NCBI RefSeq assembly: GCF_030378165.1
Contig: NZ_CP119766.1
Location: forward strand, 3,038,001 to 3,102,000
DNA from: Flavobacterium panacagri
Lineage (GTDB): Bacteria; Bacteroidota; Bacteroidia; Flavobacteriales; Flavobacteriaceae
Direction of reading: 5' to 3'
DNA length: 64,000 bases
The notes under the pieces: model-generated
The model's database searches: none
The model's input: only the letters and a program-made list of their open reading frames with translations
What the model was told of the DNA's origin: nothing
Made by a program: the position numbers and the translations under genes
In this document: positions 1 through 64,000 of the stretch, piece after piece
Numbering within the stretch: the stretch's first letter is position 1
Layout: every line of letters begins with the position of its first letter

Positions 1-1455
1 AAAAATAGAATCAGATAATTCGTTTACGATTTCAGAATCGCCATACGTTTTGCTGTAATCAAAGAAAATGAACGACAGTAAAACTTCATTTTTACCAGGA
101 TTGGTGATCCAGTGATGCACCTGAGCTTTCCAGTCGTCAAGGCTCATACACCATTTTGGACTCGACGCCATCATATCGGCCGGGCAGTAATCGTAGCCAA
201 TTTCAAAAAGACCTTTATTAACAAGTCCGGCAAATTTTAGGAAATAGATTCTGGTTTCATCCCTAAAAACTTCGTTTACATTTTCATATACAATAGCATT
301 ATCCTGATCGGTGTGAAGCATTTGTTCACCACGTCCCTGACTTCCAAGTGCCAGCCAGGCAAATTTTACAGGAGGCGGACTGCTCATTTTTTCGATACAA
401 ATTTCGATAACGCGAGTTGTACAGGCTTCATTCAGTTCAGTAATGATTTTAGTAATCAAAGTCATTGGAATATTTTGATCGAGATAACCCTGAAGCAACT
501 GCATGATTTGGTTGCGAATCGGCTTTATTTCCTTAATTTTTTTGGTACGTTTTAACGCTTTTATCAAAACGGCAGGATTGTTTCCAAGCGCCACCATAAC
601 GTCATGCTTCGATAAAATTCCGACTGCTTTGGTATTTACCGTTCCGTCTTTCGTTAAACATAAATGACTGATATTACTTTTCATCATCGCCATTTGTGCT
701 TCGGTAACCGTCATTTTTTTAGGATATGTAATTACCGGTTTTGTCATTATCGTTTCGGCAGTCGTCGTAATCGGAAAATCGCCGGTAACAATTTTATTTC
801 GAAGATCTTTATCGGTCAAAATACCAATCGGAAGCATTTCATCTACAATCAAAATCGCTCCAACTTTCTTTTTACTCATAATCTTAGCAATTTCCTTAAC
901 TGTTGTTGAAGGACTGCAGGTTACGATTTTTTTAGAATATTTTATCGGCGTTAAATCAAAGGAATGATTGTTAGAATGCAGATTTTCATTCAACAGATCA
1001 TCACCATATAATTTGTCTTTATGAATATCAGAATACGGATTTCGCGTATTAGAAGCATAACTTTCAATCAGGAAATTACCAACATTTCGGTTTTCCAATG
1101 CGTAAGGTTTAAAAACAGCAATCGGAATAGCGTATAAAATACTTTCTTCATGCGCTACCGCTTCCATAATATAGTTTTCCTGCGCTAAAAGCGGGCGAAG
1201 CCCAAAAATATCGCCTTCATCACACATATCCAGAACGGTATTTTTAGTGCTTTTTTTCAAAGCAACTGCACCTTTATGTACCACATAAAACGAATCGTGT
1301 GTTTTATCGTTTTCAGCAAAAATTACCGAATCTTTTTCTTTATATATAATTGAAATCTGTTCAGACAGCTTTTCTAAATCTTTCTGATGCAAAAAATTAA
1401 ACGGCGGATATCCTTTTAAAAAGTCAGCAACTCTCTGCGAAATGGTATTTTTCAT
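1..1455 (-). CDS. DUF294-type nucleotidyltransferase with cNMP-binding and CBS domains (partial)
   Basis: Read leftwards from an ATG at 1453-1455; the frame stays open to base 1, so about 485 residues are visible and the C-terminus lies outside the window. In order there is a cyclic-nucleotide-binding-like domain (about residues 10-130, with GDIFGLRPLL), a pair of CBS motifs (about 165-290, with KKKVGAILIVDE and SNISHLCLT) and the beginning of a DUF294 putative nucleotidyltransferase domain (LGSQGRGEQMLHTDQDN near residue 370). The GSxGRxE...DxD pattern is that of GlnD-type nucleotidyltransferases. The likely role is cytoplasmic signal-dependent nucleotidyl transfer; the substrate is unknown. 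The domain order is clear; the function is inferred from the family. Confidence 0.88.
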   Translation of the reverse strand, partial: MKNTISQRVADFLKGYPPFNFLHQKDLEKLSEQISIIYKEKDSVIFAENDKTHDSFYVVHKGAVALKKSTKNTVLDMCDEGDIFGLRPLLAQENYIMEAVAHEESILYAIPIAVFKPYALENRNVGNFLIESYASNTRNPYSDIHKDKLYGDDLLNENLHSNNHSFDLTPIKYSKKIVTCSPSTTVKEIAKIMSKKKVGAILIVDEMLPIGILTDKDLRNKIVTGDFPITTTAETIMTKPVITYPKKMTVTEAQMAMMKSNISHLCLTKDGTVNTKAVGILSKHDVMVALGNNPAVLIKALKRTKKIKEIKPIRNQIMQLLQGYLDQNIPMTLITKIITELNEACTTRVIEICIEKMSSPPPVKFAWLALGSQGRGEQMLHTDQDNAIVYENVNEVFRDETRIYFLKFAGLVNKGLFEIGYDYCPADMMASSPKWCMSLDDWKAQVHHWITNPGKNEVLLSFIFFDYSKTYGDSEIVNELSDSIF

Positions 1456-1520
1456 GTGGCTAGATTAAAGTCCTAAAGTACTATTTAAAATAGAAATGTA
1501 AAAGAAACACATTATAATAA

Positions 1521-1585
1521 TTTGCCACAAAGGCACAAAGTCCCAAAGAAATAAATCCTTGGCGTCTTTGTGCCTTTGTGGCAAA
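1521..1585. terminator. Long hairpin, probable terminator
   Basis: Perfect 20-bp arms at 1521-1540 and 1566-1585 around a 25-nt loop, built from the repeated word CACAAAG and ending in a run of A on the plus strand (T on the other). It lies just after the lipoprotein gene at 1601-1972, which reads leftwards, and fits a terminator for it. It belongs to the set of word-built inverted repeats discussed in the findings. Confidence 0.65.
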
Positions 1586-1600
1586 AAAAACTTATATAAT

Positions 1601-1972
1601 TTAATAGACTCTATGAACAGTACCGCGTTGCTTTTCTTCAGAGCCAACCAAGCCAAATTCAAAAGTATAAGAATCTTTAGAAGTCGTTAAAATCTTCATG
1701 CTGATAGCTTTTTCTTCCGCCATGTTTTTTGGATGTTTTTTCTGTAGCACATATTCGCAATCACTTACCCAGCGAATGGTTGCTGTATCTGTTTTCCCTT
1801 CAAAAGTTTCGATTTCAATATCCTCTTTGCGTTCAAAAAAAGTCGTTTTTTTAACGCCGTTTACTTCTGTTTCAAATTTGAATTTTCCGGTTTTAAAATC
1901 TTTGCAGTTGTGTTCTGTATTATAGCATGAAACTAAAGTTAGAACAGGAAATAAGAATAGTATTTTTTTCAT
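1601..1972 (-). CDS. Small conserved lipoprotein
   Basis: A 123-residue protein that starts with a lipoprotein signal (MKKILFLFPVLTLVSCYN; lipobox LVSC, Cys16), so the mature protein is probably membrane-anchored. The rest is a small beta-rich polar domain (KTGKFKFETEVNGVKKTTFF; TIRWVSDCEYVLQ). No enzyme motif is visible. From memory, close flavobacterial homologues are sometimes labelled DNA topoisomerase IV in databases; nothing in this sequence supports that, because the protein is far too short and has a lipobox. The gene stands alone: a hairpin follows it and a repeat element precedes it. Confidence 0.8.
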   Translation of the reverse strand: MKKILFLFPVLTLVSCYNTEHNCKDFKTGKFKFETEVNGVKKTTFFERKEDIEIETFEGKTDTATIRWVSDCEYVLQKKHPKNMAEEKAISMKILTTSKDSYTFEFGLVGSEEKQRGTVHRVY

Positions 1973-1984
1973 TTTAATTAAGTT

Positions 1985-2090
1985 GTTTTTTAGGAGCTAA
2001 TCCCGCTTTCCATTTTAATCTTTTTATTTTTAAAGAAAAAATAAAAAGGATTTCCATTGCAATCGGGGCTAGGGCATTAGGATAACAAGA
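1985..2090. repeat. Compound intergenic inverted repeat element
   Basis: Lies between two genes that both read leftwards. The core has 12-bp perfect arms (CTTTTTATTTTT at 2020-2031 and its complement at 2037-2048). The flanks GGAGCTAATCCCGC (left) and AATCGGGGCTAG (right) are partly complementary. On the minus strand it reads CTAGCCCCGAT...AGCGGGATTAGCTCC, which resembles an element I remember recurring between genes in Flavobacterium. The recurrence is from memory and not checked. Confidence 0.5.
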
Positions 2091-2107
2091 AACACTTGTA
2101 TTATAAT

Positions 2108-2572
2108 CTAGACTTTTTGAATATAAAATTCTTTGAGTTTTTTAGATTCTTTCACTTCTTCTCTCATTTCCTCTTTAGATTCGCTTTTTGAAGCTTTTGG
2201 CCAAATATGAAAACCTCCTTTTGTCATTGCTAGAGCTTGTTGAAAAATGTTTGGCGAAAAATCAGCAAAAAAACTCAAGTCTTCAGGATTATCCCAAAGC
2301 CCCCAAATGCCGTTTTCGTCTATATCTCCAGCATAATTAATGATATGTGTTGGATAAGTTTTGACCATTTTCAGTTTAAATTGTTCCAAATTATAAGAAC
2401 CGTTCCATCGAAATGAGTCCACATCATCAATTCCGGAACCGGTAATAATTGAATTCGCAAAACTTAATTCAATAGACATTTTATGTTGTGAAGGTGAATT
2501 AGAGTAACAATAAAATCCTTCCCATTCGCCACTAGGCAGAAAATGATGCGTTTCGTTATCTTTTGATTTCAT
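2108..2572 (-). CDS. Hypothetical protein, 154 aa
   Basis: Not recognised. A soluble protein with no signal peptide or membrane segment. The N-terminal 115 residues look beta-rich with many aromatics (GEWEGFYCYSNSPSQHKM, FRWNGSYNLEQFKLKM, GIWGLWDNPEDLSFFADF). The C-terminal 35 residues are a Lys/Glu-rich stretch likely to be helical (SESKEEMREEVKESKK). It starts 10 bp after the stop of the DinB-like gene at 2582-3157 and reads the same way, so the two are probably co-transcribed. Confidence 0.75.
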   Translation of the reverse strand: MKSKDNETHHFLPSGEWEGFYCYSNSPSQHKMSIELSFANSIITGSGIDDVDSFRWNGSYNLEQFKLKMVKTYPTHIINYAGDIDENGIWGLWDNPEDLSFFADFSPNIFQQALAMTKGGFHIWPKASKSESKEEMREEVKESKKLKEFYIQKV

Positions 2573-2581
2573 GTTTGGGGA

Positions 2582-3157
2582 TTATTTCAATCTTTTTAAT
2601 TCCTCATCGGTAAAGTTCTTGATTTCTTTTTCTTTGGCAAACTTTTCAGCATTATAATTTCCGGATTTATTCTTCGGAATCGATAAACTATTCCATTCGC
2701 TGTTTTTTAATTGTTTGGCATAAAAAACAATCTGACCAAGATGATACGGATAATGTGCCAATTGACGATTGATGGCTTCAATTACCGTATGACCTTCATT
2801 TCGAATATAAATAATTTCCGAAAGCTGTTCGGGTTTTAAACTTTCTAAAGCATTTTCGAGACAATTCCAACCTTTGTTCCAGACTTCCAGAACTTCTTCT
2901 TTAGATTGTAAATCGTTTTCAAATTCGGCATCGCGGTTTCGCCATTCTTTTTCACCGTCAGAAGTTAAGAAATTCGTCCATCGCGATAGCATATTGCCAG
3001 AAATGTGTTTTATAATGGTTGCAATGCTGTTGGTATCATCATTAAACGAAACAAAAAGCTGTGAAGGCTCAAGCTGATCAATCGCTTTTTCACCAAGCAT
3101 TTTATAATACAAAAATTGCTTTTTGGCACTTTCTAAATAAGATTCATCCGTTTTCAT
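2582..3157 (-). CDS. DinB-like protein, DUF1572 type
   Basis: A 191-residue helical protein with the DinB/YfiT four-helix-bundle signature: an early helix, the metal-site region TIIKHISGNMLSRW (about residues 47-60) and a late INRQLAHYPYHLGQIVFYAKQL (about 133-154), whose His residues match the metal ligands of this superfamily. DUF1572 members are uncharacterised; some DinB relatives are metal-dependent thiol transferases. Its start lies 18 bp past the end of the HxlR regulator at 3175-3519, so regulator, DinB-like and 154-aa genes look like one leftward transcript. Confidence 0.85.
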   Translation of the reverse strand: MKTDESYLESAKKQFLYYKMLGEKAIDQLEPSQLFVSFNDDTNSIATIIKHISGNMLSRWTNFLTSDGEKEWRNRDAEFENDLQSKEEVLEVWNKGWNCLENALESLKPEQLSEIIYIRNEGHTVIEAINRQLAHYPYHLGQIVFYAKQLKNSEWNSLSIPKNKSGNYNAEKFAKEKEIKNFTDEELKRLK

Positions 3158-3174
3158 GGTGCAAAGATTTTGGA

Positions 3175-3519
3175 TTATAGCTCAACTTTATTTTCAGAAA
3201 TCAATATTTTCCCCCAATCGTTTAGTTTCCAGAGAATTTCTACTAATTGTTTTCCTGTTTCGGTCAGAGAATATTCAACTCGTGGCGGAAGTTCATTAAA
3301 AGATTGTTTTATCAATATGCCATCTTCGACCATTTCGCTTAATTGCTGGTTTAAAACCCGTCGATCGACTTTTGCAATGCCTTTTAAAAATTCGCTTGGT
3401 CTTTTTTTACCTTCATTAATCTGCCATACAATAGGAATTTTCCATTTTCCGCTAATGGTGTTTACAGCAATTTCTAATGGACAAATTTTATTTTCAGTAC
3501 TTCGTTCCTTTGTTTGCAT
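3175..3519 (-). CDS. HxlR-family transcriptional regulator
   Basis: A 114-residue winged-helix regulator: CPLEIAVNTISGKWKIPIVWQI (residues 13-34), RPSEFLKGIAKVDRRVLNQQLSEM (HTH and recognition helix) and YSLTETGKQL in the wing are the HxlR/MarR-like signature. In this family the N-terminal Cys (Cys13 here) can sense aldehydes, quinones or disulfide stress; whether it does so here is inference. First gene of the leftward cluster 3519 to 2108, so it probably regulates itself and the DinB-like gene. Confidence 0.92.
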   Translation of the reverse strand: MQTKERSTENKICPLEIAVNTISGKWKIPIVWQINEGKKRPSEFLKGIAKVDRRVLNQQLSEMVEDGILIKQSFNELPPRVEYSLTETGKQLVEILWKLNDWGKILISENKVEL

Positions 3520-3649
3520 AAAATTGACTTTTATATCCCTATGGGATAAAAATATGCGGTATTGCCAGTGTTATCAAGCTTTCCGATATTTACAAAAATA
3601 ATCAAAATTTTAAGGATAATAGAGGATTGATTGTGTCAAATTAAAAACT

Positions 3650-4453
3650 ATGAACGAAATAAAACGTAAAGGAGCGCGATCGACAAAAGATATTCCGACT
3701 TCAGTTTTAGAACAGCTAAATAAAGGTGAAATCGAAACAGCCAATCTGGTTGAATGGCTTGCTGTGAATCAAACTAAACTTTTAGAAAATGTTTTGAAAG
3801 AGTCTGACCGAATGGACTATCTGGAACCTATTTTAACAGATATCAGAAATTTGAAAAAACAAACCGTAAATACTATAAATGAAGCAATAGGAACAGGAAT
3901 ACTGACCGAATCAATTCTTAATAAGGATACTGAGATACTTTCGATAATCTCGAAACATAAATCGGATTTGGTTCGATGTTGGTCTGCTTATACAATTGGA
4001 AAAAAAGAAGAGTTGACAATTGAAGAAATGTTACAGCAAATTCAGTTTCTGTCAGCCGATAAACATTTTGGTGTCAGAGAAATTTCATGGCTGGCAATTC
4101 GCTCCAGTATTATAAAGAATTTAGAGGAAAGCCTTGAAATATTATTAAGTTGGACTTCCAGTGAAGATGAAAATATCAGACGTTTTGCAACTGAATCAAT
4201 AAGACCGAGAGGAGTTTGGTGCGAACATATTGAACAATTGAAAAAAGAACCGGAATTAGGTTTAAAGATTTTAAACGCCTTAAAGTCTGATTCTTCTAAA
4301 TATGTGCAGGATAGTGTAGGGAACTGGCTTAATGATACCAGTAAAACAAGACCCGATTTTGTAAAGGATTTAAGTGAAAAATGGAAAACCGAAAGTCCGA
4401 CAAAAGAAACGCTCTACATTATTAAAAAAGCATTGCGGACAATTGAGAAATAA
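3650..4453 (+). CDS. AlkC/AlkD-like HEAT-repeat protein
   Basis: A 267-residue all-helical protein. The segment EDENIRRFATESIRPRGVW (about residues 172-190) followed by LKILNALKSDSSKYVQDSV and WLNDTSKTRPDFVKDL resembles the core of the HEAT-like DNA-alkylation-repair glycosylases (AlkC/AlkD superfamily), where a similar RRxxSExxRP and VxxSVxNxLND pattern occurs. The family excises N3- and N7-alkylpurines. The protein is shorter than AlkC enzymes that carry an added C-terminal domain, and the catalytic residues cannot be assigned by eye. A monocistronic gene ending in a convergent hairpin. Family membership fairly likely, activity uncertain. Confidence 0.7.
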   Translation: MNEIKRKGARSTKDIPTSVLEQLNKGEIETANLVEWLAVNQTKLLENVLKESDRMDYLEPILTDIRNLKKQTVNTINEAIGTGILTESILNKDTEILSIISKHKSDLVRCWSAYTIGKKEELTIEEMLQQIQFLSADKHFGVREISWLAIRSSIIKNLEESLEILLSWTSSEDENIRRFATESIRPRGVWCEHIEQLKKEPELGLKILNALKSDSSKYVQDSVGNWLNDTSKTRPDFVKDLSEKWKTESPTKETLYIIKKALRTIEK

Positions 4454-4457
4454 GTTT

Positions 4458-4513
4458 TTAAGCCACGAATTCAAGAATTATTTTTAGATAAAATTCGTGA
4501 ATTCGTGGCTTAA
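4458..4513. terminator. Bidirectional terminator hairpin between convergent genes
   Basis: Arms of 22 bp (4458-4479 and 4492-4513) with one mismatch, built from the word CACGAATTC, flanked by T and A runs on the two sides. It lies exactly between the HEAT-repeat gene (plus) and the pentapeptide gene (minus), so it can end transcription from both sides. Confidence 0.75.
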
Positions 4514-4518
4514 AAAAA

Positions 4519-5091
4519 CTATACAATTTTAATGTCATATTTATCCAAAAGCCCAACAATTCCCTCTGTAGAAAATTGCGCTTTTTTCATCGGATTGAAT
4601 TCGGGATCAATTTTGTAATTATACGCCGTTTTGAAATTGACTCCGGCTAGTTGTGTTTCGTTAAAAATAGCACCATCAAGATCGCAATTGTCAAAAAGAG
4701 AACTCGTTAAGTTGGTTCCAATAAAAGTGACTTCTCTTACCGAAGAATTGATAAACTTGGTTTTAGGCATTTTTTTATTCGAAAACAAAGCATAATCCAA
4801 AGCACAATCTTCAAAATAAACCTGAAATAAGAAATCGTCACATTCATTAAAAGCGATTCCAAGAAGTTTGCAGTTTTTAAAAGTAACATTCTTTAAACTC
4901 GTTCCTGCTAAACTTGTCATAGACAAATTACAGTCGATAAATTCGCAGTCTAAAAAAGTGTTGGAACCAAAATTACTGCTCGAAAAATCACAGTTTTTAA
5001 ACACACAATCTTCAAACTCCCGATTGTTTATTTTTTTGTCGATGTAAACAACTTTCTCGAATGTTTTCTGAATGTGAATTAGACTTTCCAT
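4519..5091 (-). CDS. Pentapeptide-repeat protein
   Basis: A 190-residue protein whose central part (about 25-155) is a run of five-residue repeats of the A(D/N)LxF type, seen as FEDCVFKNCDFSSSNF, FLDCEFIDCNL and LFDNCDLDGAIF; such sequences fold into a right-handed quadrilateral beta-helix. Some family members (Qnr, MfpA) mimic DNA and bind gyrase; most are of unknown function. The C-terminal tail (DPEFNPMKKAQFS, then a short helix) is not repeat. Its ATG lies inside the end of the upstream ParE-type toxin gene (13-bp overlap, 5079-5091), so the two are probably translationally coupled. Confidence 0.9.
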   Translation of the reverse strand: MESLIHIQKTFEKVVYIDKKINNREFEDCVFKNCDFSSSNFGSNTFLDCEFIDCNLSMTSLAGTSLKNVTFKNCKLLGIAFNECDDFLFQVYFEDCALDYALFSNKKMPKTKFINSSVREVTFIGTNLTSSLFDNCDLDGAIFNETQLAGVNFKTAYNYKIDPEFNPMKKAQFSTEGIVGLLDKYDIKIV

Positions 5092-5393
5092 GAATATTTT
5101 TTAGGTTTTTGTGCATTGTGACGAACTCGAAGTATGTAGATACTTTCTTTCGTTATTTGATAAGAAACAGCATAATCGTAAACAGAATAAACTCTAAAAC
5201 TCCCATCATTATTGGTTTTTTGTTTATCAAGTTTATAGATTTCAGGTTGTGTTTTTAGTATTTCAGTACTATCAAAAATAGTATTGACCACTTTGTCAGC
5301 AATAGTGAGGGATTTGCTTTCAAAGAAAATGTAAAAATGAATGTCTTCTAACTGGTTTAAAGCATTGCTTGACCAAATTATTTCCTTCCCCAT
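5079..5393 (-). CDS. RelE/ParE-family toxin
   Basis: A 104-residue basic protein with the RelE/ParE fold signature: WSSNALNQLEDIHFYI at the N-terminus, then RVYSVYDYAVSYQIT and IYILRVRHNAQKPKKY in the C-terminal strands. RelE members cut mRNA at the ribosome; ParE members poison DNA gyrase. The N-terminal helix pattern looks more ParE-like, but this cannot be settled by eye. It overlaps its antitoxin gene by 16 bp and the downstream pentapeptide gene by 13 bp. Confidence 0.85.
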   Translation of the reverse strand: MGKEIIWSSNALNQLEDIHFYIFFESKSLTIADKVVNTIFDSTEILKTQPEIYKLDKQKTNNDGSFRVYSVYDYAVSYQITKESIYILRVRHNAQKPKKYSWKV

Positions 5394-5608
5394 TTTTTTG
5401 CAATTTCTTTAGCTTCATCTTCGGTATAAAAATTGCCTTTTTTTATATTATCTAAGGCACTTTCAATATCCATATTATAAGATGCATCTGAATCAATTGT
5501 GGTATTATTTATTGATTGTAAAAGATGCTTTAGTTTTTCAACAAAAGAAGGATCTTTTACTTTATCAATTTCTTGATGAATCCAGTTTATTTCTGCTTGT
5601 ATATCCAT
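5378..5608 (-). CDS. Antitoxin of the RelE/ParE pair
   Basis: A 76-residue acidic, helical protein directly upstream of the toxin gene and overlapping it by 16 bp, the usual antitoxin-first order. The N-terminal helix IQAEINWIHQEIDKVKDPSFVEKL is followed by a Ser/Thr-rich linker and the C-terminal motif FYTEDEAKEIAKKWGR, typical of small Bacteroidota antitoxins that wrap the toxin. No clear DNA-binding motif is visible. The assignment depends mainly on context. Confidence 0.78.
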   Translation of the reverse strand: MDIQAEINWIHQEIDKVKDPSFVEKLKHLLQSINNTTIDSDASYNMDIESALDNIKKGNFYTEDEAKEIAKKWGRK

Positions 5609-5635
5609 AACAAAGAATTTTAGTAAAGATACAAA

Positions 5636-5857
5636 TTAGTCATTAAATATACCTTTCATAATAATTTTCAATCCCAAAAAGATTAAAAACATTGAGCTAA
5701 GGCAAGCCACAATTCCAATTCCTAAAACAAGGTAATGCCAATTCGTATGCTGATTCATAAAAGCATTATAAATCATTGATGGCCCCAAAAACATCAAAGG
5801 CAGAGCGCCCGTTAGATATTTAACTCCTTTTCGTAGTAATTCTTTATTTGTTGCCAT
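5636..5857 (-). CDS. Small two-helix membrane protein
   Basis: A 73-residue protein with two hydrophobic helices (LTGALPLMFLGPSMIYNAF and YLVLGIGIVACLSSMFLIFLGL), a basic N-terminus and a polar link (NQHTNWH). It resembles the small uncharacterised DUF-type membrane proteins common in Flavobacteriia. It ends 27 bp before the antitoxin start and reads the same way, so it may share a promoter with the toxin-antitoxin genes. Confidence 0.78.
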   Translation of the reverse strand: MATNKELLRKGVKYLTGALPLMFLGPSMIYNAFMNQHTNWHYLVLGIGIVACLSSMFLIFLGLKIIMKGIFND

Positions 5858-5864
5858 GTTTTTA

Positions 5865-6031
5865 GTTTCAGGTTTCAGGTTTTTTTAGTTTCAAGTTGCT
5901 GGACTTGTATTTAACCGCAAAGTTCGCAAAGTTTTTTTACATTGAAAACTTTAAATAAAACACAAAGTTCGCAAAGCTTAAGAAAAAACATTGCGAACCT
6001 TGCGTAAATCTTGGCGAACCTTGCGGTTAAA
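5865..6031. repeat. Nested inverted repeats built from short words
   Basis: Two kinds of word repeat fill the gap between murQ and the small membrane gene. GTTTCAGG occurs twice in tandem at 5865-5882. The words CGCAAAG and GTTCGCAAAG occur at 5910-5931 and again near 5950-5967; their complements lie near 5990-6005 and at 6010-6031. The outer arms are 22 bp with three mismatches. It lies downstream of murQ and could serve as terminator or processing site. Confidence 0.6.
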
Positions 6032-6051
6032 CTACCAAGTAGTAAAATTCT

Positions 6052-6864
6052 TTACTTATTATAATTATCAACAGCATTTCTCACGCTGCCATATTTTTTT
6101 AATAATTCTGAAGCTTCCTCGTAAGAAACGGGAATTTCATCCATAATCATTTTTACACCACGGTCAACCAGTTTGATATTGCTTAACTGCATATCGACCA
6201 TTTTGTTTCCTCTCACTTTTCCAAGCTGAATCATGGCAGCGGTTGAAATCATATTTAGAACTAGTTTCTGAGCTGTTCCTGCTTTCATTCTGGAACTTCC
6301 GGTAATAAATTCCGGGCCAACGACAACTTCAATAGGAAATTGAGCTGTTAAAGCCAACGGACTTCCTGCATTACAAGTAATACAACCCGTAATAATATTG
6401 TTTTGATTACAAGCTTCTAAACCGCTGATAACATAAGGAGTTGTTCCAGAAGCAGCAATTCCAATTACGACATCATTAGAATCAATATTATGATTTTGAA
6501 GATCGATCCAGGCATTTGTAGTACTGTCTTCTGCATTTTCTACTGCACGTCTTATGGCTGTATCTCCTCCCGCAATGATACCATTTACCAAATCAAACGG
6601 AACTCCAAACGTAGGAGGACATTCTGATGCGTCAACAACACCAAGTCGGCCCGAAGTTCCTGCACCTATATAGAATAATCGGCCTCCTAATTTTAATTTA
6701 GAGACGATCTGCGGAATTAAAGCTTCTATTTGTGGCAAAGCTTTTTCCACCGCATAAGGAACAGTTTTATCTTCTTGATTAATGTTTGATAACAATTCAT
6801 GAACAGACATTTTTTCTAAATGTTCATATTTTGAAGATTGTTCCGTAGTTTTCGTAAATGTCAT
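6052..6864 (-). CDS. murQ: N-acetylmuramic acid 6-phosphate etherase
   Basis: A 270-residue SIS-domain enzyme that cleaves the lactyl ether of MurNAc-6-phosphate, giving GlcNAc-6-phosphate and D-lactate in peptidoglycan recycling. IGAGTSGRLGVVDASECPPTF-type phosphosugar loop (about residues 66-86; the Glu of SECPP is the expected catalytic acid), RRAVENAEDS with the second conserved Glu, GIAASGTTPYVI, and GSSRMKAGTAQKL with the binding Arg/Lys. The frame extends upstream to a TTG at 6888, but the ATG at 6864 (MTFTKTTEQSSKYEHL) is the better start. No transporter or anhydromuramic kinase gene adjoins it here. Cytoplasmic. Confidence 0.95.
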   Translation of the reverse strand: MTFTKTTEQSSKYEHLEKMSVHELLSNINQEDKTVPYAVEKALPQIEALIPQIVSKLKLGGRLFYIGAGTSGRLGVVDASECPPTFGVPFDLVNGIIAGGDTAIRRAVENAEDSTTNAWIDLQNHNIDSNDVVIGIAASGTTPYVISGLEACNQNNIITGCITCNAGSPLALTAQFPIEVVVGPEFITGSSRMKAGTAQKLVLNMISTAAMIQLGKVRGNKMVDMQLSNIKLVDRGVKMIMDEIPVSYEEASELLKKYGSVRNAVDNYNK

Positions 6865-6983
6865 TTTATCATTATTTAGACTCGCCAAAATTAATATATT
6901 TTATCCCAATCTTGCAAAGTTCAAAGGTTTATAATCTTCATTTTATTTGTTTTTTTGTTATTAGAGACGATTTTTTATAGCCA

Positions 6984-7012
6984 TTGTTACACCGGCTAAA
7001 ATATTATATTTG
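6984..7012 (+). promoter_or_regulatory. Bacteroidota-type promoter of the first AraC gene
   Basis: TTG at 6984-6986, an 18-nt spacer, then TATATTTG at 7005-7012, matching the Flavobacterium consensus TTG-N17-23-TAnnTTTG. The expected start of transcription is about 15 nt before the ATG at 7034. Confidence 0.6.
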
Positions 7013-7033
7013 TTTATTATTTTAACTAAATAA

Positions 7034-8170
7034 ATGGACAAATTAGATTTATTACAGGGAATAGCTCGAATTTCGGTTTTCGTTTCTTTATTGCTTGCCT
7101 TTTTTTTACTCACTGTAAAAACCGAAAATAAACTGGCAAATCGGTTGTTTGCTTTCTTTTTTATTTTCTCCGCAATTGATCTCAGCGGTTTTTTTATGTA
7201 TTTGTATACCGAAGATCACAGAAGTCTAGAAATTTTCAGATCAACTTTCTGCTTGTTGGCAATGCCTATATTTTACCTGTATGTATTGGCTGTCTGTTAT
7301 TCTGATTTTAAGTTAAAATGGAAACATTTATGGCATGTATTGCCTTTTGTTGTTGTCAATTTAATTTTTATTCCGAGAATATACATGCGTATTAACGAAG
7401 GAAGTTTTATAGGTGTTCTCAATCAGATGTCGGAGATTTATTTTATTCAAGTCTTGATTGAATTTCAATATGCATTTTATATCATCAGTGTTTTTCTGAT
7501 TTTGAAGAAGTACAAAGAAATCTATTTAGAAAATTATACCAATGCAAGTATAGCAACATATAAATGGCTTTTTCAGATGACTTGTGTTTTTCTGGCAGCG
7601 CATTCTATTGTAGCTCTAAAAAATATAATACGCTATAGTGGTTTCAGAGAGATATTTCTTTGGGCTAATGTCTTGGTAGGCAGTATTGCTTTATTTGTAA
7701 CCTGCTGGTTTATCATGAAGGCGTTAAATCATCCTGAACTTTTTAGAGGAGTTAATTCTAAGTTGAAATTGACTAAAGATATCCTGCCTGATGTCGAGGA
7801 AAAATCAGAATCTGTAAATGTGCAGAATGATTTGATTAATACTCAAATTGTTTCATTGAAAAAATATATGAGCGAAAAAGAACCTTTTCTGGATCCCTCG
7901 TTGACTATACAAGAATTAGCAAATCAAATTAATATACCAGTTCGTGATTTGTCTATTTTGATTAACCATCATATGAAACAGCATTTTTTTGATTTTGTGA
8001 ATGAATATCGTATTCAGAAAGCGATGTCTATTTTAAAAGACCCGTCTAAAAATGAGTTTACAGTTCTAGAAATCCTTTACGAAGTAGGCTTTAACTCCAA
8101 ATCTTCTTTTAATACTTCTTTCAAAAAATACACCAATCTAACTCCGACAGCTTACAGAAATGCTTCCTAA
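7034..8170 (+). CDS. Membrane-anchored AraC-family regulator (copy 1)
   Basis: A 378-residue protein with two parts. Residues 1-235 hold about seven hydrophobic helices (from SVFVSLLLAFFLLTV to LFVTCWFIMKALN). Residues 275-378 form an AraC/XylS double HTH (DPSLTIQELANQINIPVRDLSILINHH; RIQKAMSILKDP; TVLEILYEVGFNSKSSFNTSFKKYTNLTPTAYR). The architecture suggests a membrane sensor that binds DNA directly; the ligand is unknown. A close paralogue follows 69 bp downstream. Strong TAnnTTTG promoter upstream. Confidence 0.92.
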   Translation: MDKLDLLQGIARISVFVSLLLAFFLLTVKTENKLANRLFAFFFIFSAIDLSGFFMYLYTEDHRSLEIFRSTFCLLAMPIFYLYVLAVCYSDFKLKWKHLWHVLPFVVVNLIFIPRIYMRINEGSFIGVLNQMSEIYFIQVLIEFQYAFYIISVFLILKKYKEIYLENYTNASIATYKWLFQMTCVFLAAHSIVALKNIIRYSGFREIFLWANVLVGSIALFVTCWFIMKALNHPELFRGVNSKLKLTKDILPDVEEKSESVNVQNDLINTQIVSLKKYMSEKEPFLDPSLTIQELANQINIPVRDLSILINHHMKQHFFDFVNEYRIQKAMSILKDPSKNEFTVLEILYEVGFNSKSSFNTSFKKYTNLTPTAYRNAS

Positions 8171-8211
8171 TAAAGTCTTGCCTCTGTAAATACGAAGAAA
8201 GACTAAAATAG

Positions 8212-8219
8212 TATATTTG
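8212..8219 (+). promoter_or_regulatory. -7 box before the second AraC gene
   Basis: TATATTTG, 20 nt before the ATG at 8240. No good TTG element lies at the right distance upstream, so the promoter may be weak or activator-dependent. Confidence 0.4.
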
Positions 8220-8239
8220 TTGAATAACCTATAGAAAGA

Positions 8240-9385
8240 ATGATGAATATAGACGGCCTTTTGAATGTTATGAGCTGGATTTCAGTTTTTGTTTCGTTAT
8301 TACTAGCATTCTTTTTACTCACTGTAAAGACCAAAAATAAGTTGGCAAACAGGCTTTTCGCTTTGTATTTGCTGTTTTTTGCAATTGATAATATTGGGAT
8401 TTTTATTAGTGATGATTTTGTGAAATCCCATTTTAATTTGGAATTTTTCAGATGGACTACTTGCGCTTTGACACTTCCGGTTTTCTATTTGTACATCGTA
8501 TCAGTTTGTTTTACGGATTTTCGCTTAAAAACCAGACATTTACTTCATGCAATTCCATTTATTATTACAAATGTGGCATTTACTACAAGACTCTACCTTT
8601 TGAGTGATGCTGAAAAAAGACAGTTTTATGACCATCGCAGTCAAATGCCAGAATTGTACGGTTTTCAGTTAATGTTAGGTTTTCAGATTGTAATTTATAG
8701 TATTGCGGTTTTTTTTGTTTTAAAGAAATATAGAGAACTCTATCAGGAAAATTATGCGAATCCTAAAACTTCTATTTTCAAATGGTTGTTTCAGTTAGCT
8801 GCCGTAGTTTTTGCTTTGTATTATTTATCGATGGCAAAAAATAGTCTGCGATATACAGATTTCAATTCACTATGGATTTGGGCCAATGTTATGATGCAGT
8901 TTTTGGCCTTAGTAGTGACCTGCTGGTTCGTTTTGAATGCGTTGAATTATCCAGAGCTTTTTAGAGGTATCGATTCAAAATTAGAACTGACAAAAGATAT
9001 GCTGCATAAGCATAATGAAACGGTTCAAATAAAAGAGAATCAAAATGAAGCGATTGCTGCACAAATAGCCGTATTGAAACAATATATGAATGAAAAAGAG
9101 CCATTTCTTGATCCGTCGCTTACCATTCAGGAACTTTCGAATCAGATTGATATTCCTGTTCGGGATTTGTCCATTTTGATTAATCATCATATCAATCAGC
9201 ATTTTTTTGATTTTGTGAATGAATACCGTATTCAAAAAGCCATGAGTATCTTGAAAAATCCTTTAAAAAATGATTTGACTATTTTAGAAATTTTATACGA
9301 AGTAGGTTTTAATTCGAAATCATCTTTTAATACCTATTTTAAAAAATATACCAATTTAACGCCGACAGCTTATAGAAACACTTGA
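8240..9385 (+). CDS. Membrane-anchored AraC-family regulator (copy 2)
   Basis: A 381-residue paralogue of the gene at 7034-8170, with the same layout: seven hydrophobic helices (SWISVFVSLLLAFFLLTV to FLALVVTCWFVLNALN), a short linker, then an AraC double HTH nearly identical to copy 1 (QELSNQIDIPVRDLSIL; FNSKSSFNTYFKKYTNLTPTAYR). The HTH halves are much more alike than the membrane halves, so the two may read different signals and act on similar sites. It begins Met-Met; the second Met would serve equally well. The outer-membrane gene 160 bp downstream, past a hairpin, is a natural target. Confidence 0.92.
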   Translation: MMNIDGLLNVMSWISVFVSLLLAFFLLTVKTKNKLANRLFALYLLFFAIDNIGIFISDDFVKSHFNLEFFRWTTCALTLPVFYLYIVSVCFTDFRLKTRHLLHAIPFIITNVAFTTRLYLLSDAEKRQFYDHRSQMPELYGFQLMLGFQIVIYSIAVFFVLKKYRELYQENYANPKTSIFKWLFQLAAVVFALYYLSMAKNSLRYTDFNSLWIWANVMMQFLALVVTCWFVLNALNYPELFRGIDSKLELTKDMLHKHNETVQIKENQNEAIAAQIAVLKQYMNEKEPFLDPSLTIQELSNQIDIPVRDLSILINHHINQHFFDFVNEYRIQKAMSILKNPLKNDLTILEILYEVGFNSKSSFNTYFKKYTNLTPTAYRNT

Positions 9386-9424
9386 AAATAAAGGTTTTGT
9401 AAAAAGTCGAACTTCAACTCTAAT

Positions 9425-9472
9425 AAAGTCGAACCAATTTCTTTAGCAGAAAATGGTTCGACTTTTTTTTCT
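9425..9472 (+). terminator. Rho-independent terminator after the AraC pair
   Basis: Perfect 12-bp arms (AAAGTCGAACCA at 9425-9436; complement 9454-9465), with a run of eight T on the 3' side. It separates the AraC genes from the outer-membrane gene. Two further GTCGAA words lie just outside (near 9407 and 9474). Confidence 0.75.
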
Positions 9473-9544
9473 CGGTCGAAATCCGAAAATTTCTAAGGCA
9501 ACTTTGCTTCAAATTAATCGAAACAAGTTTAAAAATTAGAAATC

Positions 9545-11929
9545 ATGAAAAAAGTAACTCTTTTAATCTTTTTAGTATTGCCTTTATTTTGTTTGGCACA
9601 GTCATTTAAGTTAAAAGGAAAAATAGCCAGTGAAAAAACACCTTTAGAATGGGCAGATGTTTCAATCTTAAATTCAGAAGGGAAAATTATTGATGGAACG
9701 ACAACTCAAAAAGAAGGGGTTTTCGAAATGAATCTTAAAAAAGGTTCGTACCTGATAGAAATAACCCTTTTAGGATTTTCCGATTACAGAAAAGAAATCA
9801 CTGTTGAGAAAGACATAGATTTAGGCACAATTATTATGATTGGAACGGCAACAAATTTAGGAGAAGTTGTAATTCAGTCTAGAAAAAAGACAATCGAACA
9901 AAAAATAGATCGATTGGTTTATAATCCAGAAAATAATGCAACAACTGCTGGAGGCGATGCTTTAAGCGCGATAAATACGGCGCCTGGAGTTGTAGTAAAG
10001 AATAATGCCATCAACATATTGGGAAAAGGAGTTTCGAGAGTTATGATTGATGGAAGAATGGTGGAATTAACGGGAGAAGAACTGAATAATTTCCTAAAAT
10101 CTATTTCGGCAAGCGATATTAAAAATATTGAAATCATAAGTAATCCATCTGCAAAATATGAAGCTGAAGGAGATGGAGGATTGATTAATGTGGTGATGAA
10201 AAAAGGAGCTCGCAATTCATGGAAAAACACCACTACGGCTTCATATGATCAAAATAAGTACGGAATTTATGCTTTAAGAAATAATTTCTTTTATAATAAA
10301 GATAAGTTTCGATTTTCGGCTAGTATTAATGGAAAAGCAGGCTATAGAAATCTAGAAGAAACGCTTGATATGTATTTTGTTGAAGGGCCTTCGAAAATGA
10401 AAGCTGTAACAAAATTTAATGAAGAAAGCCTATCTGGAAAATTGGCTTTAGATTATGATTTTTCAGAGAAAACGACAATTGGTTTTCAGATTTTAAAAGA
10501 TAAAAGTAATCCAGATTTCGATTCAAATATTCGAATTAATAACTATAATGCTCAAAATGAACTAAGTAATTATATTCTTAATGAAAGCTTTTTAGACAGA
10601 AAATCTGGTAATCAGACTTATAATTTGCATTTAATTACAAAACTCGATTCTTTAAACCGTAAACTATCTTTTGATGCTGATTATTTTAGTTATAATTCAA
10701 AATTTGACAGAGATTTTATTGCCGATAATTATGAAGCAGACGGAACTTTTGTTGATGTAAATCAGTCAGGTAGAAATCTTTCGAGTCAGAATATTGATAA
10801 TGTGAGTTTCAAGGCAGATATGGAACATCCGCTTAAAGCATTGAATTTATCTTATGGAGCAAAAGTGAGTTTTACAAAAAGTAATAGTGATGTGGCTTTT
10901 TACAATACGATTACAGGAACTCCGGAATTAGATCCTAATCAGACCAATCAATTTAGGTATACAGAAAATAATCAGGCGGTTTATATAAACGGAGATAAAA
11001 AAATCAATGAGAAATGGAATTTTCAATTGGGATTACGTTTAGAAAATACACAGACAAAAGGTTTTTCTGAAACGTTGAATCAAGAAACCATCAATAATTA
11101 TTTCAAGTTGTTTCCAACCTTTTTTGCTTCTTATGAGAAAAATGAAAATAATAGATTTAGTTTCAATTATGGAAAGAGAATTCGCAGACCTGGTTTCTCG
11201 ATGCTGAATCCGTTTCGAGTTTATATTAGCAGTAATAGTTATTCAGAGGGAAATCCGTTTTTGAAACCATCTTTTAGTGATAATTTTGAATTAGCACATT
11301 CCTATAAAAAAATCTTGAGAACCAGTATTTTCCTGAATGCAATTACAGATGGTTATGGCGTAATATTTACCTCAAATCCAGAGACGATGACACAGATTAT
11401 TTCGAGAGAGAATTATTTTAAAGGTCTTAATTACGGAATTGGAGAGACTTATTCGGTAAGTTTTGCAGATTGGTGGGAAAGTGAGAATTCATTGTATCTT
11501 TTAGGTTCAGATATTAAATTTATAAAAGATATCAATGCAACGCCTGTAAACGGTCTTCAGCTAGATTTTTCAACGAACAATTCCTTTTCATTAGGTAAAA
11601 CAACAAAACTGCAGCTTGATTTCAGTTATACATCGCCTTATAAAAGTGGCTTGTATGATACAGGTTATACGTCGAGTTTAAATATTGGATTTAAACAAGA
11701 TTTGCTGAATAAAGCAATGCAGATTTCCTTTTTGATAAATGATATTTTCTATACTTCTTATTTGAAAAATGATGTTTCGATTGTAAATGGAGTAAAACAA
11801 GTTTACAGTCAAAAAGAAAGTAATCGATTTGCTCGTTTAACGGTGGTTTACAATTTTGGAAATAATAAAATCAATGTAAAAGAACGCGCTTTTGGAAATC
11901 AGGATGAGAAGAAGAGAACGGGGAATTAA
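9545..11929 (+). CDS. TonB-dependent receptor-like outer-membrane beta-barrel protein
   Basis: A 794-residue protein. Signal peptide MKKVTLLIFLVLPLFCLAQ; a carboxypeptidase-regulatory-like beta-sandwich (about 22-105, FKLKGKIASEKTPLEWADVSI-type opening); a plug-like domain (about 125-220, with AINTAPGVVVKNNAI and NPSAKYEAEGDGGLINVVMK); then a long barrel of alternating aromatic strands (outer membrane protein beta-barrel family). The plug motifs NPSAKYxAEGxxGxIN are typical of flavobacterial TonB-dependent receptors. No SusD partner is adjacent, so it is not a SusC pair. The substrate is unknown. The upstream AraC regulators may control it. Confidence 0.9.
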   Translation: MKKVTLLIFLVLPLFCLAQSFKLKGKIASEKTPLEWADVSILNSEGKIIDGTTTQKEGVFEMNLKKGSYLIEITLLGFSDYRKEITVEKDIDLGTIIMIGTATNLGEVVIQSRKKTIEQKIDRLVYNPENNATTAGGDALSAINTAPGVVVKNNAINILGKGVSRVMIDGRMVELTGEELNNFLKSISASDIKNIEIISNPSAKYEAEGDGGLINVVMKKGARNSWKNTTTASYDQNKYGIYALRNNFFYNKDKFRFSASINGKAGYRNLEETLDMYFVEGPSKMKAVTKFNEESLSGKLALDYDFSEKTTIGFQILKDKSNPDFDSNIRINNYNAQNELSNYILNESFLDRKSGNQTYNLHLITKLDSLNRKLSFDADYFSYNSKFDRDFIADNYEADGTFVDVNQSGRNLSSQNIDNVSFKADMEHPLKALNLSYGAKVSFTKSNSDVAFYNTITGTPELDPNQTNQFRYTENNQAVYINGDKKINEKWNFQLGLRLENTQTKGFSETLNQETINNYFKLFPTFFASYEKNENNRFSFNYGKRIRRPGFSMLNPFRVYISSNSYSEGNPFLKPSFSDNFELAHSYKKILRTSIFLNAITDGYGVIFTSNPETMTQIISRENYFKGLNYGIGETYSVSFADWWESENSLYLLGSDIKFIKDINATPVNGLQLDFSTNNSFSLGKTTKLQLDFSYTSPYKSGLYDTGYTSSLNIGFKQDLLNKAMQISFLINDIFYTSYLKNDVSIVNGVKQVYSQKESNRFARLTVVYNFGNNKINVKERAFGNQDEKKRTGN

Positions 11930-11970
11930 ATTAGATAATTAGTCAATTTGATAATTAGATAATGATTTAT

Positions 11971-12010
11971 CCTAACAGTCCCGAAGCTTCGGGACTGTTA
12001 GGTATTTTTT
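11971..12010. terminator. 32-bp perfect palindrome with T run
   Basis: A perfect palindrome at 11971-12002 with the core CCCGAAGCTTCGGG, followed by seven T. It serves as terminator of the outer-membrane gene. The same core occurs at 32991-33006. Confidence 0.8.
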
Positions 12011-12021
12011 TATCCGTTTTT

Positions 12022-12141
12022 TTGCGTGAGGGATAGGAGGAAGCTACCGAAGTAGCCCGGATAGCCCGACCGAATTTGCGAAAGGCGCACATAAGCGGTT
12101 TGTTAAATAGCGCCTTTTGTAAATTTGGGCACGCCCAAATT
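12022..12141. repeat. GC-rich element of three successive hairpins
   Basis: Opens with TTGCGTGAGGGATAGGAGG, then holds three hairpins: GCTAC-CGAA-GTAGC (12043-12056), AAAGGCGC with its complement (12081-12088 and 12110-12117), and AATTTGGGC with its complement (12122-12130 and 12133-12141). The last overlaps the stop codon of the ZIP gene. It is distinctly richer in G+C than its surroundings. I remember similar GCGTGAGGGATAG...GGGCACGCCCAAAT elements between flavobacterial genes; this is unchecked. Confidence 0.5.
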
Positions 12142-12808
12142 ATAAAAAGAATGCTAATAAAATTCCGAGAACAATCATGGATACTTTGGCAATGTTGAAT
12201 TTGTGTCCTTCACTGCTTTCAAAGATAATTGTAGAGGATATATGAAATAGAATTCCGATTACAATGGCTGTAATTTCCGTGTAATAATCGTTTAAAAAAG
12301 ATAAATATTCGGAGGCAATTGTACCAAGCGGTGTCATGATGGCAAAAACCAGCATAAAAGCAAAAATAGCTTTTTTGTTTAAGTCGGCATTGATGAAAAA
12401 TGTTGTCAGAATTACGGCAATCGGTAAATGATGAATGGCAATTCCGATGGCTAAATCATGATGATGACTTACAGGAAAACCTTCTAAAAAGGCATGAATA
12501 CACAAACTAATAAAAAGAAGCCACGGAATCTGAGACATTTTTGCATGTCCGTGAACGTGTCCGTGTTCGGCTCCTTTGGAGAAAAATTCTAAAATTATCT
12601 GAAACAGGATTCCGACCATGATAAAGATTCCTATTTTATGATTGTGAGAAGCATAAACTTCCGGAAGTAAATGCATCACAGTTAGAGACAATAAAAAAGA
12701 ACCGCTGAAAGCCAGTAGTAATTTTAAATTGGTTTTGCTTTTGGGTTTAATAAACAAAGCCACACTATATCCTAAAAGTACAGAAAGTAAGGGTAGTAGA
12801 TAATTCAT
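12140..12808 (-). CDS. ZIP-family metal transporter
   Basis: A 222-residue inner-membrane protein with seven or eight helices. A His-rich loop (EHGHVHGHAKM) precedes the helix CIHAFLEGFPVSHHH, and HHLPIAVILTTFF follows; these HxxxEG and HHLP motifs form the metal path of ZIP transporters (zinc, possibly iron or manganese uptake). At 222 residues it is somewhat short for a full ZIP protein. It stands alone and reads leftwards; its stop codon sits in a hairpin of the neighbouring repeat element. Confidence 0.9.
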   Translation of the reverse strand: MNYLLPLLSVLLGYSVALFIKPKSKTNLKLLLAFSGSFLLSLTVMHLLPEVYASHNHKIGIFIMVGILFQIILEFFSKGAEHGHVHGHAKMSQIPWLLFISLCIHAFLEGFPVSHHHDLAIGIAIHHLPIAVILTTFFINADLNKKAIFAFMLVFAIMTPLGTIASEYLSFLNDYYTEITAIVIGILFHISSTIIFESSEGHKFNIAKVSMIVLGILLAFFL

Positions 12809-12871
12809 TTAGTTAAGTTGCTATCTAAAAAGTAAATGGTTGTTTTTTAATGATATAAAAGCGATACTAAT

Positions 12872-13636
12872 TTACTTAAAAATCATGATTAATCTTTCGC
12901 TTTCGGTTTTATGGAATTTTTTGAGTTTGTAATCTCCAAAAATGTCGAGAAGATAAATTCCCGCTTCCTCCATTAATTCCTGAAAATCTTTTAAAGTTAA
13001 GGCTTTTACTTTTTCTGTAAAATGATATTTTCTGCCTTTGTCTTCAAAATCAATTTGTTTGAAAATATGACCGTCTTCGACATATCTTTTGATGTGGAAA
13101 TCAATTTCGTCAACGGTTTTGGTTTCTTCGGGAACCAGATTTTCGATTACGTTGGCTACGTTCATAAAATCGATAACGGCAAAACCATATTCTGAAAGGC
13201 TTTCTTTAATTGCTTTTAAAGTGGTCAGGTTGTCATCGTAGTTTTCAAAATAACCAAAGCTGGTAAACAAATTGAAAATGGCATCGAACTTTTCTTCAAA
13301 AGGTTCGCGCATGTCGTGCACTTTAAAATGCAGGGTTTCGTTGCTGTTTTTGCTGGCTTCGGTAATACTGTTTTCAGACAAATCGGCGCCCAGAACATCA
13401 AAACCCAACTGATTTAAATAGATAGAATGACGACCTTTTCCGCAGGCTAAATCCAATACTTTTGCTTTTTCGGGCAAATTCAGATAGTGCGTTAAATTGT
13501 CCATGAAAACCTGAGCTTCACGATAATTACGATCCTTGTAAAGAATATGGTAATAAGGCGTATCAAACCATGAAGAATACCAGTTTTGATTGTCACCTTC
13601 CTGATTCGGAATTGATTCGTTATGCGTTACAGACAT
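12872..13636 (-). CDS. Class I SAM-dependent methyltransferase
   Basis: A 254-residue cytoplasmic enzyme. SAM motif I is VLDLACGKGRHSIYLNQLG (about residues 61-79), then VLGADLSENSI (motif II acidic residue), FDAIFNLFTSFGYF (motif IV) and a C-terminal beta extension (IDFEDKGRKYHFTEKVKALT). The family is broad (methyltransf_25/ubiE-like), so the substrate cannot be named. It shares a 150-bp promoter region with the divergent THUMP methyltransferase. Confidence 0.88.
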   Translation of the reverse strand: MSVTHNESIPNQEGDNQNWYSSWFDTPYYHILYKDRNYREAQVFMDNLTHYLNLPEKAKVLDLACGKGRHSIYLNQLGFDVLGADLSENSITEASKNSNETLHFKVHDMREPFEEKFDAIFNLFTSFGYFENYDDNLTTLKAIKESLSEYGFAVIDFMNVANVIENLVPEETKTVDEIDFHIKRYVEDGHIFKQIDFEDKGRKYHFTEKVKALTLKDFQELMEEAGIYLLDIFGDYKLKKFHKTESERLIMIFK

Positions 13637-13666
13637 TTATTCTATTTCAATTAATTTAAAGTCCGG

Positions 13667-13685
13667 CAAATTTAGTGTATTTTTG
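13667..13685. promoter_or_regulatory. Back-to-back -7 boxes between two methyltransferase genes
   Basis: On the minus strand TAAATTTG (13667-13674) and on the plus strand TATTTTTG (13678-13685), only three bases apart, inside an imperfect palindrome CGGCAAA...TTTGCCG (13665-13687). The minus box would give a leader of about 25 nt for the methyltransferase at 12872-13636; the plus box a leader of about 95 nt for the THUMP gene. Confidence 0.5.
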
Positions 13686-13702
13686 CCGAAAAATAACTAT
13701 TT

Positions 13703-13754
13703 AGCAACGATACATTGTTGCATTATGTGAGATGCATTATTTTTTGCATCTTTT
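13703..13754 (+). promoter_or_regulatory. Attenuator-like hairpins in the leader of the THUMP methyltransferase
   Basis: Four short segments can pair in two exclusive ways: GCAAC (13704-13708) with GTTGC (13717-13721); TGCAT (13719-13723) with ATGCA (13732-13736); or AGATGCA (13730-13736) with TGCATCT (13745-13751), the last followed by TTT. This is the 1:2, 2:3, 3:4 layout of a transcription attenuator. The stems are short and the ensemble is AT-rich, so this is a suggestion. Confidence 0.35.
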
Positions 13755-13786
13755 AAATTTTAGTTTTTTTTAATTTAAAAGAAAAG

Positions 13787-14944
13787 ATGGAAGAAAATTT
13801 TAAAATGATTGCCAAATGTTTTTTTGGCTTTGAAGAAATATTAGAAAAAGAACTACGTACACTTGGAGCTCAGGATGTTGAAAAAGGTGTGAGAATGGTG
13901 AGTTTTAAAGGAGATAAAGGTTTTATGTACAAAGCTAATTTATCTTTGCGTACGGCTCTTAAAATCTTAAAACCCATTTATTCTTTTAGAGCAAATAATG
14001 AACAGGCCTTATACAAAGGGATTTCGGGTTTAAATTGGTCTAAATACCTAAATGCGAATCAGACTTTTGTAATTGATACGACAGTTCATTCTACTTATTT
14101 CAATCATTCAGAATTTGTTTCTCAAAAATGTAAAGATGCTATCGTAGATCAGTTTAGAGAAAGAACAGGACAGCGCCCAAGTATTGATAAACAATATCCA
14201 GATTTACGAATTAATATTCATATTGACAAAGATCAGGTTTCTGTAGCCTTGGATACTTCTGGAGCTTCACTTCATCAGCGTGGTTACAGAACGGCTACAA
14301 ATATTGCTCCAATTAACGAGGTTTTAGCAGCAGGAATTCTATTATTATCAGGATGGGATGGACAAAGCCATTTTCTAGATCCAATGTGTGGTTCCGGAAC
14401 TTTCTTGGCAGAAGCAGCGATGATTGCGTGTAATATTCCGGCAAACATCAACAGAAAAGAATTTGCTTTTGAAAAATGGAAAGACTGGGACAATGATTTG
14501 TTTGATAAAATCATTGACAGTTTAATGAAAAAAACAAGAGAGTTTCATTATACTATAAAAGGTTTTGATAAAGCACCAAGTGCAGTAAGCAAAGCAAAAG
14601 ATAATATTAGAAATGCCAATTTGGAAGATTATGTGACTATTCGTGAAGATAACTTTTTTGATAGCGAAAAAGAAACGGAAGGAAAACTTCACATTGTTTT
14701 CAATCCGCCGTATGATGAGCGTTTAGATATTCATATGGAACGTTTTTACGCAAGTATCGGCGATACATTAAAGAAAAATTATCCTGGTACAAATGCCTGG
14801 TTTATTACGGCAAACTTGGAAGCGTTGAAATTTGTAGGATTAAAGCCTTCCAGAAAAATCAAACTTTTTAACGCAAGTTTAGAAGCACGTTTGGTTAAAT
14901 ATGAAATGTACGAAGGAAGCAAGAGAACGAAATTTCAGGTCTAA
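13787..14944 (+). CDS. THUMP-domain rRNA (guanine-N2) methyltransferase, RlmL/Trm14-like
   Basis: A 385-residue enzyme. A ferredoxin-like/THUMP RNA-binding region (about 1-160, FFGFEEILEKELRTLGA at the start) is followed by a Rossmann methyltransferase: FLDPMCGSGTFLAEAAMIACN (SAM motif I with the following helix, about 198-218), FDKAPSAVSKAKDNI, and catalytic motif IV NPPYDERL. This matches the N-terminal half of RlmL, which makes m2G2445 in 23S rRNA; the RlmK half is absent, as is usual outside Proteobacteria. ATG follows a weak purine stretch (AAAAGAAAAG). Confidence 0.92.
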   Translation: MEENFKMIAKCFFGFEEILEKELRTLGAQDVEKGVRMVSFKGDKGFMYKANLSLRTALKILKPIYSFRANNEQALYKGISGLNWSKYLNANQTFVIDTTVHSTYFNHSEFVSQKCKDAIVDQFRERTGQRPSIDKQYPDLRINIHIDKDQVSVALDTSGASLHQRGYRTATNIAPINEVLAAGILLLSGWDGQSHFLDPMCGSGTFLAEAAMIACNIPANINRKEFAFEKWKDWDNDLFDKIIDSLMKKTREFHYTIKGFDKAPSAVSKAKDNIRNANLEDYVTIREDNFFDSEKETEGKLHIVFNPPYDERLDIHMERFYASIGDTLKKNYPGTNAWFITANLEALKFVGLKPSRKIKLFNASLEARLVKYEMYEGSKRTKFQV

Positions 14945-15085
14945 GTTTCTAAGTTTCTGAGATTCTAAGAATTTTAGTCGACTGAAAAAGTATAAAGTAC
15001 AATTTAAATAATTTAAGTTTCTGCTGTTTAGGTTCTAAAGAAAAAACTTAGCATCTTAGTATCTCAGAATCTTAGCAACTCTAAA
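14945..15085. repeat. Word-built inverted repeat (CTAAG/CTGAG words)
   Basis: The left side reads CTAAGTTTCTAAGTTTCTGAG (first bases at 14942-14962) and continues GATTCTAAG; the right side (15047-15080) carries the complementary words CTTAG, CTTAG, CTCAG, CTTAG. Pairing is possible in several registers. It lies between the THUMP gene and the small membrane gene. A similar right-hand string occurs at 16084-16113. Confidence 0.5.
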
Positions 15086-15090
15086 AAAAA

Positions 15091-15327
15091 ATGTCAAAAC
15101 TACAAGTAAGAGCTTTTTTATATCAATTAGGATGTTTTGCAGTCCTATTTTTAGCGTTCCGATTTTTAATCGCCGCTTATACTGGGCTAACTGGAATCTG
15201 GATTCCGTTGACTGCTTTTGTAATTGGAACTATTATTGGGCCGAAATTTCAAGCAGCAAGAACTAAAGACGGAGAGAAGCTTTTTATGAAATGGCTTTTT
15301 ATAAAAGGAATTAAAGAAATAGGCTAA
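15091..15327 (+). CDS. Small conserved membrane protein, 78 aa
   Basis: Two hydrophobic helices (FLYQLGCFAVLFLAFRFLIAAY and GIWIPLTAFVIGTIIGPKF), then a polar tail (QAARTKDGEKLFMKWLFIKGIKEI). Not recognised as a named family; small proteins of this shape are conserved in Flavobacteriia. It is followed 19 bp later by the racemase-like gene, with which it is probably co-transcribed. Confidence 0.8.
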   Translation: MSKLQVRAFLYQLGCFAVLFLAFRFLIAAYTGLTGIWIPLTAFVIGTIIGPKFQAARTKDGEKLFMKWLFIKGIKEIG

Positions 15328-15346
15328 TTAAAATCTAATATAATTT

Positions 15347-16039
15347 ATGAGGAAAATTGGACTTATCGGCGGCATCAGTTGGGTTTCGACATCAGATTAT
15401 TACACTTTAATTAATAAAGGAATAAATGAAAAACTCGGCGGATTGAATTTCTCCGAATGTCTGATTTACTCGTTTAATTATGCCGATATCAAAAAGAATA
15501 ACGACGCCAACGATTGGGATTCGACTTTTAATATGCTTTTCAAAGGCTGTGAATTTCTAAAATCGGGTGGGGCAGAAGCGATTGTTTTATGTGCAAATAC
15601 GATGCATTTAATAGCCGATAAACTGCAAGAAGCGATTGATCTTCCGGTTATTCATATTGCTGAAGAAACAGCCAAAGCGATTCAGAAAAAAGAAATTAGA
15701 AAAGTTGGATTGTTGGGAACAAAGTTTACCATGGAACTGGATTTCTTTAAAGATAAGCTTTTTCAAAAAGGAATTGAAACCATAATTCCAGTTTCTGAAG
15801 AAGATAAGGATTTTATTCACTGGACTATTTTTGAAGAATTAGGCAGAGGAATTGTAACCGAGGAAACAAAGAATCGTTATTTGGAAATTGCCAATAAATT
15901 AATTCAGAATGGTGCTGAAGGAATAATTTTGGGCTGTACAGAGATTCCTTTAATAATTAAAGAAGGAGATCTTAAGGTTCCTATTTTTGATACTACTTTG
16001 ATTCATACACAAGCAGCAATTAATTTTCAATTATCATAA
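15347..16039 (+). CDS. Aspartate/glutamate racemase-family protein
   Basis: A 230-residue enzyme of the YgeA-like amino-acid racemase family. RKIGLIGGISWVSTSDYY at the start; the two catalytic cysteines sit in VLCANTMHLIAD (about Cys84) and LGCTEIPLII (about Cys193), as in the cofactor-independent Asp/Glu racemases. Both cysteines are present, so it is likely active on an amino acid, though the substrate cannot be read. A strong terminator follows. Confidence 0.93.
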   Translation: MRKIGLIGGISWVSTSDYYTLINKGINEKLGGLNFSECLIYSFNYADIKKNNDANDWDSTFNMLFKGCEFLKSGGAEAIVLCANTMHLIADKLQEAIDLPVIHIAEETAKAIQKKEIRKVGLLGTKFTMELDFFKDKLFQKGIETIIPVSEEDKDFIHWTIFEELGRGIVTEETKNRYLEIANKLIQNGAEGIILGCTEIPLIIKEGDLKVPIFDTTLIHTQAAINFQLS

Positions 16040-16040
16040 A

Positions 16041-16082
16041 AAAAAGCTCAAATTCGAACTTGTTTGAATTTGAGCTTTTTTT
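16041..16082. terminator. Terminator between convergent genes
   Basis: Perfect 15-bp arms AAAAAGCTCAAATTC (16041-16055) and its complement (16066-16080), with A and T runs outside. It ends the racemase gene and, read from the other side, the DUF6048-type gene. Confidence 0.85.
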
Positions 16083-16119
16083 AATCTTAGTGTCTTAGAA
16101 TCTCAGCATCTTAAAAAAA

Positions 16120-16908
16120 CTATTTCTTTTTAGGAGCAGCTTTCTTTTCAGGAGCCATTATTTTTTTCTTGTAAATCGGAATGAAATAAGAAACGGTGTA
16201 ATTGAATCCTACTCCAAAACTTCCATCATAAGTTCTGTTGAATCCAGGGATATAAAGATTGTCAAATCCGCTTGGTTTTTTGTTTGTAGCCAAAAGTTTT
16301 AACTGTACGCCAAAACCAACAAATACATTATCGAAAACCTCAGCTTTTAATCCCATAACTACTTCCAGCCAACTAGCAGAAAGCCCACTGTATTTTTGGT
16401 TTACTTCTAATGAAGGCTGTTCGCCCCAATATGGATTGGGATTGTATATTTTATAACTGTTCAAATCTTGGCTGAAAGCACTAAAACCTCCACGTAAACC
16501 AATTGTGATTTGGTTTTCCATGTCAAGCCAGTTTTCATAAAAATTATAATCAAATCCAGCTTTTAGGTAACTTCCTGATGCAGAAGAATTTAATCGATCA
16601 TCATCTGTAGTTTTATTTTCATAACCTAATTCTGCTGCCAGATAATACTTTTTAGTTAGTCTCCAGTCTCCAACAAATTCCACCCCTTTATAATCTTTAT
16701 CATAAAAACCACGAGTAAGTTTATACAAGTCGACCCCAACACGAAGCCCATAGCGATCAGTTTTGATAACGCTGTCTTTTTTAATTTCTTGAATCTTAGG
16801 TTTTGCAGTTTCAGTTTTCGGTTTAGGAGCATTTGTTTCCTGAGCTTGCCCTAGAAACATTGATAGCAAAAAGCAAAAACTAAAAAACGATGTTAATGTG
16901 TGTTTCAT
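16120..16908 (-). CDS. DUF6048-like envelope protein
   Basis: About 262 residues from the ATG at 16908 (an upstream TTG at 16920 is less likely). It starts with a signal peptide (MKHTLTSFFSFCFLLSMFLGQAQ), then a Lys/Pro-rich linker (NAPKPKTETAKPKIQEIKK), then a beta-rich domain with alternating strands (LRVGVDLYKLTRGFY, YLAAELGYENKT, GSYLKAGFDYNFYENW) that looks like a small outer-membrane barrel. The C-terminus is Lys/Ala-rich (PEKKAAPKKK). It starts inside the end of the upstream gene (29-bp overlap). The family name is from memory; the function is unknown. Confidence 0.8.
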   Translation of the reverse strand: MKHTLTSFFSFCFLLSMFLGQAQETNAPKPKTETAKPKIQEIKKDSVIKTDRYGLRVGVDLYKLTRGFYDKDYKGVEFVGDWRLTKKYYLAAELGYENKTTDDDRLNSSASGSYLKAGFDYNFYENWLDMENQITIGLRGGFSAFSQDLNSYKIYNPNPYWGEQPSLEVNQKYSGLSASWLEVVMGLKAEVFDNVFVGFGVQLKLLATNKKPSGFDNLYIPGFNRTYDGSFGVGFNYTVSYFIPIYKKKIMAPEKKAAPKKK

Positions 16909-17404
16909 CTTCTGATACAATGTTTCTATTTAATACATTAATACTTAGCATCCAGTTAATGCCATCAGGATCAGTACGAACTACTGGAATCGCCTGATCC
17001 AAAGTAAAGTTCATTTTAAAACCACATGCTCGTGAAACATAAATGTTTTCACGAGTATATGTAAAAGTTAGAATATCCGTATTTCTACTTGTCGCCCCGG
17101 CGTTATAGGTAAACTCATAGGTAGTAGTATTAGCATCTGTTCTTAACGGAATTGAAATTTTACTTGTATTTACATAATACTGAGTACTATCCGTTGCACT
17201 TTCATTAAAAATGATTGGATTTGTCTCATCTTTTCCTTTTACTGTCATATTAACAACGGGAGCAGGAGTTGTAGGGTCAATATCTTTGTAGAATGTAATA
17301 ACCAATCTTGGAGTTGTTGGTGTATTAGCATCGCATATATCATCTTTCTCACAGCTGGATAAGCCGAAAGTAAAAATTAGTAAAATTGAAACGAGTTTTT
17401 TCAT
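16880..17404 (-). CDS. DUF6452-like lipoprotein
   Basis: A 174-residue predicted lipoprotein (MKKLVSILLIFTFGLSSCEKDD; lipobox LSSC, Cys18). The remainder is a polar beta-rich domain (PRLVITFYKDIDPTTPAPV; YEFTYNAGATSRNTDILTFTYTR) and ends in the overlap with the barrel gene. Located 8 bp after rlmD, same direction, so rlmD, this gene and the barrel gene form one transcript. A role in the envelope together with the barrel protein is inferred from the overlap. Confidence 0.82.
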   Translation of the reverse strand: MKKLVSILLIFTFGLSSCEKDDICDANTPTTPRLVITFYKDIDPTTPAPVVNMTVKGKDETNPIIFNESATDSTQYYVNTSKISIPLRTDANTTTYEFTYNAGATSRNTDILTFTYTRENIYVSRACGFKMNFTLDQAIPVVRTDPDGINWMLSINVLNRNIVSEDETHINIVF

Positions 17405-17412
17405 GTATATTT

Positions 17413-18825
17413 TTATCGAAGTTCTAAAAGTACAACATTTTCAACGTGATGTGTCTGCGGAAACATATCTACAGGTCGTACGCGCGTAACTTTGTATTTT
17501 TCATCCATTAAAGCCAAATCACGAGCCTGGGTCGCAGAATTGCAGCTTACATAAACGACTCTTTTTGGAGCAATTTTTAAGATTTGTTCTACTACATCTT
17601 TATGCATTCCGTCACGTGGAGGATCTGTAATGATAACATCAGGTTTGCCGTGCTGTGCAATAAAGGCTTCGTTGAAAACGACTTTCATGTCTCCAACAAA
17701 AAACTCACAATTGGTGATATTATTGCGTTCTGCGTTGGCTTTTGCATCAAGGATTGCCTCAGGAACACTTTCTACACCAATTACTTTTTTTGCCTTTTTA
17801 GAAACGAATTGTGCAATTGTACCCGTTCCAGTATATAAATCATAAACGGTTTCGTTTCCTGTAAGGTCAGCAAAATCTCTTGTGATTTTGTATAACTCGT
17901 ATGCCTGATCTGAATTGGTTTGGTAGAAAGATTTAGCATTAATGCTGAATTTTAGCCCTTCCATTTCTTCTAGAATGTAATTTCTTCCTTTGTACAGAAT
18001 AACATCCTGATCGTAAATGGTATCATTTGGTTTTCCGTTTACGACATATTGTAATGAAGTGATCTGTGGAAATTTCTCGTATAAATGATCCAAGATTAAT
18101 TCTCTATTTTCTTTGTCTTCTTCAAAAAATTGAATTAAAACCATGATTTCTCCTGTAGAAACGGTTCGAATCATTACGGTTCTCAACAATCCAGAATGCT
18201 CTCTAGGATTGAAAAATGCTAAATTATGCTCGTTTGCAAAAGTGCGTATTTCATTACGAATGGCATTTGAAGGATCTTCCTGTAAATGACATTTGTTAAT
18301 GTCAAGAATTTTGTCCCACATTTTTGGAATATGAAATCCTAAAGCATTTCTGTTACCTAAATCTTCTGTGCTTCCTATTTCTTTTTCAGTTAACCATCGG
18401 CTGTTAGAAAAAGAAAATTCCATTTTATTTCTATAGAAAAACTGTTTATCAGAACCCAAAATATCTTCGAATTCTGGAAGTTCAATTTTTCCTATTCTTT
18501 GTAAGTGATTTTTAACTTCATTTTGCTTAAATGCAAGCTGCTGGCTGTATTTCATATTCTGCCATTTGCATCCGCCGCATACTCCAAAATGCTCACAGAT
18601 TGGATCTACTCTGTAATCTGATAATTCGTGAAATTTTACGGCTTTACCTTCGTAATACGCCTTTCTTTTTTTGAATGTTTGTACGTCAACCACATCTCCA
18701 GGCACTACATTCGGAATAAATATTACTTTACCGTCAGGTGCTTTGGCTACTGAAACTCCTTTTGCACCAGCATCAAGAACTTGAATTTGATGAAAGACAA
18801 CTTTGTCTGTATTTTTTCTTCCCAT
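17413..18825 (-). CDS. rlmD: 23S rRNA (uracil-1939-C5) methyltransferase
   Basis: A 470-residue RumA/TrmA-type enzyme. N-terminal TRAM-like domain (about 5-65), an iron-sulfur cluster region (FGVCGGCKWQNMKY, near residues 81-94), the SAM motif DLYTGTGTIAQF (about 328-339), ITDPPRDGMHKDV, and the catalytic Cys in VYVSCNSATQARDLALM (about 425-441). It methylates U1939 or U747-type uridines of 23S rRNA; which one is not certain from sequence. First gene of a three-gene leftward operon. Confidence 0.95.
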   Translation of the reverse strand: MGRKNTDKVVFHQIQVLDAGAKGVSVAKAPDGKVIFIPNVVPGDVVDVQTFKKRKAYYEGKAVKFHELSDYRVDPICEHFGVCGGCKWQNMKYSQQLAFKQNEVKNHLQRIGKIELPEFEDILGSDKQFFYRNKMEFSFSNSRWLTEKEIGSTEDLGNRNALGFHIPKMWDKILDINKCHLQEDPSNAIRNEIRTFANEHNLAFFNPREHSGLLRTVMIRTVSTGEIMVLIQFFEEDKENRELILDHLYEKFPQITSLQYVVNGKPNDTIYDQDVILYKGRNYILEEMEGLKFSINAKSFYQTNSDQAYELYKITRDFADLTGNETVYDLYTGTGTIAQFVSKKAKKVIGVESVPEAILDAKANAERNNITNCEFFVGDMKVVFNEAFIAQHGKPDVIITDPPRDGMHKDVVEQILKIAPKRVVYVSCNSATQARDLALMDEKYKVTRVRPVDMFPQTHHVENVVLLELR

Positions 18826-18985
18826 AGCGCAAAAATAAGCCTTTGAAAACTTTTACAAATTTAATTTTACAAATTTTTTAGAAATTCATCAAAAAATTAG
18901 TTTAATCGAGGATAAAAGCTAATTTTGTTTTGTAAGAAACCCCACTAAAAATACAAGTTTAACCTACTATTATTGCCTCCTTTTT

Positions 18986-20035
18986 ATGAAGTTGTACCAC
19001 AAACTCTCGAAGATCAGCTTTCTTAAAAAAAGTTATGCTTTTAAGTTCCTTTTTGTTGCTTTTATAGGTATTCATATCCCTTTAATTGGAATTTTATTTT
19101 TTGTACTGTATTTTAAGCATAGTATTTCGCCTACTTCAATTCTGATCTTTTCGTTAATTATGACATTACTTGCTACGGCAATTACACTTTTGGTTTTAAA
19201 TAAATTAATTACGCCAATAAAAAAAGCTTCGAAAGCATTGGATGATTATAGAAGTTCAAGAAAGATGTCTGTTCTTCCGACAGAATATACCGATGAGGCT
19301 GGATTACTTTTGTGTAATATTCAGGAATCAATTTATGAAGCGGAGAGTTTTATAAATGAAAAACAAGATTTGGTTTATATGCTTTCGCATGATTTAAAAA
19401 ACTTTGCAGGAAATCCGCAAGGATTAGCCAGATTAATAATCAGTGAGAATCCTTCCGAATCTGTTGTAAACCTTGCTGAATTAATCTGCGAATCAACTGA
19501 TCTTCAGTTTCGATATATAGAAAATTTTATAAAACTGCTAAAAGAACAGGATGAAGTCGTTAAAGTAAATCCTGAAATAAAAACAGTTCTATTTCCTAAT
19601 ATTCTTCCGTTTATCAATGAACAGGTTGAACAGCGTTTATTTGACAAAAATATAAAGCTGAATTTAGTTTTGGAATGTGTTGAAGCTAAACTTAAAATTG
19701 ATGAAGGACTCCTGATTCAGGTTTTAGTTAATCTAATTAGTAACGCGGTTAAGTTTTCTTACTTTGACAGTGAAATTAAAGTCCGAATTTATTCTGAAGA
19801 CTCTAAATTAATTTTGACAGTAAAAGATAGCGGTATTGGTTTTGATAAACATCAAATAGAAGAATTATTTAAAAAATTCACTAAAATGAGCCGACTTGGA
19901 ACGGCAAATGAAAGTTCTACGGGAATTGGATTGTATTTATGCAAAAAAATAATAGAACGTAACAAAGGCCGATTGAGCGCATCCAGCGACGGAAAAAACA
20001 GGGGAGCTGAATTCAGAATTGAATTTGATATTTAA
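18986..20035 (+). CDS. Sensor histidine kinase (orphan)
   Basis: A 349-residue membrane kinase. Two membrane helices (FKFLFVAFIGIHIPLIGILFF and ISPTSILIFSLIMTLLATAI) leave almost no periplasmic loop; a short HAMP-like helix follows, then the phospho-acceptor box MLSHDLKNFAGNPQGLARL (His about 135), the N box LVNLISNAVKFS, DSGIGFD (G1) and STGIGLYLCKKI (G2). The acceptor Asp follows His directly as in HDLKN-type kinases. No response regulator is adjacent. A TAATTTTG box lies at 18920-18927, 60 nt before the start. Confidence 0.92.
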   Translation: MKLYHKLSKISFLKKSYAFKFLFVAFIGIHIPLIGILFFVLYFKHSISPTSILIFSLIMTLLATAITLLVLNKLITPIKKASKALDDYRSSRKMSVLPTEYTDEAGLLLCNIQESIYEAESFINEKQDLVYMLSHDLKNFAGNPQGLARLIISENPSESVVNLAELICESTDLQFRYIENFIKLLKEQDEVVKVNPEIKTVLFPNILPFINEQVEQRLFDKNIKLNLVLECVEAKLKIDEGLLIQVLVNLISNAVKFSYFDSEIKVRIYSEDSKLILTVKDSGIGFDKHQIEELFKKFTKMSRLGTANESSTGIGLYLCKKIIERNKGRLSASSDGKNRGAEFRIEFDI

Positions 20036-20043
20036 TAAATAAA

Positions 20044-20082
20044 GGTTACTAAGATTTTAGAATCCTAGTAACCTAAGTTTTT
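20044..20082. terminator. Bidirectional terminator
   Basis: Arms GGTTACTAAGATT (20044-20056) and AATCCTAGTAACC (20061-20073), with one mismatch, followed by a T run. It lies between the convergent kinase and small lipoprotein genes. Confidence 0.7.
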
Positions 20083-20086
20083 TTTA

Positions 20087-20485
20087 TTAATGTGTAATAT
20101 TGTTGTAAATTAAAGTCGGTTTTTCATTCACGCATTCGATACCTGTTGGAGGAGGCATCATAACGCAGTCAAGAGCATAATAAACTCCCCATTTTGCATC
20201 AAACTTTCCCTGAGCTTCCTTGTACTTATCAATTTTTTGCTGCAAAACAGAAACGTTTACAGTTTTATTATAGATAATGTATCCTGAACAAAGAGATGCG
20301 CCAAATTTCACAAACGTCCATTCCTCTGGATTGGTGCAGGATTTCGAGTTAATTTGAGAATAATCTATAATTTCCTGATACATTTTATCAAGTCTTGCTT
20401 GTTCTTCCTCTCTTGAGCTTTCATCTTTGCTGCAAGAAGTTATAATCAGAAAAATTGCAAATAACAAATAAGATAATTTCTTCAT
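20087..20485 (-). CDS. Small lipoprotein, 132 aa
   Basis: Starts MKKLSYLLFAIFLIITSCSKDE (lipobox ITSC, Cys18), then a helical Glu-rich region (SSREEEQARLDKMYQEIIDYS) and a domain with four cysteines (SKSCTNPEEW, GASLCSGY, YYALDCVM, GIECVNEK) that may form disulfides. The family is not recognised. A single gene ending at a convergent hairpin. Confidence 0.82.
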   Translation of the reverse strand: MKKLSYLLFAIFLIITSCSKDESSREEEQARLDKMYQEIIDYSQINSKSCTNPEEWTFVKFGASLCSGYIIYNKTVNVSVLQQKIDKYKEAQGKFDAKWGVYYALDCVMMPPPTGIECVNEKPTLIYNNITH

Positions 20486-20576
20486 GTTTTTATGGTTTAT
20501 TGGTTAGTATTTTTATAACTAGATTCAATAAACCATAAAAGGTTGCGTGTTTATGAGAGAAAAAACTTAAATAAAC

Positions 20577-21563
20577 TTACCAAAGCTGATGTACAGCAGG
20601 TTTTATAAGGTTATTGTAAATTTTATTCATTTCTGAAATCTGTTCTACAGTTAATTTAGGAGTATCATAAACCGATAAATTAGATAAAACATGATTTACT
20701 TTTGACGCACCTGGAATGATACAGCTGATTTCGTTAAAACTTAAAATCCACTGTAATGCTATTGGAGCAAGATTTTGAGCTTCTGGAAATAATGCTTTCA
20801 AAGCTTCAACTGCTTTTAATCCTAAATCATAATCAATTCCTGAAAATGTTTCGCCTTTATCAAAAGCTTCTCCGTTACGGTTAAAATTACGGTGGTCTTG
20901 AGGCTCAAAAGTTGTTTTCTCGCTGAATGTTCCTGTTAGAAGTCCGCTGGCTAATGGAACTCTGGCAATAACTCCAATATCTTTCTTTTTTGCTTCTGAA
21001 AAAAACAATTCAGAAGGACGCTGACGGAAAAGATTGAAAATAATCTGAACCGTTGTTACATTCGAATATTCGATTGCTTTTAAAGCTTCTTCTACTTTTT
21101 CAACGCTCACACCAAGATTAAGGATTTTTCCCTGTTCTTTTAATCGGTCAAAAAGTTCAAATATTTCAGGGCGATAATATACTTCTGTTGGCGGACAGTG
21201 CAGCTGAATTAAATCTAATGTTTCTAATCCAGTTCGTTTTAAACTGTCTTCCACAAATTTTTGAAGTACTTTTGGTGTATAGCCTTCATTTACATGTGGA
21301 TTGATTTGGCGTCCGCATTTTGTAGCCACAAAAATGCGTTCTGATCGGGATCGAACTACTCGTCCAACGGCAGTTTCGCTCAATCCATTTTCATAAACAT
21401 CAGCAGTATCGATAAAGTTTACACCATTATCTATGGCAGTATTCAAAAGTTCGTCAGCTGTTTTATTATCAAAACCCGATCCCCATTTTCCTCCAACCTG
21501 CCAAGTACCAAGTGAGATTTCAGAGATATTAAAGTTTGTTTTTCCTAGTTTTCTGTAGTTCAT
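20577..21563 (-). CDS. Aldo/keto reductase
   Basis: A 328-residue NADPH-dependent oxidoreductase with the (beta/alpha)8 fold. The catalytic tetrad is visible: Asp and Tyr in NFIDTADVYENGLSE (about residues 49-63), Lys in IFVATKCGR (about 83) and His in LIQLHCPP (about 120). The cofactor-binding motif IIPGASKVNHV is near the C-terminus (about 282). It resembles the YajO/Tas branch. Substrate unknown. Single gene; a word-built inverted repeat lies in its upstream region. Confidence 0.93.
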   Translation of the reverse strand: MNYRKLGKTNFNISEISLGTWQVGGKWGSGFDNKTADELLNTAIDNGVNFIDTADVYENGLSETAVGRVVRSRSERIFVATKCGRQINPHVNEGYTPKVLQKFVEDSLKRTGLETLDLIQLHCPPTEVYYRPEIFELFDRLKEQGKILNLGVSVEKVEEALKAIEYSNVTTVQIIFNLFRQRPSELFFSEAKKKDIGVIARVPLASGLLTGTFSEKTTFEPQDHRNFNRNGEAFDKGETFSGIDYDLGLKAVEALKALFPEAQNLAPIALQWILSFNEISCIIPGASKVNHVLSNLSVYDTPKLTVEQISEMNKIYNNLIKPAVHQLW

Positions 21564-21589
21564 TTTTTTTCTTTTTAGTTACAAAGAAT

Positions 21590-21676
21590 CAAAGAGACAA
21601 AGTGACAAAGATTTTTTGTTGAAAAGATTCAAAGTTTTTTAATCAGTTTAAAAACCTTTGTCACTTTGTCTCTTTG
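21590..21676. repeat. Long inverted repeat built from GACAAAG words
   Basis: Perfect 21-bp arms (21590-21610 and 21656-21676) made of the word family CAAAGAGACAAAGTGACAAAG, around a 45-nt loop. It lies between cysM and the aldo/keto reductase gene, both leftward, and so fits a terminator for cysM. The same words reappear at 62320-62450. Confidence 0.65.
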
Positions 21677-21690
21677 CAACTTTGAACCTT

Positions 21691-22578
21691 TTAGTCAAAT
21701 AAATCCGAAGACAAGTAGCGATCACCTCTATCACAGATAACGGCAACGACAACTCCAGATTCTAATTTTTCGGCAATTTTTAAGGCTACTGCAACAGAAC
21801 CTCCGCTGCTCATTCCTGCAAAAACGCCTTCTTCTAATGCTAATCTTTTGGTCATTTCTCGGGCTTCTTCTTCGCTTACATCAACAACCGTATCTACTTT
21901 AGAGGCATCAAAAATTTTCGGAAGATATTCTTGCGGCCATTTACGGATTCCAGGAATTTGAGAGCCATCGCTTGGCTGCGCACCAATGATTTGAACATTT
22001 GGATTTTTTTCCTTTAAATAAGTCGAAGTTCCTATGATGGTTCCTGTTGTTCCCATTGCAGATACGAAGTGAGTTACAGTTCCTTCAGTATCGTTCCATA
22101 TTTCTGGCCCAGTTGTTTTATAATGTGCTTTCCAGTTATCGTCATTAGCAAACTGATTTAGCATTAAATAACCACCTTGTTCGACTTTTTTATCTGCATA
22201 ATCACGTGAACCGATAATTCCTTCGCTTGCAGGTGTTAGAATTACGGTAGCGCCGTAAGCACGCATAGTTTGTGTACGTTCTTTTGTTGAATCTTCAGGT
22301 AAAACCAATTCGATTTCTATACCAAATAATTGCGCAATCATGGCAAGTGCAATTCCAGTATTACCGCTGGTTGCTTCAATTAATTTATCTCCTTTTTTGA
22401 TTTCGCCTCTTTCTAAGGCGGCGGCAATCATATTGTATGCAGCTCTGTCTTTTACGCTTCCTCCAGGATTGTTTCCTTCTAGTTTAAGTAAAAGTTTTAC
22501 ATTTTTATTTTGAACCAAATTGACAGTTTCCATCAAAGGAGTATTCCCAATTAGGTTTAATAATTTCTGTGGACTCAT
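21691..22578 (-). CDS. cysM: Cysteine synthase B (O-acetylserine sulfhydrylase)
   Basis: A 295-residue PLP enzyme that makes cysteine from O-acetylserine and sulfide (or thiosulfate). The PLP lysine is in GGSVKDRAAYNM (Lys42 or so), the substrate loop is TSGNTGIALAM (about 69-79), and GTTGTIIGTSTYL binds the PLP phosphate. The length is close to CysM (about 300) and shorter than typical CysK. The gene follows cysE with a 1-bp gap, so serine to cysteine is one operon. Confidence 0.93.
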   Translation of the reverse strand: MSPQKLLNLIGNTPLMETVNLVQNKNVKLLLKLEGNNPGGSVKDRAAYNMIAAALERGEIKKGDKLIEATSGNTGIALAMIAQLFGIEIELVLPEDSTKERTQTMRAYGATVILTPASEGIIGSRDYADKKVEQGGYLMLNQFANDDNWKAHYKTTGPEIWNDTEGTVTHFVSAMGTTGTIIGTSTYLKEKNPNVQIIGAQPSDGSQIPGIRKWPQEYLPKIFDASKVDTVVDVSEEEAREMTKRLALEEGVFAGMSSGGSVAVALKIAEKLESGVVVAVICDRGDRYLSSDLFD

Positions 22579-22579
22579 T

Positions 22580-23371
22580 TTATTTTTTTTCTTTTATTTT
22601 AACTTCAGTAGTAGTGGTATTTAATACAATAGAATCTTCAGGAATAGATTTAGTCACCCATGCATTTCCGCCTACAATACTATTTTTTCCAATTACAGTT
22701 TCGCCTCCTAAAATTGTAGCATTAGCATAAATGCAGACATTAGCCTCGACTGTTGGATGTCTTTTTGCATTTTTCATTTCTTTGCTTACGCTTAACGCAC
22801 CCAGCGTAACCCCTTGATAGATTTTTACATGTTTTTTAATCACAGTTGTTTCACCAATAACAATTCCTGTAGCATGATCAATAAAGAAAGGCGATGCAAT
22901 ATTAGCACCAGCATGAATATCAGTTCCTGTAATCCTATGTGCGTATTCGCTCATTAAACGGGAAAAAAGAAGTAAATCCAGATGATATAATTCGTGGCTT
23001 AATCTATAAATCGCAATGGCGTAGAAGCCAGGGTATCCTAAATAAACTTCATCGATACTGTTTGATGCAGGATCGTTTTCTAAAATATATGCAGCATCTT
23101 GATTCAATTTTTCTAAAACTCCTGGAAGTTTTTCAAGAAATCGATCCCAAATCGATTCGCATAGATTTTCAGGTTTCTTGCAAGCCAAAACAGCAATTTC
23201 CTTAAAACGAAATTCGAGTTCATCAATGCTGTCATCTAAGGCTGCATTAGAATCAAAAAGAGTATAAAAAAGTTTTTCTGTAAAGTCTTCGGTTTTGGTT
23301 TTAATGCCATAATTGATATGCGAATGACTTTTTAAAGCCCTTATATTTTGTATGATAGTGTCTTTTGTCAC
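22580..23371 (-). CDS. cysE: Serine O-acetyltransferase
   Basis: About 263 residues. A helical N-terminal region, then a left-handed beta-helix of hexapeptide repeats with the catalytic His region (ITGTDIHAGANIASPFFIDH, about 168-187; HATGIVIGETTVIKK), ending in GGNAWVTKSIPEDSIV. It transfers acetyl from acetyl-CoA to serine, the first step of cysteine synthesis. No ATG lies near the conserved start: the best start is GTG at 23371 (MTKDTIIQN); a longer GTG start at 23437 is possible. Co-transcribed with cysM. Confidence 0.88.
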   Translation of the reverse strand: MTKDTIIQNIRALKSHSHINYGIKTKTEDFTEKLFYTLFDSNAALDDSIDELEFRFKEIAVLACKKPENLCESIWDRFLEKLPGVLEKLNQDAAYILENDPASNSIDEVYLGYPGFYAIAIYRLSHELYHLDLLLFSRLMSEYAHRITGTDIHAGANIASPFFIDHATGIVIGETTVIKKHVKIYQGVTLGALSVSKEMKNAKRHPTVEANVCIYANATILGGETVIGKNSIVGGNAWVTKSIPEDSIVLNTTTTEVKIKEKK

Positions 23372-23561
23372 AATGGTAAAAATGAATGAATAATTTTGGA
23401 ACGTTAAAAGTAAGGCGTTTTTTGGAAATAAAGTCACGATTTAACTAAAGAAATTTTCTTCAGAAAGGCTCATTTGTGATAAAAAACGAATTAGAAACTG
23501 TTCTTTTTTATGCAATTCTTAAGAAGTTAATTGCGTAAATTAGCTTTCAAAACAAATTAAA

Positions 23562-24263
23562 ATGAAAAACAGCCAGACATTTAAAAGCGCCATTTCGGGA
23601 CTTTCTTTTGCTGATAGCGAGAAAGTTTATGGTAAATCGATTCATGACCCTATTTTGGGGTTAATTAAAAAAGAATTTCCAAGTTTTAATGATGATGATT
23701 GTATCGCCGTTAATGAATTAAATGTCTATCGTCAAAAATATATTTCAAATTATCTTTCAACAGAAATCGGGGCACTTTCGGCAATGGAGAAAAATGTTAT
23801 TTCTTCATTAAAAGAAGATAAGTCGATTGTCAGCATCGTTGAAGATGAAGAAGAAACCCGTAATTTAGGACAAAGGGTGGCAGATAAAGTAGCCGATTTT
23901 GGCGGCAGCTGGACTTTTATTATTTCTTTTGTTGTTTTTATTACCATTTGGATTGGTTCGAATGTTTATATTTTTTTAAATAAAGGTTTTGATCCATACC
24001 CGTTTATTCTTTTAAATTTAATTCTTTCCTGCGTTGCCGCTTTGCAGGCTCCGGTAATTATGATGAGCCAAAATCGTCAGGAAGAAAAAGACAGAAATCG
24101 AGCTAAAAAAGATTATATGATTAATCTAAAATCGGAATTAGAGATTAGAATGATTCATGATAAAATAGATCATTTAATTATGCATCAGCAGCAAGAATTA
24201 ATCGAAATTCAGAAAGTACAAATCGAAATGATGAATGATATTCTGGATCAGATTAAGAGATAA
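23562..24263 (+). CDS. DUF1003 membrane protein
   Basis: A 233-residue protein. A soluble N-terminal domain (about 1-100), then the DUF1003 core with LGQRVADKVADFGGSWTFI (about 106-124), two membrane helices (IISFVVFITIWIGSNVYIFL and FILLNLILSCVAALQAPVIM), and the conserved SQNRQEEKDR followed by a long coiled-coil tail (MIHDKIDHLIMHQQQELIEI). DUF1003 proteins are of unknown function. Single gene. Confidence 0.9.
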   Translation: MKNSQTFKSAISGLSFADSEKVYGKSIHDPILGLIKKEFPSFNDDDCIAVNELNVYRQKYISNYLSTEIGALSAMEKNVISSLKEDKSIVSIVEDEEETRNLGQRVADKVADFGGSWTFIISFVVFITIWIGSNVYIFLNKGFDPYPFILLNLILSCVAALQAPVIMMSQNRQEEKDRNRAKKDYMINLKSELEIRMIHDKIDHLIMHQQQELIEIQKVQIEMMNDILDQIKR

Positions 24264-24419
24264 ATGTTAATGAAAATTTCAATCTTTTTAAATTCCAAAT
24301 CCCAATATCAATCTCAAAAATGAATATCAATTTAAAATATTCTAAAAGAAGTCAAACAAATATGTAAAAAGAAGCAAATTTAAAAAAAAGGAGCGAAGCG
24401 ACCTTTAGAAAATCTAAAA

Positions 24420-24698
24420 TCAAAAGTGTTTGAAGTAATATCCTCCAAGCATAAAAATGAAGTTTAGAACTGCTATTCTCCAAATGATTTTTTTATAATT
24501 TCTTGACTTATCAAAAAAATGAAGAGCTGCAAAAGCAAAGAGTAAAAGACAGGAATATAGCGCTGGATACATTTTAAAAGCTGCTAAAAACTGCCCTTGA
24601 AAAAGTAAGAATAATGACCGCTGAAAACCACAGCCCAGACAATCAAAACCGAAGATGGTTTTGAAAAGGCAAGGGATCATATATTTCTCTAAAGTCAT
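24420..24698 (-). CDS. DUF2752 membrane protein
   Basis: A 92-residue protein from the ATG at 24698; an upstream TTG at 24737 is less likely. The DUF2752 signature is GFDCLGCGFQRSLFLLF (residues 17-33), with CxxCG and the following Arg. Two membrane helices follow (YPALYSCLLLFAFAALHFF; IIWRIAVLNFIFMLGGYYF). DUF2752 proteins are membrane proteins of unknown function, common near secretion or envelope genes in Bacteroidota. Single gene. Confidence 0.85.
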   Translation of the reverse strand: MTLEKYMIPCLFKTIFGFDCLGCGFQRSLFLLFQGQFLAAFKMYPALYSCLLLFAFAALHFFDKSRNYKKIIWRIAVLNFIFMLGGYYFKHF

Positions 24699-24804
24699 GG
24701 TAGATCTTTTTGCAATTTTACTAAAAAAATACGACAAACCTTTGAAATAGAATAGAAGTACTATTTGAAAGTTTTATACTTTTGAAATCTTAAACTTTGA
24801 ATTA

Positions 24805-24978
24805 ATGAAAGCTTTTAAAATAATAATAATGATTCTTGCAATTTCGGTAGCGCTATATGAGCAGGTTTCAGAAGAAAAAAATATTTACATCATGATTGTT
24901 GCAATTGTGGTTTTTATGTTTGGAATGATGCAGCTGAGCGCTAAAACCCCAAGTAAAAATAACGATAAAGAAGAGTAG
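24805..24978 (+). CDS. Small membrane protein, 57 aa
   Basis: A 57-residue open frame starting MKAFKIIIMILAISVALYEQ, with a second hydrophobic stretch IYIMIVAIVVFMFGMMQL and a polar tail (SAKTPSKNNDKEE). It ends one base before the ATG of the Smr gene (TAG-G-ATG), the tight spacing of a translationally coupled pair. This spacing and the clean two-helix pattern support it as a real gene. Function unknown. Confidence 0.75.
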   Translation: MKAFKIIIMILAISVALYEQVSEEKNIYIMIVAIVVFMFGMMQLSAKTPSKNNDKEE

Positions 24979-24979
24979 G

Positions 24980-25531
24980 ATGCTGGTAAAAGGAGATAAG
25001 GTTTCTGTATTGGATGAAGCTATTAATGGAACAGTAGTTTCTGTGAAAAATAATGAGATTTTGATTGAAACTGAAGATGGATTTTTGATGACATTTTTAG
25101 TCAATGAATTACTTAAGATTCAAGATTCCAGTAATTTAATGAATTCTATTAAAAGAATTAATTTAGATGAAGTGTCAAAAGAGAAAACAGAACCCAAACC
25201 AAGAAGTTTTGTTAAAGAAAAGAAGGAAAAACGAGATGTAGGAGTTCCAGAATTTGATTTGCATATTGAAAAATTAGTACCAAATAAACGTGGGATGTCC
25301 AATTATGATATTTTGACACTGCAGACAGAAACGGCAAAAAGACATATCGAATTTGCGATTCGAAACCGCATTCCTAAAATTGTTTTTATCCATGGTGTAG
25401 GTGAAGGAATTTTGAAAGCGGAATTGGATTTTCTATTAGGAAGATACGACGGAATAGATTTTCAGGATGCCAATTATCAAAAATATGGACTTGGAGCAAC
25501 TGAAGTTTATTTTAGGCAAAACAATAAATAA
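24980..25531 (+). CDS. Smr-domain protein (MutS2-like C-terminal domain)
   Basis: A 183-residue protein. The N-terminus is a small SH3-like beta region (KGDKVSVLDEAINGTVVSVK, about 3-55), followed by a basic linker (EKTEPKPRSFVKEKKEKRD), then an Smr domain (about 90-183): FDLHIEKLV and IVFIHGVGEGILKAEL carry the DLH and HGxGxGxL motifs of Smr nucleases. Smr domains nick or resolve nucleic acids, and act on mRNA in ribosome rescue in some bacteria. Linked to the small upstream membrane gene. Confidence 0.9.
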   Translation: MLVKGDKVSVLDEAINGTVVSVKNNEILIETEDGFLMTFLVNELLKIQDSSNLMNSIKRINLDEVSKEKTEPKPRSFVKEKKEKRDVGVPEFDLHIEKLVPNKRGMSNYDILTLQTETAKRHIEFAIRNRIPKIVFIHGVGEGILKAELDFLLGRYDGIDFQDANYQKYGLGATEVYFRQNNK

Positions 25532-25571
25532 AATAAAATTTAACCTTTTTAAATCGGTTGTTTTTGAAAAT

Positions 25572-25635
25572 AAAAACGTCTGTTTTTCGAAACTGATTTT
25601 AGTATTTAATCAGATAGAAAAACAGACGTTTTTTT
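25572..25635. terminator. Bidirectional terminator
   Basis: Perfect 17-bp arms at 25572-25588 and 25617-25633 (AAAAACGTCTGTTTTTC and complement), with an inner hairpin CTGATT...AATCAG. It lies between the convergent Smr and lipoprotein genes. Confidence 0.8.
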
Positions 25636-25676
25636 GTAGGAATCTAAGAGTTGTTTATAGAATGAAAAACTCTTTT

Positions 25677-26678
25677 TTACAGGTTAGTTTCAAACCTTCC
25701 AAGGAAGAACTCAGTTGGAAGTTTAAAGTTGCTTTTACCTTTTAACATCGTCACATTTCTTAAAGTAACCGTATGGTAGTAAGTGTTTCCTACCAATGTT
25801 GTGGTTACTTCTATTATACCGCTTTTTTCAGCTTCGCCAGTTTGTCCTGTCCAATCTTCTCCAATTGCTGGACTCGCTGGAAAGGTAGTGTTGCAAAAAT
25901 AACTTGAAGAAAAAGAACCACTGTCTTTTGCTACAGCTTTGTAATATAATTTGTTTGTAGTTGTGGTCTGATTTATTAGACCAGTTCTAGGTTTTCCAGT
26001 AGCAGTAACTTCGTTTTTTATTAATTCAGGATCAAGATTATCAAGCATAATAAAAAATGCAGCACTAAAATTATATACTCGATTTAGACCGTTGTTTGTA
26101 CAACGCCCAGCAGTTTCGCTGTCAAATACTAAACTTGCAGGAACATTCGTAGTAGTGCTGAATGTACCAAATGGGTATGTTGGATACGTTTGAGGTTTTG
26201 AGCCAGAAATATCGAAAGTGATATTTTTAAAGCTAATATCGTGGTTGTAACCAGTAAGCTTTGTGCTTCCATCAGCAGCAAGAACTGGATCTTTTTGTGT
26301 TGTATTGATAACAATTTTTCCAGAAGTAGCAATCCATTCATCCGTTACTTTAGGTGTACTAGGTGGAATAATTCCGCAAATATTATCGGATACTAATGCA
26401 CCATCGTATGCTCTGTAAATAGCACGATAGGTTCCCTTTCCTCCAGTAGGAATGTCATATTCGTACTCACCTGTATCTTCTTTTAAGCCAGCATTTGCAG
26501 GCATTTGAAGTAAAAAAGCCTCCTGAGATTTTAATTTATACAATAAAGTGACATCATTATTTTGAGTACAGCTAGTAGGATCAACACTTTCGAAGTTTAT
26601 TTCTTGAACAGTTAAATCTCCGTCATCACATCCATTCAGTAAAAAAGCAAATAATATAAGGGAAGCGTATTTTTTCAT
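25677..26678 (-). CDS. Lipoprotein, 333 aa
   Basis: From the ATG at 26678, MKKYASLILFAFLLNGCDDG (lipobox LNGC, Cys17). Then a beta-rich domain with regular Thr/Ser and Gly (DVTLLYKLKSQEAFLL; GTYRAIYRAYDGALV; TYYHTVTLRNVTMLKG). Several cysteines (TSCTQNN, DNICGI, GRCTNNG, YFCNTT) may form disulfides after export. Not recognised as a named family. The upstream reading extends further but the lipobox fixes the start. Divergent from the cysteine desulfurase gene. Confidence 0.82.
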   Translation of the reverse strand: MKKYASLILFAFLLNGCDDGDLTVQEINFESVDPTSCTQNNDVTLLYKLKSQEAFLLQMPANAGLKEDTGEYEYDIPTGGKGTYRAIYRAYDGALVSDNICGIIPPSTPKVTDEWIATSGKIVINTTQKDPVLAADGSTKLTGYNHDISFKNITFDISGSKPQTYPTYPFGTFSTTTNVPASLVFDSETAGRCTNNGLNRVYNFSAAFFIMLDNLDPELIKNEVTATGKPRTGLINQTTTTNKLYYKAVAKDSGSFSSSYFCNTTFPASPAIGEDWTGQTGEAEKSGIIEVTTTLVGNTYYHTVTLRNVTMLKGKSNFKLPTEFFLGRFETNL

Positions 26679-26733
26679 CGTAAAATTTATTTGGGTCAAA
26701 AATAGTGAAAAAAATGGCAAATGATATTGAAGA

Positions 26734-26760
26734 TTTGACAATTGATATTTCTTAACTTTG
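26734..26760 (+). promoter_or_regulatory. Promoter of the cysteine desulfurase gene, probably leaderless
   Basis: TTTG (26734-26737), a 15-nt spacer, then TAACTTTG (26753-26760). The ATG at 26766 lies only 5 bases past the box, about where transcription should start, so the message may have no leader. The spacer is a little short for the consensus. Confidence 0.45.
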
Positions 26761-26765
26761 CAGTA

Positions 26766-27890
26766 ATGAAAAAAGTATATCTAGATAATGCCTCAACAAC
26801 AGCAATGCGTCCCGAAGTAATTCAGGAAATGACTAGAGTAATGCAAGAGGATTTTGGTAATCCGTCGTCTACACATAGTTTTGGACGCAATGGTAAAACA
26901 ATATTAGAACTTTCAAGAAAAAGTATTGCCAAACATTTAAATTGTACGGCTCAAGAAATTATTTTTACTTCTGGAGGAACTGAAGCCGATAACTGGATTT
27001 TGCGTTCAGCTGTTGAAGATTTAAAAGTAGAGCGAATAATTACTTCAAGAATAGAGCATCACGCTGTTTTGCATACTGTTTGGGCACTTCAAGAAGAATA
27101 CAATATCCAAGTTGATTATGTAAATGTAAATCCAGATGGAAGTTTGGATTTGACCCATTTGTCTAATTTACTTTCAGATGAAAAAAAGACATTGGTTAGT
27201 CTAATGCATGTTAACAACGAAACGGGAACCATTTTAGATTTGGATCGTGTTGGAGTTATCTGCAAACAGTATAATGCTTTATTTCATTCTGATACAGTTC
27301 AGTCTATCGGAAAAACTGAAATTGATCTGCAAAAAACTCCTGTTGATTTTATTTTGGCTAGTGCACATAAATTTCATGGTCCAAAAGGAATAGGATTTGC
27401 TTTTGTTCGAAAAAACTCTGGTTTACAGCCTTTGTTTTTTGGCGGAGAACAGGAAAAAGGACTTCGTGCAGGAACAGAACCGGTTCATCAAATTGCTGGG
27501 ATGGCAAAAGCCTTGTCTATTTCTTATGAAAAACTGGAGGAAGAAAGAGCTTATATTTCCGATATCAAAAATTATCTTATTGAGCAGTTGGAAATTCATT
27601 TTCCCGATTTTAGGATTAACGGAAAAAAAGATGACTTTTATAATATCATCAATATTATTTTGCCTTTTTCATCCGATAAAACTTCAATGCTGCTATTTAG
27701 TTTAGACATGAAAGGAATTGCGGTTTCTAGAGGAAGCGCATGCCAGTCGGGAAGTATTAAACCTTCACATGTTTTAAACGAAATGCTTTCGGAAGCCGAT
27801 TTAAAACTGCCTAATCTCCGAATTTCATTCAGCCATTATAATACCAAAGAAGATATTGATTGGCTTATTGAGAGTTTAAAGGTTGTTTAA
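26766..27890 (+). CDS. Cysteine desulfurase, NifS/IscS family
   Basis: A 374-residue PLP enzyme from the ATG at 26766 (VYLDNASTTAMRPEV). The PLP lysine lies in SAHKFHGPKGIGF (about Lys201), the His stacking on PLP is in RIEHHAVLHT and the active-site cysteine is in SRGSACQSGS (about Cys324) on the flexible loop. It takes sulfur from cysteine for iron-sulfur clusters or tRNA thiolation. No isc or suf genes adjoin it, so it may be a housekeeping or tRNA-thiolation enzyme. Confidence 0.93.
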   Translation: MKKVYLDNASTTAMRPEVIQEMTRVMQEDFGNPSSTHSFGRNGKTILELSRKSIAKHLNCTAQEIIFTSGGTEADNWILRSAVEDLKVERIITSRIEHHAVLHTVWALQEEYNIQVDYVNVNPDGSLDLTHLSNLLSDEKKTLVSLMHVNNETGTILDLDRVGVICKQYNALFHSDTVQSIGKTEIDLQKTPVDFILASAHKFHGPKGIGFAFVRKNSGLQPLFFGGEQEKGLRAGTEPVHQIAGMAKALSISYEKLEEERAYISDIKNYLIEQLEIHFPDFRINGKKDDFYNIINIILPFSSDKTSMLLFSLDMKGIAVSRGSACQSGSIKPSHVLNEMLSEADLKLPNLRISFSHYNTKEDIDWLIESLKVV

Positions 27891-27891
27891 A

Positions 27892-27940
27892 GTTTCAGGT
27901 TTCAGGTTTCACGTTCTGTACAAAACTTGAAACCTGAAAC
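27892..27940. terminator. Hairpin with repeated GTTTCAGG words
   Basis: GTTTCAGGTTTC occurs twice in tandem (27892-27903 and 27899-27910), and its complement GAAACCTGAAAC stands at 27929-27940. Either copy can pair, giving a slippery hairpin between the convergent cysteine desulfurase and Sua5-type genes. The same word occurs at 5865-5882. Confidence 0.6.
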
Positions 27941-27945
27941 AAAAA

Positions 27946-28506
27946 CTATTTACGAATCACTTTTACTTGAGAATCATTCGTTAATTTAATGATCGTAGAA
28001 GATTTTCCGTTGATTTTGTCTTGGTATAAGTTTACGACATAATCTACACCATTGATTATTTCGGGACTAATATCTTTAAAAGCAATTGGTGTTGGCTGTC
28101 CAGAAATATTTGCAGAAGTCGATACCAAAGGTTTTTTCATTCTCTCCATTAATTTGTAACAGAAAGGTTCTTTAACCAATCGAACTCCAAGAGATTTATC
28201 TGCTGCAATAATATTTGGAGCTACATTTCTAGCATCATCAAGAATTAATGTGGTTGGTTTATCTGATAAATCCCAAATTTGCCAAGCAACGTCGGGAATG
28301 TTTTTAAAAACATTGTACATCATTTTTTCTCCATTCATCAAAACAATCATGCTTTGTGTTTCCGCACGCTGTTTCAATTTGTAGATTTTAGCAACAGCTT
28401 CAGCATTAGTAGCATCACACCCAATTCCCCAAACAGTGTCTGTAGGATAAAGAATGATACCGCCATCTTTAATAACTTCGTATGCTTTTATTATTTCTTC
28501 GTTCAT
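27946..28506 (-). CDS. Threonylcarbamoyl-AMP synthase (Sua5/YciO/YrdC family)
   Basis: A 186-residue YrdC-domain protein. ILYPTDTVWGIGCDATN (about 18-34) and IYKLKQR, then PLVSTSANISGQPTPIAF, carry the conserved KRxxx/SxN signature that binds threonine and ATP. The reaction is threonine + bicarbonate + ATP to threonylcarbamoyl-AMP for tRNA t6A37. It lacks the Sua5 C-terminal domain, so it is the TsaC/YciO form. It starts 20 bp after the glycosyltransferase stop, same direction. Confidence 0.92.
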   Translation of the reverse strand: MNEEIIKAYEVIKDGGIILYPTDTVWGIGCDATNAEAVAKIYKLKQRAETQSMIVLMNGEKMMYNVFKNIPDVAWQIWDLSDKPTTLILDDARNVAPNIIAADKSLGVRLVKEPFCYKLMERMKKPLVSTSANISGQPTPIAFKDISPEIINGVDYVVNLYQDKINGKSSTIIKLTNDSQVKVIRK

Positions 28507-28526
28507 TTTTTTGTTTTTTTGTCTGC

Positions 28527-29489
28527 TTATTCGTTGTTTTTTAAATCAAAAACCGTCTCAATCCAATTTTCTAAAGTATATTTTTTATAAATATCTTCTG
28601 GGATTGGTTCGTAAGGAGAGATGAAAAAATCAGCGTCAAATTCTATATTTTCTTCGTCAATGACTAATATGTTTTTGGGATTGTAGAAGTCGTAATTAAC
28701 TATATTCGGATTGGTTGTAATTAATTTTTTTTGCAATCCGATACTTTCAAAAACTCTAAAAGTTAGTCCGTTTTGTTCTTTACGATGAATGTCTAAAAGA
28801 AATTTAGAATCATCTACATATTTATTGACATCATCAATGTGAATGTATTTTGAAATGAATTCGATATTAGGATTGTTACCTTTATTCTTCTTATCATAAA
28901 TAATAATTTTAGAGGTAATTCCTTTTTTGTTCAGTTCATCGGCTATCTTAGCTATAGTTTTAAATCGATTGTCTTTAGAGCTAATATTAAAAACATCATA
29001 TTTAAAAGCTTTTTCTGGATTTAATTCAGATTCGCTGTAAATATAATTGGTGATAAATTTTAAATTATACTTTTCAGAATCTTCTTTTTCGAATGAATAG
29101 ACTTCGTCAAAATTAGGAAGAATCGGAATTATTTTAGGGCAGCGGTAAATATTGTCATTAAAATAAGCAATCGATTTTTTGGTATATTTTTTAAACTTTA
29201 AAATCTCTTTTGGATCAATAAAATCGCCTTTAATCGTTAGAACGACGTCTTGTGTTTCTCCAAGCGCTTCTAAACGGTTATTTATTTCTTTTCCGAAATG
29301 AATATTCTTAATATTTTTTTTAAATAATGCTTTAAGGAAAAAATTATAAATACGATATGAGAAATTAGGGTATTTGTACTTAAAAGTATTAAAATCAATA
29401 TGGTTCACAGTATGGCCTCTTTTTTCTAGAGCTGTAACTATATTATGGTTGTATCCCCAATTATCATGACTAATTATTGTAATTCGCAT
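28527..29489 (-). CDS. CgeB-like glycosyltransferase
   Basis: A 320-residue protein of the CgeB/DUF3880 type GT-B fold. It begins MRITIISHDNWGYNHNIVTALEKRGH, passes VDDSKFLLDIHRKEQNGLTFRVFESIGLQKKLITT (about 235-270, with the nucleotide-binding Glu in RVFE typical of the family) and ends in DFYNPKNILVID and ENWIETVFDLK. The donor and acceptor are unknown. With the neighbouring kinase and GT2 genes it points to an envelope glycan, probably the lipopolysaccharide core. Confidence 0.8.
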   Translation of the reverse strand: MRITIISHDNWGYNHNIVTALEKRGHTVNHIDFNTFKYKYPNFSYRIYNFFLKALFKKNIKNIHFGKEINNRLEALGETQDVVLTIKGDFIDPKEILKFKKYTKKSIAYFNDNIYRCPKIIPILPNFDEVYSFEKEDSEKYNLKFITNYIYSESELNPEKAFKYDVFNISSKDNRFKTIAKIADELNKKGITSKIIIYDKKNKGNNPNIEFISKYIHIDDVNKYVDDSKFLLDIHRKEQNGLTFRVFESIGLQKKLITTNPNIVNYDFYNPKNILVIDEENIEFDADFFISPYEPIPEDIYKKYTLENWIETVFDLKNNE

Positions 29490-29549
29490 TTATGAATAAT
29501 TTTATATTATAAGTTCGTAAAACTAATTAAATTTGCCGAAACAATTTTT

Positions 29550-30317
29550 ATGATTTTCAGATTAAATCAGGAATATGAGAAATCCAAACATATTCTTCTA
29601 GGGTATATTAATTCTTTTGAATCTAAAGGGCAGGATTTTATTGTTGGACAACGAAATAAAATAAAGCTCTTTGATTTAGACGATAAAAAAATTAATGTTA
29701 AGTCTTTTAAAATACCGCATTTAATAAATAAAATTGCCTACAAATATTTTAGAAAATCAAAAGCAAGACGTTCATTTGAGTTTGCAAATAAACTAATTGA
29801 ATTTGGAGTTGGAACGCCAAAACCAATAGCATTTGCCGAATTTTATTCTTTCTTAGGATTGGATAAAAGTTATTATATATGCGAACAATTAGATTGTGAT
29901 TTGACTTATAGAGAGCTGATAGAGGTTGAAAACTATCCAGATCACGACACTATTTTAAGACAGTTTACAAGATTTAGTTTCAACTTACATGAAAAAGGAA
30001 TAGAGTTTTTAGATCATTCTCCTGGAAATACTTTAATTAAAAAAAATGCAGAAGGCAATTACGATTATTTTCTAGTAGATTTAAATCGAATGAAGTTTCA
30101 TAACAGCATGACTTTTGAAATGCGAATGAAAAACCTTAGCAGATTAACTCCTTTAAAGGAAATGATAGAGGTTATGAGTAATGAATATGCTAAGTTATAC
30201 AAAGAAGAATCTGAGCAAAAAATCTTTGATACACTTTGGAAATATACTTCAGATTTTCAAGAAGGTTTTTACAGAAAAAAAAGAATCAAAAAGAAACTTA
30301 AATTTTGGAAGAAGTAA
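29550..30317 (+). CDS. InaA/WaaP-like lipopolysaccharide kinase
   Basis: A 255-residue protein-kinase-fold enzyme of the Kdo/WaaP/InaA group. N-lobe RSFEFANKLIEFGVGTPKPIAF; the catalytic loop FLDHSPGNTLI (about residues 162-172) with Asp and Asn in the HxD...N positions; and FLVDLNRMKF with the metal-binding Asp (about 184). The likely role is phosphorylation of inner-core sugar or Kdo in lipopolysaccharide. The stop overlaps the end of the convergent GT2 gene by 20 bp (30298-30317). Confidence 0.83.
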   Translation: MIFRLNQEYEKSKHILLGYINSFESKGQDFIVGQRNKIKLFDLDDKKINVKSFKIPHLINKIAYKYFRKSKARRSFEFANKLIEFGVGTPKPIAFAEFYSFLGLDKSYYICEQLDCDLTYRELIEVENYPDHDTILRQFTRFSFNLHEKGIEFLDHSPGNTLIKKNAEGNYDYFLVDLNRMKFHNSMTFEMRMKNLSRLTPLKEMIEVMSNEYAKLYKEESEQKIFDTLWKYTSDFQEGFYRKKRIKKKLKFWKK

Positions 30318-31071
30318 GTTCTTTTAATTTTATATATCGAATATAAACGCTGTAAGCATTGAGATAGCAAATTATGATTCCTTTTATACCGTCTAAAAAG
30401 CCTAAACGGATTATAAATTGGTATAAAAATTTATAGGAAGGATGTAAAAACGGCATTAAAAAAGTGGATTTTTGTCCTTTCTTAAACTTTTCGATCGCTT
30501 TTAACGTACCGTAGTTTATCATTTTTAATTTGTAATCGTGATAATTTTTATAAGAGTAATGAATGATTTTGTTTTTCGTTTTCTCTATTGTTCCGTTTAC
30601 CAGCAGTTTTTCATGAACTAATTTTTCTTCTACATAACTGCATTTCGATTTATCAAAAAGCCTGAATATCTTATCTGTCTGCCAGCCGCTGAATAGAAGG
30701 TTTTTATTTTTGAACTTGAAGATTCTGTATGTTAAATAAGCACTTGCTGATTTAGGATTTTGTAATATTGAAATAATCTCAGATTTTAGTTCAGGTGTTA
30801 CTCTTTCATCCGCATCAATAAAAAGTACCCAATTGTAAGAAGCTTGTTGAAGTGCAAAATTACGCTGCGTTGTAAAATTTTCGAATTTGTTTTGAATAAG
30901 GATAACGTTTTTAAAACTGTTTACAATTGCAACTGTTTTATCGTTACTAAACGAATCTACTACAATAATTTCATCTGCAAAATCTAAATTTTCAAGTAAT
31001 GATTTTATGTGTAATTCCTCATTTAAGGTTATTATTAATGCAGATAACTTTTGTTTACTAGAAAAAATCAT
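30298..31071 (-). CDS. Family 2 glycosyltransferase (WaaE-like), first
   Basis: A 257-residue GT-A enzyme. LSALIITLNEELHIKSLLENL (about 9-29) and DEIIVVDSFSNDKTVAI are the nucleotide-binding start, WVLFIDADERVTPEL holds the DxD-type metal site (DADE, about 87), and FSGWQTDKIFRLFDK the acceptor region. It resembles the WaaE/KdtX beta-1,4-glucosyltransferases of the lipopolysaccharide core. Convergent with the kinase gene and divergent from the second GT2. Confidence 0.9.
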   Translation of the reverse strand: MIFSSKQKLSALIITLNEELHIKSLLENLDFADEIIVVDSFSNDKTVAIVNSFKNVILIQNKFENFTTQRNFALQQASYNWVLFIDADERVTPELKSEIISILQNPKSASAYLTYRIFKFKNKNLLFSGWQTDKIFRLFDKSKCSYVEEKLVHEKLLVNGTIEKTKNKIIHYSYKNYHDYKLKMINYGTLKAIEKFKKGQKSTFLMPFLHPSYKFLYQFIIRLGFLDGIKGIIICYLNAYSVYIRYIKLKELTSSKI

Positions 31072-31230
31072 TGGGTGGTACTTGTTATTTTTCTAATGAA
31101 TAACATTCGTTTGAATTTATATTGTGAGCTAAATTACAAACTATTTTTAGAAGTACACAATCGTGGGAAGAATAAGAATAAAGTAAAATAAAAAATTATA
31201 TTTTTGTGTTCAAATAAATTAAAATTTAGC

Positions 31231-31977
31231 ATGGCAATAAGCGGATTGGTTATTACTTTCAATGAAGAAAAAAATATAGGAAAATGTATAGATGCTCTAT
31301 TTAAGGTTTGTGATGAAGTTATTATCGTAGATTCTTTTAGTAAGGATCGTACAGTAGAAATAGCTACAGAAAAAGGGGCTCAAGTTATTCAGCAGGAGTT
31401 TTTAGGAGACGGACCCCAGCGTACGCACGGATTGCCTTTTTGCAAAAACGACTGGATTTTAAATCTGGACGCAGATGAATTCTTGGATAAAGATGCAGCT
31501 GAATTCATTCTTACCAAAAAGTATTTGGAAGGAAATTACGATGCCTTTAGTTTTAGAGTAAAAAACTTTTTAGGAAATAAATTAATTGATTTTTCAGGAT
31601 GGTACCCTGATCATAAGGTTCGTTTCTTTAATAAACAAACAGCTCATCCATCAGATTCTAAGGTGCACCAGAAAGTTGTAACTCAAAACGAGAAAAAGGT
31701 CTCAGTACATATTTTACATTACGGCTGGGATTCTTTGGATCAAATTATTGCCAAAAAAAATCAATATTCAGGATGGCATGCACAGCAATTGTATGATCAA
31801 GGGAAACGAGTAAATGCGTTTAAACCTGTTCTTAACGGATCTGTTGCTTTTATCCGATGTTACTTTTTTAAGAAAGGATTTCTTAATGGTGTAGATGGTT
31901 TGTCCATTGCAATGATTCAAGCTTTTTTCTCTTATATGAAATATGCGAAGCTTATAAAGCTTCAGAAAAAAGAGTAA
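31231..31977 (+). CDS. Family 2 glycosyltransferase (WaaE-like), second
   Basis: A 248-residue enzyme from the ATG at 31231 (AISGLVITFNEEKNIGKCI). VDSFSKDRTVEIATEKGAQV, WILNLDADEFLDKD (DxD near residue 86) and FSGWYPDHKVRFFNK repeat the layout of the neighbouring GT2 gene, to which it is paralogous. The C-terminal part has a membrane-proximal amphipathic stretch (FFKKGFLNGVDGLSIAMIQAFF). A TAttTTTG box lies at 31199-31206. Confidence 0.92.
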   Translation: MAISGLVITFNEEKNIGKCIDALFKVCDEVIIVDSFSKDRTVEIATEKGAQVIQQEFLGDGPQRTHGLPFCKNDWILNLDADEFLDKDAAEFILTKKYLEGNYDAFSFRVKNFLGNKLIDFSGWYPDHKVRFFNKQTAHPSDSKVHQKVVTQNEKKVSVHILHYGWDSLDQIIAKKNQYSGWHAQQLYDQGKRVNAFKPVLNGSVAFIRCYFFKKGFLNGVDGLSIAMIQAFFSYMKYAKLIKLQKKE

Positions 31978-31982
31978 ATAAA

Positions 31983-32026
31983 AAAATCCAAATTCCAGTC
32001 ATATTATAGAAAGGAATTTGGATTTT
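31983..32026. terminator. Bidirectional terminator
   Basis: Perfect 14-bp arms AAAATCCAAATTCC (31983-31996) and its complement (32013-32026), between the convergent GT2 and dapD genes. Confidence 0.8.
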
Positions 32027-32057
32027 AAAAATTGAAAATTTCTATTACTTATCGATA

Positions 32058-32873
32058 TTAAACAGCAACATCGTACTCACGAAGTGCATTGTTTAAAGAA
32101 GTTTTTAAGTCTGTAGATGGTTTACGAGTACCAATGATTAAGGCGCAAGGAACTTGATATTCTCCTGCAGCGAATTTTTTAGTATAACTTCCAGGAATAA
32201 CTACTGAACGAGCAGGAACAAAACCTTTCATTTCAACTGGCTCGTCACCTGTAACATCAATAATTTTAGTAGAAGCAGTTAAACATACGTTAGCACCAAG
32301 AACAGCTTCTTTTCCAACGTGAACACCCTCCACAACGATACAACGAGAACCGATGAATGCACCATCTTCGATAATTACTGGAGCAGCTTGTAATGGCTCA
32401 AGAACACCACCAATACCAACACCACCGCTTAAGTGTACGTTTTTACCAATTTGTGCACAGCTTCCAACAGTTGCCCAAGTGTCAACCATCGTTCCTTCGT
32501 CAACATAAGCACCAATGTTTACGTAACTTGGCATTAAGATAACACCACTTGAAATATAAGCACCATAACGAGCAACAGCATTTGGTACTACACGAATTCC
32601 TTTTGCAGCATAATCTCTCTTAAGTAACATTTTATCGTGATATTCGAAAATACCAGATTCCCATGTTTCCATTTTTTGGATTGGGAAATACATAACCACT
32701 GCTTTCTTAACCCATTCGTTAACCTGCCATTTGTCACCAACTGGTTCAGCAACGCGTAATTTTCCAGCGTCTACCAATTCGATCACTTCTCTAATAGCAT
32801 CTGTAGTTGCAGTTTCTTGTAATAAAGCTCTATTTTCCCAAGCTTGTTCAATTATAGTCTGTAAAGAATTCAT
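32058..32873 (-). CDS. dapD: Tetrahydrodipicolinate N-succinyltransferase
   Basis: A 271-residue hexapeptide-repeat acyltransferase that succinylates (or acetylates) tetrahydrodipicolinate for lysine and meso-diaminopimelate synthesis. The N-terminal domain (RALLQETATTDAIREVIEL; VNEWVKKAVVMYF) is typical of DapD; the left-handed beta-helix spans about 105-245 (PSYVNIGAYVDEGTMVDTWA; GVGIGGVLEPLQAAP; VVEGVHVGKEAVLGANV). Conserved Asp/Glu in EGTMVD and the loop PLQ are as in known DapD. Single gene. Confidence 0.95.
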   Translation of the reverse strand: MNSLQTIIEQAWENRALLQETATTDAIREVIELVDAGKLRVAEPVGDKWQVNEWVKKAVVMYFPIQKMETWESGIFEYHDKMLLKRDYAAKGIRVVPNAVARYGAYISSGVILMPSYVNIGAYVDEGTMVDTWATVGSCAQIGKNVHLSGGVGIGGVLEPLQAAPVIIEDGAFIGSRCIVVEGVHVGKEAVLGANVCLTASTKIIDVTGDEPVEMKGFVPARSVVIPGSYTKKFAAGEYQVPCALIIGTRKPSTDLKTSLNNALREYDVAV

Positions 32874-33179
32874 ACGTTTAAATTTTTGGCAAAGATAGCG
32901 TATTTGTAGAAAAGCAGAAAAGCAAAACGACTTGAATATGTTACAGATTTAACTTTTTGTTTCTTATTTGTAAACTCTCTAGAGTTTTAGTCCCGAAGCT
33001 TCGGGAGTAGATTTTGGAATTTGAAATTTTTGAATTGGATTTTATTTTTTTAACTACCGCTAAAAGTTTTTTTTGTGTCAAAATATGACAAAAGTCAGAT
33101 TTTCTATTTTTTCTTCTCTCTAATTTCGCATCATTGAAAAACATTCCATTCAATACATTAATCATATAAGCAGTAAAAT
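32874..33179. other. Intergenic region of 306 bp
   Basis: Divergent gap between dapD and the PAS gene. It holds a palindrome AAACTCT-CT-AGAGTTT (32973-32988), the palindrome TCCCGAAGCTTCGGGA (32991-33006) that recurs at 11971-12002, and TGTCAAAATATGACA (33076-33090) before a TAATTTCG box (33121-33128). I see no small gene or RNA gene in it. Confidence 0.55.
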
Positions 33180-33809
33180 ATGAATCAAGAAAATCACCTT
33201 CAGAACAGAGTCATAATTGACAAAGAGGTAACTTGGGATAAAACACAAGTTATTATGAGTAAAACAAATGCATTTGGTATTATCGAATACGCCAACGAAG
33301 TGTTTGTAGACGTTTGCGGTTATGAAGATTACGAATTAATGGGACAGCCCCATAACATTATTCGTCACCCAGATATGCCAAAAGTTATTTTTAAAGTGCT
33401 TTGGGAAAATCTAAAACAAGGGAAAAACTTTCATGCTATTGTAAAGAATTTAGCAAAGTCTGGAAGATATTACTGGGTTATTACGGATTTTGAAATTGCC
33501 CGAGACGAAAATGATGTGATTGTAAATTATTTTGCCAGAAGACAATCTGTGCCACAAGAGGTAATTGCAATGCATATTGAGCCCTTATACAAAAAACTAT
33601 TGCAAATTGAAGCGGCAAGCGGCGTTGAATTCAGCGAAAAATACTTAATCGGATTTTTAGAAGAAAAGAAGAGAAGTTACGTTGAATATATTAAGGAGCT
33701 GATTTTCGAAAACGAAAAAGCACAGTCTAAATTTGCGAATTACAATGCAGAAGAGGATGGAGAAGAGGAAGAGCATAGAGGTTTTTTCGGCCGTTTATTC
33801 GGAAGATAA
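33180..33809 (+). CDS. PAS-domain protein (Aer-type)
   Basis: A 209-residue protein. The PAS domain (about 30-130) follows the Aer type: MSKTNAFGIIEYANEVFVDVCGY, GQPHNIIRHPDMPKVIF and WENLKQGKNFHAIVKNLAKSG, where the RHPDMP motif and the Trp/Asn region match the FAD-binding redox sensors. After it comes a helical region, an acidic stretch (NAEEDGEEEEH) and a short amphipathic end (GFFGRLFGR) that may bind a membrane or a partner. No transducer or kinase domain is attached. Likely a redox or energy sensor acting through a partner. Confidence 0.85.
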   Translation: MNQENHLQNRVIIDKEVTWDKTQVIMSKTNAFGIIEYANEVFVDVCGYEDYELMGQPHNIIRHPDMPKVIFKVLWENLKQGKNFHAIVKNLAKSGRYYWVITDFEIARDENDVIVNYFARRQSVPQEVIAMHIEPLYKKLLQIEAASGVEFSEKYLIGFLEEKKRSYVEYIKELIFENEKAQSKFANYNAEEDGEEEEHRGFFGRLFGR

Positions 33810-33920
33810 ATTTGAGTTATTTTTTAGGTTTGAATATTTGGATAGAGTCCGTCTTGAGTTTTTTCGAGGCGGATTTTTTGCTTTTACGTCCAATTTAAAA
33901 AACATGAATTTAAAAAGGTT

Positions 33921-33928
33921 TATATTTG
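33921..33928 (+). promoter_or_regulatory. -7 box before the second toxin-antitoxin pair
   Basis: TATATTTG, 20 nt before the antitoxin ATG at 33948, giving a short leader. No clear TTG element lies upstream. Confidence 0.4.
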
Positions 33929-33947
33929 TATGTAAAATGGAAGTATT

Positions 33948-34181
33948 ATGGAAGCGATTAGATTAGAGTTTCAGCCAGAGATTAGAGAGAAAGTGCTTAA
34001 GTTATTAAGTAGATTTTCACCTAATGAATTGACAATTATTGAAGAAGATTCTGATTTCGAAAATGATAAAGAAAAAGTGCATGCAGCTTATACTAAATTA
34101 AAAAGTGGTAATGAAAAGTTGTATTCAATAGATGAAGTTGATTCTATTTTAGATAATACATTTTCGGAATATGATAATTAA
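33948..34181 (+). CDS. Antitoxin of the second RelE/ParE pair
   Basis: A 77-residue acidic protein (EAIRLEFQPEIREKVLKLLS; NELTIIEEDSDFENDKE; LYSIDEVDSILDNTFSEYDN). The beta-strand start followed by a helix and an acidic C-terminus fits a small Bacteroidota antitoxin. It overlaps the toxin gene by 11 bp (34171-34181), antitoxin first. The call rests mainly on the pairing with the RelE/ParE-type toxin. Confidence 0.78.
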   Translation: MEAIRLEFQPEIREKVLKLLSRFSPNELTIIEEDSDFENDKEKVHAAYTKLKSGNEKLYSIDEVDSILDNTFSEYDN

Positions 34182-34452
34182 AATTTCGAATGAATTTTTA
34201 AAATTATTAAAAGAACAAGTTCATTATATTTATAAAGATAAACCCAAGGCAGCTCTAAAGTTTAGGAAAGATTTGCTTAGAAATATTAAAAAAGATTTAA
34301 AACATCCTTTTCTCTTTAAAAAATCTAGATACTTTGAGGATGAAAATATTAGAGATTATGTTTTTAAAGGTTACGTTTCTGTTTATGAGGTTGATGTCGA
34401 GAATAATATTGTCGTCGTTTTCGGTTTTATAAAATATAAAGACACTCTTTAA
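34171..34452 (+). CDS. RelE/ParE-family toxin (second)
   Basis: A 93-residue basic protein: IKISNEFLKLLKEQVHYIYKDKPKAALKFRKDLL is a helical start and FLFKKSRYFEDENIRDYVFKGYVSVYEVD then VVVFGFIKYKDTL the beta core of the RelE/ParE fold. It lacks an obvious RelE catalytic set, so it may be ParE-like or degenerate. It is of a different subgroup from the toxin at 5079-5393. ruvX follows 45 bp downstream. Confidence 0.82.
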   Translation: MIIKISNEFLKLLKEQVHYIYKDKPKAALKFRKDLLRNIKKDLKHPFLFKKSRYFEDENIRDYVFKGYVSVYEVDVENNIVVVFGFIKYKDTL

Positions 34453-34496
34453 AGGATTATAATTTTACTTTCTATCTTTTACAAAAATTTCAAAAC

Positions 34497-34910
34497 ATGC
34501 CAAGAATTCTCTCCATAGATTACGGACAAAAACGAACAGGAATTGCTGTTACAGACGAAATGCAAATTATTGCATCAGGTTTGACTACAATTCCAACACA
34601 TACCTTGACTGATTTTTTAAAAGATTATTTTGCAAAAGAAAAGGTCGAAGCTGTTCTAATTGGCGAACCTAAACAAATGAATGGCCAGCCTTCAGAAAGT
34701 GCTTCTGTAATTAATGGATTTGCAAAACATTTTTCGAACATTTTTCCCGATATGAAAGTAATTAGGGTAGATGAGCGTTTTACATCTAAAATGGCATTTC
34801 AAACCATGATCGACAGTGGTTTAAATAAAAAGCAGCGCCAGAACAAAGCTTTAATAGACGAAATTTCGGCTACAATTCTGCTTCAAGATTATCTTTCCTC
34901 AAAAAAATAA
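34497..34910 (+). CDS. ruvX: Holliday junction resolvase / pre-16S rRNA nuclease
   Basis: A 137-residue RNase-H-fold protein of the YqgF family. ILSIDYGQKRTGIAVTD (about 4-20) carries the first catalytic Asp, GEPKQMNGQPSESA (about 60-73) the second element, and VRVDERFTSKMA (about 98-108; VDERFTS) the third; DEISATILLQDYL ends it. YqgF/RuvX processes the 16S rRNA 5' end and may resolve recombination intermediates. Read just after the toxin-antitoxin genes but probably from its own promoter. Confidence 0.94.
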   Translation: MPRILSIDYGQKRTGIAVTDEMQIIASGLTTIPTHTLTDFLKDYFAKEKVEAVLIGEPKQMNGQPSESASVINGFAKHFSNIFPDMKVIRVDERFTSKMAFQTMIDSGLNKKQRQNKALIDEISATILLQDYLSSKK

Positions 34911-35006
34911 CACTCTTCGTCGGATTTTTTGTTTATAATTTAATGGTTTTTAGAAAATCCTAACTTTTATCTTGTAAAAATTAGTTTTTTTTTGCAATTA
35001 AAAAAG

Positions 35007-35014
35007 TACCTTTG
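35007..35014 (+). promoter_or_regulatory. -7 box of mqo
   Basis: TACCTTTG at 35007-35014, 22 nt before the ATG at 35037. The -33 element is poor; the region upstream is a T-rich tract. Confidence 0.45.
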
Positions 35015-35036
35015 CACTTTAAATAAAAATACTGTT

Positions 35037-36530
35037 ATGCCTGACGAAACCATACGTTCAAATAGTGATGTAGTACTCATTGGCGCTGGAATAATGAGTG
35101 CCACTCTTGGAGTAATTTTGAAAGAATTACAACCGGATATAAAAATTGAAATTTACGAAAGATTAGATGTTGCCGCAGCAGAAAGCTCAGATGCTTGGAA
35201 TAATGCAGGAACAGGACACTCCGCTTTTTGTGAACTAAATTATACTCCAGAAAAGGCAGATGGCAGTATAGATCCTAAAAAAGCAATAAGTATTGCTGAA
35301 TCATTTGAGATTTCTCGCCAGTTTTGGTCGTATTTAGTACAGCAGAACAAAGTGCCTTCTCCAGAAAATTTTATTAAAAGTGTCCCTCATATGAGTTTTG
35401 TGTGGGGAGATAAAAATGTAGATTATTTAAAAAAGAGATTTGAAGTACTTCAAAGTAATCCGATCTTTTCTGATATGACTTTCAGCACCGATTTTGAACA
35501 GCTTCAAAAGTGGATGCCGTTGGTAATGGAAGGACGTACTGCTGATGAAAAGTTAGCAGCCACACATATGGAAATTGGTACCGATGTCAATTTTGGTGCT
35601 TTAACCAGAAGCATGTTTAGTTACTTAGAAAAACTGGATGGTGTTTCTTTATTTTTTAATCACGAAGTTAAAAAACTGAGACAACGCGAAGATAAATGCT
35701 GGAGAATAAAAATTAAAGATTTATCAACTGGAAAAATTCGTAAAGCATACACTCAGTTTGTTTTTATTGGTGCAGGTGGAGGTTCTTTGCCTTTATTAGA
35801 AAAAGCAAATGTGCCAGAAGGAAATGGTTACGGCGGTTTTCCAGTAAGTGGACAATGGCTGAAATGTACTAATCCAGAAGTTATTGCAAAGCACCAGGCA
35901 AAGGTATATGGAAAAGCAAGTGTTGGAGCACCTCCAATGTCTGTTCCTCATATTGATACCCGAGTAATTGATGGAGAAAAAGCATTGCTTTTTGGGCCGT
36001 TTGCAGGGTTTTCTACGCGTTTCTTGAAAAATGGTTCTTATTTAGATTTGCCAATGTCAATTAAACGTAACAATTTAATTCCGATGTTAGCTGCTGGATA
36101 CCATAATATTCCTTTGACTAAATATTTGATTGAGCAGGTTCGTCAGTCTCCAAAAGACAGAATGAAAGCTTTACGTGAATATTTGCCGACAGCTCGTTCT
36201 AAAGATTGGAAACTGGAAAAAGCAGGACAGCGTGTTCAGGTAATCAAAAAAGATGAAAAAGAAGGCGGTGTTTTAGAATTCGGTACAGAAGTAATTAATA
36301 CACACGATGGAAGTTTAGCTGTTTTATTAGGTGCTTCGCCAGGTGCTTCTACAGCAGTAGGAATTATGGTGGATTTGATCGGCAGATGTTTTGCTAATCA
36401 AATTAAAACACCAGAATGGGAAGCGAAATTGAAAACAATGATTCCTTCTTATGGTCAGACTTTGAATGATAAGCCAGAACTTTTAGCAGAGCTTAGAAAA
36501 CATACAGCAGAAGTTTTAAAAATAAAATAA
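35037..36530 (+). CDS. mqo: Malate:quinone oxidoreductase
   Basis: A 497-residue FAD flavoprotein from the ATG at 35037. The FAD-binding motif VVLIGAGIMSATLGVIL (about 12-28) with the acidic strand end IEIYERLD, then VAAAESSDAWNNAGTGHSA, EIGTDVNFGALTRSM and LLGASPGASTAV near the end are characteristic of Mqo. It oxidises malate to oxaloacetate and reduces menaquinone at the inner membrane, a TCA-cycle entry to the respiratory chain. The upstream frame has only a TTG start, so the ATG is preferred. Confidence 0.95.
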   Translation: MPDETIRSNSDVVLIGAGIMSATLGVILKELQPDIKIEIYERLDVAAAESSDAWNNAGTGHSAFCELNYTPEKADGSIDPKKAISIAESFEISRQFWSYLVQQNKVPSPENFIKSVPHMSFVWGDKNVDYLKKRFEVLQSNPIFSDMTFSTDFEQLQKWMPLVMEGRTADEKLAATHMEIGTDVNFGALTRSMFSYLEKLDGVSLFFNHEVKKLRQREDKCWRIKIKDLSTGKIRKAYTQFVFIGAGGGSLPLLEKANVPEGNGYGGFPVSGQWLKCTNPEVIAKHQAKVYGKASVGAPPMSVPHIDTRVIDGEKALLFGPFAGFSTRFLKNGSYLDLPMSIKRNNLIPMLAAGYHNIPLTKYLIEQVRQSPKDRMKALREYLPTARSKDWKLEKAGQRVQVIKKDEKEGGVLEFGTEVINTHDGSLAVLLGASPGASTAVGIMVDLIGRCFANQIKTPEWEAKLKTMIPSYGQTLNDKPELLAELRKHTAEVLKIK

Positions 36531-36555
36531 GCTTCTTTTAAATTAGATTAAAAAG

Positions 36556-36583
36556 CAAATCCAGATGAATTAATCTGGATTTG
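36556..36583. terminator. Terminator between mqo and the FUSC gene
   Basis: CAAATCCAGAT (36556-36566) pairs with ATCTGGATTTG (36573-36583). The right arm overlaps the last codons of the FUSC gene (stop at 36570-36572). It ends mqo and can act in both directions. Confidence 0.65.
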
Positions 36584-38792
36584 TTGCTTTTAGATCGGTT
36601 GTGTTTTTTAGGATTTTTTCCGCGAGGTTACTCATCCAGATTAACTGCTCGATAACCATTGAAGCTTCCTGCATTTTGGCCTGACGGGTTTCTTTATCCA
36701 ATTCATCATCTTCTGCTAATCGGGTAAAGTTTTTTCGCTTTAATTCTTCAAATTGCAGCGTCACATCTTCTTTTTCAAAAAAGGTATCCGTCAAAATTGT
36801 TTCGTTTCTTAAAACGGCAATAGAATGATCTAAATTGGCTAAAATGGTTTTGATGATATAATTAAAAGAATCTGAAGCCGATGTAGTCTGATGTGATTGA
36901 ATATAAGTGGATAGCGAAGCCAAAGCAGATAATAATGAGTGATTTAAAACCACTAATTTATTAACCAAAGGCATCGTTTTCTGTTTCGATTTCGGTTCCT
37001 GCATCATACGCTGGAAAGAAGTCATTAAATTTCCAATTTCCACAAAAGCATTTTTCCTAGCTAATCTGTAAGCCGTCGGAACTTCTCCTTTTTTATTATA
37101 AAAATCGGCAATCTCTTTGAGGTAGTTTCTATTGGCTCGAATGGAGTTTTCGATATGAATCGGCGTATTGATAAATTCCCAAGCAGGCCATAAAAACTGA
37201 TTGGCAATAAAGGCTAATATCGCTCCAGCAAGAGAATCCAATATTCTGAATTGTATTACTTCGTTGATGTCTGGCGTTAGAATTCCGTAAATAAAAACCA
37301 CATACATTGTCACAAAAGTGGCACTGATTTTATAGTTAATCTGGGTAAACGAAATCCCTAAAAGCATACAAATAATAGAGAAAATGCTGAGCGCAACATG
37401 GTTCTGAATGAAAGATACAATTCCGAAAGCTAAAATCCCTCCTAAAACAGTTCCGAACATTCTATGGTAGGATCGCTCTTTTGTCAATCCGTATCCTGGA
37501 CGCATGATGACCACTATCGTGAGCAGAATCCAATAAACATTTTGAAAAGGAAGTAGCTGTCCAAGGAAAAAACCAATTAAAATGGTGATGGTTAATCGTA
37601 ACGAATGTCTGAAAATCGAAGAAGAATAAGATAAATTTTCAATTAAAGTTCGAAGCGGATAATATTGAGGAGTTAAGAATTTCTCCAGTTCTTTGTCTTT
37701 ATCTTTTAGTTTGTAAGACTGCATGGCCAAAGAAAGTGCACGCTGAATAATTTTGATTTTACCAACTTGATTTTTGGCGTATTTCAGCATATTGGTCAGC
37801 ATCAAAACACCTTCGGCAGCATCTTCTTTTCCTAATGTTTTTTCATAATCAAAAATAGCAAATTCCAAAGCATCCAATTCGTTTTTCAAATCTTGTTTAT
37901 CGACGTAAACACTAATATGGTTCACATTTTTGGATAGCTTTTTTAAGGTAGAAGCCAGTTTGTAAGCGACATTTTGATAAGTTCTTAAAACATCAGGATG
38001 TTTCGCAAATTTTTCATGAAGTTTACTATGGTCAAAAGAAGTATAAAGCGCCAGTTCCTGAATTTCAACCAAAGTAATAAAGACCAAAAGCATTTTCCTG
38101 TTTTGACTCGTGGTTCCAGATGCATTTTGATTTCCAATGAGCATTTTTCGTAGATCTTCATGAATAAGATTCAATTCGACCTGCACAGCCAATTGTTTTT
38201 CAATAATCGCTTGTCTATTGGCTTCCGGACTCCATAAATCGCCTCTTAGTTTTAAATACTTGGCAGTAAGTTTGATTCCTTCTGCAATTTGCAATTCAAC
38301 ATATTTATAAGGTTGTACAAAATGAAATACCAATGATACAATTAGGTATAAAATTCCTCCAATAAATATAAAACCAGAATATTCAAAAGCTTCGACTCCT
38401 TCGTGTAAATGTCCAAAAGAAAGTGAAATGGATAATAGAGCCGAGAATGAAATTAAAGTCGCACGCTGTCCATAAACCGAAATCATCGAACAGGCAAATA
38501 ATAGAAACCCTAAAAAAGGATAAAATAATACAGGATAAGGATAAGCAAGATTGACTAAAAGATTTACTCCCGATACTATAAAGGAAGCAGCAATTAATCC
38601 TTTTATTTTATGAATTAAAGAACTCGGAATATCACTAGGGTACGTATAAAAAGCACCCAAAGCGATTGTAAAACCAATTTCAAAATGACCTAGAAAATTT
38701 AAAACTAAAACAGGAACAACAGAAGCAATAGTTACTTTAGAGGCATTCAAAAAGGATGTGCTGTTTGTAAATTTTGAAATTTTATCAATCAT
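36570..38792 (-). CDS. FUSC-family inner-membrane protein (YccS-like)
   Basis: About 740 residues from the ATG at 38792. Two halves, each with about six membrane helices (VVPVLVLNFLGHFEIGFTIAL; then LRLTITILIGFFLGQLLPF and WILLTIVVIMRPGYGLT), with large cytoplasmic loops. The motif VVIMRPGYGLTKERSYHRMFGT in the second half is the FUSC/YccS signature. Relatives export aromatic acids or fusaric acid; the substrate here is unknown. A longer ATG start exists at 38885, but TACCTTTG (38810-38817, minus strand) stands just before 38792, so the shorter start fits the promoter. Confidence 0.88.
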   Translation of the reverse strand: MIDKISKFTNSTSFLNASKVTIASVVPVLVLNFLGHFEIGFTIALGAFYTYPSDIPSSLIHKIKGLIAASFIVSGVNLLVNLAYPYPVLFYPFLGFLLFACSMISVYGQRATLISFSALLSISLSFGHLHEGVEAFEYSGFIFIGGILYLIVSLVFHFVQPYKYVELQIAEGIKLTAKYLKLRGDLWSPEANRQAIIEKQLAVQVELNLIHEDLRKMLIGNQNASGTTSQNRKMLLVFITLVEIQELALYTSFDHSKLHEKFAKHPDVLRTYQNVAYKLASTLKKLSKNVNHISVYVDKQDLKNELDALEFAIFDYEKTLGKEDAAEGVLMLTNMLKYAKNQVGKIKIIQRALSLAMQSYKLKDKDKELEKFLTPQYYPLRTLIENLSYSSSIFRHSLRLTITILIGFFLGQLLPFQNVYWILLTIVVIMRPGYGLTKERSYHRMFGTVLGGILAFGIVSFIQNHVALSIFSIICMLLGISFTQINYKISATFVTMYVVFIYGILTPDINEVIQFRILDSLAGAILAFIANQFLWPAWEFINTPIHIENSIRANRNYLKEIADFYNKKGEVPTAYRLARKNAFVEIGNLMTSFQRMMQEPKSKQKTMPLVNKLVVLNHSLLSALASLSTYIQSHQTTSASDSFNYIIKTILANLDHSIAVLRNETILTDTFFEKEDVTLQFEELKRKNFTRLAEDDELDKETRQAKMQEASMVIEQLIWMSNLAEKILKNTTDLKATNPD

Positions 38793-38809
38793 AGAAAGCG
38801 GTTTACTAG

Positions 38810-38817
38810 CAAAGGTA
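38810..38817 (-). promoter_or_regulatory. -7 box of the FUSC gene
   Basis: On the minus strand TACCTTTG, 18 nt before the ATG at 38792. It decides the start of the FUSC protein in favour of 38792 over 38885. Confidence 0.5.
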
Positions 38818-38993
38818 AGAATTGTAAGAGTGATTTTGGCACAATTATAGCTGAGATTTTCCACGGTGAGGAAAAAATATAACATAATAGACTAATAGAA
38901 TTATTCATTGACTATTTTTTACTATTTTTGCCAGCTGAAATATCAGAACTTTAATTCTGTTTTTGCAGCACCTAAAAACAAAAATAAAAACAA

Positions 38994-39584
38994 ATGATTT
39001 TACCAATTGTAGGATACGGTGATCCTGTTTTAAGAAAAGTAGGGCAGGACATTACGCCAGAATATCCAAACCTAAAAGAAACGATCGCAAATATGTACGA
39101 GACTATGTATAATGCGTACGGAGTTGGGCTTGCTGCACCGCAGGTTGGACTACCGATTCGTTTGTTTGTTATTGATACAACACCTTTTAGTGATGACGAG
39201 GATTTACCTTCAGAAGAACAAAAAGATTTGAAAGGCTTTAAAAAGACTTTTATTAATGCTAAAATTGTTAAAGAAGAAGGAGAAGAGTGGGGTTTTAATG
39301 AAGGATGTTTGAGTATTCCAGATGTGCGTGAGGATGTTTACAGAAAACCAACGGTTACAATTGAATATTGTGAAGAGGATTTTGTAATGAAGACTGAAGT
39401 ATTCGACGGTTTAATTGCTAGAGTTATTCAGCACGAATACGATCATATTGAGGGAATTTTATTTACAGATAAAATTTCGTCTCTTAAAAAACGTTTGATC
39501 CAAAAGAAGCTTAAAAATATTACTGAAGGAAAAACGTTTCAGGAATATAGGATGAAGTTTTTTGCGGCCAAAAAAGGAAGATAA
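38994..39584 (+). CDS. def: Peptide deformylase
   Basis: A 196-residue metalloenzyme. Motif 1 GVGLAAPQVGLPIRL (about 43-57), motif 2 EGCLSIPDVRE (about 102-112; Cys is the first metal ligand) and motif 3 QHEYDHIEGILFTD (about 143-156; HExxH ligands). It removes the formyl group from nascent proteins. An acidic insert (TPFSDDEDLPSEEQKDLKGF) is typical of Bacteroidota. It leads def-DUF5606-mazG, all on the plus strand. Confidence 0.96.
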   Translation: MILPIVGYGDPVLRKVGQDITPEYPNLKETIANMYETMYNAYGVGLAAPQVGLPIRLFVIDTTPFSDDEDLPSEEQKDLKGFKKTFINAKIVKEEGEEWGFNEGCLSIPDVREDVYRKPTVTIEYCEEDFVMKTEVFDGLIARVIQHEYDHIEGILFTDKISSLKKRLIQKKLKNITEGKTFQEYRMKFFAAKKGR

Positions 39585-39643
39585 GTTTTCTAACTACTTA
39601 GAAACAAAAAATAAATCAAATTCTTAATACAAATTTTAATAAA

Positions 39644-40129
39644 ATGAATTTAACGAAAATTTTAGCCATTTCAGGAAAACCAGGTTTATATGAATTGAAA
39701 GTTCAAACTCGTACAGGTTTTGTGGCGGAATCATTAATTGATGGGAAGAAGATTACTGTAAATCTAAAAAGCAATGTAAGTTTATTGTCTGAAATTTCGA
39801 TTTATACTTATGAAGGCGAAAAACCATTAACTGAAGTAATGCAGCAAATTGCCGTTAAAGAGAACAAAGGACAAGCGATTTCTCATAAAGAAGACAATGC
39901 TACTTTAGCTGCTTATTTTAAAGAAATTCTTCCAACTTACGACGAAGAAAGAGTATATCCTTCAGATATTAAAAAAGTATTAAACTGGTACAATACGCTT
40001 CAAGCGAAAGGATTAGTAACAGATTTAGCTCCTGCTGTTGAAGAAGCTAAAGAAGAAGCTCCAGTTGCTGAAGAAAAACCTAAAAAAGCTCCAGCTGCTA
40101 AAAAAGCAAAAGCTAAAAAAGAAGAATAG
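39644..40129 (+). CDS. DUF5606 protein
   Basis: A 161-residue small protein with an N-terminal SH3-like beta domain (ISGKPGLYELKVQTRTGFV and IDGKKITVNLKSNVSLLSEI) and a helical part (TLAAYFKEILPTYDEERVY; IKKVLNWYNTLQAKGLV), then a low-complexity Ala/Lys/Glu tail (EEAKEEAPVAEEKPKKAPA). DUF5606 occurs in Bacteroidota next to def and mazG, as here. The nucleic-acid-like tail suggests RNA or ribosome contact, which is inference. Confidence 0.85.
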   Translation: MNLTKILAISGKPGLYELKVQTRTGFVAESLIDGKKITVNLKSNVSLLSEISIYTYEGEKPLTEVMQQIAVKENKGQAISHKEDNATLAAYFKEILPTYDEERVYPSDIKKVLNWYNTLQAKGLVTDLAPAVEEAKEEAPVAEEKPKKAPAAKKAKAKKEE

Positions 40130-40152
40130 TAGTTTTTCTTTCAATATAAATC

Positions 40153-40188
40153 AATCCTGTTGAGATGTTTCTTGACAGGATTTTTTAA
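40153..40188 (+). terminator. Terminator after the DUF5606 gene
   Basis: AATCCTGT (40153-40160) pairs with ACAGGATT (40175-40182), followed by TTTT. It separates the DUF5606 gene from mazG. Confidence 0.6.
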
Positions 40189-40225
40189 TTTTACCAAATA
40201 AGCTTTAAATTTAAAAGACTTCAAA

Positions 40226-40996
40226 ATGAATAGAGAAAACCAGTTAAAAGCGTTTGAAAGATTATTAAACATTATGGATGAACTTCGTGAACAATGTCCA
40301 TGGGATAAAAAACAAACGCTGCAGACCTTAAGACATTTAACAATCGAAGAGACCTACGAACTGGGAGATGCTATTCTGGACAATGATTTGAATGAAGTTA
40401 AAAAAGAATTAGGCGATCTACTTCTTCATATTGTTTTTTATGCTAAAATAGGAAGTGAAACTAATGATTTTGATATTGCCGATGTCTGTAACGAAATCTG
40501 CGAAAAGTTGATTCACCGTCATCCTCATATTTATGGAGATGTCAAAGTGGAAAATGAAGAAGAAGTCAAACAAAACTGGGAAAAACTAAAATTGAAAGAA
40601 GGTAAAAAATCAGTTTTAGAAGGAGTTCCGAGAAGCCTTCCCGCTTTGGTTAAAGCAAGCAGAATTCAGGATAAAGTAAAAGGAGTAGGTTTTGATTGGG
40701 AAGAACCGCATCAAGTTTGGGATAAAGTACAGGAAGAATTACAAGAATTGCAAGACGAAGTAAATTCTGGAAATCAAGATAAAATTGAAGACGAATTTGG
40801 AGACGTTTTGTTCTCGATGATTAATTACGCTCGATTTTTAAAGGTAAATCCAGAAGATGCATTGGAAAGAACCAATAAAAAATTCATTAAACGCTTTCAA
40901 TACTTAGAAAGTAAAGCAGGCGAATTAGGAAAATCTTTATCAGATATGACACTTAGTGAAATGGATGTTTTCTGGAACGAAGCTAAGAAACTTTAG
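40226..40996 (+). CDS. mazG: Nucleoside triphosphate pyrophosphohydrolase
   Basis: A 256-residue protein with two tandem MazG domains. The first (about 10-115) has CPWDKKQTLQTLRHLTIEETYELGDAI with the metal-binding ExxE...ExxD set; the second (about 140-250) has WDKVQEELQELQDEV and EFGDVLFSMINYARFL. MazG removes non-canonical or excess NTPs. The last 4 bp overlap the end of the convergent Crp/Fnr gene. Confidence 0.95.
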   Translation: MNRENQLKAFERLLNIMDELREQCPWDKKQTLQTLRHLTIEETYELGDAILDNDLNEVKKELGDLLLHIVFYAKIGSETNDFDIADVCNEICEKLIHRHPHIYGDVKVENEEEVKQNWEKLKLKEGKKSVLEGVPRSLPALVKASRIQDKVKGVGFDWEEPHQVWDKVQEELQELQDEVNSGNQDKIEDEFGDVLFSMINYARFLKVNPEDALERTNKKFIKRFQYLESKAGELGKSLSDMTLSEMDVFWNEAKKL

Positions 40997-41676
40997 TTTT
41001 CGGCTAGTTTTTTTAAAGCACGAACATTTTTAAGCATAATCTTTTTACCGACCAATTCAATCAATTCTGATTTGTTAAAATCAGATAATAAACGAATACA
41101 GCTTTCGGTTGCAGTACCAATAATTCCTGCAAGTTCCTCTCTCGTTAGTTGAACTTTCAGGGTTTTGTCTGTATCTTCTCCAAAAGCTTCGTGTAATTGA
41201 AGTAAAGTTTCAGCCAATCTTTGTTTCACTGTTTTCTGAACTAACGCAATTTTTTCATTTTCAGATTCTTTTAAATCTTCGCAGACAGACTGCATCATAT
41301 TTAAAGAAAACTGATTATTGCTGTTAAAGAAATTGATGATTTCGGCTTTCGGAATAAAACAAACTTCCATGTCTGCAATCGCTTTTGCCGTTAAGTTTGC
41401 CGGCTCATTGCTAATCATCGAACGCTGTCCAAGAAGTTCTCCAGATTTAACCAATTTTACGATTTGGTCTTTTCCGTTTGCACTCAATTTGGAGAGTTTA
41501 CCAACACCATCTTTCACACAAAATACTCCATTGGTAACTTCGCCTTCTTCAAAAATGGCTTCACCTTTTTTAATTTTGTAAGTGGTTTTACTGCTGGCTA
41601 ATTTTATAACTTCTTCTTTGTTAAGGGCTTTTAAAGAGCTAAGCTGGCGTACAATGCATTGATCACATTTATTCAT
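40993..41676 (-). CDS. Crp/Fnr-family transcriptional regulator
   Basis: About 227 residues from the ATG at 41676 (MNKCDQCIVRQLSSLKAL); an upstream TTG at 41697 is possible. An N-terminal CxxC (Cys4 and Cys7), then a cNMP-like beta-roll (GEAIFEEGEVTNGVFCVKDG; GELLGQRSMISNEP), a dimer helix and a C-terminal winged HTH (LTREELAGIIGTATESCIRLLSDF). In the recognition helix the Glu and Arg match the Fnr residues that read the TGA of the half-site. The cysteines make an oxygen-labile Fe-S cluster conceivable. It lies next to the cbb3 and hemN block, which carries matching palindromes. Confidence 0.92.
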   Translation of the reverse strand: MNKCDQCIVRQLSSLKALNKEEVIKLASSKTTYKIKKGEAIFEEGEVTNGVFCVKDGVGKLSKLSANGKDQIVKLVKSGELLGQRSMISNEPANLTAKAIADMEVCFIPKAEIINFFNSNNQFSLNMMQSVCEDLKESENEKIALVQKTVKQRLAETLLQLHEAFGEDTDKTLKVQLTREELAGIIGTATESCIRLLSDFNKSELIELVGKKIMLKNVRALKKLAEN

Positions 41677-41694
41677 GACAATATTTGTTTGGGA

Positions 41695-41702
41695 CAAAAT
41701 TA
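41695..41702 (-). promoter_or_regulatory. -7 box of the Crp/Fnr gene
   Basis: On the minus strand TAATTTTG, about 20 nt before the ATG at 41676. No Fnr-type palindrome lies at the spacing seen for the respiration genes, so the regulator does not look self-activated by that site. Confidence 0.45.
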
Positions 41703-41815
41703 AAAATATTTAAGAGTTTTAGCCATTATTATATCGTAAAATTATTATAAATTAGAATTGTTGCTATTTTGAATGCTCTTAGTCAGGTTTAATTGGAATT
41801 CAATTTAGGTATAAC

Positions 41816-41829
41816 ATGACAATTATCAT
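41816..41829 (+). promoter_or_regulatory. Fnr-type operator before the copper ATPase gene
   Basis: ATGACAATTATCAT, half-sites ATGAC and ATCAT. Its centre (41822.5) is 36.5 bp from the last base of a -7-like box GAAATTTG (41852-41859). This places it near -42 relative to the expected start, the usual position for class II activation by Crp/Fnr proteins. Near-identical sites stand at 44320-44333 and 52233-52246, at the same distance from their -7 boxes. Confidence 0.72.
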
Positions 41830-41879
41830 CTTAATAATTGTGCTTTAATTGGAAATTTGTCGCAAATAAAAACAAGTTT

Positions 41880-44267
41880 ATGAGGGAGCAAAGTTGTTTT
41901 CATTGTGGTTTAACTATTGAACAAAATGAAGAAATTGATTTCGATGATAAAAAGTTTTGTTGTGCCGGCTGTAAAACAGTGTATGAAATTTTCAGCAGCA
42001 ACGATTTAACCTCTTATTATGATTTCGAAAAATCGCCTGGTGCCACACCACAGGACATTGCAGGAAAATACGATTTTTTAGATAACGAAGCCATACTTTC
42101 AAAAGTATTGGAGTTTCAGGAAGGAAATACTTCGATTGTTTCCTTAAATATTCCCCATATCCATTGCAGTTCTTGTATTTGGATTTTAGAAAACCTAAAC
42201 CGATTGCAGCCTGGAATTAGTATTTCTCAGGTTAATTTCCATGAAAAAAGAGTTCGAATTACGTTCAATTCAGATACAGTTTCTTTAAAAGAAATCGTGT
42301 ATATGTTGAGTTCAATTGGTTACGAGCCTTACATCAGTTTAGAAAATTACGAAACAGGAAAAACAAAAGTAGACAGAAGTTTAACCTATAAATTGGGCGT
42401 CGCTTTTTTCTGTTTTGGTAATATCATGCTGCTTTCGTTTCCGGAGTATTTCGAAATGAAAGAATTCTGGTTAGATAGCTACAAACCGTTCTTCCGATTA
42501 TTAATATTTCTTTTAGCACTGCCAAGTTTTTTATATTCAGCAAGCGGATATTATGTTTCGGCGTATCACAGTATCAGAACTCGAATGCTGAATATTGATA
42601 TTCCTATTGCGCTGGGAATTATCGTAATGTTCATTCGAAGTACTTATGATATGCTTATGGATCACGGGCCTGGGTTCTTCGATAGTTTAGCCAGTCTGGT
42701 GTTTTTTATGCTGCTTGGTAAAATGTTTCAGATTAAAACGTACAGTTTCTTAAGTTTCGAAAGAGATTTTAAATCCTATTTTCCAATTGCTGTAACCAAA
42801 ATAAATAAAGACGCTTCAGAAGATAATGTTGCCATTTACGATGTTGTTAAAGGTGATCGTTTATTGATTCGTAATCAGGAATTGATTCCGGTTGATGGAA
42901 TTTTAATCAGCGAAAGCGCCGATATTGATTATAGTTTCGTGACAGGAGAAGCTGTTCCGATTACCAAGAAATCTGGAGATAAAGTTTTTGCAGGCGGTAA
43001 GCAGATTGGAAAAGTAATCGAAATGGAAGTTTTGCATTCGGTTTCTCAAAGTTATTTAACCCAACTGTGGAGTAACGAAATTTTTCAGAAAAAAGTAGAT
43101 CAGAAACACAAGACCATTACAGATGCAATAAGCCGTTATTTTACCCCTATTTTATTGCTGATTGCATTTGCTGGTTTTGGTTATTGGATTTCTATAGATG
43201 CCAATATTGCTTTTAATGTTTTTACAGCGGTTTTAATTGTGGCTTGTCCATGTGCATTGGCACTAACGGCTCCGTTTACTTTTGGTAATATTTTGAGAAT
43301 TTTAGGAAAGAAGAAATTCTATTTGAAAAATGCTGTCGTAATTGAGCAGCTTGCAAAAGTGGATACAATCGTTTTTGATAAAACGGGAACGATTACAACC
43401 AACAAAAAATCAAATATATTGTATGAAGGAAATACTATTTCAGATGAAAATAGTGTTCTGATTAAGAATGTTTTACGTGCTTCAAATCACCCTTTAAGCA
43501 GAATGCTGTATGACTTTTTGCCCGAAACAAAAAGGATTAATGTTTTTGAATTTCAGGAGATTACTGGAAAAGGGATTTTGGCTGTTGCCGAAAATAAAGA
43601 AATTAAAATTGGTTCAGGGCAATTTGTGGATAATTTGGTTTCTGATGGTTCCGAAATTGAAAAAACGGCTTTGCATATTAAAATTGATGGAATTTATTTC
43701 GGAAGATTTGTTTTTCAAAACCAGTATAGAGAAGGATTGGAAATACTTTTTTCAAAACTGAATAAAGACTACGAAATCAAAGTACTTTCTGGAGATAATG
43801 ATGGAGAAAGAGCCAATCTTGAAGCTATTCTGCCCAAAAATACCGAACTAGTATTCAATCAAAAACCAGATCAGAAACTCGAATTTATAAAAAAACTTCA
43901 GGAAAACGGCAGGAATGTTATGATGGTAGGAGATGGTTTGAATGATGCTGGAGCATTGGCACAAAGTAATGTCGGAATTTCGATTTCAGAGAATGTAAAT
44001 GTCTTTTCACCCGCTTGCGATGCCATTTTAGACGCTTCAGAATTCTCACGTTTAAATTACTTTTTAAAGCTTTCTCATAAGGCGATTTTTATCATCAAGA
44101 TGAGTTTTGGCTTATCATTGCTCTACAACGTTGTGGGACTGACTTTTGCGGTTACTGGAAACCTGCTTCCGATAGTTGCAGCAATCATTATGCCGTTGAG
44201 TACAATTACCATTGTCAGCTTCGTTACTTTTATGTCTAACTATTTCATTAAGAGTAATTTAGAATAA
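41880..44267 (+). CDS. ccoI: CcoI/FixI-type copper P1B-ATPase
   Basis: A 795-residue P-type ATPase from the ATG at 41880 (the upstream TTG is rejected). N-terminal Cys-rich metal site (CFHCGLTIEQ; KFCCAGCKTVYEIF), an HMA domain with the binding site IHCSSCIW (about 95-102), membrane helices, the phosphorylation motif DKTGTITT, the CPC metal-transport motif VACPCALALT and the ATP-hinge GDGLND. It exports copper for assembly of the cbb3 oxidase. An Fnr-type palindrome stands upstream; ccoS and ccoNO follow. Confidence 0.93.
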   Translation: MREQSCFHCGLTIEQNEEIDFDDKKFCCAGCKTVYEIFSSNDLTSYYDFEKSPGATPQDIAGKYDFLDNEAILSKVLEFQEGNTSIVSLNIPHIHCSSCIWILENLNRLQPGISISQVNFHEKRVRITFNSDTVSLKEIVYMLSSIGYEPYISLENYETGKTKVDRSLTYKLGVAFFCFGNIMLLSFPEYFEMKEFWLDSYKPFFRLLIFLLALPSFLYSASGYYVSAYHSIRTRMLNIDIPIALGIIVMFIRSTYDMLMDHGPGFFDSLASLVFFMLLGKMFQIKTYSFLSFERDFKSYFPIAVTKINKDASEDNVAIYDVVKGDRLLIRNQELIPVDGILISESADIDYSFVTGEAVPITKKSGDKVFAGGKQIGKVIEMEVLHSVSQSYLTQLWSNEIFQKKVDQKHKTITDAISRYFTPILLLIAFAGFGYWISIDANIAFNVFTAVLIVACPCALALTAPFTFGNILRILGKKKFYLKNAVVIEQLAKVDTIVFDKTGTITTNKKSNILYEGNTISDENSVLIKNVLRASNHPLSRMLYDFLPETKRINVFEFQEITGKGILAVAENKEIKIGSGQFVDNLVSDGSEIEKTALHIKIDGIYFGRFVFQNQYREGLEILFSKLNKDYEIKVLSGDNDGERANLEAILPKNTELVFNQKPDQKLEFIKKLQENGRNVMMVGDGLNDAGALAQSNVGISISENVNVFSPACDAILDASEFSRLNYFLKLSHKAIFIIKMSFGLSLLYNVVGLTFAVTGNLLPIVAAIIMPLSTITIVSFVTFMSNYFIKSNLE

Positions 44268-44319
44268 TTTTAAATAATTCAAAAGATATTTTTTTTATTT
44301 TTATTATTCTTCTCTGAGC

Positions 44320-44333
44320 ATGATAATTATCAT
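44320..44333 (+). promoter_or_regulatory. Fnr-type operator before ccoS-ccoN
   Basis: ATGATAATTATCAT, a perfect 14-bp palindrome. Its centre (44326.5) is 36.5 bp from the last base of the -7 box TAATTTTG (44356-44363). No good -33 element is present, as expected for an activator-dependent promoter. See the operators at 41816-41829 and 52233-52246. Confidence 0.8.
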
Positions 44334-44381
44334 ATTTTAAACGCCGATTGCCTAGTAATTTTGTTAACATAAATTTACGGT

Positions 44382-44573
44382 ATGAGTGTTATTTATCTTT
44401 TAATTTCAGTAAGTATTTTCGTAGCAATTTGTTTCTTTATTGCTTTCATTATTGCTGTCAAATCTGGCCAGTACGACGACGATTATACACCTTCAGTCAG
44501 AATTCTTTTTGACGATGAGACCAAAATTATTTCCCAAAATAATAATTCACCAATCGAAGAAAAACAAGTATAA
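44382..44573 (+). CDS. ccoS: cbb3 oxidase assembly protein
   Basis: A 63-residue single-helix membrane protein (MSVIYLLISVSIFVAICFFI, then AFIIAVKSGQYDD). The motif GQYDDDYTPSVRILFDDE (about residues 29-46) with the acidic tail is the CcoS signature. It is required for heme/copper insertion into the cbb3 oxidase. It ends 2 bp before ccoN. Confidence 0.9.
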   Translation: MSVIYLLISVSIFVAICFFIAFIIAVKSGQYDDDYTPSVRILFDDETKIISQNNNSPIEEKQV

Positions 44574-44575
44574 TT

Positions 44576-46762
44576 ATGGAAATGGAACAGTTTTATTACG
44601 ACAACAAAATTGTAAAAAAATTCATTTACGCCACAATACTCTTTGGAGTTGTGGGTATGTTAGTGGGGCTTACCCTTGCGGTAATGTACCTTTTTCCCAA
44701 CATCACAGATGGGATCTCGTGGCTTAGCTACGGCCGTTTAAGACCATTACACACCAACGCTGTTATTTTTGCCTTTGTGGGTAATGCCTTCTTTGCCGGA
44801 ATGTATTATTCTATGCAGAGATTGCTAAAAGCCAGAATGTTTAGTGATTTTTTAAGTAATCTGCATTTCTGGGGCTGGCAGTTAATTATTGTTGCTGCAG
44901 CGATTACACTTCCTTTAGGTTATACTTCTTCTAAAGAATATGCAGAATTAGAATGGCCAATTGATATTGCAATCGCGTTAATCTGGGTGGTAATGGGTAT
45001 CAATATGATTGGTACCATGTTGCGCCGTAGAGAGCGTCACTTGTATGTAGCAATCTGGTTTTATCTAGCAACATTTGTAACAGTAGCGGTATTACACATT
45101 TTTAACAATATTGAAATTCCGGTTTCAGCTTTAAAAAGTTATTCTGTTTATGCTGGAGTTCAGGATGCATTAGTGCAGTGGTGGTATGGACACAATGCGG
45201 TAGCTTTCTTCTTGACTACTCCGTTTTTAGGATTAATGTACTATTTTGTGCCAAAGATTGCCAACAGACCTGTTTACTCTTATAGATTATCAATTATCCA
45301 CTTTTGGTCTTTAATCTTTATCTATATCTGGGCTGGACCTCACCATTTATTATATTCTGCATTGCCAAACTGGGCTCAGAATTTAGGAGTAGCTTTCTCA
45401 GTAATGCTAATTGCTCCATCTTGGGGAGGTATGATTAATGGACTTTTAACGCTAAGAGGTGCTTGGGATAAAGTTCGTGAAGAACCAGTTTTAAAATTCT
45501 TTGTAGTAGCAATTACAGGATACGGAATGGCAACGTTTGAAGGGCCGATGCTTTCTCTTAAAAATGTAAATGCTATTGCGCACTATACAGATTGGATCGT
45601 TGCCCACGTACACGTTGGAGCTTTAGCTTGGAATGGTTTTATGTCATTTGCGATTATATATTGGTTGATTCCACGAATGACAAAAACAGATTTGTTCTCT
45701 AAGAAATTGGCAAACTTCCATTTCTGGATTGGTACTTTAGGGATTATCGTTTATACAATTCCGTTATATGTAGCTGGTTTTCAACAAGCTTCTATGTGGA
45801 AACAATTTAATCCAGACGGAACTTTAACTTACGGAAACTTCCTTGAAACTGTAACGGCTATTATGCCAATGTATTGGATGAGAGCTATTGGTGGTACTTT
45901 GTACTTAGTTGGTATGCTGACATTGGTTTATAACATTATCATGACAGTTAAAAAAGGTTCCCCAGTAGAAGATGAATTAGCTCAGGCTCCTGCTTTACAA
46001 AGAATCAGTAGCGGAAGAGTAAGAGGAGAGAAATTCCACTCTTGGTTAGAAAGAAAACCAATTCAATTGACAATCTTGGCTACAATCGCGATTTTAATTG
46101 GAGGTATTATTCAGATTGTACCAACGATTATGGTGAAATCAAATATTCCGACTATTTCAAGTGTAAAACCTTATACGCCATTGGAATTAGAAGGACGTGA
46201 TTTATACATTAGAGAAGGTTGTGTGGGTTGTCACTCACAGTCAGTTCGTCCATTCAGAAGTGAAGTAGAACGTTACGGAGTACAGTCAAAAGCGGGAGAG
46301 TTTGTTTACGATCATCCATTCTTATGGGGATCAAAACGTACGGGACCGGATTTATTAAGAGTTGGTGGTAAATACAATGATAACTGGCACTTCAATCACA
46401 TGTGGAATCCGCAAAGTACATCTGCAGGATCAATTATGCCAGGGTACAAATGGTTATTTGACAACAAACCTCTAGATATTTCTTTAACACAAAAGAAAAT
46501 GCAAGCCATGATTTCTTTAGGTGTTCCTTACAGTGCAGAAGAAGTTGCAAATGCACAAAAAGCGTTGAGAGATCAAGCAGTTAAAATTGAAAAAAGCTTA
46601 GAAAGCGATCCTGACTTTGTAAAAAGTTATGAAGACAGCAAGAAAAAAGCGGCTGCAAAAGGAGAGCAATTCGTTCCAATGAACGAAAGAGAAATCGTTG
46701 CTTTGATTGCTTACATTCAAAGACTTGGTACTGATATTAAAGTAAAAGAAACTACTAAATAA
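44576..46762 (+). CDS. ccoNO: cbb3-type cytochrome c oxidase, fused subunits I and II
   Basis: A 728-residue fusion. The N-terminal part (about 1-480) is the 12-helix heme-copper oxidase subunit I: His ligands in LRPLHTNAVIFAF (heme b), WYGHNAVAFFL, AGPHHLLYSALP (CuB) and VAHVHVGALAWNGFMSF (hemes b and b3). The C-terminal part (about 500-728) is CcoO, with a single helix and a heme c site EGCVGCHSQSVRPF and distal Met in SIMPGYKWL. It reduces oxygen at micro-oxic levels. The N-O fusion is usual in Bacteroidota. Confidence 0.95.
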   Translation: MEMEQFYYDNKIVKKFIYATILFGVVGMLVGLTLAVMYLFPNITDGISWLSYGRLRPLHTNAVIFAFVGNAFFAGMYYSMQRLLKARMFSDFLSNLHFWGWQLIIVAAAITLPLGYTSSKEYAELEWPIDIAIALIWVVMGINMIGTMLRRRERHLYVAIWFYLATFVTVAVLHIFNNIEIPVSALKSYSVYAGVQDALVQWWYGHNAVAFFLTTPFLGLMYYFVPKIANRPVYSYRLSIIHFWSLIFIYIWAGPHHLLYSALPNWAQNLGVAFSVMLIAPSWGGMINGLLTLRGAWDKVREEPVLKFFVVAITGYGMATFEGPMLSLKNVNAIAHYTDWIVAHVHVGALAWNGFMSFAIIYWLIPRMTKTDLFSKKLANFHFWIGTLGIIVYTIPLYVAGFQQASMWKQFNPDGTLTYGNFLETVTAIMPMYWMRAIGGTLYLVGMLTLVYNIIMTVKKGSPVEDELAQAPALQRISSGRVRGEKFHSWLERKPIQLTILATIAILIGGIIQIVPTIMVKSNIPTISSVKPYTPLELEGRDLYIREGCVGCHSQSVRPFRSEVERYGVQSKAGEFVYDHPFLWGSKRTGPDLLRVGGKYNDNWHFNHMWNPQSTSAGSIMPGYKWLFDNKPLDISLTQKKMQAMISLGVPYSAEEVANAQKALRDQAVKIEKSLESDPDFVKSYEDSKKKAAAKGEQFVPMNEREIVALIAYIQRLGTDIKVKETTK

Positions 46763-46769
46763 CAGCATT

Positions 46770-46964
46770 ATGTTCGAACAAATAAAACACAATATGGAAA
46801 CAATATCGGGTGTAGAATTATACCCGATTATTTCCCTCTTGATTTTCTTCTTCTTCTTTGTAGGATTAGGCTTTTGGGTATTCTCTTATAGAAAAGATAA
46901 AATTCAGGAAATGAGTAGTATTCCTTTAGATGAAGGGCTTGTTGTAATTACAAAAGAGATATAA
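46770..46964 (+). CDS. ccoQ: CcoQ-like small subunit
   Basis: A 64-residue single-helix protein (LYPIISLLIFFFFFVGLGFWVF, then SYRKDKIQEMSSIPLDEG), placed between ccoNO and ccoP as CcoQ is. It stabilises the cbb3 complex in other bacteria. It ends 2 bp before ccoP. Confidence 0.82.
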   Translation: MFEQIKHNMETISGVELYPIISLLIFFFFFVGLGFWVFSYRKDKIQEMSSIPLDEGLVVITKEI

Positions 46965-46966
46965 AA

Positions 46967-47908
46967 ATGAAAAAGTTTTTCCCAGTATATGTTAGAGTAC
47001 CGTTGATTTTCTTCATCGTCTTTGGTTTGATGGAGTATTTCGTAGACTCAGGTGACAGAGCAGCATTTATAAAATACCCAATGGTGTCGCTGTTTTTATT
47101 TGTCTTCTTGTTCATTTTAATTGCAATTGAGATTACGCTTAGTGCTGTAAATCGTGTCATGTATCAATTAATGACACCAGAAGAAAAAGCGCAAAAAGAA
47201 TATGAAGAAAGCCTTAGTTTCAAAGAGAGCACTTGGTTTAAAGATTTAATGCAGAAATTAACTAAAACATCTCCAATTGAAAAAGAAGGCGAGTTGTTAA
47301 TGGATCATGATTATGACGGAATCAAAGAGCTTGACAATAATTTACCGCCTTGGTGGGTGTATTTGTTCTACATCTGTATCATTTTCGGAGTTATTTATGT
47401 AATTCGTTATGATGTTTTAGGAGCTGACAATCAAGAAATGGAGCTGAAAAAAGAAATGGCTCAGGCGAAAATTGATGTTGAAGAATACCTGAAAACTGCT
47501 CCAGATTTAATGGATGAAAAAACGGTTGTTTTGCTTACTGATGAAGCAAGTTTAGCAGTAGGAAAAGAAATCTTTACCACAAACTGTGCAGCTTGTCATA
47601 GAGCAGATGCAGGAGGGCAGATTGGACCAAACTTGACAGATGATAAATGGATTTTAGGAGGTGGAATTAAGAATTTATTCCACACCATTACAAACGGAGG
47701 CCGAGATGGTAAAGGGATGATTTCATGGAAAGGAACCTTAAAACCAAAAGAAATCCAGAAAGTTGCGAGTTACATTTTGTCTTTACAAGGCAGTAATCCA
47801 AAAGATCCGAAAGAACCGGAAGGAGAGGTTTGGGTAGATGAAAGTGCCCCAATCAACGATGCAACAGCCGTTGCACCCAAAATAGATACCACAGCAGTTA
47901 AAAAATAA
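46967..47908 (+). CDS. ccoP: cbb3 oxidase subunit III (one heme c)
   Basis: A 313-residue protein. Two membrane helices (RVPLIFFIVFGLMEYF and WWVYLFYICIIFGVIYVI), then a single cytochrome c domain with TNCAACHRADAGGQIGPNL (heme site about residues 206-210) and the distal Met in GKGMISWKG. Proteobacterial CcoP has two hemes; only one is seen here, which is usual in Bacteroidota. It carries electrons from quinol-side cytochromes to the oxidase. The C-terminus is low-complexity (PKDPKEPEGEVWVDE). Confidence 0.93.
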   Translation: MKKFFPVYVRVPLIFFIVFGLMEYFVDSGDRAAFIKYPMVSLFLFVFLFILIAIEITLSAVNRVMYQLMTPEEKAQKEYEESLSFKESTWFKDLMQKLTKTSPIEKEGELLMDHDYDGIKELDNNLPPWWVYLFYICIIFGVIYVIRYDVLGADNQEMELKKEMAQAKIDVEEYLKTAPDLMDEKTVVLLTDEASLAVGKEIFTTNCAACHRADAGGQIGPNLTDDKWILGGGIKNLFHTITNGGRDGKGMISWKGTLKPKEIQKVASYILSLQGSNPKDPKEPEGEVWVDESAPINDATAVAPKIDTTAVKK

Positions 47909-47923
47909 TTAGAATACAATATC

Positions 47924-49342
47924 ATGTCAAATTTACCAGACGAAGCGTTTAGAGATACCATTGGAACTATAGATGAAGGTGGTAAACGGAAATTTATTTT
48001 CCCTAAAAAACCGTCTGGTAAATTTTACGATTACCGCAAAATTGTCAGCTATGTTTTATTGGCAATTCTATTCATAAATCCGTTTATTAAAGTAAATGGA
48101 AACCAATTTATGATGTTCAACGTTTTAGAACGTCGTTTTAATATTTTTGGATTTCCTTTCTGGCCTCAGGATTTTTACCTCTTTGTAATTTCAATGCTTA
48201 TCGGCGTTGTATTTGTACTCTTGTTTACAGTTGTTTTTGGAAGGATTTTTTGTGGCTGGATTTGTCCGCAGACTATTTTCCTCGAATTGGTTTTCCGCCG
48301 AATAGAATATTGGATTGATGGAGATCGTGGTGCGCAATCCCGTTTGGCAAGGCAAGAATGGAACGCGGAGAAAATTAGAAAAAGACTTCTTAAATGGACT
48401 ATTTTCTTTGTGATTTCTTTTCTTATTGCCAATGTGTTTCTGGCTTATTTAGTTGGAAGCGACAAATTGTTTTTAATGATAGAACAAGGTCCAATTGAGC
48501 AGGCAAGTAATTTTATTGCACTTCTTATTTTTACAGGTGTTTTTTATTTTGTTTTTGTTTGGTTCCGTGAACAGGTTTGTATCATTGCTTGTCCCTACGG
48601 AAGGTTACAAGGAGTTCTTTTAGATAATAAATCAATTAATGTTGCTTATGATTTTGTACGTGGAGAAAAAGAAGAAGGACGTGCAAAATTCAAAAAAAAT
48701 GAAGATCGGGCATTAACAGGAAAAGGAGATTGTATTGATTGTCTGCAATGTGTTCATGTCTGTCCAATGGGAATTGACATTAGAAATGGAACACAGTTAG
48801 AATGTACCAATTGTACAGCCTGTATCGATGAGTGTGATCATATAATGGAATCGGTTGGATTGCCAAAAGGACTTATTCGATATGCTTCTGAAGATGAAAT
48901 TGCTAAAAAAGAACCTTTCAAATTTACTGCAAGAATGAAAGGATACACTGCAGTTCTCTTTATTTTATTGAGTATTTTTGTTGGAATGCTATTTTTAAGA
49001 ACTGATGTTCAGGCAGTTGTTTTACGTCTTCCCGGACAATTATTTCAGCATAACGGAGATAAAATAAGTAATGTTTACACCTATAAAATTGTAAACAAAA
49101 CGATGAAAGATTACAACGATATTCATTTTGAGCTAATTGATCAAAAAGGCGAAATTAAGAATGTTGGAAAAAGACATTTTAAAGTAGCTAAAGAAGGAAT
49201 TTCTCAAGGAACATTATTTATAGAAATAAAAGAAGTTTTATTAGAAAGTGATAAAACAAAAGTAAAAATAGGAGTTTACAATGGTTCTGAACTCATAGAA
49301 ACAACCACAACAAATTTCTTAGGACCACGCAGTTTTAATTAA
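47924..49342 (+). CDS. ccoG: CcoG/FixG ferredoxin-like protein
   Basis: A 472-residue membrane protein with five helices and two 4Fe-4S clusters in CIDCLQCVHVCPMGIDI (about 268-284) and CTNCTACIDECDH; the membrane motif FGRIFCGWICPQTIFLELVF is characteristic. The C-terminal domain is an Ig-like exported part. CcoG reduces copper for assembly of the cbb3 oxidase. Part of the cco operon. Confidence 0.93.
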   Translation: MSNLPDEAFRDTIGTIDEGGKRKFIFPKKPSGKFYDYRKIVSYVLLAILFINPFIKVNGNQFMMFNVLERRFNIFGFPFWPQDFYLFVISMLIGVVFVLLFTVVFGRIFCGWICPQTIFLELVFRRIEYWIDGDRGAQSRLARQEWNAEKIRKRLLKWTIFFVISFLIANVFLAYLVGSDKLFLMIEQGPIEQASNFIALLIFTGVFYFVFVWFREQVCIIACPYGRLQGVLLDNKSINVAYDFVRGEKEEGRAKFKKNEDRALTGKGDCIDCLQCVHVCPMGIDIRNGTQLECTNCTACIDECDHIMESVGLPKGLIRYASEDEIAKKEPFKFTARMKGYTAVLFILLSIFVGMLFLRTDVQAVVLRLPGQLFQHNGDKISNVYTYKIVNKTMKDYNDIHFELIDQKGEIKNVGKRHFKVAKEGISQGTLFIEIKEVLLESDKTKVKIGVYNGSELIETTTTNFLGPRSFN

Positions 49343-49355
49343 AAATTATAGTATT

Positions 49356-49805
49356 ATGAAAATTAATTGGGGTACCGCAATTGTCATCGCATTTGGATTG
49401 TTTATGACATTTATATTGTATTTTGTTTTTGAAGTACAGTCAAATTCTAAATACGATAATGATTTGGTCGTCGAAGAATACTACAAACACGACACACATT
49501 TTCAGGAAGAAATGGCTCGAATTCAGAATGCACACGATTTACAGCACAAACCATCTATCAAATATACAGATAACGGCGTAGCTGTAACTTTTCCTGCTGG
49601 ATTTGAAAGTGATAAAGTACAAGGCAATATTTTGTTATACAGACCTTCAAACAAAAAATTTGATTTCAATACTAAAATTGCTTTAACCAATTCTTCTATA
49701 CTCATTCCACAGAAAAAATTAATAAAAGGACGCTGGGATGTTAATATGGAATGGCAGTATGAAGGCAAAAAATATTTAACTAAAGAAGTGATTTACGTCA
49801 ATTAA
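49356..49805 (+). CDS. fixH: FixH-family protein
   Basis: A 149-residue protein with one N-terminal helix (WGTAIVIAFGLFMTFILYFV) and a periplasmic domain (KYDNDLVVEEYYKHDTHFQEE; RPSNKKFDFNTKIAL; KGRWDVNMEWQYEGKKY). FixH proteins assist assembly of cbb3 oxidase and often adjoin fixI/ccoI. Its position 13 bp after ccoG supports this. Confidence 0.9.
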   Translation: MKINWGTAIVIAFGLFMTFILYFVFEVQSNSKYDNDLVVEEYYKHDTHFQEEMARIQNAHDLQHKPSIKYTDNGVAVTFPAGFESDKVQGNILLYRPSNKKFDFNTKIALTNSSILIPQKKLIKGRWDVNMEWQYEGKKYLTKEVIYVN

Positions 49806-49816
49806 TTTAGGTTCTA

Positions 49817-49900
49817 AAGATTTGATCCGCTAGGATCAATTCATCGGTAGAAAAAAAATATCCATAGATAAATTGTCCTGTAGGGACACGTTATGAGGAT
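49817..49900. repeat. Intergenic repeat with two short hairpins
   Basis: Between fixH and the TauE gene: TTGATCC-GCTA-GGATCAA (about 49822-49839) and TGTCC-TGTA-GGGACA (about 49876-49891), joined by GGTAGAAAAAAAATAT. I remember similar TCCGTAGGAC-type intergenic strings in Flavobacterium; this was not checked. Its outer word TTGAT...ATCAA is not the Fnr palindrome seen nearby. Confidence 0.45.
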
Positions 49901-49922
49901 TTGCAATTAAAAATTAATTAAT

Positions 49923-50624
49923 ATGTTGTTTTCAGCATTCATATTAGGTCTTATCAGTAGTCTGCACTGTGTTGGCATGTGTGGGCCTATTGCCATGATG
50001 CTTCCTGTTGACAGACAAAATGAAGCCAAAAAAGTAACGCAGATTTTGACTTATCATTTTGGAAGATTAACTGCTTACGCTACAATCGGATTAATTTTCG
50101 GATTGTTAGGAAGAGGTTTTTTTCTTGCGGGATTACAGCAGAAAATGTCGATTATTATTGGTGTAATTATGATTATTGTAGTCTTGATTCCAGAGAAAAA
50201 ATTTGCGAATTATAATTTTTCAAAACCAGTTTATAAAATCATTTCTAAAATTAAATCAAACCTTGGAGCTCAATTTAAAAATAAGAGTTATAAATCTCTT
50301 TTTACAATTGGTCTCTTAAACGGATTTCTGCCTTGCGGGATGGTTTATGTTGCGCTGTTTGGAGCAATTGCAATGCAAAGCGCTGGTTTTGGGATTCTTT
50401 ATATGCTCTTATTTGGAATCGGAACGATCCCATTAATGACCATTGTAGTGTATGTAAATTCATTACTAAAATTGCCTTTCAGAAATAAAATCCAAAAGGC
50501 AATTCCATATGTGGCTGTAATTATTGGAGTTTTGTTTATTCTTAGAGGATTAGGACTTGGAATTCCATATATTTCTCCTTCTAATATGAGTTTATTTGTA
50601 CAGCAGACTCCTAACTGCCATTAA
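49923..50624 (+). CDS. TauE/SafE-type membrane protein (cytochrome-oxidase associated)
   Basis: A 233-residue protein with six to seven helices. The first helix holds ISSLHCVGMCGPIAMMLP, with the His-Cys-Gly-Met-Cys metal-like motif of the UreH/TauE-type proteins linked to copper handling beside cbb3 genes; NGFLPCGMVYVALFG is the second Cys motif. It may pass copper or protect it during oxidase assembly. It is in the same direction as fixH, past a repeat, and is likely to be part of the operon. Confidence 0.87.
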   Translation: MLFSAFILGLISSLHCVGMCGPIAMMLPVDRQNEAKKVTQILTYHFGRLTAYATIGLIFGLLGRGFFLAGLQQKMSIIIGVIMIIVVLIPEKKFANYNFSKPVYKIISKIKSNLGAQFKNKSYKSLFTIGLLNGFLPCGMVYVALFGAIAMQSAGFGILYMLLFGIGTIPLMTIVVYVNSLLKLPFRNKIQKAIPYVAVIIGVLFILRGLGLGIPYISPSNMSLFVQQTPNCH

Positions 50625-50642
50625 ACATTGAGTATAATTTTT

Positions 50643-50777
50643 AACACATAGAAACATAGATTTCATTATCGCTAAAAAGGTATTTCCCTTATTGAAATAA
50701 AACAATAGCTATGTGTGAGAAATATATTTCTCTGTATTATTCTTTATTCACACTAAAAAACTATGTTTCTATGTGTT
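50643..50777. repeat. Long inverted repeat (AACACATAGAAACATAG)
   Basis: Perfect 17-bp arms at 50643-50659 and 50761-50777, 101 nt apart, in the gap between the TauE and hemN genes, which converge. It could end both transcripts if it folds. The word ACATAG is repeated within each arm. I see no gene between the arms. Confidence 0.65.
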
Positions 50778-50816
50778 TAATATTTTTTGGACACAAATGA
50801 TTAAATCTTAATTTAT

Positions 50817-52181
50817 TTATACAGTCATCGAAAACAAGTTGGTTTCCGGTGACTTTCTTTTTAGATGTAAATCGAAAGCCATACAAATATTACGTACAAA
50901 AGGCCTTCCTTCTTCTGTGATTTTAATTGAATTTTCTTCAATAACAATTAAACCATCATTTTCTATTTCTTGTAAAGCAATTAAAACTTCAGGAAGTTCT
51001 GAGAAATTTAAAGATTCTTTTGTCCAGGAAGTCTGCAGTTCGCAAGTTAAATTCAGAATGTGTTTTCTAATAATTAAATCTTCTTCATTTAAAATATGTC
51101 CTTTTACAACTGGTAGTTTATCCCATTCTAATAATTGGTAATAATCTTCTAGATTTTTAGTGTTTTGGGCAAAACTATACCAGCTGTCACTAATCGAAGA
51201 AACGCCTAAACCAATCATTACTTGTGTTTTTGAAGCACTATATCCCATAAAATTTCGATGTAAATTACCATTATGAGCGGCTTTATATAAACTATCAGCT
51301 TCTAAAGCAAAATGATCCATTCCTATTTCATGATAACCGTTTTGCGAAAGCAATTTTTTTCCTGTTTCATAAAGCTGTCTTTTTTCGGCATCTTTTGGCA
51401 GGTTTTCGTCGTTAAAGCCACGTTGTCCGTTTCCTTTTATCCACGGCACATGAGCGTAACTGTAAAAAGCCAATCGATCTGGTTTTAAAGAATTTGTTTT
51501 TTCAACCGTATCTATAACATCTTCGATAGTTTGAAATGGAAGCCCAAAAATTATGTCATGACCTATAGAAGTATAACCAATTTCCTTGGCCCAAAAAGTG
51601 ACTTTAGCAACATTATGAAACGGCTGAATTCGGTTAATGGCTTGCTGTACTTTTGCAGCATAATCCTGAACTCCAAAACTCACTCGGCGAAAGCCTAAAT
51701 CATATAATTTTTTTAATTGTTCGTGAGTAGTATTATTGGGATGTCCTTCAAAACTAAATTCATGGTTTTCAGCTTTTACAGCATAACTGAATATTCCATT
51801 AATCAGCAATTCTAGGTTTTCTTTAGAAAAGAATGTAGGTGTTCCGCCTCCTAAATGAATTTCTTTAATAACAGGTTTTTCGGGAAGTATTTTACAGTAC
51901 AAATACCACTCTTTTAAAAGTGCTTTAATGTAAGTTTCTTCAACAGAATGATTTTTGGTAATTCGTTTGTTACATCCGCAGAAAGTACACATGCTTTCAC
52001 AGAAAGGCAGATGAATATATAAACTAATTCCGTTTTTTGAATTGCTTTCAGAAAATGATTTTTGTAAAGAAGTGATCCATTTTTCAGTTGTGAAATCAGC
52101 TTCGTTCCAATACGGAACTGTCGGATAACTTGTATATCTTGGACCAGGGACATTGTATTTTTGTGTCAAAGAGATTTTCAT
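50817..52181 (-). CDS. hemN: Oxygen-independent coproporphyrinogen III oxidase
   Basis: A 454-residue radical SAM enzyme. YIHLPFCESMCTFCGCNK (about 50-67) with the CxxxCxxC cluster plus a further Cys, HLGGGTPTFFS (about 110), and the HemN C-terminal tail region. It oxidatively decarboxylates coproporphyrinogen III without oxygen, for heme in micro-oxic or anoxic growth. It matches the cbb3 oxidase by logic. Its upstream Fnr-type palindrome supports common control with the oxidase. Confidence 0.95.
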   Translation of the reverse strand: MKISLTQKYNVPGPRYTSYPTVPYWNEADFTTEKWITSLQKSFSESNSKNGISLYIHLPFCESMCTFCGCNKRITKNHSVEETYIKALLKEWYLYCKILPEKPVIKEIHLGGGTPTFFSKENLELLINGIFSYAVKAENHEFSFEGHPNNTTHEQLKKLYDLGFRRVSFGVQDYAAKVQQAINRIQPFHNVAKVTFWAKEIGYTSIGHDIIFGLPFQTIEDVIDTVEKTNSLKPDRLAFYSYAHVPWIKGNGQRGFNDENLPKDAEKRQLYETGKKLLSQNGYHEIGMDHFALEADSLYKAAHNGNLHRNFMGYSASKTQVMIGLGVSSISDSWYSFAQNTKNLEDYYQLLEWDKLPVVKGHILNEEDLIIRKHILNLTCELQTSWTKESLNFSELPEVLIALQEIENDGLIVIEENSIKITEEGRPFVRNICMAFDLHLKRKSPETNLFSMTV

Positions 52182-52232
52182 AATGACGGATTTAGTTTAC
52201 CTCAAAATTAAAACTTCGATGACCGACATAAA

Positions 52233-52246
52233 ATGACAAATATCAT
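52233..52246 (-). promoter_or_regulatory. Fnr-type operator before hemN
   Basis: On the plus strand ATGACAAATATCAT, half-sites ATGAC and ATCAT; on the strand of hemN it reads ATGATATTTGTCAT. Its centre (52239.5) is 36.5 bp from the last base of the -7 box TAATTTTG (minus strand, 52203-52210). This is the same spacing as at 41816-41829 and 44320-44333. Confidence 0.78.
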
Positions 52247-52260
52247 ATAAAAGACAAAAA

Positions 52261-52286
52261 AAAGAGGCTCAATATTGAACCTCTTT
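52261..52286 (-). terminator. Terminator after the 158-aa gene
   Basis: AAAGAGG-TCAAT (52261-52273) and ATTGA-CCTCTTT (52274-52286), 13-bp arms with one mismatch. It lies 15 bp downstream of the gene at 52302-52778 and behind the hemN promoter, so it also keeps the two units apart. Confidence 0.6.
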
Positions 52287-52301
52287 AGCTGAATTAAATA
52301 A

Positions 52302-52778
52302 CTAACGTGAAATAGAATCTTGGATGATTTTATGCCATTTTTTCGCAAACTGATGATCTTGATACACGCTTATTTGTTTAATGCGGTCATCATCAAAATC
52401 ATAGAATGGAATTGTAATCTTTTTAGATGTTTCTTTATCTTGAAATTCGAAATCAATTTTAATAATCGTATCCGAATTTGCATCTGTAGTCGGAATCAAT
52501 TTGCAAGAACTAATTGTGTTTAAATCGACAAATATAGATTCCTGCTGATTTGGATTGAAGTTCATTAAAATGAACTTGTTATTTTTTTGATCCAATGTCA
52601 AAGTTTTATTATTAATTGATTCTGTTAAATCAAAACTCTCTGGATTAGAAGGATTGAATCTCTTCTTAATATTTAAGATTCTCGATTTACTGGCAGCGCT
52701 TGAGCGAGCAGAAAAATATACTGGAATTGCGACAATAATTAAAATCACAATACCCATAATGGTTGTTGTAGTTTCCAT
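52302..52778 (-). CDS. Membrane-anchored hypothetical protein, 158 aa
   Basis: From the ATG at 52778, METTTTIMGIVILIIVAIPVYF is one membrane helix; then a polar domain (SRILNIKKRFNPSNPESFDL; NNKFILMNFNPNQQESIFVD; TKKITIPFYDFDDDRIKQ-like) ends in HQFAKKWHKIIQDSISR. Not recognised. A longer reading upstream starts with an implausible ATG. No neighbour gives a clear role. Confidence 0.78.
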   Translation of the reverse strand: METTTTIMGIVILIIVAIPVYFSARSSAASKSRILNIKKRFNPSNPESFDLTESINNKTLTLDQKNNKFILMNFNPNQQESIFVDLNTISSCKLIPTTDANSDTIIKIDFEFQDKETSKKITIPFYDFDDDRIKQISVYQDHQFAKKWHKIIQDSISR

Positions 52779-52877
52779 GATGTTTTTAATGAAATAAATA
52801 AAATGATGTAAACCCGCATTCAATTAGAAAATGGTTGCAGTTTGAAGAATTAATCTTCGGCTAAAATCAAGTTTTAT

Positions 52878-53225
52878 TTACCAGAAAAAATGGAAAGCAT
52901 AGAGTATGACTAAAACCTTTTTACTTTGGGTTGTAAATAGTTTAGTGTATGCTGTGACAGTAGTAACAGTTTGATGCTGTGGGATAAGCGGTAAAAATGA
53001 ATCCAAGCATTTTAGTATCCCAGACGAATAGCTTTTGATGTTTGCTGCAAATTGATAACTGCCTTGCGGCTGAATAAATGCAGACGAATCTCCAGTCTCT
53101 CTACAGAAATTGGTATCCGTTTTTTGTGTATCATTTATATGCACAGAAGCCGTGTCTGCTTGATAAGCAAACAAACCTGCAATCAAAAGTGCAATAAATA
53201 TAACGGTTTTACGAATCCAATTCAT
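52878..53225 (-). CDS. Exported hypothetical protein, 115 aa
   Basis: MNWIRKTVIFIALLIAGLFAY is a signal peptide or anchor; the following region has Ala-Asp (YQADTASVHINDTQKTDTNF), and TVTAYTKLFTTQSKKVLVILYAFHFFW ends in a second hydrophobic segment, so it may be a two-helix protein. Not recognised. Single gene, 100 bp upstream of the gene at 52302-52778 and co-directional. Confidence 0.72.
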   Translation of the reverse strand: MNWIRKTVIFIALLIAGLFAYQADTASVHINDTQKTDTNFCRETGDSSAFIQPQGSYQFAANIKSYSSGILKCLDSFLPLIPQHQTVTTVTAYTKLFTTQSKKVLVILYAFHFFW

Positions 53226-53292
53226 GTCGGCGAATTTAAGTCATAAAACACAATTAATGAAATTTTATAGAATTAATTAACAAACAAAAATT

Positions 53293-53325
53293 ATCCTCAG
53301 CTTTTTATGGAAAAAAACTGAGGAT
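53293..53325 (-). terminator. Terminator after the DoxX gene
   Basis: ATCCTCAG (53293-53300) and CTGAGGAT (53318-53325), with T and A tracts next to the stem that lengthen it. It lies 8 bp past the DoxX gene, reading leftwards. Confidence 0.7.
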
Positions 53326-53333
53326 TTATAAGT

Positions 53334-53756
53334 TTATTGTTGCATTTTGAAATAATAATCTGCAGAATGTTTACCGCTTCCATAAAACAAGAAGAAGATG
53401 CAGACTAACAAAACCACTATAGCTAGAAGTAAGCTTTCGGAGTGCATTTTGCCCATGAAATTTACGAGAACAGCACCAAATAAAATAGGCAATTGAGCCG
53501 CAATTGCCAAACGGGTTAATAGTCCAAAAATAATCATTATACCACCAATCATATGAGCAGGAGCAATGTAATGCAGCATAAACATTCCTCCTCCAAATTT
53601 ATCAATAGGGGAAATTAAATCATGCAGGTACTGAATATTGGTGACAAACGAGACACCTTTCATAAATAAAAATCCACCCAAAACAATACGTACTAGATCA
53701 ACTGGTAAATAAGTGTGCGAGTTCGCCCATTTATTCAAACTTTTTACATTTTCCAT
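53334..53756 (-). CDS. DoxX-family membrane protein
   Basis: A 140-residue protein with four helices (LPVDLVRIVLGGFLFMKGVSF; MLHYIAPAHMIGGIMIIFGLL; LAIAAQLPILFGAVLVNFMG; LLLAIVVLLVCIFFLFYG) and RxxxG/G motifs of the DoxX family. The family links to thiosulfate oxidation and to membrane quinone or thiol stress; the role here is unknown. Single gene. Confidence 0.88.
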   Translation of the reverse strand: MENVKSLNKWANSHTYLPVDLVRIVLGGFLFMKGVSFVTNIQYLHDLISPIDKFGGGMFMLHYIAPAHMIGGIMIIFGLLTRLAIAAQLPILFGAVLVNFMGKMHSESLLLAIVVLLVCIFFLFYGSGKHSADYYFKMQQ

Positions 53757-53878
53757 GATGTTGTGTGATTAAAAATTGTATATAAAGTTACTAATTTTTG
53801 ATCATATATGTATTTTAAACAGTCTTAAAATAAGTTTTTCGCTTTTTATTTAACGTATCGTTGTGAATTATTTAATTG

Positions 53879-55507
53879 TTAAACCTGAATTACACCCAGG
53901 TTAAATGGTTTTTGAATAGGAGCATGGTTCGCAGCTTCGATTCCCATTGATATCCAGGTTCTAGTATCTAATGGATCTATGATAGCATCTGTCCAAAGTC
54001 TTGATGCTGCATAATAGGGAGAAGTCTGCTCGTCGTAGCGCGCTTTTATTTTATTGAAAAGTTCTGTTTCTTTAGCTTCATCAATGATTTCTCCTTTCGC
54101 TTTAAGCGAAGAAGCTTCAATTTGTGCTAAAACTTTTGCGGCTTGAGTACCACCCATTACGGCTAATTCTGCACTTGGCCATGCAAAAATTAATCTTGGG
54201 TCATACGCTTTGCCACACATGGCATAATTTCCTGCTCCGTATGAATTTCCGACAATAACAGTAAATTTTGGTACTACAGAATTACTTACGGCATTTACCA
54301 TTTTAGCACCGTCTTTAATAATACCGCCATGTTCCGATTTTGAACCAACCATAAATCCGGTTACGTCTTGTAAAAACACCAACGGAATTTTCTTTTGATT
54401 ACAATTGGCAATAAAACGAGTCGCTTTATCGGCACTGTCAGAATAGATTACACCGCCAAACTGCATTTCGCCTTTTTTCGTTTTGACCACTTTACGCTGA
54501 TTGGCTACAATTCCAACTGCCCAACCATCAATTCTGGCATAACCAGTTATAAGAGATTGTCCATAACCGTCTTTGTAAGCTTCAAATTCTGAATTATCAA
54601 CCAAACGTTTGATGATTTCCATCATGTCATATTGTTCCGTTCTGGCTTTTGGAAGAATTCCGTAAATATCGTTTGGTTCTAAAGCTGGTTTTTCCGCTTT
54701 GATTCGGCTGTAGCCTGCTTTGTCAAAATCACCAATTTTATCTACAATATTTTTGATTTTGTCTAATGCGTCTTTATCATCTTTCGCTTTATAATCGGTT
54801 ACGCCTGAAATTTCACAGTGAGTTGTGGCACCGCCTAAAGTTTCATTATCAATAGTTTCTCCAATTGCTGCTTTTACCAAATAACTTCCCGCAAGGAAAA
54901 TACTTCCCGTTTTGTCTACAATCAAAGCTTCATCACTCATAATTGGCAGATAAGCACCGCCTGCAACACAGCTTCCCATGACGGCAGCAATCTGTGTAAT
55001 TCCCATACTGCTCATTTGAGCGTTGTTTCTAAAGATACGTCCAAAATGTTCTTTATCTGGAAAAATTTCATCCTGCATTGGCAGATAAACTCCTGCGCTG
55101 TCTACAAGATAAATAATAGGAAGTCGGTTTTCCATAGCAATTTCCTGTGCACGAAGGTTTTTCTTTCCTGTTATTGGAAACCATGCGCCGGCTTTTACGG
55201 TAGCATCATTAGCAACAACAATACATTGTTTCCCTTTGATGTAACCAATTTTCACCACCACACCGCCAGATGGACATCCGCCGTGTTCTGGATACATTCC
55301 TTCTCCAGCAAAACCGCCAATTTCAATACTTTTAGAATTTTCGTCCAATAAATAAGCGATTCTTTCACGAGCCGTCATTTTACCTTCGGCATGCAGTTTT
55401 TCGATACGTTTTTCGCCTCCGCCTAATTTTACTTTAGCAAATTTTTGTTTTAATTCAGAAAGGAGCAGTTTATTGTGATCTTCGTTTTTATTGAAGTTTA
55501 AATCCAT
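53879..55507 (-). CDS. Acyl-CoA carboxylase beta subunit (carboxyltransferase)
   Basis: A 542-residue enzyme with the two crotonase-fold halves of a biotin-dependent carboxyltransferase. EKLHAEGKMTARERIAYLLDE, GCPSGGVVVKIGYIKGKQCI and QIAAVMGSCVAGGAYLPIMS (about 175-194) in the first half, PLVFLQDVTGFMVGSKSEHGG and VIVGNSYGAGNYAMCGKAYDPR in the second half match the methylcrotonyl-CoA and propionyl-CoA carboxylase group. No alpha or biotin-carrier subunit is adjacent. The acyl substrate is likely methylcrotonyl- or propionyl-CoA. Confidence 0.92.
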   Translation of the reverse strand: MDLNFNKNEDHNKLLLSELKQKFAKVKLGGGEKRIEKLHAEGKMTARERIAYLLDENSKSIEIGGFAGEGMYPEHGGCPSGGVVVKIGYIKGKQCIVVANDATVKAGAWFPITGKKNLRAQEIAMENRLPIIYLVDSAGVYLPMQDEIFPDKEHFGRIFRNNAQMSSMGITQIAAVMGSCVAGGAYLPIMSDEALIVDKTGSIFLAGSYLVKAAIGETIDNETLGGATTHCEISGVTDYKAKDDKDALDKIKNIVDKIGDFDKAGYSRIKAEKPALEPNDIYGILPKARTEQYDMMEIIKRLVDNSEFEAYKDGYGQSLITGYARIDGWAVGIVANQRKVVKTKKGEMQFGGVIYSDSADKATRFIANCNQKKIPLVFLQDVTGFMVGSKSEHGGIIKDGAKMVNAVSNSVVPKFTVIVGNSYGAGNYAMCGKAYDPRLIFAWPSAELAVMGGTQAAKVLAQIEASSLKAKGEIIDEAKETELFNKIKARYDEQTSPYYAASRLWTDAIIDPLDTRTWISMGIEAANHAPIQKPFNLGVIQV

Positions 55508-55674
55508 GATATAGTATTGATTTTACAAAATAATGTTGGCTAATTTACAAAATCAATTGAAATAAATGAGTGGCTTTAGGAATTAAGAAATAGTTTGTAA
55601 ATGTTTTTTTGATGTATTTTTCAAAATAGGCAGTAGAAGTATAAATCAATTATTTTTCTTTATTTTGCCATTTC

Positions 55675-55688
55675 ATACTAATTAGTAT
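55675..55688. promoter_or_regulatory. TetR operator before the tetR gene
   Basis: ATACTAATTAGTAT, a perfect 14-bp palindrome, 5 bp before the ATG at 55694 and just past a TATTTTGC box (55661-55668). The same core, in a longer palindrome, is at 56296-56321 before the following membrane cassette. This suggests autoregulation by blocking transcription. Confidence 0.72.
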
Positions 55689-55693
55689 TTTTT

Positions 55694-56284
55694 ATGTCAA
55701 AAGCGGCAAATACGAGACTGAACATTCTTCATAAAGCCTTTGAGTTGATTTATACCAAAGGCTATCAAACTACAAGTATTGATGAAATCATTGCCACTAC
55801 ACAGGTTACGAAAGGAGCTTTTTATTACCATTTTAAAACAAAAGACGAAATGGGAGTTGCTATTATTGAAGAAATTCTGAAGCCAACTATGCAGGAACAT
55901 TTCATAAAACCAACAGAAGCTTCTCAAAATCCAATTGAAGATTTTTATAATATGATTTCGTATTTACTGCTCGAAGATCCTTTTCTGCAGGTAAAATATG
56001 GTTGTCCAGTTGGCAATCTTACGCAGGAAATGGCGCCATGGAATAACAGATTCAGTGAAGCTTTAGCGGAATTGGTTGATCTATGGAAAAAGACGATCAT
56101 AGATTCAATCGAAAGAGGAAAAGAGTCGGGTTTAATCCGTAAAGATGTCGCGGGAGAGCAAGTGGCATTTTTTATCTTATCAGGCTATTGGGGAATACGA
56201 AATTTTGGAAAACTCCAAAATGATAATTCGTCGTATCTCGTTTATTTAAAAGAACTTAAGAGCTATTTGAATGGCTTGAAGTAA
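55694..56284 (+). CDS. TetR/AcrR-family regulator
   Basis: A 196-residue regulator. The N-terminal HTH (about 10-55) is TTSIDEIIATTQVTKGAFYYHFKTKDEM; the C-terminal ligand domain (about 75-196) resembles the TetR_C types with YGCPVGNLTQEMAPWN. It may respond to a small lipophilic molecule. Its gene is preceded by the palindrome ATACTAATTAGTAT and followed by a longer copy before the membrane cassette, so it likely represses itself and the cassette. Confidence 0.93.
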   Translation: MSKAANTRLNILHKAFELIYTKGYQTTSIDEIIATTQVTKGAFYYHFKTKDEMGVAIIEEILKPTMQEHFIKPTEASQNPIEDFYNMISYLLLEDPFLQVKYGCPVGNLTQEMAPWNNRFSEALAELVDLWKKTIIDSIERGKESGLIRKDVAGEQVAFFILSGYWGIRNFGKLQNDNSSYLVYLKELKSYLNGLK

Positions 56285-56295
56285 AATTATTTTTC

Positions 56296-56321
56296 AAAAA
56301 CATACTAATTAGTATGTTTTT
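56296..56321. promoter_or_regulatory. TetR operator before the membrane cassette
   Basis: A perfect 26-bp palindrome with centre CATACTAATTAGTATG. It lies 3 bp upstream of the -7 box TATATTTG (56325-56332) and 32 bp before the ATG at 56354, in the -33 to -13 region. A bound regulator would block the polymerase. It contains the same 14-bp core as the site at 55675-55688. Confidence 0.8.
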
Positions 56322-56324
56322 AAA

Positions 56325-56332
56325 TATATTTG
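56325..56332 (+). promoter_or_regulatory. -7 box of the membrane cassette
   Basis: TATATTTG, 21 nt before the ATG at 56354, directly after the 26-bp TetR-type palindrome. Confidence 0.55.
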
Positions 56333-56353
56333 CATTGTCTAAATCAAAAAACA

Positions 56354-56812
56354 ATGTATCAAACACTTTTAGTCGGCCATTCTTTTATGCGATGGCTTGT
56401 ATTGTTAAGCTTATTGTATTCTATTTTTATTGCTTACAAAGGTTATTCTCAAAAACTTCCTTTTACTAAGAAAGCTAATTTATTAAGGCATTGGACGGCT
56501 ACTATTGCTCATATCCAGCTTCTTTTTGGAATATTGGTTTATCTGCAGAGCCCGATTGTGAAATATTTTTGGAGAAATTATAAAGAAGAATTTCAAAATC
56601 TGGATGCTTCATTTTTTGGACTAATTCACATTGTTTTGATGTTAGTTGCTATAATCATCATCACAATTGGTTCCGCTTTAGCGAAAAGGAAACTTTCAGA
56701 TCAACAGAAATTCAAAACGATGTTAGTTTGGTTTTCTATTGCCTTAATCATCATTTTTATTGCCATTCCTTGGCCATTTTCACCTCTTGCGAATCGACCT
56801 TATTTTAGATAA
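56354..56812 (+). CDS. Four-helix membrane protein (cytochrome-b-like)
   Basis: A 152-residue protein from the ATG at 56354; the TTG at 56330 overlaps the -7 box and is rejected. Four hydrophobic helices: FMRWLVLLSLLYSIFIAYKG, WTATIAHIQLLFGILVYL, FFGLIHIVLMLVAIIIITIG and MLVWFSIALIIIFIAIPW. His in VGHSFMRW, LRHWTATIAHI and GLIHIVLM could bind heme, as in cytochrome b-like proteins, but a heme function is not proven. First gene of the cassette under a TetR-type palindrome. Confidence 0.82.
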   Translation: MYQTLLVGHSFMRWLVLLSLLYSIFIAYKGYSQKLPFTKKANLLRHWTATIAHIQLLFGILVYLQSPIVKYFWRNYKEEFQNLDASFFGLIHIVLMLVAIIIITIGSALAKRKLSDQQKFKTMLVWFSIALIIIFIAIPWPFSPLANRPYFR

Positions 56813-56814
56813 TT

Positions 56815-57123
56815 ATGAAAAATTTATTTCAAACAAATACCGGACGTTTAAGAATTATTGGGTTTCTTGAAGGCACATCACTTTTGATTTTACTTTTTAT
56901 AGCAATGCCAATGAAATATATTTTTGAAATGCCGTTTCTAACAAGACCTGTAGGAACCATTCATGGCGCTCTGTTTTTGCTTTTTATATTTAATGCTTTA
57001 AGTGTTGGAGTAGAGCAGAATTGGAAATTTAGGGATACAACTTGGAAAGTGCTTTTGGCTTGTGTAATTCCATTTGGTACTTTTTACATTGATTATAGAA
57101 TTCTAAGTAAAATTCAAAATTAG
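56815..57123 (+). CDS. DUF3817 membrane protein
   Basis: A 102-residue protein with three helices (GRLRIIGFLEGTSLLILLFIA; VGTIHGALFLLFIFNAL; WKVLLACVIPFGTFYID) and the DUF3817 core FLEGTSLLILLFIAMPMKY and RPVGTIHGALFLLF. Function unknown; members often stand in small membrane cassettes. It starts 2 bp after the previous gene and belongs to the TetR-controlled cassette. Confidence 0.9.
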   Translation: MKNLFQTNTGRLRIIGFLEGTSLLILLFIAMPMKYIFEMPFLTRPVGTIHGALFLLFIFNALSVGVEQNWKFRDTTWKVLLACVIPFGTFYIDYRILSKIQN

Positions 57124-57130
57124 TGAAGTT

Positions 57131-57337
57131 ATGATTTTTGTATTCAAAACAAACGTTGACAGCATTTCTAAAGTGAAAAAAGTTACGCCAAAACTAAATC
57201 AGTTATTTCCCAATTCAAAATGGAATTTTGATCTAGAAGATTGTGATTATATTCTACGATTTGAGTGTAAAGATGATATTATCGAAAAGGTAATTTTCTT
57301 AATGAAAGTAATTGGCTTTGAATGTGAAGTATTATAA
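57131..57337 (+). CDS. Small HMA-like protein, 68 aa
   Basis: A 68-residue ferredoxin-like protein (FVFKTNVDSISKVKKVTPKL; WNFDLEDCDYILRFECKD; VIFLMKVIGFECEVL) that resembles the fold of metal-carrier (HMA) domains. It lacks the CxxC metal pair of HMA domains, so it is probably not a metal carrier. Third gene of the cassette, 7 bp after the DUF3817 gene, probably co-transcribed with it. Confidence 0.72.
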   Translation: MIFVFKTNVDSISKVKKVTPKLNQLFPNSKWNFDLEDCDYILRFECKDDIIEKVIFLMKVIGFECEVL

Positions 57338-57342
57338 AAACA

Positions 57343-57374
57343 AAAAAACATCCGTAGAAGCGGATGTTTTTTAT
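57343..57374. terminator. Bidirectional terminator
   Basis: Perfect 12-bp arms AAAAAACATCCG (57343-57354) and its complement (57361-57372), between the convergent cassette and lpxD. Confidence 0.8.
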
Positions 57375-57390
57375 ATAAATTATAATTGAA

Positions 57391-58389
57391 TTATTTTTTA
57401 GGTGCACAAACCATTCGTTTTAACATTGCCCATTGTTTTAGGGCATCACGAGCTTCAACTGCAGGATAACCCAGCATTGTTTTTCCAGCAGGAACGTCTC
57501 CAGTTACACCAGATCCTGCGCCAATGACAGCTCCGTCTCCAATAGTGGTGTGATCTTTTATAGAAGCGCTTCCGCCAATAATAACACCGTTTCCTAAAGT
57601 TACAGAACCTGCTAAACCACTGTTTCCAGCCATAATACAGAACTTTCCAAGTTTGCTGTTATGTCCAATTTGAACTAAATTATCTATTTTACAGCCATCT
57701 CCTAAAATTGTAGAACTGAATTTTCCGCGGTCAACACATGAATTTGCGCCAATTTCAACTCCGTTTCCAATGATTACATTTCCAATTTGCGGTATCTTTA
57801 CTAGTCCTTTTTCACTGCAAGGGCGAAATCCGAAACCATCTGCTCCAATGGTTGCGTTTGGATGAATGATACAATCACTTCCAACATGACAACGCTCTCG
57901 AATCACTGTTCCAGACCAGATAATAGTGTTTTTCCCAACTGTGGATTCGTCTAAAATAGTGACATTTGGATAGATTACTGCATTGGCACCAATTTCGACT
58001 TTTGGCCCAATATAGCAGCCAGCACCTATTTTGGCACCTTCGCCAATTACAGCGGTTTCATCTATAGTAGCTGTTCTGTGGATATTGTTATGAAAAATTG
58101 GAGTCGGCGGAGCAAAAAGAGCAAGAATTTGGGACATTGCCAAATCGGCATTTTTTACTTTTATAAAAGCACGATTTTCTCCAGGTTCAATCGAAATGTC
58201 TTCGTTGACTACAGCAATGGATGCATTAGAAGTCGACCAGTATTTTTCATATTTTTTATTTCCAATAAATGAGATTTCTGAAGTCGTTGCTTTTTCTAAT
58301 TGTTCTGTGGCGTTTATGGTTTGTGAAGTACTGCCGCAAATTACGCCATTAATAACTTCATTAATTTCTTGAATTGAATAGAATCTCAT
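57391..58389 (-). CDS. lpxD: UDP-3-O-acylglucosamine N-acyltransferase
   Basis: A 332-residue enzyme from the ATG at 58389 (the frame runs upstream to a TTG at 58395). N-terminal uridine-binding domain (about 1-100; [14 protein letters not shown]), then a left-handed beta-helix of hexapeptide repeats ([34 protein letters not shown]), the catalytic His region ([10 protein letters not shown], about 237) and a C-terminal helix. It adds the second 3-hydroxyacyl chain to lipid A. Single gene here; the usual lpxA/fabZ/lpxB neighbours are absent. Confidence 0.93.
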
Positions 58390-58718
58390 TGACAAATTTA
58401 ATAGATTGTGGGTTATTTTTTGCCAAATAAAATGAATTACATTCTAATTACCTAATTAATTTTTTCGGTTTCTTAATAAAAAAATAAAATAATAATGTAA
58501 TTTTTGAAAAATTAACATTTAAAATATTAATTTAATGAGAGTTTTTTAAGGTGTTGAATGGCTGTGACTTAGATTTTGAGTAAAATCAATTCGAAATTTA
58601 GAAGAAAAAATAAATTATTTAATTGTTAAGTGATGGCTTACATTTGTTTTGTTAAATCACTTAATTGTTGATAGTTATAAAAAAAGCGATTCACTTTTAA
58701 GGAATCGCTTTCTGTAAA
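58390..58718. other. Intergenic region of 329 bp
   Basis: Very AT-rich gap between lpxD and msrB. It holds an inverted repeat TTAAGTGAT (58626-58634) and ATCACTTAA (58656-58664), and the msrB terminator AAAGCGATTC...GAATCGCTTT (58683-58711). I see no coding frame and no RNA gene; the lpxD promoter should lie at its left end. Confidence 0.5.
58683..58711 (-). terminator. Terminator after msrB
   Basis: Perfect 10-bp arms AAAGCGATTC (58683-58692) and GAATCGCTTT (58702-58711), flanked on the downstream side by AAAAA (T on the strand of msrB), 8 bp past the stop. Confidence 0.75.
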
Positions 58719-59165
58719 TTATTCTTTAATTTTTGATAAAGAAACTGCGTTTATACAGTAACGTAAACCACTTGGTGGTGGGCCATCTGGAAAAATATGT
58801 CCCAAATGTGCGTCGCATACGTTGCATACCACTTCAACACGAACCATTCCGTAAGATCTGTCAGCATGATATGCGATAGCATTTTCTTTGATTGGCTGTG
58901 TGAAAGAAGGCCATCCTGTTCCTGATTCAAATTTTTCACTTGCATCAAAAAGAACAGTTCCGCAGCACTTGCATTCGTAAATGCCAGGATCAAATAAACT
59001 GCATAATTCAGAGCTAAAAGATCTTTCGGTGCCTTTTAGACGTGTTACCTGAAATTCTTCTGGAGTTAAGATTTGTTTCCATTCTTCCTCCGTTTTTTCC
59101 ACTCTTTTTTCAGGAGCTGGATTTCCTTTATTTGTAAAATGAATTACATCTGCCCATTTTATCAT
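58719..59165 (-). CDS. msrB: Peptide-methionine (R)-S-oxide reductase
   Basis: A 148-residue enzyme. Zinc cysteines in CKCCGTVLFDASEKFESGTGWPSF (about 60-83) and CNVCDAHLGHIFPDGPPP (about 108-125), and the catalytic Cys in GLRYCINAVSL (about 132). It reduces methionine-R-sulfoxide in proteins with thioredoxin. No signal peptide, so cytoplasmic. The next gene to the right (59195-60049) is co-directional, 29 bp upstream. Confidence 0.95.
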   Translation of the reverse strand: MIKWADVIHFTNKGNPAPEKRVEKTEEEWKQILTPEEFQVTRLKGTERSFSSELCSLFDPGIYECKCCGTVLFDASEKFESGTGWPSFTQPIKENAIAYHADRSYGMVRVEVVCNVCDAHLGHIFPDGPPPSGLRYCINAVSLSKIKE

Positions 59166-59194
59166 AACTATTTTTTTTAGTAAATATGAAAAGT

Positions 59195-60049
59195 TTAATT
59201 GTCAAAAGGGTAATTTTTATAACGCTTATATTCTCCGGTTTCGCAATTTATTTTAACTACATACTGTTTTAGATTTCTAGGAACTAAATCATTAGGAAGC
59301 GTTCCTGATTCAGTTTCTTCGCCAAATACATAATAACTATCTTTTGGGCCAACTTCAATTCCATTAATTGTAGTAGATCTAAAAACCTGATTTTTCCTTT
59401 TTTCTTTTAGGATTCGTTCGGCATCTTCTATTTTTATATTGCTCTTTTTTGCAAAACCATAATATCCAGCACTATCAGATACACTTATCTTTTTAATATG
59501 TTTGGATATTTCAGGGTTTATCCAGCCGTTTTCCCTGAAAAGTATTGGACTTAGCAGAAGCTCATTGTTAATTGTAGGATTGTCAGAAAATCGGCAGTCA
59601 TGGCTTCCGACATATCCTGTCATTCCATAATGTAAGTAAGCGTAATGATGGTATCCCGAAATGTAATAATGTAATTTGTTTTGTGTAGTAACTACAATCG
59701 TATCAGTTTTTAAAAATGATTTGTAAGGAATATTAATTGATTGGTATTCGTTGGAAGAAGTTTTTTTATTAAACCCATTTTTAATTATTGTGTCATGGAT
59801 AAATTTCCCTTCTCTTATGATCTGGAATTTAAGAATACTGATTTCGCTTTTCTTGAATTTTGCAAATTGAATCTCAGGTTGTTCAGTAATAAATTTGATG
59901 GAATCACATTCTTTTGAGAATGTGATTCCATCAATTTCGGCTTGTTTTTTACGGCTATTTAATGACCAAAAGAACCATCCAATTATTATTGCTAATAATA
60001 TAAATACTGTGCCTGTAACTACTAAACAACCTTTGATGTATTTGTTCAT
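59195..60049 (-). CDS. Membrane-anchored hypothetical protein, 284 aa
   Basis: One N-terminal membrane helix (GCLVVTGTVFILLAIIIGWFFW), then a large domain (SRKKQAEIDGITFSKECD, YLHYGMTGYVGSHDC, SPILFRENGWINPEISKHI) with a C-terminal beta part (NGIEVGPKDSYYVFGEE; YVVKINCETGEYKRY). Not recognised. Its ATG directly follows the TAA of prfB (TAAATG), which suggests coupled translation. An 18-bp perfect inverted repeat stands inside its coding sequence (59895-59934). Confidence 0.8.
   Translation of the reverse strand: MNKYIKGCLVVTGTVFILLAIIIGWFFWSLNSRKKQAEIDGITFSKECDSIKFITEQPEIQFAKFKKSEISILKFQIIREGKFIHDTIIKNGFNKKTSSNEYQSINIPYKSFLKTDTIVVTTQNKLHYYISGYHHYAYLHYGMTGYVGSHDCRFSDNPTINNELLLSPILFRENGWINPEISKHIKKISVSDSAGYYGFAKKSNIKIEDAERILKEKRKNQVFRSTTINGIEVGPKDSYYVFGEETESGTLPNDLVPRNLKQYVVKINCETGEYKRYKNYPFDN
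59895..59934. repeat. 18-bp perfect inverted repeat inside a coding region
   Basis: Arms TTGATGGAATCACATTCT (59895-59912) and its exact complement (59917-59934), with a 4-nt loop. It lies within codons about 39-52 of the 284-aa membrane protein, next to the end of its membrane helix. It would form a strong hairpin in the mRNA. Confidence 0.85.
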
Positions 60050-61148
60050 TTATTCCTCTTCTTTCTGTCCCATCATCATTAAATAGGCTTTAAGGAAAGC
60101 GTCAATATTTCCGTTCATTACGCCATCGACATCGCTGGTTTCGTAACCTGTACGAACGTCTTTTACCAATTTGTAAGGCTGCATTACGTAATTACGAATC
60201 TGAGATCCCCATTCGATTTTCATTTTTCCAGCTTCAATATCAGCACGCTGCGCTTGTTGTTTCTTTAACTCAATTTCATACAATTGAGAACGAAGCATTT
60301 GCATAGCACGCTGTCTGTTATCTTGCTGAGAACGTGTTTCAGAACACTGAATCTGGATTCCAGTTGGTTTGTGAACCAATTGTACTTTTGTTTCGACCTT
60401 ATTTACGTTTTGTCCACCAGCTCCACTCGAACGAGAAGTTGTAATTTCGATATCGGCAGGATTAATGTCGATTTCGATACTGTCGTCAACTAATGGATAA
60501 ACGTAAACCGATACGAATGATGTATGACGTTTGGCATTACTGTCAAAAGGTGAAATACGTACCAAACGGTGAACTCCGTTTTCTCCTTTTAAATATCCAA
60601 AAGAATAATCGCCTTCAAATTCTAGAGTTACGGTTTTAATTCCCGCAACGTCACCTTCTTGAAAGTTCAGTTCTTTTATTTTGTAGCCATAACTCTCTCC
60701 CCACATCATGTACATGCGCATCAGCATTCCAGCCCAGTCGCAACTTTCAGTTCCACCGGCTCCAGCAGTGATTTGAACTACAGCGCTTAAGCTGTCTCCT
60801 TCGTCAGAAAGCATGTTTTTGAATTCAATGTTTTCAATGTGCGATTGTGCGGCATTGTATTGTTCATCTAGTTCATCAACAGTAAGTTCTCCTTCTTTGT
60901 AGAAATCATAAGCCAGCTGTAATTCTTCTGTTAAAGAAACGGCTTTGTCATAATCTTCGATCCATTTTTTCTTGTTTCGAAGATTTTTTACAATGTTTTC
61001 GGCTTCTTTAGGATTGTTCCAGAAGTCGGGTGCAAACGTTTTTTCTTCTTCGTTGGCAATTTCGATTAGCTTGGCATCGACGTCAAAGATACCTCCTCAA
61101 CGCACCAAGGCGCTCCACAATACCTTTTACTTGTTCGGCTGTTGTCAT
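60050..61148 (-). CDS. prfB: Peptide chain release factor 2, with programmed +1 frameshift
   Basis: Read as 61148-61086, then from 61084 down to 60050 after skipping base 61085; 365 residues in all. The first 21 codons end in TAT CTT followed by TGA (61085-61083), preceded by an internal Shine-Dalgarno-like AGGAGG (61092-61097): the classic RF2 frameshift AGGAGGTATCTTTGAC. The protein has the SPF codon-reading tripeptide ([12 protein letters not shown]) and the catalytic GGQ ([15 protein letters not shown]). It ends translation at UGA and UAA. The ATG of the next gene follows the stop directly. Confidence 0.95.
61083..61097 (-). promoter_or_regulatory. prfB +1 frameshift site
   Basis: On the minus strand AGGAGG-TAT-CTT-TGA-C. 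The Shine-Dalgarno-like hexamer at 61092-61097, the slippery CTT at 61086-61088 and the in-frame UGA at 61083-61085 allow RF2 to regulate its own level: when RF2 is scarce, ribosomes shift by +1 and make the full protein. Confidence 0.93.
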
Positions 61149-61261
61149 AAATTAATTAATAGGTTTTATATGTTTTTTATCAAAATTACGTTAATTTGGT
61201 CTATAGAAACGAGCGAGTTAAATTTTACTAAAACTTGCTGAGAATAACTATAAGTAATACG

Positions 61262-61269
61262 TAATTTTG
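61262..61269 (+). promoter_or_regulatory. -7 box of the threonine aldolase gene
   Basis: TAATTTTG, 30 nt before the ATG at 61300. A TTG stands at 61235-61237, a spacing of 24 nt, slightly too long. Confidence 0.4.
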
Positions 61270-61299
61270 CATACAAAAATAAGATATAGTTTTTAGAAT

Positions 61300-62319
61300 A
61301 TGGAAATAAATTTAATCAGCGATACCATAACCAAGCCTACTTATGAGATGCTGCAGTATATGTTTAACGCCCATGTTGGTGACGATGTATACAAACAAGA
61401 CCCAACGGTGATTGAATTAGAAAACAGAACGGCTGAATTTTTTGGTATGGAAGCTGGCCTTTTTTTTCCGTCTGGAACTATGGCTAATCAAACTGCGATT
61501 AAACTGCATACGCAGCCGGGAGAGCAATTAATTGCAGATAAATATGCTCATGTTTATCATTATGAAGGAGGAGGAGTCTCTTTTAACAGCGGGGTTTCCT
61601 GTTGTTTAGTTGATGGGAATCGTGGGATGATAACAGCGGCACAAGTTGCAGCGGCAATAAACGATCCAGAATTTTATCATAGTCCGTTAACCAGTTTGGT
61701 TTGTGTCGAAAATACAACCAATAAAGGAGGTGGTGCTTGTTATGAATTAGAAGATTTAAGAGAGATAAAAAAAGTTTGTGACGCCAATAACCTGAAATTC
61801 CACATGGATGGCGCTAGAATCTGGAATGCTTTGGTGGCAAAAAGACAAAATCCCAGAGAATTTGGAGCTATTTTCGATACCATTTCGGTTTGTTTGTCAA
61901 AAGGATTAGGAGCTCCAATTGGTTCTGTATTGCTTGGAAGTAAAGCTGATATCTACAGAGCGTTGAGAATCAGGAAGATATTGGGAGGAGGAATGCGTCA
62001 GGTTGGGTATTTAGCGGCTGCTGGATTATATGCTTTAGCTCACAATATTGAAAGACTAGCTGAGGATCATCGTCGTGCGAAAGAAATAGCTAAGGTTTTA
62101 AGTACGAAACCTTGGATCGCATCAATAGAACCTGTAGAAACTAATATTTTAATTTTTTCATTAGCTGAAGGTTACAGTGATCAATTATTGATTGAAAAAT
62201 TAAAGCAGAAAAATATATTAATAAGCTCACTTGGGTATAATAAACTTAGAATTGTAACGCATTTAGATTATAAAGAAGTAATGCATACTTATGTAATTGA
62301 TACACTTTCCAAGTTTTAG
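61300..62319 (+). CDS. Low-specificity threonine aldolase
   Basis: A 339-residue PLP enzyme. NLISDTITKPTYEMLQYMFN, the His-aromatic region (DKYAHVYHYEGGGVSF), the acidic Asp of LKFHMDGARIWNAL (about 166-172) and the PLP lysine in VCLSKGLGAPIGSVLLGS (about Lys201). It cleaves threonine and allo-threonine to glycine and acetaldehyde. Single gene with its own -7 box. Confidence 0.93.
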   Translation: MEINLISDTITKPTYEMLQYMFNAHVGDDVYKQDPTVIELENRTAEFFGMEAGLFFPSGTMANQTAIKLHTQPGEQLIADKYAHVYHYEGGGVSFNSGVSCCLVDGNRGMITAAQVAAAINDPEFYHSPLTSLVCVENTTNKGGGACYELEDLREIKKVCDANNLKFHMDGARIWNALVAKRQNPREFGAIFDTISVCLSKGLGAPIGSVLLGSKADIYRALRIRKILGGGMRQVGYLAAAGLYALAHNIERLAEDHRRAKEIAKVLSTKPWIASIEPVETNILIFSLAEGYSDQLLIEKLKQKNILISSLGYNKLRIVTHLDYKEVMHTYVIDTLSKF

Positions 62320-62321
62320 AC

Positions 62322-62437
62322 AAAGTGACAAAGTGACAAAGGTTCAAAGTAACAAAACTTACAAAAAAAGACGCATATTGCGTCTTTTTTGTTTTTTGAG
62401 TAAGAAGAAACCTTTGTCCCTTTGTAACTCTGTATCT
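62322..62437. repeat. Word-built inverted repeat enclosing a terminator
   Basis: The left side repeats GTGACAAA words (GACAAAGTGACAAAGTGAC), the right side CCTTTGTCCCTTTGTAAC words. Within it is a perfect terminator hairpin AAAAAAGACGCA-TAT-TGCGTCTTTTTT (62364-62390). It lies between the convergent aldolase and YbaB genes. The same words are found at 21590-21676. Confidence 0.7.
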
Positions 62438-62444
62438 TTGCCTC

Positions 62445-62765
62445 TTATTTAAACAAATTATCCATCCCAGGAATAGAAGGCATATCCATTCTTGCAACGG
62501 CGTCTAATTCTCTTTCATTAACATTTGTTGCTTTTTCAATTGCTTTGTTTAGAGTAACAATTAAATAATCTTCTAATTGCTCTTTATCTTCTAAAATAGA
62601 ATCGTCAATAGAAATTGATTTTATTTTTCTGCTTGCAGTGATAGTAACTTTTAATAATCCGTCAGCGCTTTGTTCATCAATCAAAACTGTATCCAAACGC
62701 TTTTTTGTATCTTCAATTTTTTGTTGGGTCTCTTTAAGTTTACCCATCATTCCCATTAAATCCAT
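62445..62765 (-). CDS. YbaB/EbfC-family nucleoid-associated protein
   Basis: A 106-residue small protein. [22 protein letters not shown] is a helical coiled-coil start and [21 protein letters not shown] the beta-hairpin core; [18 protein letters not shown] follows. YbaB proteins bind DNA as tweezers-like dimers. The usual neighbours (dnaX, recR) are absent. Confidence 0.9.
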
Positions 62766-62834
62766 TTTTGTTGATTTTTTAAATTGTTTCAGACAAAATT
62801 AGTATATTGCTGTGTTAATTCAATAGAATATTTT

Positions 62835-64000
62835 ATGAAAAAATTAATTTTGTTCTGTTGGCTTTATGCTATTTTTGCGACTTCATATTTAAAAATTAAT
62901 GCTCAATCAATGCAAAATGATATATCGGCTCCAAAGGCCAAAATAATTCCAAAAACATTAAAAAAACATAAAGAATCCAGGATTGACAATTACTTCTGGC
63001 TGAATGATAGAGAAAATTCAGAAGTAATTGATTACCTAAATCAGGAGAATGCTTACTATGAAAATATGACTTCTCATACAAAATCTTTAAAAGATAATTT
63101 GTTTGAAGAAATGAAAGGAAGAATCAAAGAAGATGATTCTTCGGTTCCTTATTTTTATAATGGATATTTCTATATTACCCGTTTTGAAACAGGGCAGGAT
63201 TATCCCATTTTTGCCAGAAAAAAAGGAAGTCTTGCGGCAACAGAAGAAATTCTTTTTAACTGTAATGAGATGGCAAAAGGACATGCTTATTTCAAATTAG
63301 GAGGTTTAAGTATTAGTCCGGATAATAAATTTGCCAGTTTTGGGGTAGATATTGTCGGAAGAAGAATTTATACCATTCAGATTAAAAATTTAGAAACTGG
63401 TGAAATTTTAGCTGATAAAATAGAAAATGTTACAGGAGCTTCAGTTTGGGCAAATGACAACAATACTATTTTTTATGTGAGACAAGATCAGGTGACGCTG
63501 AGAGCTGATAAAGTTTTTAAACATAAATTAAATACAGCTTCAGAAAAAGATGTTTTGGTTTTTGATGAAGTTGATGATACTTTTAATGTATCAATCAGTA
63601 AAGAAAAGTCAAGAAAATATATCGTTATTGGTTCTGGAAGTACTTTAACAACAGAATACAGAATATTAAATTCAAATAATCCGGACGGAGAATTTGTTGT
63701 TTTTCAACCACGAGTTCGCGGATTAGAATATAGTATTTCGCACTATGAAGATTCGTTTTATATTTTGACGAATAAAGATAAAGCGACCAATTTTAAATTA
63801 ATGAAAACGCCTGAAGATAAAACGGGAAAGAAAAACTGGGTAGATCTTATTCCGCACAGAGAAGATGTTTTATTGGAAGATATTGAAATATTTAAAAATT
63901 ATTTAGTTGTAGAGGAACGTTCTAATGGTTTAAATCATATCCGAATTATGCCTTGGAATGGTGAACCAGATTATTATCTTCCTTTTGGCAGTGAGACGTA
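62835..64000 (+). CDS. S9 prolyl oligopeptidase family peptidase, oligopeptidase B-like (partial)
   Basis: The frame opens at ATG 62835 and runs to the end of the window, about 388 residues visible. A signal peptide-like start (MKKLILFCWLYAIFATSYLK, then INAQS) suggests export. KHKESRIDNYFWLNDRENSEVIDYLNQEN and YFYNGYFYITRFETGQDYPIF are the N-terminal beta-propeller of oligopeptidase B (PtrB), and GSTLTTEYRIL matches the same family. The catalytic Ser-Asp-His domain lies beyond the window. It would cleave after basic residues in short peptides. Confidence 0.88.
   Translation, partial: MKKLILFCWLYAIFATSYLKINAQSMQNDISAPKAKIIPKTLKKHKESRIDNYFWLNDRENSEVIDYLNQENAYYENMTSHTKSLKDNLFEEMKGRIKEDDSSVPYFYNGYFYITRFETGQDYPIFARKKGSLAATEEILFNCNEMAKGHAYFKLGGLSISPDNKFASFGVDIVGRRIYTIQIKNLETGEILADKIENVTGASVWANDNNTIFYVRQDQVTLRADKVFKHKLNTASEKDVLVFDEVDDTFNVSISKEKSRKYIVIGSGSTLTTEYRILNSNNPDGEFVVFQPRVRGLEYSISHYEDSFYILTNKDKATNFKLMKTPEDKTGKKNWVDLIPHREDVLLEDIEIFKNYLVVEERSNGLNHIRIMPWNGEPDYYLPFGSET

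Follow-up and report, generated by a model that had tools for sequence, protein, structure and literature searches.

The window, as we call the whole stretch of 64,000 nucleotides analysed here, carries a block of cbb3 oxidase and heme genes that lies next to the gene of an FNR-like regulator, FNR1. The features considered below are as follows.

33086-33097, + strand: further candidate operator, TGACAAAAGTCA
33121-33128: box of this candidate operator, TAATTTCG, at the same spacing of 36.5 bp as the boxes below and with one mismatch
33180-33809, + strand: PAS-domain protein of 209 aa, behind the candidate operator TGACAAAAGTCA
40993-41676, - strand: FNR-like regulator FNR1, 227 aa (Pfam cNMP_binding and HTH_Crp_2)
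41695-41702, - strand: the regulator gene's own -7 box, TAATTTTG, 127.5 bp away from the ccoI operator centre
41816-41829, + strand: operator 1, ATGACAATTATCAT, in the intergenic region that fnr and ccoI share
41852-41859, + strand: ccoI -7 box, GAAATTTG, with the first T missing
41880-44267, + strand: ccoI-like heavy-metal (copper) P-type ATPase (profile matches)
44320-44333, + strand: operator 2, ATGATAATTATCAT, before ccoS
44356-44363, + strand: ccoS-ccoNO -7 box, TAATTTTG
44382-44573, + strand: ccoS (FixS; TIGR00847 above cut-off)
44576-46762, + strand: ccoNO, subunits I and II fused (COX1 and FixO; NF011053 above cut-off)
46770-46964, + strand: ORF of 64 aa in the place of ccoQ, assigned by position
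46967-47908, + strand: ccoP (FixP_N and cytochrome c)
47924-49342, + strand: ccoG (profile matches)
49356-49805, + strand: ccoH (FixH; Pfam)
49923-50624, + strand: DsbD_2 membrane protein of the cluster (Pfam)
50817-52181, - strand: hemN, oxygen-independent coproporphyrinogen III oxidase (TIGR00538 above cut-off)
52203-52210, - strand: hemN -7 box, TAATTTTG
52233-52246, - strand: operator 3, ATGATATTTGTCAT in minus-strand reading, before hemN

An earlier note on this DNA had placed Fnr-type palindromes at 41816-41829, 44320-44333 and 52233-52246, each centred 36.5 bp away from the final G of a -7 box, and the sequence bears this out for all three; the genes behind them are indeed those of the ccoI-like copper ATPase, ccoS-ccoNO and hemN, according to the ORFs and the Pfam and NCBIfam matches. 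The exact pattern ATGAYAAWTATCAT occurs at four places in the 5.98 Mb genome, three of which fall within this 10.4 kb. Loose matches with up to three mismatches are no commoner in the window than in shuffled sequence (71 versus 64.6 +/- 8.3), and their counts in the window alone were consequently discarded as evidence; hence, what carries the signal is the strict motif combined with its place and its spacing. The earlier note had called for a genome-wide scan, which we carried out with the exact pattern TGAYNNNNRTCA-N{8..38}-TAnnTTTG covering 31 spacings: of 27 site-box matches in the own genome, nine lie at a gap of 23 (binomial p 1e-7). Only two of these nine come from the sites of the earlier note; the ccoI site is missing, its box being without the first T.

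The same spacing recurs well beyond this genome. Across 149 genomes of Bacteroidia, gap 23 accounts for 529 matches, whereas gap 20 has 31 and the reversed pattern 12; because reversal makes a poor control for promoter boxes, the spacing controls were added. The 119 class genomes having an FNR-like match at 1e-20 (fusions counted) contain 502 of these matches, and the 30 without one contain 27. Among relatives, an exact site precedes ccoI in 51 of 62 loci, ccoS in 63 of 76 and hemN in 21 of 33, with the box at gap 23 in all 21 of the last; loci whose tblastn match starts after query residue 40 were left out of these site counts, as well as of the operator alignment and of the genome table. For the three promoters together, 114 of 130 site-box pairs lie at gap 23, when boxes matching at least 5 of 6 positions and gaps of 15-31 are counted. 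For the operator alignment across relatives we kept exact sites alone, and of these just the ones having at gap 23 a box that matches at 4 or more of 6 positions; the first T of the ccoI box is missing in 38 of 42 aligned relatives. Control promoters in the same loci seldom have a site (ccoP 0/57, ccoH 0/69, ccoG 2/75, DsbD_2 gene 2/70), and reversed sequence yields one before ccoI, ccoS and hemN in 1, 3 and 0 loci, respectively. In all three samples, the own genome, the loci of relatives and the 149 class genomes, the spacing between operator and box is thus specific and exceeds chance by far.

A study on Flavobacterium psychrophilum places the sigmaA box at -12 to -5 (PMC9723704), which puts the operator centre at -41.5. 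The earlier note had read the spacing as that of class II activation in a Bacteroidota promoter, a reading to which gap 23 in the own genome, in relatives and in the class genomes lends strong support; it is strongly supported from sequence that the three promoters match the class II geometry of Crp/Fnr activators, with centres near -41.5. The same study reports that under oxygen limitation the cbb3 oxidase is strongly upregulated and heme biosynthesis is upregulated too (PMC9723704). The further proposal that the regulator controls the whole block would apply to the promoters of ccoI, ccoS and hemN, but not as separate promoter control for ccoP, ccoG, ccoH and the DsbD_2 gene, which in relatives are almost devoid of sites and presumably ride on the ccoS operon, being expressed with it.

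The predicted regulon exceeds these three promoters. A scan of the own genome gave 41 matches, 30 of which were examined for the genes behind them. Seven of these 30 (L120, L121, L125, L126, L128, L129 and L130) sit within a stop-to-stop frame of 150 aa or more, or at its end; they were not taken as regulon members, nor were four others having no plausible start nearby (L119, L122, L134 and L135). The match before ferrochelatase (L117) also overlaps a stop-to-stop frame, in this case the gene's own frame continued upstream. Two exact site-box matches (L106 and L108) have no clear gene behind them. Of the nine at gap 23, two precede no clear gene and several precede genes without a clear link to oxygen, among them those for YceI, RibB and an outer-membrane protein, which speaks against a low-oxygen regulon. 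The promoter of the fnr gene itself follows no single rule of autoregulation, since its site-box geometry varies: among 37 relatives it is of class II in four (L043, L038, L046 and L054), has the site centre 22.5-24.5 bp from the box in 17, which would suit repression, and lacks an exact box or site in six, with the remaining ones differing; in the window, as in two close relatives, the distance is 125.5-127.5 bp.

What kind of regulator could read these sites? Alignment confirms that FNR1 has the Glu and the Arg in its recognition helix (TATESCIR) as well as the N-terminal CxxC, as the earlier note had seen, and the protein shares the Crp-type beta-roll and HTH_Crp with FNR of the E. coli type. 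Glu and Arg are found in all 47 aligned rows, and the place of Ser212 is taken by Ile in 43, including the FNR1 of the window. The third N-terminal Cys of the CX2CX5C arrangement is absent, its position being Ser, Asn or Thr in 40 of 47 rows and Cys in none; Cys106 aligns with the internal Cys122 of E. coli-type FNR. The NCBIfam models for Fnr (82.7 versus a cut-off of 228 bits, far below), FixK (63.9 versus 300) and FnrL (61.3 versus 300) all leave FNR1 under threshold. Judging from these features, the regulator is FNR-like but not of the E. coli type.

Four cysteines, C4, C7, C53 and C106, are present together in 36/36 FNR1 orthologues of cco loci (40/40 aligned), 29/29 class-wide orthologues and 120/120 nearest proteins, and C53 is missing in 7/7 regulators without CxxC. 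In a structure model C53 falls within strand 50-56 and C106 within strand 103-109, two strands that lie side by side in the Crp fold. It is an evenly balanced proposal that these four residues hold a [4Fe-4S] cluster in which Cys53 takes the part that a third N-terminal Cys plays in E. coli FNR; if true, it would explain why searches with the classical FNR cysteine motif miss FNR1 proteins. A second paralogue, FNR2, encoded elsewhere in the own genome (G000:C1 near 5457073), has the reverse pattern, with CX2CX4C in 119/121 proteins (gaps in the other two), Cys110, and Phe at the place of Cys53 in 121/121. A fifth near-invariant residue of FNR2, Cys39 (119/121), counts against a simple swap of ligands. 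A further N-terminal Cys occurs in 1/40 of the cco-locus set, in 0/120 nearest proteins and in 23/29 class-wide FNR1 orthologues, mostly 9 or 11 residues past the second; the class-wide count likewise speaks against a simple swap.

This evidence needs to be weighed against other ways of accounting for the sites. It is extremely improbable that we are dealing with Fur-like palindromes, or with A+T-rich inverted repeats of some other kind, whose spacing is coincidental: ATGATAATTATCAT does resemble half of a Fur box, but the central bases differ from site to site, the spacing peaks at a single value in three samples, and reversed sequence gives sites in only the few loci mentioned above. The sites could instead be genuine class II operators read by FNR2, either by itself or jointly with FNR1. 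In favour of this, FNR2 possesses the classical FNR cysteine set and its recognition helix, TTEEQAIR, retains Glu and Arg; yet its gene is not near the cco cluster, the surrounding 8 kb contain one site, not above chance, and it is FNR1 that lies next to ccoI, in divergent orientation, in many loci of Flavobacteriaceae, so we regard this option as rather unlikely.

A more serious contender, which might equally prove right or wrong, regards the operators as a conserved element at which, in some lineages other than that of the window, a receiver-Crp/Fnr fusion with a FixL-like PAS kinase has replaced the Fe-S regulator. FNR1 (at least 44% identity) is present in 36 of 80 cco loci, and its link with the sites is imperfect, the site before ccoS being missing in five tabulated genomes with FNR1 (L037, L066, L079, L094 and L104) and a positioned site being kept in 13 without it. 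We searched for the fusion in 38 of the 80 loci, mostly without adjacent FNR1 plus some others, in the own genome and in ten loci with FNR1; weaker matches of the 38-locus search were classified in part (a second match in G213, for example, was left out). Thirty of 48 tabulated genomes have a positioned site, with FNR1 only in 10, both proteins in 7, the fusion only in 11 and neither in 2. The fusion combines Response_reg, cNMP_binding and HTH_Crp_2 domains (3/3 scanned), its recognition helix resembles that of FNR1 (ATESLIR in L237), and a related kinase adjoins it in 29 of 30 loci. In Aquimarina the pair sits in a ccoG-ccoH-hemN cluster, and the PAS domain of the kinase has its best match in FixL structures (1d06, E 1.2e-15), with the aligned His kept. 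Against this, 12 genomes having neither FNR1 nor a positioned site (10 of the 12 examined for sites) carry the fusion too, 10 genomes with FNR1 carry it as well, and it is not found in the own genome at 1e-30; the kinase match is restricted to the kinase core in several of the 29 loci, and the FixL-like motif is present in 12 of 30. Moreover, the association of fusion and site (Fisher p 4e-4) is biased, the 48 genomes having been picked partly for non-adjacent FNR1, and is uncorrected for kinship. In the 11 relatives that keep a positioned site and have the fusion without FNR1, the sensor has perhaps been swapped, which, if true, would show cleanly how a regulator can be replaced while its operators stay unchanged.

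For the window itself, the reading we favour is a low-oxygen regulon of FNR1: given the computed motif, spacing and conservation, we infer as likely that FNR1 binds and activates these promoters and that oxygen is the signal. The divergent FNR-like protein would be an oxygen-labile activator whose cluster is intact at low oxygen; in this state it would dimerise, bind ATGAY-N4-RTCAT centred at -41.5 and recruit sigmaA RNA polymerase to the Bacteroidota promoter, thereby inducing ccoI, hemN and the ccoS-ccoNO(Q)PGH operon along with a larger predicted set that comprises about ten genes. On a broader scale, and more tentatively, cbb3 control in Bacteroidota might rest on an old -41.5 operator outliving its sensors, read in many lineages by an FNR whose cluster uses a relocated Cys53 in the beta-roll, and in others by a receiver-Crp fusion that merges FixJ and FixK and works with a candidate FixL-like heme kinase. 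Candidate low-oxygen promoters can be predicted class-wide from one strict rule, TGAY-N4-RTCA-N23-TAnnTTTG.

Oxygen sensing for respiratory control seems to be poorly described in Bacteroidota, and the part of the open-access literature that we searched gave no recognised definition of such an operator in this phylum. A metagenome study reports FNR in other taxa, with CRP/FNR homologues of Flavobacteriales and Saprospiraceae predicted for carbon sensing (PMC8510549). HcpR of Bacteroides and P. gingivalis belongs, like FNR1, to the Crp/Fnr family; the account of its motifs gives GTAACnnnnGTTAC for HcpR2 upstream of hcp genes and a motif of another type for P. gingivalis (PMC1274295). CrpPg of P. 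gingivalis (2gau) differs from FNR1 in having no Cys at the places of C53 and C106 in our alignments. FixL-FixJ resembles the pair of the relatives in that the PAS domain of their kinase matches FixL structures; however, their receiver is fused straight to a Crp/Fnr domain, in a protein not found in the own genome, and would merge the roles of FixJ and FixK. In Alphaproteobacteria, FixK, FnrN and FnrL control cbb3 and hemN, and FixK is not known to hold a cluster. FNR-type boxes are shared with these systems, the FnrN/FixK consensus being published as TTGANCNNGATCAANG (PMC4999443). Compared with FNR of E. coli and Aliivibrio fischeri, finally, FNR1 lacks the third N-terminal Cys while having Cys53 (Ala in A. 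fischeri FNR), carries Ile for Ser212, and is paired with sites whose distal half-site has A or C rather than T as its outer base, in front of a TAnnTTTG promoter.

The three palindromes that an earlier note had read as FNR-type operators in the cbb3/heme block were found again in the window sequence at the coordinates claimed, and the distance from palindrome centre to the end of the -7 box is indeed 36.5 bp at all three. The block comprises, in order, the gene for an FNR-like regulator (FNR1, minus strand), ccoI, ccoS, a fused ccoNO, a 64-aa ORF in the ccoQ position, ccoP, ccoG, ccoH, a DsbD_2 gene and, again on the minus strand, hemN, with the following elements:

41816-41829, operator before ccoI; -7 box ending at 41859
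44320-44333, operator before ccoS-ccoNO; -7 box ending at 44363
52233-52246, minus strand, operator before hemN; -7 box ending at 52203

A fourth candidate operator, also with 36.5 bp spacing and with one box mismatch, lies within 33086-33809 and is followed by a PAS-domain protein.

Of the four occurrences of the exact 14-mer in the genome, three are in this block. Allowing up to one mismatch, the pattern TGAYNNNNRTCA-N23-TAnnTTTG (a gap of 23 nt between site and box) has 41 matches in the genome against 15 for the reversed pattern. When the gap was left free between 8 and 38 and no mismatch was allowed, there were 27 matches (20 + 7), nine of which fall at gap 23 and 18 at the remaining 30 spacings together, an excess with a binomial probability of 1e-7; the genome-wide scan that the earlier note had proposed as a check thus shows matches concentrating at this one spacing out of 31. 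None of the nine is contained in a stop-to-stop frame of at least 150 aa.

Among 80 loci around CcoNO relatives, kept from at least 591, the cluster order is often retained, and an exact TGAYNNNNRTCA precedes ccoI in 51/62, ccoS in 63/76 and hemN in 21/33 usable loci; the reversed-sequence control gave a site in 1, 3 and 0 loci, respectively. Counting site-box pairs with a box of at least 5/6 and gaps of 15-31, gap 23 accounts for 38/48 (ccoI), 55/61 (ccoS) and 21/21 (hemN). Sites upstream of ccoP (0/57), ccoG (2/75), ccoH (0/69) and the DsbD_2 gene (2/70) are few, so that a site of their own is rare for the later genes of the operon. On a wider scale, 149 genomes of Bacteroidia hold 529 exact N23 matches, compared with 12 for the reversed pattern and 31 for an N20 version; 502 of the N23 matches belong to the 119 genomes with an FNR-like match at 1e-20 (receiver fusions included) and 27 to the 30 genomes without, kinship being ignored in this comparison. 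Within the genus, 30 of 31 genomes searched have matches.

Alignment of relatives refines this picture. The outer T of the promoter-proximal half-site is kept in 42/42 (ccoI), 55/56 (ccoS) and 21/21 (hemN) sequences, and the outer base of the distal half-site is A or C in 114/119. The first T of the box is present in all aligned relatives for ccoS (56/56) and hemN (21/21), and is missing from the ccoI box (window 41852-41859) in 38/42; hence the GAAATTTG of the earlier note is a conserved departure, perhaps a weaker promoter that would hold the copper ATPase below the oxidase. For the operator shared by fnr and ccoI, the distance to an fnr box is 22.5-24.5 bp, a repression geometry, in 17/37 relatives, 36.5 bp in 4/37, and 125.5-127.5 bp in the window (41695-41829) and two near relatives.

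Class II activators of the Crp/Fnr family bind at -41.5. According to a study of F. psychrophilum, the sigmaA box TAnnTTTG occupies -12 to -5 (PMC9723704), and operator centres consequently fall at -41.5, in agreement with the position near -42 proposed earlier. The same study, whose main text does not contain the words 'fnr' and 'crp', describes cbb3 oxidase as strongly up under oxygen limitation, with heme biosynthesis also up (PMC9723704).

Exact gap-23 sites in the genome precede ccoS, hemN, a YceI protein, an outer-membrane barrel (with a Pfam score under the cut-off), a Crp-like protein, a universal stress protein and RibB, and two more have no clear gene behind them. One-mismatch sites precede ccoI, a second YceI protein, ferrochelatase, a CBS-domain protein, a thioredoxin-like protein, a pyridine nucleotide reductase, a small multidrug resistance protein and the PAS protein (window 33180); behind another (locus L115) stands a protein of no Pfam family, and at a further match (L131) an aminotransferase starts 149 bp away. 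Judged from sequence, each listed gene is a predicted member of the regulon. Two palindromes (contig G000:C1, 2966972-2967045 and 1224495-1224568) have a gap-23 box on either side, with a single mismatch in three of these four boxes, and could constitute bidirectional promoters.

Which protein would read these sites? FNR1 carries Cys4, Cys7, Cys53 and Cys106, an arrangement in which a cluster ligand has possibly been relocated. Its paralogue FNR2 (L140:1165-1866, minus strand, near 5457073 of G000:C1) has CX2CX4C plus Cys110, with Phe at the place of Cys53. Most FNR1 orthologues across the class have, in their N-terminal region (L166-L190), an additional Cys that follows the CxxC by 9 or 11 residues, and all four cysteines also occur in an FNR1 outside Bacteroidota (L227, from the genome of L104, recorded as Calditrichota). 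Relatives possess another candidate reader, a receiver-Crp/Fnr fusion with Response_reg, cNMP_binding and HTH_Crp_2 domains (three scanned), which was not found in the own genome at 1e-30. A related histidine kinase adjoins it in 29/30 loci, the match in some being the kinase core alone; two such pairs are:

L280:4668-6958, receiver-Crp/Fnr fusion and PAS histidine kinase (FixL-like)
L281:4736-6936, receiver-Crp/Fnr fusion and PAS histidine kinase

The pair lies within the cco-hemN cluster in Aquimarina and, in Maribacter, adjoins genes that by eye resemble universal stress genes. The best structure matches of the Aquimarina kinase PAS domain are the heme-PAS of FixL and then DosP, and a His of this domain falls at the position of FixL's conserved His, the heme ligand of FixL.

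This distribution needs to be qualified, since the 48 genomes tabulated were picked partly for having no adjacent FNR1 and their proportions are not population frequencies. In 30 of them one or more of ccoI, ccoS and hemN are preceded by a positioned site, meaning a site that has a box of at least 4/6 at gap 23; of these genomes, 10 have FNR1 alone, 7 both FNR1 and the fusion, 11 the fusion alone, and 2, with sizes of 2.1 and 1.7 Mb, neither. The 18 without such a site (three of them not examinable) have the fusion only (12), FNR1 only (3) or both (3). These comparisons of sequence show signs that the sensor may have been replaced in relatives.

In the literature searched we recognised no paper defining an FNR operator for Bacteroidota. 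For the present genome, the evidence supports the core reading of the earlier note, a predicted class II regulon of the FNR type, a known kind of regulation, here with promoters built on TAnnTTTG.
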